The translations under genes and the position numbers were made by a program. A DNA stretch of 45,696 nucleotides from Oehlia diaphana. Its lineage: Eukaryota; Glomeromycota; Glomeromycetes; Glomerales; Glomeraceae. The DNA is taken from positions 6,958-52,653 of the forward strand of contig QZLH01000906.1 in NCBI GenBank assembly GCA_003833135.1, written 5' to 3'. Position 1 is the first letter of the stretch. Every line of letters starts with the position of its first letter. The notes below the pieces were generated by a model. It had not been told where the DNA came from. It worked only from the letters and a program-made list of their open reading frames with translations, and did no database searches. Of the stretch, positions 1 through 45,696 are shown in pieces.

Positions 1-3000
1 CCCATTACATTATGGAAAATATACAAGAGATTCAAATAAAGAAGTTGCTTTAAAATGTTTGCATAACTTACAAAATCCTGTTGATTCTCTAATAAATGAG
101 GTATAAATTTTACAAATTTTATTACATTTATTATTATATTTTATTAATTTTCTGTTTATGGTTTTAGGCTAAAAAATATTCAACAAAAAATGACAAGTTT
201 CTTGTATTATATGGAATATCACAAAATCCAGATACAAATGATTATATTTTAGTTCAAAATAATTCCATAAACTTAGTAAATTGGATGAGTGGAAATGAAA
301 AAATTGATGATTTCATTCAAGAAAGACAATTAAATATTAATTCTCATAATGATGTAATATTTGAATGGATACCCTACAATCAGTTTAATAAAATTAAAGA
401 AACAGGCAAAAATGGTTTTATAACTGTATATTCAGCAATATGGAAGAATGGTCCATTACACAAAAAGTATGGGTGGAGAAATAATTATACAAGAAATTCA
501 AATAAAAAAGTTACTTTAAAATGTTTGCATAACTTGCAAAATCCTGTTAATTCTTTAATAAATGAGGTATAAATTTCTATAAATATTATTACATTTATTA
601 TCTTTTTTATATAATGCTAATTTTCTGTTTATGATTATAGGCTAAAAAATATTCAACAGAAGAAGACAGGTTTCTTATATTATATGGAATATCACAAAAT
701 CCAGATACAAGTGATTATATTCTGGTTCAAAATTATTCCATAAACTTAGTAAATTGGATGAGTGGAAATGAAAAAATTGATGATTTCATTCAAGAAAGAC
801 AATTAAATATTAAATTCTATAATGATATATTATTTGAATGGATACCATACAAACAGTTTAATGAAATTAAAGAAACAAGCAAAAATGGTTTTATAACTGT
901 ATATTCAGCAATATGGAAGAATGGTCCATTACACAAAAATAATAGGTGGACAAGGGATTCAAATAAAGAAGTTGCTTTAAAATGTTTGCATAACTCGCAA
1001 AATCCTGTTGATTCTTTAATAAATGAGGTATAAATTTCTATAAATATTATAACTTTTATTATTTTTTTATATAATGCTAATTTTCTGTTTATGATTTTAG
1101 GCTAAAAAATATTCAACAGAAGAAGACGGGTTTCTTGTATTATATGGAATATCACAAAATCCAGACACAAGTGATTATATTATGGTTCAAAATAATTCCA
1201 TAAACTTAGTAAATTGGATGAGTGGAAATGAAACAATTGATAATTTCATTCAAGAAAAGCAATTAAAAATTAATGACCATAATAACATAGTGCTTGAATG
1301 GATACCATACAAACAGTTTAATGAAATTAAAGAAACAAGCAAAAATGGTTCTATAACTGTATATTCAGCAGTTTGGAAGAATGGCCCATTACATTATAGA
1401 AAATATACAAGAGATTCAAATAAAGAAGTTGCTTTAAAATGTTTGCATAACTTACAAAATCCTGTTGATTCTCTAATAAATGAGGTATAAATTTCTACAA
1501 ATATTATTATACTTATTATTATATTTGTTAATTTATTGTTTATGGTTTTAGGCTAAAAAATATTCAACGAAAAATGACAAGTTTCTTGTATTATATGGAA
1601 TATCACAAAATCCAAATACAAATGATTATATTTTAGTTCAAAATAATTCCATAAACTTAGTAAATTGGATGAGCAGAAATGAAAAAATTGATGATTTCAT
1701 TCAAGAAAGACAATTAGATATTAAATTCTATGATGATATATTATTTGAATGGATACCATACAATCAGTTTAATGAAATTAAAGAAACAGGCAAAAATGGT
1801 TCTATAACTGTATATTCAGCAATTTGGAAGAATGGCCCATTACATTATGGAAAATATACAAGAGATTCAAATAAAGAAGTTGCTTTAAAGTTTTTGCATA
1901 ACTTACAAAATCCTGTTGATTCTCTAATAAATGAGGTATAAATTTCTACAAATTTTATTACATTTATTATTATATTTTATTAATTTTCTGTTTATGGTTT
2001 TAGGCTAAAAAATATTCAACAAAAAATGACAATTTTCTTGTATTATATGGAATATCACAAAATCCAGATACAAATGATTATGTTTTAGTTCAAAATTATC
2101 TTATCCTGAATGGAAATGAAAAAATTGATAATTTCATTCAAGAAAGACAATTAAAAGTTAATTATTATGATTATGTAGCATTTGAATGGATACCATACAA
2201 TCAGTTTAATAAAATTGAAGTAGCAAGCAAAAATGGTTCTATAACTGTATATTCAGCAATTTGGAAGAATGGTCCATTACACAAAAATAATAGGTGGACA
2301 AGGGATACAAATAAAGAAGTTGCTTTAAAATGCTTGCATAACTTACAAAATCCTGTTGATTCTCTAATAAATGAGGTATAAATTTCTACAAATATTATTG
2401 CATTTATTATTATATTTAATAATTTTCTGTTTATGGTTTTAGGCTAAAAAATATTCAATAAAAAATGACAAGTTTCTTGTATTATATGGAATATCACAAA
2501 ATCCATAAACTTAGTAAATTGGATGAGTGGAAATGAAAAAATTGATGATTTCATTCAAGAAAGACAATTAAAAATTAATTACTATAATGATGTAGTATTT
2601 GAATGGATACCATTCAATCAGTTTAATGAAATTAAAGAAGCAGGCAATAATGGTTCTATAACTGTATATTCAGCAATATGGAAGAATGGCCCATTACATT
2701 ATAGAAAATATACAAGAGATTCAAATAAAGAAGTTGCTTTAAAATGTTTGCATAGCTTACAAAATCCTGTTGATTCTCTAATAAATGAGGTATAAATTTC
2801 TACAAATATTATTGCATTTATTATTATTTTGTTAATTTATTGTTTATGGTTTTAGACTAAAAAATATTCAACAGAAAATGACAAGTTTCTCGTATTATAT
2901 GGAATATCACAAAATCCAGATACAAATGATTATATTTTAGTTCAAAATAATTACATAAACTTAGTAAATTGGATGAGCAGAAATGAAAAAATTGATGATT

Positions 3001-6000
3001 TCATTCAAAATAGACAATTAAATATTAACTCCTATAATGATGATGTAGTATTTGAATGGATGCTATACAATCAGTTTAATAAAATTAAAGAAACAAGCAA
3101 AAATGGTTCTATAACTGTATATTCAGCAATATGGAAGAATGGTCCATTACACAAAAAGGATAGGAGGAATAATATTTATACAAGAGATTCAAATAAAGAA
3201 GTTGCTTTAAAATGTTTGCATAACTTACAAAATCCTGTTGATTCTCTAATAAATGAGGTATAAATTTCTATAAATGTTATTTCATTTATTATTATGTTTA
3301 TTTAATATAATTTTAATTTTCTGTTTATGGTTTTAGGCTAAAAAATATTCAACAAAAAATGGCAAGTTTCTTGTATTATATGGAATATCACAAAATCCAG
3401 ATACAAATGATTATATTTTAGTTCAAAATAATTCCATAAACTTAGTAAATTGGATTAGCGGAAATGATAAAATTGATGATTTCATTCAAGAAAGACAATT
3501 AAATATTAAATTCTATGATGATATATTATTTGAATGGATACCATACAATCAGTTTAGTGGAATTAAAGAAACAGGCAAAAATGGTTCTATAACTGTATCT
3601 TCAGCAATATGGAAGAATGGTCCATTACACAAAAAGGATAGGAGGAATAATATTTATACAAGAAATTCAAATAAAGAAGTTTTTTTAAAATGTTTGCATA
3701 ACATACAAAATCCTGTTGATTCTCTAATAAATGAGGTATAAATTTCTATAAATCTTGTTATACTTATTTTGTATTTTATTAATTTTCTGTTTATGGTTTT
3801 AGGCTAAAAAATATTCAATAAAAAATGACAAGTTTCTTGTATTATATGGAATATCCCAAAATCCAGATACAAATAATTATATTTTAGTTCAAAATTATCT
3901 TATCCTGAGTGGAAATGAAAAAATTGATGGTTATATTCAAGAAAGACAATTAAATATTAAATTCCATGATGATATATTATTTGAATGGATACCATACAAT
4001 CAGTTTAATGGAATTAAAGAAACAGGCAAAAATGGTTCTATAACCATATATTCAGCAATTTGGAAGGATGGTCCATTACACAAAGAGGATAGGAGGAATA
4101 ATATTTATACAAGAGATTCAAATAAAGAAGTTGCTTTAAAATGTTTGCATAACTTACAAAATCCTGTTGATTCTCTAATAAATGAGGTATAAATTTCTAA
4201 AAATTCTTGTTACATTTATTATTGTATTTTATTAATTTCTGTTTATGGTTTTAGGTTAAAAAATATTCAACAAAAAATGGCAAGTTTCTTGTATTATATG
4301 GAATATCCCAAAATCCAGATACAAATAATTATATTTTAGTTCAAAATTATCTTATCCTGAGTGGAAATGAAGAAATTGATGATTTCATTCAAGAAAGACA
4401 ATTAAATATTAAATCCTATAATGATGTATTATTTGAATGGATACCATACAATCAGTTTAATGAAATTAGAAAAACAGGCAAAAGTGGTTCTATAACTGTA
4501 TATACAGCAATATGGAAGAATGGTCCATTACACAAAGAGGATAAGGAGAGTAATAATTATACAAGAGATTCAAATAAAGAAGTTGCTTTAAAATGTTTGC
4601 ATAGCTTCCAAAATCCTGTTGATTCTCTAATAAATGAGGTATAAATTTCTACAAATATTATTACATTTATTATTATATTTTGTTAATTTATTGTTTATGG
4701 TTTTAGGCTAAAAAATATTCAACAAAAAATGACAAGTTTCTTGTATTATATGGAATATCCCAAAATCCAGTTACAAGTGATTATATTTTAGTTCTTACCT
4801 GGGCTAGTGGAAATGAAAAAATTGATAATTTCATTCAGAAAAAACAATTAATTATTAACTCCTATAATGATGATGTAGTATTTGAATGGATACCATACAA
4901 TCAGTTTAATGAAATTAAAGAAACAAGCAAAAATGGTTCTGTAACTGTATTTTCAGCAATATGGAAGGATGGTCCCAAAGAGTATCAGCGGAGAAATAGT
5001 AATTATACAAGAGATTCAAACAAAGAAGTTGCTTTAAAATGTTTGCATTACTTACAAAATCCTGTTGATTCTTTAATAAATGAGGTATAAATTTCTACAA
5101 ATATTGTTACATTTATTATTATATTTATTAATTTACTGTTTATTGTTTTTTTAGGCTATAAAATATTTAACAAAAAATGACAAGTTTCTTATATTATATG
5201 GAATATCACAAAATCCAGATACAAATGATTATATTTTAGTTCTTACCTGGACTAGTGGAAATGAAAAAATTGATGATTTTATTCAAGAAAGACAATTAAA
5301 AATTAATTACTATAATGATGTAGTATTTGAATGGATACCATACAATCAGTTTATTGAAATTAAAGAAACAGGTAAAAATGGTTCTATAACTGTACATTCA
5401 GCAATATGGAAGAATGGCCCATTACTTTATGATAACTTTAATAGTGTATATATAAGAGATTCAAATATTAAAGAAGTTGCTTTAAAATGTTTGCATAACT
5501 TACAAAATCCTGTTGATTCTCTAATAAATGAGGTATAAATTTCTATAAATATTGTTACAATTATTGTATTTGTTAATTTATTGTTTATGGTTTTAGGTTA
5601 AAAAATATTCAACAAAAAATGACAAGTTTCTTATATTATATGGAATATCACAAAATCCAGATACAAATGATTATATTTTAGTTCAAAATTATCTTATCCT
5701 AAGTGGAAATGAAACAATTGATGATTTCATTCAAGAAAGACAATTAAAAGTTAATTATTATGATTATGTAGCATTTGAATGTATACCATACAATCAGTTT
5801 AATAAAATTGAAGTAGCAGGCAAAAATGGTTCTATAACTGTATATTCAGCAATTTGGAAGAATGGTCCATTACACAAAAATAATAGGTGGACAAGGGATA
5901 CAAATAAAGAAGTTGCTTTAAAATGCTTGCATAACTTACAAAATCCTGTTGATTCTCTAATAAATGAGGTATAAATTCCTACAAATATTATTGCATTTAT

Positions 6001-6097
6001 TATTATATTTAATAATTTTCTGTTTATGGTTTTAGGCTAAAAAATATTCAATAAAAAATGACAAGTTTCTTGTATTATATGGAATATCACAAAATCC
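1..6097 (+). CDS. Tandem kinase N-lobe exon array, 5' and 3' incomplete
   Basis: Exons read in phase 0: 1-100 (partial), 168-566, 641-1027, 1101-1484, 1552-1935, 2004-2375, 2443-2789, 2856-3257, 3337-3735, 3803-4186, 4255-4638, 4707-5084, 5155-5532, 5597-5968, 6036-6097 (cut by the N). Each starts A/V/T-K/I-K-Y-S, gives a beta4-beta5-like stretch (LYGISQNPDTNDYILVQ), a linker (SGNEKIDDFIQERQL), then beta1-beta3 (WIPYNQFNEIK, KNGSITVYSAIW, EVALK) and ends in INE, the presumed alpha-C Glu. Introns (64-79 bp) start GTATAAAT and end in TTTAG or ATTATAG. All full exons except 2443-2789 are multiples of three and open. The ATP-lysine is kept, but the Gly-loop is degenerate (GxGxxG becomes [GS]KNG[SF]I). 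No catalytic loop is present in this piece. It resembles TKL kinases of Glomeromycotina. It may be part of the gene at 6551-10100 misplaced by assembly, or a truncated paralogue. Confidence 0.75.
2443..2789 (+). pseudogene. Frameshifted N-lobe exon (37-bp deletion)
   Basis: This exon is 347 nt, not a multiple of three. After the codons for GISQNP the sequence jumps to CATAAACTTAG. Compared with neighbouring units, 37 bp between two TCCA tetranucleotides are missing, which puts a TAA directly in frame. The downstream part (from ATG 2523) is otherwise intact. Skipping the exon would restore the frame because both flanking introns are phase 0. The breakpoint is at the same unit position as the assembly N at 6098, so a misjoin is a live alternative. 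Confidence 0.75.
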
Positions 6098-6098
6098 N
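6098..6098. other. Single N: probable contig join
   Basis: A lone N sits inside an N-lobe exon (started at 6036). The sequence changes abruptly from the array to unrelated promoter-like DNA. The break leaves the upstream exon truncated. It most likely marks a collapsed or filled assembly gap in the repeat. Confidence 0.8.
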
Positions 6099-6354
6099 GG
6101 TGTCTGGAATTTTATTTGCGTATTTTTTACAGGATTTTCATACTACTCATATAAAATGTCTCTGTGTACAGCCCATAATAAAAAAAAATTTTCGCCACCT
6201 GACCTCTATATATATATATTTCTGGATTAATATTTGTTACACTAATATTATATACAACTATAATCCTAAAAATATTTAAAATATTTCCTGATTTATTAAG
6301 AAAAGATTTTCAATAACGTAAATAGATTTACGTGTCACATTTCTATTAAATTCT

Positions 6355-6513
6355 CGACGTCACGCTGAATTTTAGTATTTATTATCCCCTGACCAGTCAT
6401 GTGACGTTGCGAAGAGCAGGGGGATTTGTTGCACAAATATTTTACATCACATTAATATTGTTATACGTGTAACCTTGCACATAAAAAATAAAAATTGCGC
6501 AAAGTTATAAATA
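6355..6513 (+). promoter_or_regulatory. Candidate promoter of the 6551 kinase gene
   Basis: CGACGTCACG (6355-6364) contains a CRE/ATF-like core, and TGACGT at 6402-6407 is a second half-site. The latter lies in the loop of an imperfect inverted repeat CCCCTG (6386-6391) / CAGGGG (6417-6422). A TATA-like TATAAATA lies at 6506-6513, about 40 bp before the ATG. Motif presence is seen; regulatory use is inferred. Confidence 0.4.
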
Positions 6514-6550
6514 AACTTTTGTTCTAAAATTTTTATTTGCTTTTGAAATA

Positions 6551-9500
6551 ATGTCTTCCCAAAATAAAGAAATTGAATATTCAGGAAATTCAAAATATTT
6601 AGAAGATAAATTTACAAATTGGGCCAGCGGGAATGAAAGAATTGATGCTTTCATTCAAAAAATGCAATCAAAAATCGATGACTCTGATAATAATACAGTA
6701 TTAGAATGGATACCATATAATCAGTTTGATCAAATTAAAGAAATAGACAGAAATGGCCTTATAACAGTGTATTCAACAATATGGGAAGTTGGCCCATTAT
6801 GTAAGAAAAATATACAAAATAAAAGTTATACAAGGCATTCAAATAAAAAAGTTGCTTTAAGATGTTTACATAATTTACAAAACCCCATAGAATTTGTGAT
6901 AAATGAGGTATAAAACTTTCATAAAATATTTTAATTATTTCTTTTACTATAGTATATTTATCTCTTTTATTCATATTTAGGTTAAAAAATATTCAACAGG
7001 AATATTTGGCAAAGAGATTATTAAAATATATGGAATATCTCAAAATCCAGACACAAACGATTATATTTTAGTAGTTCAAAAACATATTACCTGGATAAGT
7101 GCAAATGAAAAAATTGATGGTTTTATTCAAGAAATGCAATTAGAAATTAAAAACTATGATGACACAATATTAGAATGGATACCATACAATCAGTTTAATA
7201 AAATTAAAGAAATAAGCAAAAATGGTTCTATAACTGTATATTCAGCAATATGGAAGAATGGCCCATTACATTATGGAAAATATACAAGAGATTCAAATAA
7301 AGAAGTTGCTTTAAAATGTTTGCATAACTTACAAAATCCTGTTGATTCTCTAATAAATGAGGTATAAATTTTACAAATTTTATTACATTTATTATTATAT
7401 TTTATTAATTTTCTGTTTATGGTTTTAGGCTAAAAAATATTCAATAAAAAATGACAAGTTTCTTGTATTATATGGAATATCACAAAATCCAGATACAAAT
7501 GATTATATTTTAGTTCAAAATAATTCCATAAACTTAGTAAATTGGATGAGTGGAAATGAAAAAATTGATGATTTCATTCAAGAAAGACAATTAAAAATTA
7601 ATTACTATAATGATGTAGTATTTGAATGGATACCATACAATCAGTTTAATAAAATTAAAGAAGCAGGCAAAAATGGTTCTATAACTGTATATTCAGCAAT
7701 ATGGAAGAATGGCCCATTACATTATAGAAAATATACAAGAGTTTTAAATAAAGAAGTTGCTTTAAAATGTTTGCATAACTTACAAAATCCAGTTGATACT
7801 CTGATAAATGAGGTATAAATTTCTACAAATATTATTACATTTATTATTATATTTTGTTAATTTATTGTTTATGGTTTTAGGCTATAAAATATTCAACAAA
7901 AAATAACAGTTTTCTTGTATTATATGGAATATCACAAAATCCGGTTACAAATGATTATATTTTAGTTCAAAATAATTCCATAAACTTAGTAAATTGGATG
8001 AGTGGAAATGAAAAAATTGATGATTTGATTCAAGAAAGACAATTAAATATTAATTCCTATAATGATGTAGTATTTGAATGGATACCATACAATCAATTTA
8101 ATGAAATTAAAGAAATAGACAAAGATGATTTTATGATTGTATATTCAGCAATATGGAAAAATGGTCCATTACAATATCAGCATGATGATTATACAAGAGA
8201 TGCAAATAAAGAAGTTGCTCTGAAATGCTTACATAATTTACAAAACCCAATTGACTCTCTAATAAACGAGGTAAAAGAATTTTATAAATATTATTACATT
8301 TTTCAATAATAGTATTAATTTCTTGTTTATGGTTTAGGTTAAAAAATATTCAATAAAATATAATGTATTTCCTATATTGTATGGGATTTCTCAAAATCTA
8401 GATACAAATGATTATATTTTTGTTCAAAGACATATTGCCTGGATAAGTGGAAATGAAAAAATTGATGATTTTATAAAAGAGGTGCAATTGAAAACTAGTG
8501 ATATTGTACTTGAATGGGTACCATACAATCAGTTTTATAAAATTAAAGAAACAAGCAACAATGGTTTTGCAACAATATATTCAGCAATATGGGGAAAAGG
8601 TCCAATTGTTGATTTCTATAAGTATGAATATAGAAGAAATTCAAATGAAAATGTCTTCTTAAAACAATTGCATAATTCATACAATCTTACTCAATATGTA
8701 ATAAATGAGGTATAAAATTTACAAATTTTTTCAACTTTTAACATTGTACTAATTTCTTTATTAATATTTTAGGTTAAAAAATATTCAACAAGTAATAGTA
8801 GTTTTCTTGTAATATATGGGATTTCCCAAAATCCTGATACCAAAGATTATATATTAGTTCAAAATAAACCTATAAATCTAACTGGGAATGAAAAAATTGA
8901 CAATGCAATTCAAGAAATTCAATTAAAGATTTTAAAATATGATGATCTAATATTTGAATGGGTGCCATACAGTCAGTTTGATGAAATTAAGCAAATAGGA
9001 AAAGGTGGTTTTGCTACAATATATTCAGCAATATGGAAAGATGGTCCATTATATTTGGTAAGTCAGGATGAAAATTATAAAAGAGATTCATATAAAGAAG
9101 TTGCTTTAAAATGTTTAGAAAATTCACAAAATCACATTAATGAATTACTAAAAGAGGTATGAAATTTCTCTACTATACTATCTTTATAAATGTGATTTTG
9201 ATTTAACATTTTAACATTTTATATTTCATGTTTTAATAGGTCAAAGCATATTCAACTAAACCAACACATAGTAGTATTTTAAAAATATATGGAATATCTC
9301 AAGAGCCGGATACAAAAAATTATATTATTATTCTTCATTATGCAGCAGGTGGGAGTTTTGATAATTGGATAAATATAAATGAAAATTATAAATATTTTAA
9401 TTGGAAAAAGAAAATACAAACATTATTGTATATTGCTAGTGGCCTCAGAGAACTCCATGATGAGCAAATAGTACATCGTGATCTTCATATAAGAAATATA

Positions 9501-10100
9501 TTATTCAACAATCCTTCCATAAAGTCTAACATTAAAACATATATTTCAGATATGGGATTATGTGGAGAGATTGGTAATTTAGATAAAACAAAAATTTATG
9601 GAATTATTCCTTATGTGGCACCTGAAGTATTAAGAGGAAAACTTTACACTAAAGTTGCAGACATCTATAGCTTCGGTATGATTATGTATTTTGTAGCAAC
9701 TGGAAGACAACCTTTTGACGATCGAGCACATGATTGTTGTCTAACATTAGACATTTATAATGGAATTAGACCAGAAATAAATGAGCAAGCAGCACCAAGA
9801 TGTTATATTGACCTAATGAAAAAATGTTGGGATTCAAATCCAGAAAACAGACCTGATACAACAGAGTTGTCTAAATTACTTTCATCAATTTCTATGAATA
9901 ATCAATATAAGGCAGAAATTGAAGAAGCAGAAAAGTATAGAATTTTACATCTTTCTTCATCAAAAGTAGATAGACAAGTAAATACTACTCATCCTCAAGC
10001 TATTTATACATCTCGATTACTTAATCCTTTTACAGAAAATATTCCAAAGTATACTGATGATAATCCTGATAATTCTGAATGTTTAGATTGTGCAATCTAG
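6551..10100 (+). CDS. Multi-N-lobe TKL-type protein kinase, complete gene
   Basis: Exons 6551-6907, 6981-7361, 7429-7812, 7881-8270, 8338-8709, 8773-9156 and 9240-10100, all phase 0, predicted 1042 aa. The ATG at 6551 follows a TATA-like box. Exons 1-6 each carry the linker helix plus beta1-beta3 and the alpha-C start; exons 2-6 begin with beta4-beta5. Only exon 6 has a near-canonical Gly-loop (GKGGFATIY, about residues 704-712), with VALK Lys at about 741 and alpha-C Glu at 756. Exon 7 gives the C-lobe: HRDLHIRN (H about 835, Asp 837), SDMGL in place of DFG (Asp about 860), APE at 883-885, then CWDSNPENRPD and a polar tail to TAG. Exon 1 has VALR, so its ATP-lysine is Arg. Expected to be a Ser/Thr or dual-specificity kinase. 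Whether the extra N-lobes fold is unknown. Neighbour: the same exon type continues upstream of the N. Confidence 0.8.
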
Positions 10101-10464
10101 ATGAATAATTTTACAGGTTTAGCTTACATAAATATATATAGTATAAACATTTGTAATTAATATAGTATTGTTCAACACTGATTATATAGAATATTGTAAT
10201 TTATCATAAAATTTCACTTATTTACATAATAAAATCAGTTTGTAATTGAACAAATTAGCTTAAAATCTTATTGAAACAAATTTGTGACAAAGCAATCGAT
10301 TAAACTATGTTAAATGAAATAATCATTTATTTTAAAAAGTAAATTTCTCATAAGTTGTAATAACTACTAAATTGTTAATAAGAAGAATTTGTTTATTTTA
10401 TATCTTTAATAATAACAAGAAAAATATAACAAATGCATTAACCTTAAGCTTTTATAATATATCG
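10101..10464. other. 3' flank of kinase gene, no gene seen
   Basis: AT-rich sequence after the TAG, with short AATAAT/AATAAA-like words that could serve as polyadenylation signals. No open frame with coding character was seen on either strand. Confidence 0.5.
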
Positions 10465-10712
10465 TAGGGATGGCAACGATCGGTCACGGACAGTCATCGA
10501 TTGATATGTCTGACCATCTGACCGGCCCGACCAAAAAAATGATCTTACTAAGTTCTTTTTTTACAAAATAAATCAAATCATTAAATAAATTCTTTAACAC
10601 AATAATTTTATAATCATTTTGCTTAAAATGATTAGTCAAATGGTCAGTTAAATGGCCAGTCTGGTGGTCAGTCAAAGCGGTTGGTCACACAAGTTCATGA
10701 CCAGTTAGTATA
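10465..10712. mobile_element. hAT-like element end with GGTCA/TGACC motifs
   Basis: TAGGGATGGCAACG at 10465-10478 matches the well-known terminal sequence of many hAT-family elements. It is followed by clustered TGACC words (10511-10531) and, further right, by the same word inverted (GGTCAG, 10638-10685), giving foldback character. No matching right terminal repeat was found, so this may be one decayed end or a short non-autonomous copy. It contains no real gene. Confidence 0.45.
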
Positions 10713-12760
10713 AAATTGGAAGCAATAGTAAATTAAGATGTGATTTTAAAATATTACAGGTCGGCTAAATAACAAAATTATCACAATATTAATGTATGCA
10801 TGCAAATGAGAATCAAATAATAAAGAAGTTATCATTAATATTCAACCTCAATAAAATTATATAAACACATGATATCATTATTAATTTATCGAGTAATAAT
10901 ATAAGAAATAATGTATTCACCGCACCCTGCGTTACAAATTTATATATATTTTTATGTTTATCATTTGCCATTTTAAGGGAGGTGCGGTGTATAAACTAAT
11001 TAAATCATTGCCTTTGGTAGAACAAGTTTAATTCAATATTATTAATCATATCAACTGTTGTAGCTTATTGAAATAATTTAAAAACATAACCTTTTTAAAT
11101 TCATGTTGAATTATGGATTAAACGTTAAATTAATTTAATTTATTCCTCATAATTCAATATTTTATTATTAGACTATTATGCTAAATAATCACGCACCTTA
11201 ACCTTTTTTATTTTTAATATCACGTTTTTAAAGTTATGTATGACCTTTCTGGTGATGATCAGTTTCAAGTCAGTTGATCAAAAGTGCTTAAATATAGTTA
11301 TATTATACTTTTAGCTTATATTAAGAAAGCCTGAATTGCATTTGAATGTATATTAAACTTATTATAAATGGCTTGTTCAGACTACTTGAAGTATATCATT
11401 ATTTCATGTCACAGTTTTATGTAAATAGTGTATACAAAATTTGTAATTTTAACATTTACCGCCTGATCTTCAATTAATAAGTTGAAGATATATACTTTAT
11501 ACATATAATATACTATAATATTTCATTCAATTTCTCATTTCTTTTTATTTTGTTTTTTTTTTCATTTTATATTTTATTATTTCATCATTTTTTTTTATTA
11601 TATTTTTATCATTTAATTTTTAATCAAATTAGTAAAGAATAGTTATATAGTATATAAAAATAGATAAAAGTATATCACTTGATTTATAACATTTTTACTC
11701 TCAACTTTTATTTTGATTTTTTTTTTAAATAGTTAAAAAGCCATCAAAATTTTCTTATTTGTAAACAAAATTGGTTTTGATTTTTTTCAATTTTCTCGTG
11801 TTCAACTGACTATCCATTAATGAATGGAATTTTTTTTTTTTTGAAAAATCGATGAAATTAAATTTATTCAGAAATAAATAACCACTTTTAATGCATGATA
11901 TTATGATATTATTAAGATAAAGATTTTATACATTTGTTTATTAAAGTAATATGCTACGTCAGGCGTCAGCTACGAGGCCTTAATCCCATTTACTGCTCTC
12001 ATATGTTAGAAGTGATCTTAACCGCTCATAAACAATTCTTTTAATCTTTTTTTTACTGTAATTTTCTTTAATAATATAATACGATCATGATTCATGAACC
12101 AATATTGCAAAACCTTCTATATCATTAATGCACTAATCATATATAATTAATTTTCACATATATAATCAAAGTGATCAGACATACTGATATTAACAATAAA
12201 TATTTAGTTATACGAGAATAACTTTGGTATTAATATTAAAAAGTTATTAAATTCTCAATATTGAAAAAATTTTTTTTTTTATTTAAATTCAATGAAAAAT
12301 AGAGAAATATCCTGCATAAGTTCACTCCGATATTAGACTTGTATACATCAGACATTGGTTATTATATATAACTATATATGACTCAAGTACGTCCATCCAT
12401 CATAATAAAATATTTAAATACTAAGGAAATGTAAAAGTAAATAAATGATAACAAAATATATTTCGCTAAACAAGTTAAAGTTGTAGAGAATTTTCATTCG
12501 ATATGTAAATTGTGACTTGTGAGACACACTGACACAGTTATGTTTAATATGTTTATAGAATGTGTGTAAAATGGCGCCTAAAAAAAATTTTTTACCCCAG
12601 TTTAACGTGACACGTCAGATAAAAGAAATTCCCCAATTTCCATTTTTTACTATTTTTCGTAAAAATATAAAGTCCATTGTTTCATTGCTCATTTTTATTA
12701 ATAAAACATTCAGTTAAATATTATGAAACGACTCGGCGAATTAAACGTTTGTTGGAGAAT
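10713..12760. other. AT-rich intergenic region
   Basis: No gene recognised. Long T and A runs and simple AT sequence (11500-11640, 11820-11850). A small foldback at 10919-10990 is listed separately. 12545-12670 is somewhat less AT-rich but has no coherent reading frame. Confidence 0.5.
10919..10990. repeat. Small hairpin repeat, MITE-like
   Basis: CACCGCACC at the left and GGTGCGGTG at the right are perfect 9-bp inverted arms around an AT-rich centre, flanked by TATT and TATA. Size and structure fit a miniature inverted-repeat element. The family is unknown. Confidence 0.45.
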
Positions 12761-12950
12761 TACCTGTCAGCTAAAAAATGTTTGTCAGTGAAGTGATTGC
12801 CAGTGAAAGTAACTTGTCAGCGAAGCGAACCAACCTCGTAGTAATCATTACTCGTGATCGGTAATTATAGTTGCAACTCACCATCATTTCACCGACAATT
12901 ATTTGAACAACAATCATTTACAATCATTTAACCGACAGGTACATTACACC
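12761..12950. repeat. TGTCAGTGAA-type short repeat cluster
   Basis: Degenerate repeats of TGTCAGYGAAGYG (12764-12830) are followed by the same motif inverted (TTTCACCGACA, 12888-12898; TTTAACCGACAGG, 12927-12939). The motif is shared with the tandem array at 14312-14440, so both may be ends of one foldback element with another repeat nested inside. A 66-codon open frame here (from 12903) overlaps the repeat and is not considered a gene. Confidence 0.45.
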
Positions 12951-13412
12951 GTTAATCAAATTACTGACAATTATATCTATTTCCTTTTTGTAAATGGGAA
13001 TTATTTTTTTTTCTCCATGGGAAAATTTGACAAGCAATCTAAAGTATATGACAGTATCCAATTAAGAAATTCACGTACACAATCCAATAGATCAGATGTA
13101 TAAATATCAAATAATCCCTTAAATTACGTCAATATTAACTAATTTTTTTCAGTGTTTAATATTTTACACAATATGAAATAATATTATTGTATAACACAAT
13201 GCAAAATACTTACTTTTTAAATGAAGCCACAATTTAATTTATATAAAAGGAAATTGTATTATTTTGTACGCAATCAATAATGATTAATTTCTTATCTCTT
13301 TTCTTCATGTTCAGATGATACTCATTTGTTTATGGATAGCATAGTAAATAACTAATAACTTGTTTGTAATTTGATTGTCGGTATGATGTACATGTACCTG
13401 TCATTAAAGGTG

Positions 13413-14287
13413 TAAGGATTGGAATCGAATCAAGAATCAATTATCGAAACTATAATGCCAGCCAGAATTACTAAATTCTACCTCACATTATATCACATGA
13501 CTTTACAAAAATTTTATCTCCAATAAAAATCGGAGAATTAGTGTAATATTACACAAGGAGACGATCGTTTAGTTATTGTAAGTCACGTGATATATATTAA
13601 GTTGCAACAAATCTCGGGCAGACCTAAAGTGTGGCGTCTAAATTTTGTGTAACATTTTGAAGAGACTTTTTAATATTTAAATATTCTTTATAATAAAAAA
13701 GACAATAGAAAATAAATGAATTTTTTTAAGTTTCAAATAGTTTTATTATTTTTATGAAGTTTATTATAATTTTATTTAATAATTTTTACTTTATATATTT
13801 ATGAAGTAAAAAATTTTTTTTTCTTTGTTTTAAAAATTCTCTATATAACTGATAAAATAATATATACCTAACTAAAATATACAAGTTTGTGCTAATTATA
13901 CAAAAAACGTCAAAATATATATAATTAAATATAAAAATACTTTAATACTTGCTAAAACAAACTTTAAAAATTTTAAAGGAACGTAAAATATTAATATTTA
14001 TTGTTTTATCATAATATATATGATAAAATAATAAAAAAGAAATATGTATAAAGAAATGGGTGAGTGGGCAAGTTAATATTTGACGCGAGAAAAAAATATT
14101 TATTTATGTCGCATCATCACAGATCACGTGCCGAGCTTTTTTGTTGGTTACGCTGGGGAAGATTACTAAAATAAGTAGAATAGCTTTTGTGTTACATAAA
14201 TTTGGGATCATTGGCCACAAGTTTTAATGGTGCACAGTAATCGGAATCGAAAATCGATTCTAATTATGGGAATCGATTCCAATCCCT
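13413..14287. mobile_element. Possible non-autonomous hAT-like element
   Basis: The left end (TAAGGATTGGAATCGAATC) and the reverse complement of the right end (CAGGGATTGGAATCGATTCC) form imperfect terminal inverted repeats with internal ATCGATT/GAATCG words. The CAGGGATTG end is hAT-like. A clear 8-bp target duplication was not seen and there is no coding potential inside. Confidence 0.4.
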
Positions 14288-14311
14288 GAATTTAGACTCG
14301 GTAAAATGATG

Positions 14312-14440
14312 AGATGCTTCTGTCGGTGAATGCTTCTGTCGGTGAAATGTTTCTGTCGGTGAAATGTTTCTGTCGGTAAAGTGTTTCGGTGAAATGGTTT
14401 CTATCGGTTAAATGTTTCTGTCGGTGAAATAATTGTCGAT
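14312..14440. repeat. Short tandem array, unit about 17 bp (TTTCTGTCGGTGAAATG)
   Basis: About seven degenerate copies lie head to tail, starting GCTTCTGTCGGTGAAT and ending TTTCTGTCGGTGAAAT. They directly follow the right end of the element at 13413-14287. Confidence 0.8.
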
Positions 14441-15094
14441 CAAATTATTATTGGTTAATTAAAACAAACCATAGGTTTGAATTACAAAGTAAAAATATAA
14501 AAGATAATATTGTAGCAATAACTCTCAGCGAATTATATGACAATATAAAGACAATGTGAAGAAAAACAATATAATTATCAATTCAAACAAAAATGTCAAT
14601 AATAGCTATGAAAAAAATTTTCTTCAAGTTTTAAAAAATATTTTAAAACATATTTAAAATATAATTAAAAATACACTTAAAAATTACAATTTTAAGTATA
14701 TTTTAAACGTAAACTTTCTGATGTATTTAAATTATATTTAAATTTGAGCATTCTTCGTTCTCGATCGGTTATCTTTATTTATTAAATTTTTTTTTTTTTT
14801 ATAAAGCTTGTCTACCAGTGTTATTACAAAATTGAGAATTAAAACGAATTTGAAAAAAAAACTTAAAACTTGCATAAAATACGGAAATATTTGTGAAATG
14901 TAAACTTCAATAAGATTAATAAAGCATATAGTATATAATACATATCATATGTATCATTTAACTTAATTAGCTTAAATAGAAATGCTTATAATAATAAATT
15001 CATATAATTTTTTAAATTTGTGTAAACGAATATATTACCAATTAAAAAAGTCATATTAATGCTTTCTTTTTCGAACTTGTCAGCGTGGAACGAT
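14441..15094. other. AT-rich intergenic region
   Basis: No gene seen. It forms the 3' flank of the HMG gene transcribed from the other strand. Confidence 0.5.
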
Positions 15095-15694
15095 TCAACA
15101 TTTAAGTAAATAATCAATTGTTTGTTCCAACATTTTAATATATTCTCGATCATTAAGTGCATGTGAGGAATTAAAATTTAAAGAACTTACTAGGGAAGTG
15201 TCAGTTGAACCGACACTAGGATAATTCACTTTACTACTATCAAGTTGAATTTCAACATGTTCTTTATTTTCTTTTTCTGTGCAAAAATCCATGTAATTGC
15301 TTTTTTGATTATTTTCAGCATAATTATTCATATGTTTATCTAGAACAATTTGAATGTTATTCTGCTTATAAATTGATTTCGCATCTTTAACTAGCGATTC
15401 ATAAAAATCTTTTACGTTCTTTGGTTCCATATTCCAAGAACTCTTAGCGATTTTGGAAACTTTACCTATAGGAGGTATTTTACACTTTTTAATACGATAT
15501 TCTTTCATTAACGCCATTCTATATACGATAAAAGCGTTTGGAACCAATTTTGGTTTATTATTTGTGTTGGAGTTTTTGATTAATTCATCAATCGTCAAGG
15601 TCGGAGGGAAAGATGGCTTGATATCAATGAGATTATTGTTGGGGTTGTCGATATTGCGTTTGCGAATTTTTTGTTTTAAAGAAGTTTTGGGCAT
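15095..15694 (-). CDS. MATA-HMG box transcription factor
   Basis: Intronless 199-aa frame on the minus strand, ATG at 15694, TGA at 15095-15097. A basic N-terminus (KQKIRKR, residues 7-13) could act as a nuclear localisation signal. Residues about 52-112 form an HMG box of the MATA type: PNAFIVYRMA, then KIPPIGKVSKIAKSSWN, then FYESLVKDAK. The rest is Asn/Ser-rich and probably disordered. Such proteins bind DNA in the nucleus. The family is strongly expanded in arbuscular mycorrhizal fungi and is related to mating-type regulators. Nothing here shows a mating role. No broken residues seen. Length and ends look normal. Confidence 0.88.
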   Translation of the reverse strand: MPKTSLKQKIRKRNIDNPNNNLIDIKPSFPPTLTIDELIKNSNTNNKPKLVPNAFIVYRMALMKEYRIKKCKIPPIGKVSKIAKSSWNMEPKNVKDFYESLVKDAKSIYKQNNIQIVLDKHMNNYAENNQKSNYMDFCTEKENKEHVEIQLDSSKVNYPSVGSTDTSLVSSLNFNSSHALNDREYIKMLEQTIDYLLKC

Positions 15695-15701
15695 AATGTA
15701 A

Positions 15702-16410
15702 TATAATAAAAAAAAAATAGAGAATTTTTCATATACGTATACATAAAAAAGAAATCGAAGTCTTGAAGTAACTAAAACGCGCTTTTATATTATAAGTTCT
15801 GAAGCCCAAATTTCAATTGAAAATTATAAATCCCGTCAGTCAATAAAAGAAAGCTAACTTTGTAACGTTACTCGAATTTATTGTTTCAGAAACGAATTTT
15901 CATTTAAATATTATCAGAAATTTTTAAAAATAACCAAATAAATTATATTACAAAGATTATTGGCACATTGTGTTAATCTTTAAATTCTGATTCGCCGACT
16001 ATAGGATGTGGCTATGTGATGAAACAACTACCTTCTATTAAAAATTTTATATAAAGAGGATGTGGCTGAAAATCACATACTAGATACTGTGTTTCCTAAT
16101 GGGTCTAACTTTTCCCATAGTCTCGGCACACATTACACTAGTCATTTTATGTCACTGATCGGCGAACATGTATTAATGCTTAACCAATAGGATCATCTCA
16201 CCGACATTTATTTATAGTAATAAATAAATTTTCTTTTCTAAAGTAATGGCATCATATTTTTATTACCGCATGACATACAGGACACAGCCACATTTATTTT
16301 TATAGGTAAATGGCGTAATGCAATACGTAAAATTTATAATTATATATTATCAATCTTTTTTCATTAAGATTATCATTTCATTTTTTTCTAAATGGATATT
16401 TGCGATAGAG
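15702..16410. other. Intergenic, with GATGTGGCT repeats
   Basis: Upstream flank of the HMG gene. GGATGTGGCT occurs near 16005 and 16060, and the complementary AGCCACAT near 16287. This suggests an old inverted-repeat element at roughly 16046-16295. No gene seen. Confidence 0.35.
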
Positions 16411-16424
16411 TTCGTATTTGTTAT

Positions 16425-16500
16425 CCACGGATATCCGGATATCCGGATAGAACGGATACGATATCCGACGGATACCGGTTGCAGTAATTCGGGCCAATTT
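16425..16500. repeat. GGATATCC-type short repeat cluster
   Basis: GGATATCCGGATATCCGGATAG followed by GGATACGATATCCGACGGATACC: palindromic hexamers in a row, much richer in GC than the surroundings. This is typical of the end of a foldback DNA element. No partner arm was found nearby. Confidence 0.55.
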
Positions 16501-16835
16501 TATAGTGCTGGCCGGAATAATGTTAAATTATGATTATTATATTTAGTTGTGATGAGAGTGCTTCTTATATAATAAAATATACGATGATAGATTATAAAAG
16601 AAAAGAACTCTTTAATTTCCTTAAAATCGGCTGTCTGTGAAACAGACAAAATTACGTAATATTACGAAGTTTCCTGACACCATTTTTACTGGATTTTAAA
16701 TTCAGTTAATATTATTATCTCATTTAACACGATCCGTGTCATTCCCTTAATTAATTAATTTATTAATCTTTATTAGTTAATTTATGAATCACTAACAAAA
16801 AAAAAAATTGTTTTATGAAATCGTATTTATTTAAT

Positions 16836-17677
16836 ACTAGTGTTCCGAAAGGGTCGGGTCAAACCCGGGTCATTTGACCCGACCCGTGTTTAAAATCCGA
16901 ATCGGGTTTATCATTATTTGACACGAGTCTTATATTCAACCCGACCCGTCGGGTCAGGGTCACACCTTTGCTTGGCCTGGGTTGACCCGGGTTGACCCGG
17001 GTTTAATCAAATATTTATATTTAAAATATTTACAATCGTTTACATTACACGATTTTTAATTTCTAACTTTGTTTGTGTATAAAATGAGTGAGGCTGAGAA
17101 ATTAACTCTTGGAAAGCGAACTTATCAGTTATTTAAGAAGTCTAGAAAACCTTGAGCAGATCGAAATCAAGATGTTCTACTATGATGGAAGGTATATGTT
17201 TAATAATAACTAGCATATTTTATTAGATATTATTAATTCGTTATGTAAATATACACCGTAGTTAAATATAGTAGAGTATTCACAGTTTCAAACCTAGCAG
17301 CAATGGTAAGAGATTATCCTGTAATCATTGAATAATATTAAAATTGGTTAAATTTTTTTTTTACCTGTAATTGAAAGTGTTACAGTTGAAGATTTTTTCT
17401 GGAGGAACCGGCCAAAAAAGCAATCTAAAACCAAATACAAATCACGCGTGTATGTATTTGAAATCAGGCTGGGCGTAAGGAGGATTTAAAAAAATTATAT
17501 ATTTCGAAAATTTTATTTGGACCCGGGTTATCCGGGAGTTAAACTATATCGGGTCGGGTTAGAGGTCGGGTCATGTAAATATTAACCCGGGTATTTGTAC
17601 GGGTTGGTTTTTATACTCGGGTCGAGTTCGAATACATCCTCAAACCCGACCCGACTCGACCCTTTCGGAACACTAGT
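16836..17677. mobile_element. Terminal-inverted-repeat DNA element, about 0.84 kb
   Basis: The left end ACTAGTGTTCCGAAAGGGTC is repeated, inverted, at 17657-17677, followed by one A/G difference. Both subterminal regions are full of GACCCGGGT/GGGTCGGGT words. The target duplication is ambiguous because the outer ACTAGT is itself palindromic (TA or CTAG possible). The centre (17084-17460) shows only scraps of frame, beginning MSEAEKLTLGKRTYQLFKKS before a stop. It therefore looks like a non-autonomous or decayed element. Confidence 0.75.
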
Positions 17678-17793
17678 TGTAAGAGTGTTTGTAAAATACA
17701 TTTGCATCTAAATACTTAAATACATTATTTAAAAAATTTGGTTAATACAGTAACTATTTAAAGTCGAGTAATATTTCAACATTAATATAAAAA

Positions 17794-18105
17794 TTATTCC
17801 TTACTATCAGGAATTTCCAATTTATATTGTTCTTCTGAATGAAAATTAGTATTATTGTGTACTTTATTCTCATCTATATTAAAATAAGAATTTGAATTAA
17901 AAAAAAAAAAATTGAAATTATAAATAATTATTTTGCATACCAATATCAATATTCTTTCTTTGTTGTTGCATTATTATTTCTTCTCTATAATAATTACTAT
18001 TTTGAACATATAAAGAATTTAAATAATAAATTTAATGATATTGATAGACAATTCGTGGAATTTATTTTTAATTCATTAAAATACTTTGGATAAGTTTTAT
18101 TATTA
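17794..18105 (-). pseudogene. Relic of kinase C-terminal tail exons
   Basis: On the minus strand 17794-17873 is an intact terminal exon after an ATAG acceptor, reading DENKVHNNTNFHSEEQYKLE then IPDSKE and TAA. It matches the last exon of the kinase gene at 40242-42467. Upstream are tail-like pieces (VQNSNYYREE...MQQQRKN, about 17938-18010; TYPKYFNELK, about 18060-18100) whose acceptor sites are lost. No kinase domain follows. A transposed or truncated gene end is likely. Confidence 0.65.
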
Positions 18106-19817
18106 ACAAGACAACAATCTGTTATCAATATAATTATGTAACACAAAAAATGGTAAGGAAATTTCGTTTCAAGATTAACATAAATTCAAAAATATAAATC
18201 ACTCATGAGAATGCAAATTCAATTGATTTTAATATTCTTACTTCAAATATGTAAAGATTACATCAAAATATAAAGTTTGAATGTGTAAATTTTAACAAGA
18301 ATTTCTTCAAAGAATTCTCTAGACATAATAGTAATAGTTCATAAACCACATAATTACGTAGGACAATAAAATGTTATATGATAATCTACTCCATAAAGTA
18401 TATATTGTTTATAGTATGGATGTTTTTCATTAGAAATGAGAATTACCTTCCATTTCTGATCTAAATTTTTTTCTCTCTTCGTAGGAATGAAGTTTTCTTA
18501 AAATTATTTAGAATGAAAATGGAAATCAATTTCCATACAATTTTACCCTGAATAAAGATTGATTCAAAAAATCATTACATTAACCTCAAAATGAATTGAT
18601 AAATTAGTGTCAATTGAAGTTAATTTCTTTATAGGTTCTTGTCCCCTAAAATTTCATGAAATTTGCGCTAATCAACCTATTCACACATTAAAATATTATT
18701 TCTCAAAATTGCTTGTTTTCATAAGTAACAACTACTCCTTTACATAAGTTGCTTAGGCAACGAATCATCATTTATATTATATTGTAGTTTAGGATGAAAC
18801 TGATGTAGTGGCGCAGCTATACGTAATATTGTGATAAATTGATAAAGTTACAATATTGCGAACTCAAATAATAGCAAGAATATGGCTTGAAATTTTTCTT
18901 TTACATGACGCGACCAATATTAAAACATACCTTTAAGCTCAGTTTTGTGGTAAAACCTTTTTATCAACAAAAATTGTAATCGGACAACTGAAAAGACATA
19001 TTTATTATATAATCATGTGCAAATCAGAGTAAGTTTACGTCTGTTTGTTGTGATTTTGGCGTCGAATTTTTTTATTCAATATAAGCATATGTATTTTATT
19101 GTCATTAGAAATCTCTTTTATTTACACATTCAACGCGTACAACACGTCTGCATTTTACACGATTATTTTTTTTCGTGGCTTTTAATTGATTATATATTAT
19201 TTAATCATTATTATACTTCCGCAAGAGTCGAGCTTTTTAAGCTTGTACAACAAAAAAAATATATTTATATAATTATTTATCTTTTTTTTATCACACATCT
19301 CTCATTCCTCTATCCTTCGGTAGAAAGGTATCCTATCTTTAACAATTCTACACGCAATAAGTAGGTGTCTTTAACCATCTAATCAAAGTTAGGGGCAACA
19401 TACATCAAACAAGCAAAAAAAAAAAAAAAAAAATTGATGTAAAAAAAGTGCGGGACTGCCTCACTTCAGAAAACAAATAGGTAACTAGTATCTCCTGGGA
19501 ACTTGTTTTGTTGTTGTAAGTAAAAGCCATAGTACAAATGGGATTTAAAGTTGCCAACCCATTTCTAATTCAAATATACAGGCGATCGGATTGGTTTGTT
19601 ATCCGATATATCAAGATATCTCAAAAAATCTTATATCAAAAATTACCGATGTCAAAATATACAGAAAAATAAAGCTATTCTCAAAATTTGATTAAAATAT
19701 TAAAATAAAAAAAAAAAAGAATGGTAAAATTGTATGAAATATTTATTTATAAAGAATTTCAGTATAAAATGATTAGTTTAATAATGATTCTATCGCTATA
19801 AAATTATTTTTTTTTAG
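18106..19817. other. AT-rich intergenic region
   Basis: No gene supported. A 115-codon open frame at 19017-19364 is rich in F, I, Y and L, as expected from AT-rich noncoding DNA, and does not begin with ATG. A poly(A) run lies at 19416-19433. Confidence 0.45.
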
Positions 19818-20520
19818 CAGATCAATGTCTTTTATTGGATCTTCAAGAACGAGCAAAAATTAGAATTTTAAACGAATTAACTTTAAATAATAAAGCGGAT
19901 TTAAATTTTATGGAAAAAAAAATTTACCAAGTGTAAAAGAAATTTGACTGAATTTTTCAAAATTAACAAAATGTTTTTTAAATAATTAAATATGATAAAT
20001 AAATTATGTCAAATTAGTTTTCTTACTATAATAAAAAGAATTAAAAAAAGGTTTATAATGTATTTAAATTTTAATATAGGGTAAAATAATATCCAAGTTG
20101 CTTCTGCCGAGCATCAAACAGTAGGAATGGGACAAGTTCTGGTTGAGCGATTTGAGTCGGAAATTATAATAAAAGTTTTGTTGTACATCCTGGTACTCAT
20201 ATTGATAACAGCAATATTCTGATATTTTCATTTCGCACTTAGTTTTCTTTTTTAATCGTTAAATTTATGTCTTTTTTAATGTAAGTTCTGGATATCGTTA
20301 TGTAATTAGAAAATGTTTACTTCAAAAGGAGAATTGATTATTGGAACTATTTTTAATAACATTAAAGCGACATTTCTAAAGTCCTGAACATATTCCAAAG
20401 GATCTTATAGACGCATGGAAAGATCAATTATTTAAAGTTCAACGGTTTGATAATTGTTCTCTTCAAGTAATTTCGTTTGGGCTTACATCAGGCTGTAAAA
20501 AAAATCCATAATAGCAATAA
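19818..20520 (+). pseudogene. Decayed protein-coding gene, family not recognised
   Basis: Pieces with coding character occur in changing frames: after a TTTTTTTTTAG acceptor-like site, DQCLLLDLQERAKIRILNEL (from about 19820); EHQTVGMGQVLVERFESE (near 20111); ELIIGTIFNNIKATF (near 20328); PEHIPKDLIDAWKDQLFKVQ (near 20386). Stops and frame changes separate them. No function can be assigned. Confidence 0.45.
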
Positions 20521-20774
20521 TCAGCTTCAAGAAGTAATATTCGCCAAAGAATATTATTATTTTACTAAAAAATAGGGCTATAATAATTTTTTATTTCAAA
20601 CTTCACAGGTTAGTCTTGATATTTTTTGAGAGATTTTTTTTTTTTTTTTTTTTGGTATTTTTATATCAATAATCCAAACGAGCTCTTTTGTAACATTTTC
20701 AGAATCTTCGTGGCTTGTCAATAGAAAATGTTACTTCCCGGAATTTATAGTAGAAATTACGGATAAAATTAATT

Positions 20775-20978
20775 TTGGGCAGAATTAAAAACATTCTAAA
20801 CATTCTCCCGCATGGCGCAGTGATGATCACTGCGTCAATAAGTTATAGTAAATTTCCTTGGTTTAGAGAAAGTAAGATAGGCTTACTATTAGTGTGGGCT
20901 GTGTTATTACAAAATACAAAAAAAAATTTGGACGACTTAAATTTGAAAGGAAATGTGAAAAAGTTTTACTATCTCTGA
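20775..20978 (+). pseudogene. Short relic frame, unknown
   Basis: A 67-codon open frame without an ATG start (NILNILPHGAVMITASISYS ... LLLVWAVLLQ). Its end runs into the tandem repeat at 20955. It may be a remnant of the decayed gene just upstream. Weak. Confidence 0.25.
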
Positions 20979-21570
20979 TGCTGATGTGACTTTTAATGTG
21001 ACTTTAGCCAAGTTTTTTTTTTCTTATGACACAGCCTTCTGTAACAAAACAAGTACATATAAATAACTGTTTCATAATTAATATTGCACTAGCATTCTTA
21101 ACATTGGTGTACCCATACTATTAAATTTAAAATTTAAATATATTTAAAATATTACAAGTTACTCTGAAAGATTTGAACAAACATGAGAAGGAAGGAACAG
21201 AAGAAATGTGAAAAGCTTTAATATCTCTGATGCTAATGTTGCTTTAATGTGGCTTTGCCATGACTTTGCAAAGTTTTTTTTTTCTTATGACACAGCCTTC
21301 TGTAACATAGCATTTTACATATAAATGCAACTGTTTTACAACTAATGTTGTACTAGCATTCTTAACATTGGTGTATTCATACTATTAAACTTATTAAATT
21401 TAAAAATTTAAAATACATTTAAAATTTTACAAGATACTCTGTAAGATTTGAACAAACAAACATGAAAAGTAATAGAAGGAATGTGAAAGGTTTTACCATC
21501 TCTGATGCTGATGTGGCTTTGCCATGACTTTGCCAAGTTTTTCACAGCCTTCTGTAGCAAAGCATTTTAA
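20955..21570. repeat. Decayed tandem repeat, about 253-275 bp unit
   Basis: Copies begin at 20955, 21208 and 21483 with GTGAAAARSTTTTA-YATCTCTGATGCT-like sequence. They share TTATGACACAGCCTTCTGTAAC, CATTCTTAACATTGGTGTA and AGATTTGAACAAAC blocks. The third copy is truncated. No function apparent. Confidence 0.85.
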
Positions 21571-21640
21571 AGGGTAAATAAACCAAGCATTTTAAGGGTA
21601 AATAAACAAAGCATTTTAAAAAGTAATAAATAAAGAATTT
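21559..21640. repeat. Mini tandem repeat, about 24 bp
   Basis: Three copies of AAGCATTTTAAGGGTAAATAAAC with small changes, directly after the 0.26-kb tandem repeat. Confidence 0.75.
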
Positions 21641-21647
21641 CTTTTAA

Positions 21648-21890
21648 ATGCAATGTCAACACAGAATTTGTTTTTTATTACATAAAAATACAACTGTTTC
21701 ACAGCTTATTTCTCTTTTCCAATTCCTCCCTTCTGCATATCCTTTAATGTTTTATGACTTGCTTAAAATGGAACCAGAATATACATTTAATAATTTGTTA
21801 AAGTTTTTAACAAAAATAGTATTACAAGAAGAAAATATTGGATACAAAAATTACTGGAAATATCAAAAACTACCAATTAATATAAAATGA
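21648..21890 (+). CDS. Small open frame, doubtful
   Basis: ATG to TGA, 80 codons (starts MQCQHRICFLLHKNTT, contains LLKMEPEYTFNNLLKFLTKI). It has some coding character (mixed residues, mid-frame charged stretch) but no recognised domain, intron or promoter. It may be the end of a decayed gene. Confidence 0.2.
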   Translation: MQCQHRICFLLHKNTTVSQLISLFQFLPSAYPLMFYDLLKMEPEYTFNNLLKFLTKIVLQEENIGYKNYWKYQKLPINIK

Positions 21891-24380
21891 ATATATTTCA
21901 AATAGTTAAAAGATAATTAAGATAATTAAATGTTTAGTATCCTACTACATTTTTATAAGAATAAAACACCTTATAATTGAGAAATATAGAAATTTATCAA
22001 AAATAAGTATTTTAATACATATATGTACATTTACTTATCTGAAATAAATAATATAAACAATAATGAGAGAATACAGATTTTTTAAAGAAAATTAATACTT
22101 CCTTAATAATAGATAGAAACAAATATTTAATACAAACTATTATGCTGATATTTGTGAACCAATCAAAATTATTGATAGTATTATGAATTTCATCTGAAAT
22201 GGAATGACAGTAAAGTTTTATTTGGAACTATTAAACTTTGTAAATTGGATAAGAGTATAATATTACAGATTATTAGCTAATACTGTAATGGTAGGGAGTA
22301 AGATAATTTGACAAATAAATATGATAAATTTGTGGACATGACTGCCAGTACTTGACAAACTTATATATTATAAATTTCCTGGTGTGAACTGCTATCAAGC
22401 AATGAAATAGAGAGTTCTGGGAAGTGTACAAGCTCGACATTTACAGAATCATCAGTTGATTAATGTAGTTTCAGAGCCATATTATTAATGATGTCACGTG
22501 ATCGTCGATCATTTTATAATTGCAAAACAAGTGACGATCAAAATCAAGAATTTCATAGATGTATGACATATCACAAAAATCATGTTAAGTTGATAAATTT
22601 AATAGTTTATTTTATTTATTATATCTATTATATTTATTTTTATTAGATAGATTAGATAAAATTATTCTGTCTTGCTGCAGACAAGAGTGAGAATTATCTC
22701 TTCGGTTATAATATAAGAAAACACTTGATTTTGTTAATCCTTTATTTGTGTCTGATTGTATGAGCTAGTGTAGAGTCATACTTTATTCACATCTGATTGG
22801 ATTTGTTGTGTAATTTCGTATTATTATAATCCTTCTGCTTACCCTTTGCACATTGTTTATTTTTATAAACATCAAAGAACTGACCTAACAATAGTGAATC
22901 CATGATAGTGATAGATGACTGGAAGTTATAGCACTAGAGGTTTTCATACTATTACTAAAATAAAAAAATAAATTAGATTGTTGAATATTAGAAATTCCGA
23001 TAGTATTATCAGATTTTTAGTATTGAAAGAAAGAATATGCCTGGAATTAAGTATCTTTCTGAAGATACAAAGTTGGAAAATATTTTTAAACAATGGTGTC
23101 TCAAAGTGGAAATACACGTAATACATGTGTAAATGTGTATTTATATATCATTAAGAAAATGGGTAAATTAATGAACTGGAAGAGAAGAGCTCTTTCATTA
23201 TTTTTAAATTCAGAAATGAAGTAAAAGCCCACTTTGTTGGAGAGACACTATAATTTAAAGTTGGAAGTTGGTAGAGTCAGTATTGTCAAGTATCAGCATC
23301 AACAATACTAATTATACAAATACAGTTCATTTCACTAAAAATCCACATATTATTAATGTTTATATGGAGAACACATATATATCTGATAATACTTGTTTAA
23401 AAATGAGATATTTTATTGACTCATAGATAAAGATTAATAATATTACCTACATCTTGTATGTTATTTGCAATAAGTGGAAATGTTCAAAGACAATCTTAAC
23501 TCTATTACTCAAATTGTATAATGTTAAAATTGAGAATTTTCATCTTGCAAAATAATTTATCATACATCATAATAAGACAATTATATTCATAATAGTACTT
23601 TAGACTTTAATTTAGTATGCAGGTTATTCAACAAAATTATTATAATAATAATTTGCTAGATAGTCAGATATTTGTACAGGACATAAAAACCTAATGGCAT
23701 ATATTGTAGTAACTATCACAGTTATTATGGTTGTAATTATATAGATATATTATATATTATTAAAAGTCAAACAAGTCCTGGACTATAACAACTGCATTTG
23801 GCATAGTTCTTTAAAATATATAGAATATTCTTTATTTTATAGTACAAATATTTACATAATACTATATTTAGCTTTTGGAATAGTTGGATCAAATAAGCTA
23901 CTTTAAAAGACACTAAATATTATATATTCATAGACTTTGATACAACAATTTTGTAAACAACAATAGATAATGTATTGACTATAGTAAATTTATATAGATG
24001 TGGCAAATTCTACCATAATATCAAATGATCAGGGCTGCTTGTTATAATGTAAATCATTACTTTTTAAATTTTATATATAACAAGAATCACTTCCCAATAA
24101 TACGAAAGAGGAGATCAGGCGAAATTTAAGAGCATTAGGATTGTTTTTTGATACCTCTATCTTGTGCTAACTCTATGAATTCTAAAAGTACACTAATGAT
24201 GCATGAATTTTAAGTGATCTTTGTGAATTATTTATTTTTAAATTTGAATAAAAAAAAGTGTTTCAGCAAACATATAAAAGAGGCTCATTTACTCTTGCAT
24301 CACACATTTATTCAATTTATTCATAGAAATTCATTCATTCTTCTACTACTCATTTTTATTCAATTTTAAAAACAATAAAT
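21891..24380. other. Non-genic, possibly an eroded LTR retrotransposon
   Basis: No intact gene. At about 22898-23125 the sequence has gag-like scraps (MPGIKYLSEDTKLENIFKQW near 23038) followed by LKVEIHVIHV. This is weakly reminiscent of Ty1/copia gag beginnings. No paired LTRs could be identified by eye. The last 80 bp (24300-24380) resemble a 5' leader for the relic that follows. Confidence 0.3.
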
Positions 24381-25330
24381 ATGATCACAAATATCATGAC
24401 TATCTTGTACATATTAACTGTCTTTAATGAGATTATCAACAGTGTACTCTACAGAAAGGTACAGCTATTTCTCAAGTATACAAAGACCTCAAATTATTTA
24501 ACTTCAGCTAATTCTGATTCAAGTGATGACATTGAAACAGCACCATTCAAGAAAGAGAATATGTATCTAATAACAGCAAAGTTTTCTGTCTTACAAGATG
24601 ATTTAATTAATGTGACAATTATACCCAATGTACACATTCCTTTGATAAACAAGATATACCTATCATGAAATCAACTGTCAATTTTGTTAGAAAACCATAA
24701 ATTATTTGCAATTAACAGGTGTTGGTTACACTTTGCAAATTCAAGTAAAACCATATTTATCAAAGGGCAATTTAATTATTCTTAGTTAAATTAACTTACC
24801 CAGTGAATGGAAGATATAAAATGTCTTGACAAAAACTAAAAAAATTCAACAATTCATACCACAAGACTACTTTTCCTCACAGATAAACAACTATAGTATA
24901 CTGTGAAACATTGGAATTTCAATTTATTATGGGTAAAATTGAATCAGAAAGTATTATATCCATTCCATGGAAGTGTAAAACAGACACAACTTCATTTTCT
25001 TCTAAGACTAAATCTACTATAGAATGAAGAATCAACCATATACATCAAAATTTAGAAACAAAAATGCCTCTATCATTACCATTGGCTAATACTTCAAAGA
25101 AGGATCATGGAGAACATAAGACTTTTACAACAAGAATATCAGAAATTTCAAAATCTTTGCTGTCTCAGGATCATCATATTGAAAATTATTGATAATAATG
25201 ATCAAGAATTAAATAATTGAATGAAAGTATTTGCAAAAACATTGAAGAAGGTAATGAAAGATGAAATGCCAGAAAATCTTCCAAACAAACTAAAAAGACC
25301 AAAAGTAAAAGAAAATAAAATTAATTTTAA
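24381..25330 (+). pseudogene. Decayed gene, unknown family
   Basis: Begins with ATG at 24381 (MITNIMTILYILTVFNEIIN) and stays open to 24668. It continues in another frame with several stops: YPVNGRYKM, VYCETLEFQFIMGKIESES, ISIPWKCKTDT, then a Ser/Lys-rich end (ANTSKKDHGEHKT, KSSKQTKKTKSKRK). The charged, low-complexity end suggests a nuclear protein, but no domain is recognised. Several point stops and indels make it non-functional as read. Confidence 0.55.
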
Positions 25331-26877
25331 TTATTGAACGTTGTTGATGATATGAAATGTGATCTTTCTACTTCAGTTGCCTTAAAGTATAATGAATTTG
25401 TTAATAACTTCAATAAGATTGATAATCTGATATATTTAGGAATATTATACATAATAACAAATGAAAAAAAAGTGTCTCAATTGACAAAGAAAACAAATCA
25501 TATATTACATTTAACTTAGCCATCATCATTATCCAATTATGTATTCACATTTGACTCAAAATCAACATTGTATAATTTTTAATTACATATAGCAGGAAAA
25601 TATGGAATAATCCTGCATTCATATCTAGCAAAATATGTAGTAACCAAAGCAAAGGAACTTATATTATGGATGTAATTGTGCCTTTACTTCAGGCTACTTG
25701 GGGCCTCTACCAAATAGTAATTACATCTATTTAAGTACAGCAAAATGTCAAAACATTGCAAGTAAGGCACAAAGAAGCTTTGGAAAAGATAAGGATCAGG
25801 TTTCACAATCATCTAGATCTTGACTACTGGAGAAAAAGCTTGATGTTATAATAATAATGATATGTTTAGGAAAGTTCTCTGAGCTTGCTATTATTGAATC
25901 TTCATGAGTTACTTGTACTGATACTAAAAATAAGAGATTCAGTAAAATTATAGAGGGAGACTTTAGATTTATTAGTGATACCTGTAGACTGAAAAATAAT
26001 CAATTTGGTAAAATCCAGGTGCAAAATGGCCTGATAATGTTGTGCTGAATAAAGATGATAACATCAACAATTATTTGAGTTTAACACTCATTACAGTAAC
26101 TTGTAGGCAAATATTATTAATCACATTATCAATATAAAATATATATAATGAAACAATTTCAGACAAAATGCATGTTATGCACTAAAAGTGAATATGAGAA
26201 CTACTTGGATATTTAATCTGCTGGCATAACCATAAATTTGTAATGAACTTTCATATGAGTTCTGGTAGCTTTGTATGAGTAACTACTTAATTTATTTTCA
26301 ACTTTTTTTTTATAGTTTTCATTCTTAATGAAGATATATTTACTACATAAAATCTGAAAGGTCAATACTCACTAGATTTTTTTGAATCATTATAAAGAGA
26401 TATATCTGTATCAGTATCAGTCATTATTGGTTCACCTTCAAAATCACATGTATATTTAAAAATAATCTCAATAATGATGCCATTCAATTCTAATATACTA
26501 TTACTAGAAACCATTAGAAAACTATTTGTTAAAATTCTTACTACTCATATCAAAGGCTTGGCTCAATGGAACTCATGTTTCTCCTTCTAGGACATATGAT
26601 TTGTAATTCATCTGCCACAGTTAAATTTATAACCACTGACCCACCTCCATCATGAATATGTGCAGTATTACCCATTTACATGTTAGAGGAGGAAGATGAA
26701 AACCCATATTTTGATGATTAAATTCCTCTCAACAGGTGATTTTTTACAACCAAACAATTGAGCAGGACTTATTGGTAAATCCAATTACAGGTTCTTCAAC
26801 ATATCTTTGAATCAAATAATAATGTATATTAAATCTCTGAAAATTCTACTAGAAAAATTATGCATAGGCTTACAGGA
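25331..26877 (+). pseudogene. Scattered reading-frame relics
   Basis: Fragments with coding character (VVDDMKCDLSTSVALKYNEF at about 25338; KEALEKIRIRFHNHLDLDYW near 25770) are broken by many stops. They probably belong to the decayed units on either side. No identity can be given. Confidence 0.3.
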
Positions 26878-28282
26878 TATTAGCAAAGCACAAGCAGATG
26901 AAGGCCTTCACTCCAAAGTCCAATGGTACAATGATAAAGATGAGCGGAAAGAAAAACTTAAAGAATTTATTGATTGGAAGTCTGGAAGAAATACTCCACT
27001 CGTAATAATTATAAAAATTATAGATTTTTAGATTTTTAAATTTGAGAATGGAGAAGAGGTTTTTAAGAATGAATTTTTGAGTGCAGCCAAGGATACTACC
27101 AATAGAAATAAACCTTATATGAGATATATATGCATAATTAATCTTCAAATCTCTGGAGATGGGCGGAATGTAGAAAGAAAAGTAAAACATGTAATCATTA
27201 CAGTGGCTATTTTAGATGATAAAAATACTTCCCACAAACCAGATCATCATTATACGACCATATTCTATCCTGGATGTGAAGATTACAACTCTCTATCAAA
27301 TGCAATGACTCAATTCTACCATGAACTGAGAAATTTAAAAGAAGGACTGGTAATTGATAATGTAAAGTGGAATTTCAATTTTATTTTTCATCTGACTGGA
27401 AGTTCTTAGCAATCTGTTTGGGGTTTAATAGTGCTCATAGTAAAAATTTCTGCCCTTGGTGTACAATTGATAAATCACAACAAGAAGATCTATCAAAAGA
27501 ATGGAAGATTAGTAAAGAAATAGATAAGTTAGTTGAACAAAATAATTACTTTAAAGGACATATAGGAAAACCACTTTTTGATATGTTACCTCTTAATCAC
27601 TGGGTTCCTGATGAATTGCACATTATGCTTAGAATTACTGATTGTTTATGGAGTCTTGTAATAGCAGAATTAACAGAATATGGTTTGTTTAATGATACTG
27701 CATGAAAGATAATTGTAGAGGAAATGAAAAGAATTAAAGTTAAGTTTCAATTCTGGCAAATTCAAGAATCTAAAACTTGGAGCTACACATCATTAATGGG
27801 AAATGATAAGATCAAAGTATTACATTTTTTGATTTATCAAAAATTCTTTCAAGACAATGTACTAATATGATATGAAATCTATGGAATAAATTTTATGAAC
27901 TCTACATAAAATGAAGGACAAAAAACAAATGCTGAAGAATTTCAAAATGATGCAAAGAATTGGCTTACTTTATTTTTAATGCCATCTGAAGGTATTCCAA
28001 ATACTCAAGGATTCAAAAAAGGTCTTTATAAACCTTGTGATATGACACCTTACATTCATGTTTTTAGAACATCATGTTTCTAAATTTATGACAATTCATC
28101 AGAAATGGGGATTAAAATCATTTTCATGTAGTGCAGTGGAAAAAAAAATCATCAGCAAAGTTTCTTATTTTTTTCGTAAAACAATGAAAGATAGAGGTAG
28201 AAAATCCAAGTCATCAGCAATTATTGAGATCTTAGAAAATGAAATAGATCTCTTTTTTACAATTACCATAATGTTTCCTTAA
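26878..28282 (+). pseudogene. Decayed DDE transposase, RAG1/Transib/CMC-like hallmarks
   Basis: At least three frame changes. In order: ISKAQADEGLHSKVQWYNDK; a region with ISGDGRNVERKVKHVII (candidate first catalytic Asp, near 27150); an acidic YNSLSNAMTQFYHELRNLKE stretch; DWKFLAICLGFNSAHSKNFC with a CPWC zinc-knuckle-like CxxC (27450-27461); PDELHIM (near 27610), which fits the [C/D]xxH signature after the second Asp; and near 28105-28160 FSCSAVEKK (candidate catalytic Glu) followed by VSYFFRKTMKDRGRK. Order and spacing resemble the RNase H-fold transposases with a CxxC insertion (Transib/RAG1, CACTA-Mirage-Chapaev). In-frame stops occur at 27703-27705 and later. No terminal repeats were found. 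Confidence 0.5.
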
Positions 28283-28486
28283 ACTATCAAAAACCTCATA
28301 AAATTCATATTAAAGCTGAGAATAATTAGAATGAAAATACTTAATATACTTTGATACTGTTTTTTTTGTGTTCAAGTATCTATTTTATTCAATCATAGCC
28401 TGGCTATTATAAAATGAAATAAATGTGACCTGCGTAAGTGAAATTACCATTAAAATCAGTATTTTTTTGTTTTTTCCATTCTACTA

Positions 28487-29068
28487 CTAATTGACCACGT
28501 ATGCATTTTGGTTTGCGTGATTTTTAATTGTTTCATAAGTTAATGCAGCTGTAATAGGATTTTCATACCTATCTTCAATATTATTGTCATCATCACAAAG
28601 TACAATATAAGTACATTGCCATCGATCATAAAATTTAGTCTCCCAACCTTCCATCTCTAGAATATTTGCTAATACTTGATTTGATGAACCTCCATGAAAT
28701 ATACACTTGTAAATACCCTTTGTAGCAGAGTAGTAATGTATATATTTTTTAAATACTGCATAAAACTGACTTTCAGTAGCAGGAATAGAAACTGTTTGTT
28801 TTCCTAATTGCCTATATCCTTTTTGCGAATATAGTGAACTAAGATTGCTTTAAATTGGTGTACGGTATTATCAGGTAAAGCATCAATATCTGGATGTCAA
28901 GAGTTGAATTTTATAATAGTATTTAAATGTCTAGTCAATCCCCTTTTTTTAAACAGTTTTCCGCATATATTACATTCAAATCTTGAATCAGTAGTTGTTG
29001 GAGTTGTTATTTGAGTTGTTGTTAAAGGTGGAAGCAAGAGCACTGGTAGAAACTACAGCTTGATTCAT
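28487..29068 (-). pseudogene. Zinc-finger protein pseudogene
   Basis: From ATG 29068: MNQAVVSTSALAST, a frame change near 29030, then RFECNICGKLFKKRGLTRHL (about 28930-28990), a C2H2-like finger whose second His is not seen. An in-frame TGA follows at 28897-28899, then PDIDALPDNTVHQFKAILV, a second frame change, and a long downstream domain (YRQLGKQTVSIPATESQFYA ... IYKCIFHGGSSNQVL ... YIVLCDDDN) ending at TAG 28487-28489. It appears to be a transposon-associated or expanded fungal gene family, now broken. Function unknown. Confidence 0.6.
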
Positions 29069-29340
29069 ATTACCATACCTAAAATATTAAAAAAAAAAAC
29101 ACTTTATTAATTAAAATATTAAACACTGTGGTAAATTAATACGCGAAATTTACAAATAACAAAAATTCTACAAGCAAACTACTTTTGATTTACTAAATGT
29201 AGTTTAAATAAAGTTAAAAAATATTCTTTTGTATATAGAAATAGAATAGTACTACATGATATTTTTGATTATATTTGGTTAAAATACAAAAACATATATG
29301 GGTGGAATGGTGTAATGAAACGATTGAAATAGAAAAACAA

Positions 29341-29574
29341 ATGGGTATTTTCAGAGACCTTAAAAGGAAAAAAAGAATGGAAGCTGTTAGAACGGATGAT
29401 GAAGGTATAGACGATGATGAGGAAAAATTAAGAAAAACCAAAAACAGGAAAAAAATTAAAAACTTAATAAAAACAGATCTAGAAAATAATATGAAATCTG
29501 ATGTATTTAGTTTAGGTAGCTCTAGTAGACATAGAATAGGTAATAATGTTATTAGTAATTTAGTTAATACATAG
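29341..29574 (+). CDS. Charged 77-aa frame inside the retrocopy
   Basis: Starts MGIFRDLKRKKRMEAVR and ends in GNNVISNLVNT. Basic and acidic blocks alternate. The open frame reaches upstream to 29275 without an ATG, so the natural start may have been lost by 5' truncation. Expression is unlikely unless a local promoter exists. No domain recognised. Confidence 0.35.
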   Translation: MGIFRDLKRKKRMEAVRTDDEGIDDDEEKLRKTKNRKKIKNLIKTDLENNMKSDVFSLGSSSRHRIGNNVISNLVNT

Positions 29575-29775
29575 TAATCATAGGATAAAGTAGTTAGTTA
29601 ATTTACTTTGGTTATGTTTATTCGCGCCTTGGTTAGATACCCTTGGCTTTTGTATGAAGAGATTCATAATTATTTAATTTTGAATTTCAATGTATTCATG
29701 TTATAATTATTATGTATTATGATGCGTTATAATTACTAATAAAATAATTAAATACGTTTACAAAAAAAAAAAAAA

Positions 29776-30354
29776 NNNNNNNNNNNNNNNNNNNNNNNNN
29801 NNNNNNNNNNNNNNNNNNNNNNNNNNNNNNNNNNNNNNNNNNNNNNNNNNNNNNNNNNNNNNNNNNNNNNNNNNNNNNNNNNNNNNNNNNNNNNNNNNNN
29901 NNNNNNNNNNNNNNNNNNNNNNNNNNNNNNNNNNNNNNNNNNNNNNNNNNNNNNNNNNNNNNNNNNNNNNNNNNNNNNNNNNNNNNNNNNNNNNNNNNNN
30001 NNNNNNNNNNNNNNNNNNNNNNNNNNNNNNNNNNNNNNNNNNNNNNNNNNNNNNNNNNNNNNNNNNNNNNNNNNNNNNNNNNNNNNNNNNNNNNNNNNNN
30101 NNNNNNNNNNNNNNNNNNNNNNNNNNNNNNNNNNNNNNNNNNNNNNNNNNNNNNNNNNNNNNNNNNNNNNNNNNNNNNNNNNNNNNNNNNNNNNNNNNNN
30201 NNNNNNNNNNNNNNNNNNNNNNNNNNNNNNNNNNNNNNNNNNNNNNNNNNNNNNNNNNNNNNNNNNNNNNNNNNNNNNNNNNNNNNNNNNNNNNNNNNNN
30301 NNNNNNNNNNNNNNNNNNNNNNNNNNNNNNNNNNNNNNNNNNNNNNNNNNNNNN
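29776..30354. other. Assembly gap (Ns) within poly(A)
   Basis: 579 Ns with adenine runs on both sides (14 left, about 74 right). The true gap content is probably only more A and possibly much shorter than drawn. Confidence 0.9.
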
Positions 30355-30430
<76 letters not shown>

Positions 30431-30443
30431 AATAGAATAGTAC

Positions 30444-31159
30444 ACTCAACATAATTTACCTTTGAAGGAGATTGGTTTGACGTGATAGTTACTATTAAAT
30501 TTTTTTTTTTAGGGTTTTTCGATGAGAGAGTCCTAACGCTTGACATATGATTGTTGTGTAACATTTACAATGGTCACATGCAATTTTAATAGTAATTTGA
30601 CACCTCAATTTTGGTCCAATTCCGATAATAAGCCGATATGACATAAACTAATAAACCATTCAACTTAGCAAGAAAAAGAAAGAAAAAAAAGAAAATTACT
30701 AAAAAAAATAACATAATATTACTAACAAATCAAAAAAAAATCGCCAGTGAGTAGTAACCTATTTCCAGTACTACTTTTACACATGTTTCTTTATACATTA
30801 AAATTTTGATAATATATAAATACTGATCTTAACCGGTGACTTCCACCTGTAAAATAAATAAACCAGATAGTAAATCATTTATATGTCAATAGATACGATT
30901 GAAATCCAATTGTAAAAAAAATTAGGAAATTTTAATATTTTTTTTCGATATTTTTTCCTTAATTTAGGAAAACTATTTTAAATTATTAAATTATTTATTT
31001 CTGTATGAACTAAAAAAAAAAATCTAACTGATACACGAATTAAATACTTTTCGTTGTACAATAATCCTTTATTAGTAGCACATATAACATATCTGTCATA
31101 TGAATGTTTGATGGCTGATTAAACCAATTATTGTGTAATTCTTAAGGCATATCATCGTG
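30444..31159. other. AT-rich intergenic region
   Basis: Nothing gene-like seen on either strand. A/T homopolymers are frequent. Confidence 0.5.
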
Positions 31160-31350
31160 CTACTCTTTGCCATTTGTTACCAAAATTCTTATATTATTTG
31201 ACTCCATAATTGGTACCTTTAATTCCTTCCTCAACTCATTTATTATTGTACTTATGGCTGTCCTGAATCTAAGATGTTGGTATACTTCTTCTTTTATCGT
31301 TAAATCATATCTCATCGCAGTTGTTAATTCCCCTTCAAGTCGTAGCCATC
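31160..31350 (-). pseudogene. Short coding relic, unknown
   Basis: The minus strand has a 62-codon open stretch with convincing amino-acid composition (LEGELTTAMRYDLTIKEEVY; FRTAISTIINELRKELKV; NIRILVTNGKE, then TAG). There is no ATG at its start. It probably is the last exon or fragment of a decayed gene. The plus-strand frame over it is its shadow. Confidence 0.35.
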
Positions 31351-31385
31351 AGCGGTCAAAAATTCTAGGATTCGGAAAAGTTTAA

Positions 31386-34300
31386 TATTAATTATTTTTT
31401 TCCATGTAAATAAATTGCTCGATAATCACGAATCCTATTTAAAGAAATCATTTTTACAACATTTGTATAGTTATATTATCCTATTTATTATGCGTTTCTT
31501 ATTCTTTAAATTTAAATATTCTTTGTATTAGTTATTATATTCTCATTTTAAAAGGGAGAATATTGAAGTTATTTTTCTATGATCTTTGTTAATCGCTAAT
31601 ATTTAGATAACAAAACCCAATTAATTCTACTACTATGATTTTATATCTTTATCCTTGGTTTCACTAGTAGTGTAAAGAAAATTAATGTTACTTTATTGCA
31701 TGAAGTTTTCTTTTAGTACAAATAAACCTTTCTATAGTAATTTATGTAGATTTATTACATTATGATAACAGACAATCTAAAAATTGGAGAGATTTAAACT
31801 AATTTAATAATTTTATTTTGTAAAATAAGCGCCTTGAATGACGATGACCTAGCAAGTACCTGTCACGTAGTCACACCACTTTTTTCTCACTTAACATTCC
31901 CAATAGAGAAAAATACTTTCCTTTCTAATTATTAAGAAGCCCTATGTGACGGAAATTGTTTCTTGAATTCTTGTCAATATTTAATAATTTTTAGTACATA
32001 TAAAGACTTTTTGCTATCACTATATATTTATAGTAATACTAAGTATTTATATTATAAATATATTAATCTTTTTTTACTATTTGAGAGGTTTATACTCCTC
32101 TGCATTTAGAATAACCCTCCATATAAATAATTTGAATTGTGTCCCGTGATATGTCTGCGCCCGTTCTATCTCCGGTTAGAGGGTCATGTGTACTTTAATC
32201 TGAGATAAAGGTTTTTTTTTGCTAATGATAGTAACGTTAACGAAAAAAAAGCAAAATTCCTTTATTAATCATATTTCATTTTTGGCCACTATATACTATA
32301 TAATGGGCTCTTTTTTTTACATTTTTTAATGGTTTTTAAACCGATTTTTAATTATTTTTTTTTTTTTTTATAAAAATCACTAATTTCTATTTAAAAATAA
32401 TTTTTTAACCCATTTTTTAATTATTTATAAATTTTATTGTATTTTTTTTTTTCATTTTTTGGTTTTTAAAGCATAAAAGAATTTTTTCTTTACAGTCTTT
32501 AAACCGTTTCATTATTTTTATTTCTTTATGATTTTTATATATTTAATAATGCCTTTAAGCAAACTATTTTATAAAAAAAAAAAATTTATTATATTTATTT
32601 TTTTAAAAAAGGTAAACAAAAATTATTTATAAAAATGAAAACTCTTTTATAATAAAAAAGGACTCTCCTTTTAATGAACATTACAGTATTCTTCAAGTTT
32701 AAAAAATAAAATAAAATAAAATAATTTTAATGATAACAAACGAGTTTAAATAACTTAAACTGATATTCAACTTTCTAAATTAAGCAATTGAAATTTATTA
32801 AAATACTATTTTTTAACTTACCTTAGACTAAAAAAATTATCTAAAAATAATGTGTCTAATTTTTTCATTAATAAGTAATATACCGAATATTTTGCTCTTT
32901 GTATGTTTAGGATTTTTTAATAGAAAGTTCGTAATCGGATTCAATATAATGCAATGTACTGTATATACAGAAATTACTTAATGATTTATAATATAAACCA
33001 GTAGAATATATGTTTTAACGGACGGAATTATCTTCATTAAATTTTTATTCTTTCTAGATTTTTTGATTACATTTTAAACGTATATTTCATTATTTCTTTG
33101 TCAAAACTCAAAACGCATAGTACTAAATAAATATATGTCATGTTGTAAATTACAATATATATATACAGTATATACCGAAGAAAAATAGTACGAGAACGCA
33201 CCTCCGTTTTGTGGGTGACAAATAGGCATCAGACCATGGTAACCTGTTCTACTAAGCTCAAACTAATCAACGCAGTGAATACATTAATTCTTTCATGATA
33301 ATATTGATGAAGTAAATAATATACAACATATCAATACCTACTATAAACCACGAATTTTGAAGATGATTGTGCAATCAATGTTCAATGATTAATTTATGAT
33401 CGTGAAAAAAAGATCGATTTATAGATTTTAATAATCAAGGCTGAAGAAAGAAATTTTTCTCTAAAATAAATAAAGTAAAATTGTAAAATCATGAGAAAAA
33501 CAGACATAATATTAAATAAAAGAATTCTTACCGGATTTTGTATAAATTTGAGAATATGGCTTAGTAAATATTAGCATCAAAAATAATAAAATAATTATGA
33601 CGCAACCAACCGGTAATTTGATAATTACATTTTTTTGAATTTTTTTGTGCTACATAAATTTTTAAAAAATTATTTACAAATAAGGACAAGCAACATGATC
33701 AGGTTTCACTTAATTTGATTAGTGGATTCCATGATCAGCAGAAATCAGATGTTATATTTATTGAACCGGTTAAATTTATTGAATTCATAAATTCTTTCTT
33801 GAATACGCTTTTACTTAACCTTTAGTTTTAACTAGCTGAAATTTTATAATATGGATAATTAACATGTGTACTGTATCTAGTACTTACTTTTTTGTTTACT
33901 TAAAAGTGTGGCTAAAGAATTTCTCCATTAAGGTCGTGTCAGATGTTTCCCCATACAGTGGCTTCCAAAATAACGCCCCGAATAAACAAAAACAAATAAA
34001 TTAATATTATTGATTAATCAATTAAAATAGATAAAAATATTATAATTATTACTTACCAAATAATAACATCAATCGAAATTATTGTGCCTGTTACTTATGT
34101 TGCACGTGTTACAACAAATATTTACCTTTTTAAAATTCGTTTTAAAGGTAACACTTTTAAGATTGTACAAATATTTGCACGTCATAAAAAAAATATAATA
34201 AGACCTGATTTTAATACTGTGTATTGCACTAGAACTCTCCAATTACAGATACTACTAATAAAATTATACGACAAAAGTCTCTCGCAAATCATTTGATTGA

Positions 34301-34492
34301 TCATACTAACCATAATAAAATAGATTTTCTTCATTTTTCTTATTTGGGATACTTTGTCCTATATAAATTTACAGTGCTTTCAAAAAAGAAACTATTTTTG
34401 CTTTTTAACGTTTTACTCCTCATTTTACTTTCTTTACGTTAAAAAAATAATTTAATCATCCTATTTTTTCCTGTTCAATAAATATAATAAAT
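31386..34492. other. Long AT-rich intergenic region
   Basis: No supported gene. 32200-32650 is extreme A/T low-complexity sequence with long T runs. A 70-codon frame at 34084-34296 (from GTG: VTYVARVTTNIYLFKIRFKG) could be an exon scrap but lacks ATG and splice context. 34440-34492 is the leader of the following BTB gene. Confidence 0.45.
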
Positions 34493-36021
34493 ATGTCATA
34501 TAAATTTGAATCTGAAGTTTTGAAAGCAATTGAAAAATTACTTAAAACTGAGGCTAATTATGATGTTATCATTCATGTCGGGAAGAAACCTGATAATAAA
34601 GAATTTCACGCACATTCTGGTTTTCTATGTTGTAGATCCAATTATTTTAATTCGATCATTTCTGCAAAAGATACTATTAAAAAAGATGGAAAATATATAA
34701 TTAATATACCAAATATTACTCCTCAAGCTTTCGATGTTATTATCACGTAACTATACAGTATATTAATACTAAATAATAAAAATATCAAAATTTTATTTAT
34801 ATTATTTTAATATTTTTTTTTCTTTATTCAAATTATAAATATAGGTATTTTTATACTGGACATATTAATATGACAAATAAAACTGATGTTGAAATTTTAA
34901 ACATGATGACCGCTTTTGACGATTTAAAATTGAACCAATTAATTAAACTTGCCGAAATTTTTCTTACTAAACATGATCATCAAAATTTCTTACAAAATGA
35001 TCCGATTGAAATTCTTTAAATGGTTCATTCTCATAAAATCTTTAATAATAAAATAAAAGATTTTTGTTTAAAAATTATTTCCTCAAAACCTAATATTTTA
35101 TTTAACTCTGTTAAGTTTCCTAATTTACCTTCTCATCTATTGGAGATTATCTTGAAAAAAGATGATTTAGTTTTAGATGAAATTGAAATTTGGGAAAATT
35201 TAGTTAAATGGGGATTAGCAAAAGACAAAATTCTTGATAATGACGTTTCTAAGTGGAATCAAGAAAAATTTAATATTTTTGAAAGAATCCTTCATAAACT
35301 TATACCATTAATTAGATTTCATGATATATCTTCAGAAGATTATTTCAATAAAGTTAGACCTTATGAACAAATTTTATCTAAAGAATTACGAGAAGATATC
35401 TTAAAATTTCATATGGTTCCTGGATATAAACTTACATTCAATAAATATCCAAAAAGATGTTCAAAAAGTAATATTGATTCTTCATTAATTAATATAGAAC
35501 ATATTACACTTTTTGCAAATTGGATTGAAAGAAAAGATAATTACAAGTATAATAATAATATACCTTATGAATTTAATCTTATTTTACGTGGTAGTCGGGA
35601 TGGTTTTGATCCTAAATCATTTCATAATAAATGTGATAACAAAGGAGCAATTATTACAATTATAAAAATTAAAAATTCGAATCAGATAGTTGGTGGATAT
35701 AATCCCTTTGATTGGAGTGGACTAAGCATTAATTGTACTCCAGATAGTTTTATATTTTCATTTAATGATAATAGAAATGTTGATTCAGGTATAATTAGTA
35801 GACCAATTAAAAACCTTAATAGTGTTGTAATAAGTGATCCAGATTGGGGACCAGTATTTGGAGCATATACAAGTATTGAAGTTAGTCATGATTTATGTAT
35901 GCAACGAAATGGTCAATGGAGTTCTTATCCAAGTTCTTACACTGATATTAATATTCCAAAAAAATATTTTGATATTGTTGATTATGAAGTGTTTCAAGTC
36001 AAAAAAAGTATTACTACTTAA
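34493..36021 (+). pseudogene. BTB-BACK-TLDc gene with one nonsense codon
   Basis: Exon 1, 34493-34746, starts MSYKFESEVLKAIEKLLKTE and gives a BTB domain (YDVIIHVG, FHAHSGFLCCRSNYF). A 98-bp GT-AG intron (34747-34844) ends ATATAG. Exon 2 resumes YFYTGHINM, continues through BACK (WENLVKWGLAKD) and a C-terminal TLDc domain (LFANWIERKD, FNLILRGSRDGF, VGGYNPFDWSG), and ends at TAA 36021. The frame is interrupted once, by TAA at 35017-35019 after DPIEIL, giving 142 aa before and 333 aa after. Read through, it would be about 476 positions. BTB-BACK proteins usually serve as Cullin-3 adaptors; the TLDc combination is abundant in Rhizophagus. A single substitution, a sequencing error, readthrough or reinitiation at ATG 35020 are all possible. 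Confidence 0.8.
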
Positions 36022-36586
36022 AATTAATGTATATTTAAATTAGAAAATGTATATTAATTTGAAAATCAAGCTATTTTTTTTTTATTACTTTTACTCATTT
36101 TTGACTTTGAATATACTTATTAGTTTTAAATATAAGGATACAAAAATTTAATAAATGGTATAACCTATATAATGCTTGTACTGTACTCGAATCAACTGAC
36201 AAGATTAACCATTCTGATTTCTGAAATTAAATTTAAAACACTGATAATATCGTATTTTTGATACATAAAATTTATGTCGTTCTTTCTGGTACCCAACTTT
36301 TTCAGTTTAATATTCAAAATTTCAAATTCAATTTTATTTATTATGATAACATGTCATTTCTATTTAATTATTATGACTGCTTTTGAGAACTAATAATTGA
36401 TTAAATTTTATTTAAAAATATTCTTAACTGCAATTCTTATAAATGAACTGAACGAAATTTTTAAAATAGTTTATTGACATAATACCTTTAATAGTGTAAA
36501 AAGTTGTTTGAAGCTTGACTCTTAAGTTCATTAAATTATCTGCTCTCATATAATCATATTGGAAGTTATCAAGATGATATAATATA
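36022..36586. other. Intergenic between two related loci
   Basis: AT-rich, no gene seen. It holds the 3' flank of the BTB-TLDc gene. Confidence 0.5.
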
Positions 36587-37290
36587 AATGAAATTGAAAT
36601 TTGTAAAGATTTAGTTAAATAGGGATTAACACACCTTATTTTTCGTATAATAAAATATTTTTCTCTTTAAAAATGGCTAATAAGCAATACCATAAAATAG
36701 CAAACTTTTTGAGGGTGCATATTAAAACTTTACCAAGCACCTGAAACGTTAAAAAAAAAGCAAGAAAAGAATCCTTGGTGTAAATGCCTCTAAATGGAAT
36801 CAAGTGAAATTTATTATTTTCAAAAGAATCTTTTTAAAACTTGTATCTTTAATTAGATTTTATCATACTGTATATCTTCTAAAATTACTTAAACAAGGTT
36901 AAGCCATATGAACTAATTTTAACTAACAAACAAAATGATTTTATTTGGTACCCAGTTATAAACCATTACTCAATACCTTATACAATAAATTATGTTGGTT
37001 CAGCTTTAATTAATAAAGAAGCCATTCTATTGTTTGTAAGTTGGATTGACAGAAAAGAAAACATAGAATATTTTTTTTTTTCATGATTCCTCAAAAAATT
37101 AGTTTTATTTCACATGATAGTATTGATCATAAATAATGTTATAGAAAGGAACAAATATTATAATTATGAGAAATTACTAAAAATTCAAATTAAATATTTG
37201 GGGATTATAATCTACTTGATTGGAAAGGAATGATTTGAAAAATATCATTATATTCTTATTTGATGATTATAATAATATTAGTTTAGGCAA
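36587..37290 (+). pseudogene. Heavily decayed second BACK-TLDc copy
   Basis: Fragments align in order with the gene just upstream: NEIEICKDLVK then stop (compare DEIEIWENLVKWG); ASKWNQVKFIIFKRIFLKLV (compare SKWNQEKFNIFERILHKLI); a LINKEAILLFVSWIDRKEN-like TLDc start near 37008; and YNLLDWKGM near 37208. Stops and frameshifts are many. The BTB part is absent. An old tandem duplicate. Confidence 0.75.
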
Positions 37291-37314
37291 AACACGCATG
37301 TACTAGGATCAATA

Positions 37315-37590
37315 ATGTCAACACTAGGTAAAGGGGAACTAGAGGTACCAAGATCAAGAGATGAAGAGACCAATGAGGAAAAAGCAGAAAATAATCCTGA
37401 GACCTAAAGCTCTGCTTTCTCTAACAGTAAAAGTAAAAAGTGAGCTAATACATCTGTGGATAAGTCCTCAGCAAGAAAACAAGTTCGAGGACTCATGTAT
37501 TAGAAAAAAACTTATACAAGAACTGAGGATTGGTCCTCCTAACTCCAAGTTTCAGAAGTCAGAGCAAAACAAATCCTCCTTAACCTAATA
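37315..37590 (+). pseudogene. Relic of an acidic/Ser-rich frame
   Basis: From ATG 37315 one frame keeps coding character (MSTLGKGELEVPRSRDEETN ... SSAFSNSKSKK ... NTSVDKSSARKQVRGLM) but has stops at 37405, 37441 and 37501. It may derive from a retroelement structural gene. Not identified. Confidence 0.4.
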
Positions 37591-37769
37591 CACATATGGA
37601 CACAATAGCTTATTATGCACTCACTCATAAGCACCAATAACTATTAAGCACTGTAAATGAAAGGTAACTACCCTTTGGCACATATTTATAAACCTCTGAC
37701 ATGATCTGGATTCAAGATGCCTTTTTGTACAAGGTTAGGAACCAAATAATATAATATATTATTAATATT

Positions 37770-38530
37770 TCAATAGCCACCTTTACCAACAGCATTAATC
37801 ACTTCTTGTGTTATAGATTCATCATCTATATCTACACCTTCAGATTCATCCACTTGACTTTTAGTATTTATATCTACTATTGTTATTGGTATGAGCTGGA
37901 CCATTATTTCATTTATATTTATACGTTCTTTAGATACGTGGTAGGTTACGCTATAAGAATCTCTTGGAATATTGCCTTCGTCTAATGCTCTAACTATTGA
38001 TTCAAGTTTTTGTTTTTTTTAGTTTTATCTTCATTCTCATAACTGATATTAAAAGTATGTTTTTTATTAACAGAATAACATATACTTTCCAATGCTGGTA
38101 CGTCTTCCAAATTATATAGTTTCTGTGTTTTTTCGTTGAATTCAGCTAATATATGTGTTCCAATTCTCATAGCACGTTTTGTAAGGGTGGAATTTCCACA
38201 TTGGTCAATTTGTTTTAATATATGTGCGCGTCATTTGCCTTCTCTTGCCATTTCTAATGTTTTGAGATGAAGACCTAACAAATAAATTCCTGATGTTTTT
38301 GTTTTTTTTAAAGATGTATATTCCTGAAATTAATATTAAGTTGATTTATATATAGAAAAAAATAGAAAAACTAAAAAAAAATAATTTAGTGTACAAACTT
38401 TATGAAATAAATTTGTAACATCTGTAGCACTTCTAATTGAAGAAACTACATGTTCAAAACACTTTCCAAACCAGATTTGAAAAACTGGTTTATTATCAAT
38501 GTAATTAATAAAACACTGAACAGCACGCAC
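37770..38530 (-). pseudogene. Two-exon pseudogene, unknown family
   Basis: Exon 1, 38399-38530 (minus), reads MRAVQCFINYIDNKPVFQIW to SATDVTNLFHK. A 75-bp intron (38324-38398, GTTTGT...TTTCAG) follows, then an exon from 38323: EYTSLKKTKTSGIYLLGLHL, an in-frame TGA at 38231-38233, IDQCGNSTLTKRAMRIGTHI, and CYSVNKKHTFNISYENED. A frame change in an A8 run near 38020 leads to LESIVRALDEGNIPRDSYSV and the end VINAVGKGGY at TGA 37770-37772. Well-preserved splice signals suggest recent loss. No domain recognised. Confidence 0.55.
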
Positions 38531-38569
38531 ATCAATTATTACTTCTACCCCAAGTTGTTTTTATTAGAT

Positions 38570-38698
38570 CAACCAATAAAATGGTTTGATGTAGTGTTGC
38601 AACAGTGTTACCATATCCAATTTAACATGACCGTCATTTGGGGTTACGTCTCAAAAATTGGGGTTAGAGACTTTGTGAGAAGATTTAGAAAATAAGAA
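38570..38698 (+). mobile_element. Possible Tc1/mariner transposase fragment
   Basis: A plus-strand stretch reads FNMTVIWGYVSKIGVRDFVR, which resembles the conserved V-W-G-x-hydrophobic motif of Tc1-like transposases. Short and isolated, directly beyond the 5' limit of the pseudogene on the other strand. Weak. Confidence 0.25.
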
Positions 38699-40241
38699 AT
38701 AAAAGAGATCACAAAAGGAAGGATATTTCGAGAGTTTATAGAGGAATTAAGAAGAAAAAAGAAAGATGACACGAAGTCATCAAATGTTTAAATAGACTAA
38801 TTTAACGTACGTAGTATAATTTAGTTTGTAACGAAAATTATTTGTATTAAGCTGGTTTATTTCAATTCGGATAATTTTTTGTAAAAATAGATTGTGCAAT
38901 AGTTTTTTTAGTTCCGCATTTGACTTCGTTTATATGGATACATATGCGCGAATCTTATCTCTAAGATGTTATCCGAGAAAATTATATTGTCTATCGTAAC
39001 GTCCGTTATTCTTTCTCTCATTATTCTTTCTCGCCAAAATCGCATCATTTTTTACTTTTTCTGATTGAATTTCCCTAAATTTTTAAATCGATTTACGATT
39101 TTCTCTCTAGATGTACTAAAAAGTATCATCATCATCTTTACTTTTTTAATTCCTTTTCTTTTAAACTTCTGCTTCTTTCAAAATTTCTTGATATGTAATT
39201 CCATTAATACAGACTTTTTCATAACTTTGAGTAAACAAACTTATTGTAAATGTTGAATACATAAAAAGTTACATCATTTACGAAAGTCGTAGTTAAAAAA
39301 ATTTCTAAATTTCTAAATTAGATTCTTCGATATTTACATGAGTTTATTAAAAAAATTTCATAAATAAATTATCATTTCGCAATTATCGAAAATATTCATA
39401 TTAAGGATGTTAATTTGTTAATTTGTACAATAGTCACCGGTTTATACTGTTAAACTATTACAGTAATCATTAAATCAGTATATCATTCCATTTATGTTCT
39501 TTTTTTAGACTATTATTATAAAAAAAAAAAAATTATTGATTGTAACGCTTTTAAACAAACGCACTTGATTCATCGATATCAATATGATACATACAGTATA
39601 TATTAGAATAATCGAAACTTATATAAAAAAAGTTGCTATGCAAGCTTAAAACTATGTTCATGTTCATAGTATTCAGTTTATCCATGTCTCTAGAAATAAA
39701 AAAAGTTCAATCAAAATCTTACCATTAATTGTAAAAAAAAATTTCTTAATTTTCTAAACGATCAAGGATTATTCACATGATCGATTACATGTGATCGGTT
39801 AAATAAATTTCGACTCAAATCATCGATCAATGAATTAAATCCACTAATTCTACATTTTCGTTTTTATTTTTCTATATTTCATTTGTTTATATAATTATTC
39901 AAAGCTTCACTTAAATTTCAAAAATTCTACATTTTATAATCAAATAATAACGTGTAATTTGATAATTTATATATAATTTATTGATATTTAATGTGAAAAA
40001 ATTATTTAAATTACAAACTAAGAATTTTGAAAGAAATTTCTTCTTACTACTCTAGTCTTAGTGTTTAAATAATTTATAATAATGATAAGAAAATATTTGA
40101 GATAATAATAATATTATTGTTATTCAACTTATAAAATTTATCTTGTATTTAAATTTCTAAATTTAAAATAATAATAAAAAAAGAAATATTGAGTTATTTA
40201 AAGTACAATAAAATTTCAGCATTCTTTTTTTAAGCTAAAAA
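38699..40241. other. Intergenic; 3' flank of kinase gene
   Basis: No gene supported. An F/I/L-rich 63-codon frame at 39065 is noncoding-like. 39850-40090 is the proximal copy of a block duplicated at about 44.6 kb. An inverted repeat CACATGATCGATTACATGTG lies near 39775. Confidence 0.5.
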
Positions 40242-42467
40242 TTAATTACCATCAGGAAGTTCAAATTCATTTTGTTCTTCTGAATGGAAATTTGGATTAT
40301 TATATATTTCATCTTCATCTATAAAAATAAAAATTAGAGTAAAAAAGACCAAATATAAAATTAATCAATTATTATTAATATAAGTTAGATATTTTACATA
40401 CCATCAAAGTTATTATCATTTTTCTTTACTTTTTGTTGCATTGTTTCCTCTTTATAATTATTTTGGATATCTAGAAAAAATTTAAATAAAATTATGTTTT
40501 ATATTAAATAATTAAATTAATATAATGATTATTATTCTTTTTACTTGCAATTCTCTGAATCTCCTTTAAATATTTTGGATAACTTTTTGCTACCAACTAA
40601 ATAATTCATATAAATTAATATTTATATATTTGATTATTTTAATATAAGAAAAATATATTATACCTTTAAATATGCTACTTAATTTTGATATACTATTCTT
40701 CTGATTATTCACTTTATCAAAATCATCAACTAATAAAATTAAAATAGATAAATAAAATGTTTTATTTGTAGCATTAAATATGAAACCAATAACACTTACT
40801 ATTATTAGGAATATTAAAATAAAGTGGTTTACTATGAAATGCTATAAAATTTATTATAGTAAATAATTAAATATTTAATAATATTTATTTATATAAAGTA
40901 AATAAACTTAAAAGTAATTCATACCTTCTAATTCTTCTATTGATTAAATTAATAAATAAGATATCAATTTATAAAATATATTAATAATTTTTTATATATT
41001 TATTAAAAGATTTTAATTAATATAATACCTTCTGTTGCATTTCTGGGTTCAGGAAGATTGTCAAATTGATGAAGTTTGCTTGCAAATAAACTACTGCTAC
41101 TACTTGTATAATTTTCTGAACTATTCATATCTAAACTATCATTTTCTTCTAGTTGAATTAAATCGTTTGATTTAGTTTGATAAAATAAATTAATTTGATT
41201 TATCTTCCACCTAAGTGTACCAATATCAGGCCGTTTTAATGGATCAGCATCCCAACATTGCTTCATTAGATTTTTGTATTCTAAAGGAGTTCCTGGTACA
41301 ATTTTTGGTCTAGTGCCATTAACAATATTCATAGCAAGATCATAATTATGCTCATAATTAATAAATGGTGGTTGTCCAGATGAAATTTCCCACATAAGTA
41401 TTGCAATACCATAAATATCAGATTTATAAGTCTGTTCTTTTCCAATAATAACTTCAGGTGCTATATAAGGAAGATTTCCATATATACTTTTTAATGGTTT
41501 ATCTGCAGGCCCACAAAATCCAAGATCACTAATACTAAAGTAAATCTTAAATAATACATTTCCAGAATGCAAATCTCTATGAATTGCATTCTCATCATGA
41601 ATTCTTGACAGTGCATCAATTATATCAACAGCAATTTGAATTCTTTCTTTCCATGTGAGTTTTTTATGATTTTGTTGTAAATATTTTGTTAAATCTATAT
41701 TCATTCTATTCATTACAAGTATATAATTTCCATCTGATGGATCCTGTGTTAAACCAAAACATTGGACGATTGAATTCCACTTATTGCTTATATATAAATG
41801 TGATTTAGCCTTTAAATGAAAAAATGGTTAAATTTGAAAATATTACAAACTTTTAAATATTTAGATTATTACAAACCTCTTCAAACCAACTTTGATTTGC
41901 ATTTTCAACATTTTCTAATTTTTTAAGTACTATAATAAGATTTCCAAATCTCTTTAATTGTTGTTTTTTAGAATCCCATTCATCATATCTTCCATTAATC
42001 CATGTTGCTGTATAAATTTCTGAAAATCCACCTTTTGTTAGATATTTAATATCTTTAAAACTATTATATGGGATCCATTCTACTATTCCATTTGTTGCAA
42101 GTGTTTTCATTTGACATTCTTGTATTACATTATCAATATCATTATTTCCAGATGTCCAATTTGAAAATTTTGCTTTTAAATAATTTCGAACACAAAGTTC
42201 ACAAAATAATGTAGCTAAGCATTCTTGGTTACAATTTTCACAAATTCTTTTAGTTCCTTCATTAAAACAAAGTTTATCTTTATCATTAATTTTAATTAAT
42301 ATTATTATTGCATCAGATTTCTCATTCTCTGTAAGTGATTCATCAGCAAGAATTGTTTGTTTTCTAAATTCATATTGTTTATGTACATCATCATAAATAT
42401 TATAATCCGTTAATGCATATGCCCTATTAATTGCAGCATTAACTGATTGATTATCACCAAAAGACAT
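40242..42467 (-). CDS. TKL-type protein kinase with Cys-rich N-terminus
   Basis: Eight exons on the minus strand: 41877-42467, 41029-41809, 40925-40936, 40800-40841, 40664-40729, 40545-40589, 40402-40470, 40242-40318; predicted 560 aa. Residues 76-92 hold C-x2-C-x3-C-x5-C-x2-C, a possible zinc-binding ribbon. The N-lobe begins WIPYNSF (131); its loop is TKGGFSEIY (first Gly is Thr144); the ATP-lysine is probably K182 in VLKKL. The first intron lies right after the presumed alpha-C Glu (E197), phase 0, as in the array at 1-10100. The C-lobe has HRDLHSGN (H274, D276), SDLGF (D292), APE (314-316) and CWDADPLKRPD. The tail is encoded by mini-exons of 12-69 nt, all phase 1-1, ending in an acidic segment (FHSEEQNEFELPDGN). 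Splice sites were chosen to keep the frame. The exon 6 acceptor could alternatively lie a few bases upstream, but only the chosen one preserves phase. Confidence 0.85.
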
Positions 42468-43432
42468 AATGAATAAACTACAAAAGCTTCAAATTTCTTA
42501 GAAAAGGATTTTATTAATTTTTATTTTGAAATAAAAAAAAGTTATACGAATGGGAAAAGTATTCTGACACCTACTCATATGAATGTTGTTCACCGTTACA
42601 TTAAGCCAAATAAGCCAAATACAACGTACCACATGAATTTATGTGCAATGCAAATCCTTTTTTTTTTAAAAAAAAAATAATAATATGGTTATTTATATTA
42701 TGACGATTTCTATTGGGTGTTCAAAACACGGGTTTTCAAAAAAGTAAATTTTCTATGCTGATCATTTAATGATAAATAGACATCCCAAATCAAACTTTAA
42801 GTAAAATTGAAAAACAGACAAAAATACACATACTGCATGTTCCTATTAAAATTATATTTATTAAAAATTTTTCATTAAATTATCGAAATAATAAGAAAAT
42901 TTCTTAATTTACACCGGGTGTTTATACACGTATCACGTAGCTTTATTAAAAAGTTATGAAAAAAAATTTTTTTTTCACAAATAATTTATCACATATTTAA
43001 TCTATGTGCTTGTGTTGTACTTAATGTGATAATTTTCTGACTGAGAAAAACAAAAAAAATATATTTTTCGTAAATTAAACATTATAAACATTATAAAGAC
43101 TTTAGACTAACGTAGTATCTTACATTCTACTAAACTTACTACAGTGCATAAATGATTACAAGCCAAATATACTTTCGTCTATTAATATTCAGTGATCACA
43201 AACTGAATAATCTCAACCCGACTTTAAAATTTACACAAAGAACAAATTAACCAGTAAATTGTCATAATAATATATCTATCTCAAATAATAAAGAAGACTA
43301 AACTATACTCTATTTATAATAATATATATAGAAATATATAATACAAATGCTTTTATAAAAGCAAAAAAAAAATATGTTAGCTTTGTTGGGTCTAGGTAAA
43401 TATTAAATTCTAATAATCCCTTGTCGGACCAT
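42468..43432. other. Upstream region of kinase gene
   Basis: AT-rich. GGGTGTTC/CGGGTGTTT words near 42715 and 42915 hint at small repeats. No gene seen. It contains the promoter of the minus-strand kinase, but no motif could be singled out. Confidence 0.4.
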
Positions 43433-44180
43433 TTAATGAATACCATTTTCCTGAATATACCTTTTCCCGAATCCAATTTTCTGAATGCCTATTTCCAGAA
43501 ATTGGTCATTTCCTGATTCCTGAAACTCCATTTTACCAAATGCCAATTTCCCAAATCTCAATTTCTGGAAATATATGAAACACCCAATTTCCCGAATTCT
43601 TTTATCCTGAATTATTTTATCCCAAACTCCAATATCATTAACCCCGATATTCTGAATGGACATTTTACTGAATTAATATTATTTTGTATAATTTTACATC
43701 ATAATTCTGAATTATTAATTTCATTAACTCAACCTTTATTTTATTTAGTATACTAATCAATAAATTATATATAATGTATATAAATATAATATCTAATAAA
43801 CTAACTTGTATAAAACAAATACTTAAAATAATAAATAATGCAAAAGCGAGCATATTTTATTATTCAGTCAAAATATCTGTTTGAAATTTGTACCTGTACT
43901 AAATCTTTTTCTCCATAAATGCAAATTAACTATATTTACTTGATAAATGTCCATTCGGAGTATTGGAATTCGGAATATTAGAATTAAGAATATTTTGAAT
44001 TCGGGATATTGGGATTCAGGATATTGGGATTTAGTAGGATTCGGGAAATTAGACTTCAGGAAATGGGATTCGGGAAATAAGGATTCGGAAATTGTATATT
44101 TCTTCATTCGGAAATTTGGCATTCAGGCAAATGACTTCGGGAAAAGATATGTTCAGGGAAAAGGCATTCAGGAAATCGTA
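43433..44180. repeat. Large foldback repeat with TTCGGGAAATTGGGA-type arms
   Basis: The left arm (43433-43680) consists of short repeats of the type TTTCCCGAATTC/CCAATTTC. The right arm (43948-44180) has the same motif inverted (ATTCGGGAAATTAG, GATTCGGGAAATAAGG). The arms are separated by about 270 bp of AT-rich sequence. Both arms begin next to a shared ATGTCCATTC word. Open frames in each arm merely translate the repeat (FGKL/FGK-type peptides) and are not genes. Confidence 0.85.
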
Positions 44181-44620
44181 CTGTGATCCTAATAATCTAC
44201 TATGATAAACAGCTTCAAAATGACTAACATAGTAGAATTTCTAGTTACTTCATCATTAGCTTTACATTGAGCGTGAATTTCAGTCTCTTTATCATTTTGT
44301 ATATCATTCTATTCCACTATTGAGTTACTAGTAAGTCTTTTAATTCCTTGGCTTCGAAGTGCTGCTAGAGGGGTTTGTACCCAAACACATTTTAATTAAT
44401 CATACTACTAATAAATTTGGAGTATGCATCAGAATTTCTGGTCTTTCTCCTAGATAAATTACAGCGGCTAGTTGGTTATCATTTATCATTACACACTTCA
44501 TAAAATTTCTTTCCTCTTAATACTGAAGTGAATTTGATAATGTTATTTACTATTTCATAGTTCGACAGAGAATTGAGCGTGCTTTATTATTTTACTATCG
44601 ACATTTTCATTTTCATTTTT
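44181..44620. other. Intergenic, nothing recognised
   Basis: Slightly less AT-rich than the surroundings, with no coherent frame on either strand. Confidence 0.4.
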
Positions 44621-45404
44621 CCATTTTTCCATTTTTCATTTGTCTATATATATAATTATTCAAGTTTTGGCTTAAATTTCAAAATTATAATAATTTATTT
44701 ATTATAATTTATTAATATTTAATATGATATGATATGAAAATAATTATTTAAATTACAAACTAAGAATTTTGAAAGAAATCTCTTCTTACTACTCTAGCTT
44801 AGTATTTAAATAATTTACAATTTAAAAATAAAGTTATTTGCTAAAGGTTTAAAACATTTTTTAAAACACGCAAAACATGTTTTGAAACGCTGAAGTAATT
44901 TTAAGACATGTTTTTTGTTATCCTTGCATTTAGGCCCTATAAAAAATTTTTATCCGATTATTTCCATTATTTCTCCGTGTATTCCGTAAAAATTCCGTGA
45001 AAATGATACATTCACGGAAAAACATGGAAAGATAAAACACGGATCAGATTTTTTACAGGGAGGAAGTTTCAATTCATTTTGTTTTTCTGAATGAATATAT
45101 ATTCCATCATCAGCTACCAAATATAAATCAAAATTTAAAATAAATTTAATAAAATAATCATGATAATTCTTTAACATACCATCAACATCAGTATAATATT
45201 TCTCTTCTTACTTTTGTATTGTTTCATTTTATAATTACTTTGGACATCTAAAAATTTATATTAAGTTAGTGCCATTTTTCAAGATTTTTTTTTAAATATA
45301 TTATACGTTTTTAAAAGAGTAATTCTTATATTTACTTTCAGGAAGTTCCAAATAATTTTGTTCTTCTGAACGAAGATTTGGATTATTATATATTTCATCC
45401 TCAT
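44620..45404 (-). pseudogene. Duplicated kinase 3' end (tail exon relics)
   Basis: 44620-44830 repeats the flank at 39860-40080 (shared ATTACAAACTAAGAATTTTG and ACTACTCTAG blocks). On the minus strand, 45336-45404 is an exon-like 69-nt module (DEDEIYNNPNLRSEEQNYLE) with phase 1-1 splice signals. 45180-45247 corresponds to gene exon 40402-40470 but is 68 nt instead of 69. A further piece near 45061-45113 reads GIYIHSEKQNELKLP. Module order is last-type, next-to-last-type, last-type, so tail exons were themselves duplicated. No kinase domain is present. Confidence 0.7.
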
Positions 45405-45500
45405 CTATAAAAAATAAAAATTAGAATTTAAAAACCAAATATAAAAATAAATAATCACTATTAAAATAACGATAAGTATTTTATTGCTAATTAATACTTA

Positions 45501-45696
45501 CACTACCCTTCCAAAAGTATCCGTTCAACCAATAAAGATCATATTTTATTAATAATAATTAATATTTAGTTGGCCATCCATTGTTTTTAATGCATGCTTC
45601 AATTCAGCGTGGCATGCTCTCAATTAAGCTAATGTAAGTTTCGGATGGAATTCTTTCCCACTCTTTTTTTAGCTGTTAATCCAGTATTAAAATTTT
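45501..45696 (-). mobile_element. Tc1/mariner-like element, 3' end, continues past window
   Basis: After TA (45499-45500) comes the terminal sequence CACTACCCTTCCAAAAGTAT. On the minus strand, 45559-45696 encodes the end of a Tc1-type transposase: EWERIPSETYISLIESMPR, a stop at 45604-45606, then IEACIKNNGWPTKY. A second stop lies at 45676-45678. This is a decayed copy, cut by the window edge. Confidence 0.75.

What the first reader, a model, noticed from the sequence alone, without database searches (positions are those of the whole stretch)
1..10100. Kinase built from a tandem array of N-lobe exons ending in one catalytic C-lobe
About 14 N-lobe units upstream of the N and six more in the complete gene each encode beta1-beta3 and alpha-C start plus the beta4-beta5 of the preceding lobe; only one C-lobe (HRD, DMG, APE) is present, at 9240-10100. 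Repeated isolated N-lobes are not a standard kinase architecture. Seen: exon sequence, open frames, splice sites. Inferred: that the concatenated lobes are made as protein and have a function such as scaffolding, decoy or regulatory docking.
Basis: partly seen in the sequence, partly recalled or inferred. Interest (0 to 1): 0.92.

Follow-up and report, generated by a model that had tools for sequence, protein, structure and literature searches.

The report
Kinase with repeated half-kinase arm
A gene from what is likely a Rhizophagus-type root-symbiotic fungus carries the front half of the protein-kinase domain six times but the back half only once; only the last front half keeps the glycine-rich ATP-loop motif, so the other five would not work as enzymes and likely form a binding arm, and at least 53 places in the same genome show this kind of layout.

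Summary
Confirmed and widened. The complete gene (6551-10100, seven exons, predicted 1,042 aa) encodes six N-lobe fronts and one C-lobe; Pfam sees one kinase domain, residues 700-968. Unit exons are phase 0 and share one intron position, just after the alpha-C glutamate; an ordinary two-exon kinase in the same window has that intron, and a unit matches the head of its exon 2 joined to the tail of its exon 1. In the genome, 53 of 136 scored C-lobe places have two or more unit exons upstream. All 148 listed database proteins (R. irregularis, R. clarus, Glomus cerebriforme) have 4-19 N-lobes, none after a C-lobe. The ATP-loop glycine pair is present in 104 of 111 lobes next to the C-lobe but in 14 of 1,055 internal ones, 12 of these being last lobes of proteins with no detected C-lobe. 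The fold core is kept (omega about 0.65-0.7). So internal lobes look like non-catalytic modules, not alternative catalytic cassettes; their job is inferred, most likely a docking or recognition arm. My paper searches found no description of this architecture.

The parts
1..100 (+). partial unit exon (bases 2-100 in frame), upstream array; its start lies before the window
   Evidence: frame and donor GTATAA
168..566 (+). unit exon, upstream array: alpha-C end, beta4-beta5, linker/helix, beta1-beta3, alpha-C start
   Evidence: open phase-0 exon, AG/GT
641..1027 (+). unit exon, upstream array
1101..1484 (+). unit exon, upstream array
1552..1935 (+). unit exon, upstream array
2004..2375 (+). unit exon, upstream array; lies in a 499-bp stretch 98% identical to one within 5597-6097
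2443..2789 (+). broken unit exon (347 bp, 37-bp deletion, frame lost)
2856..3257 (+). unit exon, upstream array
3337..3735 (+). unit exon, upstream array
3803..4186 (+). unit exon, upstream array
4255..4638 (+). unit exon, upstream array
4707..5084 (+). unit exon, upstream array
5155..5532 (+). unit exon, upstream array
5597..5968 (+). unit exon, upstream array
6036..6097 (+). stub of a unit exon, cut by the N at 6098
6551..6907 (+). first exon of the complete gene: ATG, helix, first N-lobe front (ATP loop degenerate: DRNGLITVY)
   Evidence: first exons found in other loci start alike
6981..7361 (+). unit exon 2, N-lobe with degenerate ATP loop
7429..7812 (+). unit exon 3, N-lobe with degenerate ATP loop
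7881..8270 (+). unit exon 4, N-lobe with degenerate ATP loop
8338..8709 (+). unit exon 5, N-lobe with degenerate ATP loop
8773..9156 (+). unit exon 6, terminal N-lobe front with ATP loop GKGGFATIY and VALK
   Evidence: alone only a weak PF07714 match, positions 4-50, E 0.016
9240..10100 (+). last exon: alpha-C end, beta4-beta5 and the only C-lobe (HRD, DMG, APE), stop included
   Evidence: (PF07714 E 4e-34)
41877..42467 (-). exon 1 of an ordinary kinase: Zn-ribbon-like CxxC pairs, helix, N-lobe front (KGGFSEIY), ends ...WFEE
41003..41809 (-). exon 2 of the ordinary kinase: alpha-C end, beta4-beta5, C-lobe; same intron position and phase as in the array

Best explanation
The gene encodes a predicted 1,042-residue protein in which five kinase N-lobes without an intact glycine-rich ATP loop stand in a row before one complete kinase domain, and the row likely acts as a multivalent docking arm that gathers partners for, and tunes, that one kinase. 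Shown from sequence: an ordinary two-exon TKL-type kinase has a phase-0 intron just after the alpha-C glutamate; the array genes carry further exons at that same position, each matching the head of exon 2 (alpha-C end, beta4-beta5) joined to the tail of exon 1 (helix, beta1-beta3, alpha-C start); splicing one in keeps the frame and adds one N-lobe. Inferred: a head-to-tail fusion that dropped one C-lobe made the first unit, and unequal crossing-over multiplied it. Shown: internal lobes keep the core residues and lose ATP-pocket residues, while the lobe next to the C-lobe keeps them. Inferred: internal lobes fold as beads and bind proteins, most simply kinases with the same N-lobe (side-to-side N-lobe contacts are a known way for TKL kinases to regulate each other; recalled), so that lobe number would set how many partners are gathered. 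The last lobe plus C-lobe would be an active kinase.
For: Same layout in other loci: 20 of 30 unit chains had a C-lobe downstream and none had one within 2 kb upstream, with 37 of the 136 C-lobe places given to that script; with all 136 given, 53 have at least two unit exons upstream, a lower bound since only 300 unit places were scored. 148 database proteins: 4-19 N-lobes, 113 with a C-lobe, 0 with a C-lobe before an N-lobe. ATP-loop glycine pair in 104 of 111 terminal, 14 of 1,055 internal and 0 of 136 first lobes; 12 of those 14 are last lobes of proteins without a detected C-lobe. By species: R. clarus 35/37 v 0/303, R. irregularis 68/73 v 14/747, G. cerebriforme 1/1 v 0/5. Columns whose commonest residue is at 93% or more in terminal but under 65% in internal lobes are four: two ATP-loop residues, the VAIK alanine and one that I read as the gatekeeper. 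28 core columns are kept in both. Omega 0.64 (0.54-0.76) between and 0.70 (0.59-0.83) within contigs, ungapped columns. Indel intervals are multiples of 3 in 13 of 16 exon and 5 of 18 intron cases. The ordinary kinase has the same intron; a unit matches its exon 1 tail (E 1e-17) and exon 2 head (E 4e-5). HxD, DxG and xPE all found in 89 of 113 C-lobes. Precedent, titles and abstract starts seen in a search listing: Gcn2's pseudokinase domain stimulates its kinase (PMC4014428); obscurin PK1 is a pseudokinase with scaffolding properties (PMC10129394).
Against: A profile of 14 internal lobes against solved structures puts two unrelated chains first (E 0.003 and 0.014, which I take as chance) and its only kinase, a Src-Abl ancestor, at E = 1. 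The 12 closest pairs of units have omega 0.84-0.92 with a range of 0.53-1.42, so recent copies are not shown to be constrained. Broken copies exist: one window unit, unit matches with stops inside (1 of 150, 8 of 150), C-lobe matches with stops (8 of 144 rows), and a C-lobe in two frames at C453. In one locus the array is followed by another ORF, not a C-lobe (C905), and at C550 none was found before the contig end. The database proteins are gene models, and models with near-identical C-lobes differ in lobe number. Nothing here identifies a binding partner.
Confidence: 0.45

Rival explanations
1. Recognition array: the lobes are a fast-changing sensor surface (for non-self, host or partner molecules) and the C-terminal domain is the signalling effector, as in fungal receptors built from near-identical repeats.
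For: The nonsynonymous rate is about three times the synonymous rate in three ungapped columns of the beta2-beta3 loop (2.7-3.2) while the core is kept. Internal units of one protein are 69% identical against 57% between proteins. In locus C905 a first exon and nine units end in a half unit followed by an ORF with NYHV and GDSG motifs (peptidase-like by eye) that has no Met at its start, which would be an effector swap.
Against: The loop is indel-rich and alignment error can inflate its rate. The C905 fusion is inferred at one locus with a guessed splice; Pfam gives only two non-significant matches (MRPL52 E 0.13, Nal1_C E 0.14), and a search limited to proteins of about 1,000-3,200 aa found none with that ORF. 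No ligand and no expression data.
Confidence: 0.24
2. Neutral exon amplification: phase-0 symmetric exons multiply by unequal crossing-over, are spliced in without harm, and have no function beyond not disrupting the last lobe.
For: Omega 0.84-0.92, not distinct from 1, for the 12 closest pairs; a 499-bp stretch repeated at 98%; a broken unit in the upstream array and stops in 1 of 150 and 8 of 150 unit matches elsewhere.
Against: Omega 0.64 and 0.70 with upper bounds of 0.76 and 0.83 (bootstrap over columns, which ignores relatedness); 32 of 120 ungapped columns have a nonsynonymous rate below a quarter of the synonymous rate; the same layout in three species; 28 core columns kept in internal lobes.
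Confidence: 0.2
3. Splice-choice cassettes: each transcript joins one of many N-lobe exons to the C-lobe exon, as in mutually exclusive exon arrays, giving many kinase variants.
For: Window unit exons are phase 0 and interchangeable; database models with C-lobes at least 93% identical differ in lobe number in 16 of 20 pairs.
Against: Internal lobes lack the ATP loop and would give dead kinases. Introns are only 63-83 bp and diverge more than exons (mean distance 0.19 v 0.15), so I see no sign of conserved splice-control sequence. In the pair I read (P0079, P0025) one model skips parts of lobes, which looks like an annotation difference.
Confidence: 0.08
4. Artefact or dead locus: assembly error or a decaying pseudogene.
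For: N at 6098, N before the window, a broken unit; arrays that end at a run of N or at a contig end in other loci (C830, C1133).
Against: The complete seven-exon gene is intact; gene models from assemblies of three species hold the layout.
Confidence: 0.03

Closest known systems
Ordinary Rhizophagus-type TKL kinases (PF07714), e.g. 42467-41003 in this window
   Same: same helix + N-lobe, same phase-0 intron after the alpha-C glutamate, same kind of C-lobe
   Different: one N-lobe only, with a Zn-ribbon-like stretch in front; listed array proteins have 4-19 N-lobes, and 47 of 148 keep such ribbons before two or more lobes
Pseudokinase-kinase tandems (JAK JH2-JH1, recalled; Gcn2, abstract start seen)
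   Same: non-catalytic kinase-derived part in front of an active kinase domain
   Different: there the pseudo part is a whole two-lobed domain, usually single (recalled); here only half domains, repeated
Obscurin/titin-type giant proteins with (pseudo)kinase domains (abstract starts seen)
   Same: kinase fold used as scaffold in a modular protein
   Different: their repeats are Ig/Fn3 domains (recalled), not kinase N-lobes
Fungal NLRs with near-identical repeats (recalled)
   Same: locally similar repeats, variable copy number, effector at one end
   Different: no NACHT or NB-ARC among the Pfam matches of the 1,042-aa product; repeats here are half kinase domains
Mutually exclusive exon arrays such as Dscam (recalled)
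   Same: tandem interchangeable exons before a constant exon
   Different: alternatives there are functional equivalents (recalled); here only the last exon has the ATP loop

Membership tests
TKL-type protein kinase (PF07714) | kinase domain match above Pfam's cut-off | tested here: met
   terminal lobe + C-lobe: PF07714 4-256 of 258, 147 bits against a cut-off of 23.1
TKL-type protein kinase (PF07714) | ATP loop, beta3 Lys, alpha-C Glu, HRD, DxG, APE in the catalytic unit | tested here: met
   GKGGF, VALK, LLKE in 8773-9156; HRD, DMG, APE in 9240-10100
TKL-type protein kinase (PF07714) | phosphotransfer activity | not testable with these tools
   needs expressed protein
Pseudokinase-kinase tandem protein | complete two-lobed pseudokinase domain before the kinase | tested here: not met
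   no C-lobe before an N-lobe in 148 listed proteins; one C-lobe in the window gene
Mutually exclusive exon array | each alternative exon gives a competent version of the same domain | tested here: not met
   ATP-loop glycine pair in 14 of 1,055 internal lobes, 12 of them last lobes
Mutually exclusive exon array | transcripts contain one exon of the array | not tested
   no RNA data at hand
Fungal NLR with repeats | NACHT or NB-ARC domain | tested here: not met
   none among the Pfam matches of the 1,042-aa product
Repeat protein of folded beads | each repeat folds on its own | not tested

The most novel reading that the evidence does not exclude
Half of the kinase domain has become a new class of repeat module in Rhizophagus-type fungi: rows of 4-19 N-lobes, all but the last ATP-dead, form quickly remodelled recognition arms wired to one effector, usually a kinase and in one locus a peptidase-like protein, which would make part of the thousands-strong kinase repertoire of these symbionts a recognition system built from kinase parts.
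Probability: 0.22. Interest if true: 0.95.

Novelty: new variant of a known kind. Interest (0 to 1): 0.8.

Why it matters
R. irregularis is reported to have 2,533 kinase genes (PMC10234402, passage seen). This finding says that one subfamily is not just more kinases: it repeats half of the domain, many times, in front of one catalytic end, and the repeated halves have lost ATP-pocket residues but not the core ones. If the arms bind proteins, it is a new way to build a regulated kinase and a new repeat-protein class, testable by long-read cDNA and by expressing two or three lobes. It also warns that kinase counts based on one lobe's motif can mislead: here 490 places match an N-lobe motif and 44 a motif of this C-lobe type (the two patterns differ in sensitivity and the first may also match ordinary kinases). 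Database names such as Ste11p or Rad53p on these proteins should not be taken as function.

Tried and rejected
Giant open frames of 8,834 and 6,312 aa seen near units turned out to be runs of N. A profile search of internal lobes against solved structures gave nothing convincing. The C905 tail ORF had no significant Pfam match and no PDB match, and the last protein search with it found no array-plus-ORF protein; its 49% paralogue at C338 seems, by eye, to lie behind other coding stretches. Lobe-number differences between proteins with near-identical C-lobes (16 of 20 pairs) cannot be told from differences between annotations, so I do not use them as proof of polymorphism. A pattern for the intact ATP loop was mistyped and is of no use. 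tRNA and Rfam scans of the window found nothing. Ten paper searches gave no description of N-lobe arrays in the listings and passages I saw; a survey of pseudokinases that might bear on it (PMC6997932) is not held. The exon caller steps by three bases, so its lengths are no evidence of frame; that evidence is. The omega values left out the 13 exons of C60 by a slip in a name filter (51 of 68 called exons used); one search repeats them with 64 of 68 (left out: 3 of the ribbon-bearing C6 and 1 of C412) and its numbers are the ones given; they differ little.

Full report
WHAT IS THERE. The window is C889:6958-52653 of a 108.8-Mb assembly; the contig reads N before it. Tandem Repeats Finder sees period 451-452 over 1-2505 and 2524-9116. 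Unit exons of 372-402 bp (one broken one has 347) alternate with 63-83-bp GT...AG introns, all phase 0. Upstream of the N at 6098 lie a partial exon, 13 unit exons, one of which (2443-2789) has lost its frame, and a stub. The complete gene has seven exons, 6551-10100, and a predicted product of 1,042 aa. Pfam finds one PF07714 kinase domain in it, at residues 700-968: the terminal N-lobe from 8773-9156 plus the C-lobe exon.

WHAT A UNIT IS. A unit exon encodes the end of alpha-C, beta4-beta5, a linker with a helix, beta1-beta3 and the start of alpha-C (my reading against kinase motifs; no structure). The same window holds an ordinary kinase, 42467-41003 on the minus strand, with a Zn-ribbon-like stretch, one N-lobe and a 67-bp phase-0 intron just after the alpha-C glutamates. 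The unit aligns with the tail of its exon 1 (42% identity, E 1e-17) and with the head of its exon 2 (33%, E 4e-5), E-values for this small comparison. So the array looks like an ordinary two-exon kinase with extra fused exons at its intron. In 47 of 148 database proteins ribbons precede two or more lobes.

HOW WIDESPREAD. Own genome: 150 scored unit places of 2,218 candidates, one with a stop inside; a second query with a ribbon-bearing unit gave 150 more of 2,253, eight with stops. From the first 150: 30 chains, 20 with a C-lobe downstream and none with one within 2 kb upstream, when 37 of 136 C-lobe places were given. With all 136 C-lobe places (8 short fragments of the 144 rows dropped) and 300 unit places, 53 of 136 have at least two unit exons upstream and 68 at least one; of the last 24 rows, mostly the more distant C-lobes, 1 has. 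A motif of the N-lobe occurs 490 times and one of this C-lobe 44 times, both 0 times in the reversed control; the two patterns differ in sensitivity. Databases: 576 and 335 proteins passed in two searches in which only the candidates sharing most words were scored; the best 120 of each were listed, 148 different ones. All 148 have 4-19 N-lobes; 113 have a C-lobe, never before an N-lobe. By the names in the listings I assign 105 to R. irregularis, 42 to R. clarus and 1 to Glomus cerebriforme. Other genera were not in the listings, which are capped.

DIVISION OF LABOUR. Segments of 70-220 aa were aligned. The second and third ATP-loop glycines are both present in 104 of 111 lobes next to the C-lobe, 14 of 1,055 internal and 0 of 136 first lobes. 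Of the 14, 12 are the last lobe of proteins without a detected C-lobe; 7 terminal lobes lack the pair, one of them cut by the alignment. The beta3 lysine is 107 of 108 against 910 of 1,038, the alpha-C glutamate 107 of 110 against 800 of 1,026; in internal lobes loss of one goes with loss of the other more often than expected (odds ratio 2.7). Columns whose commonest residue reaches 93% in terminal lobes but stays below 65% in internal lobes are the third glycine and the phenylalanine of the loop, the alanine of VAIK and a residue I read as the gatekeeper by eye; the second glycine escapes that filter because internal lobes mostly share an asparagine there. Terminal lobes resemble those of other proteins (63%) more than internal lobes of their own protein (55%); their nearest neighbour is a terminal lobe in 102 of 111 cases. 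The gene in the window follows this: five degenerate loops, then GKGGFATIY.

SELECTION. With a neutral spectrum taken from the window introns, omega on ungapped columns is 0.64 (0.54-0.76) between and 0.70 (0.59-0.83) within contigs and strands, from 64 of 68 called exons (searches had left out C60 by a slip). The bootstrap is over columns and ignores relatedness. The 12 closest pairs give 0.84-0.92 with a range of 0.53-1.42. Three ungapped columns in the beta2-beta3 loop reach 2.7-3.2. Indels are multiples of three in 13 of 16 exon and 5 of 18 intron gap intervals.

MECHANISM. Shown: internal lobes are conserved in sequence and are not ATP-competent by motif. Inferred: they are binding modules. 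I put docking of partners, most simply related kinases, first; a recognition array second; neutral growth third. The C905 locus, where the array runs into a 499-aa ORF that has no Met at its start and carries NYHV and GDSG, hints that the arm can be joined to another effector, but this rests on one locus, a guessed splice and motifs read by eye.

LITERATURE. PMC4219462, PMC10234402, PMC6123716 and PMC8778642 were seen in passages: they report expanded tyrosine-kinase-like or protein tyrosine kinase domain genes, 2,533 kinases in R. irregularis, and MLKL-like Sel1 proteins in Glomeromycotina; none of the passages seen describes N-lobe arrays. Searches with N-lobe terms found nothing on it. So the proteins are in databases, but I found no description of the architecture; most subscription papers are outside this library.

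LIMITS. No RNA, no protein, no structure. Lobe counts in databases depend on gene models. R. irregularis OCT59 models may come from an annotation refined with Nanopore cDNA (PMC10234402), but I could not confirm that link.

Noticed in passing
G000:C905:11461-12957 (L031:461-1957, minus): An array of a first exon and nine unit exons ends in a half unit followed at once by a 499-aa ORF with NYHV and GDSG motifs (peptidase-like by eye) and no Met at its start; possible effector swap.
   Followed up: partly
window 2004-2505 and 5597-6097: 499 bp are 98% identical between the two places, intron included, and the second copy ends at the N: a higher-order repeat or an assembly break in the array.
   Followed up: partly
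R. irregularis proteins with OCT59 tags: 24 of 30 listed array proteins with OCT59 tags lie on one 4.92-Mb contig, 23 of them with tags 008295-008672: these array genes look clustered.
   Followed up: no
window 42467-41003 (minus): Ordinary two-exon kinase with a Zn-ribbon-like stretch, the likely ancestral layout.
   Followed up: yes
window 9990-10097: A tail HPQAIYTSRLLNPFTE...ECLDCAI ends this C-lobe protein; much the same tail is seen in several aligned relatives and even in some models whose C-lobe is missing. Not counted.
   Followed up: no
window 35020-36021 (+): ORF with a TLDc domain (E 2e-14) and a BACK match just under Pfam's cut-off.
   Followed up: no
window 15095-15784 (minus): ORF with an HMG-box match just under Pfam's cut-off.
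   Followed up: no
window 29776-30354: Run of N with poly-A/poly-T-like sequence at its edges.
   Followed up: no
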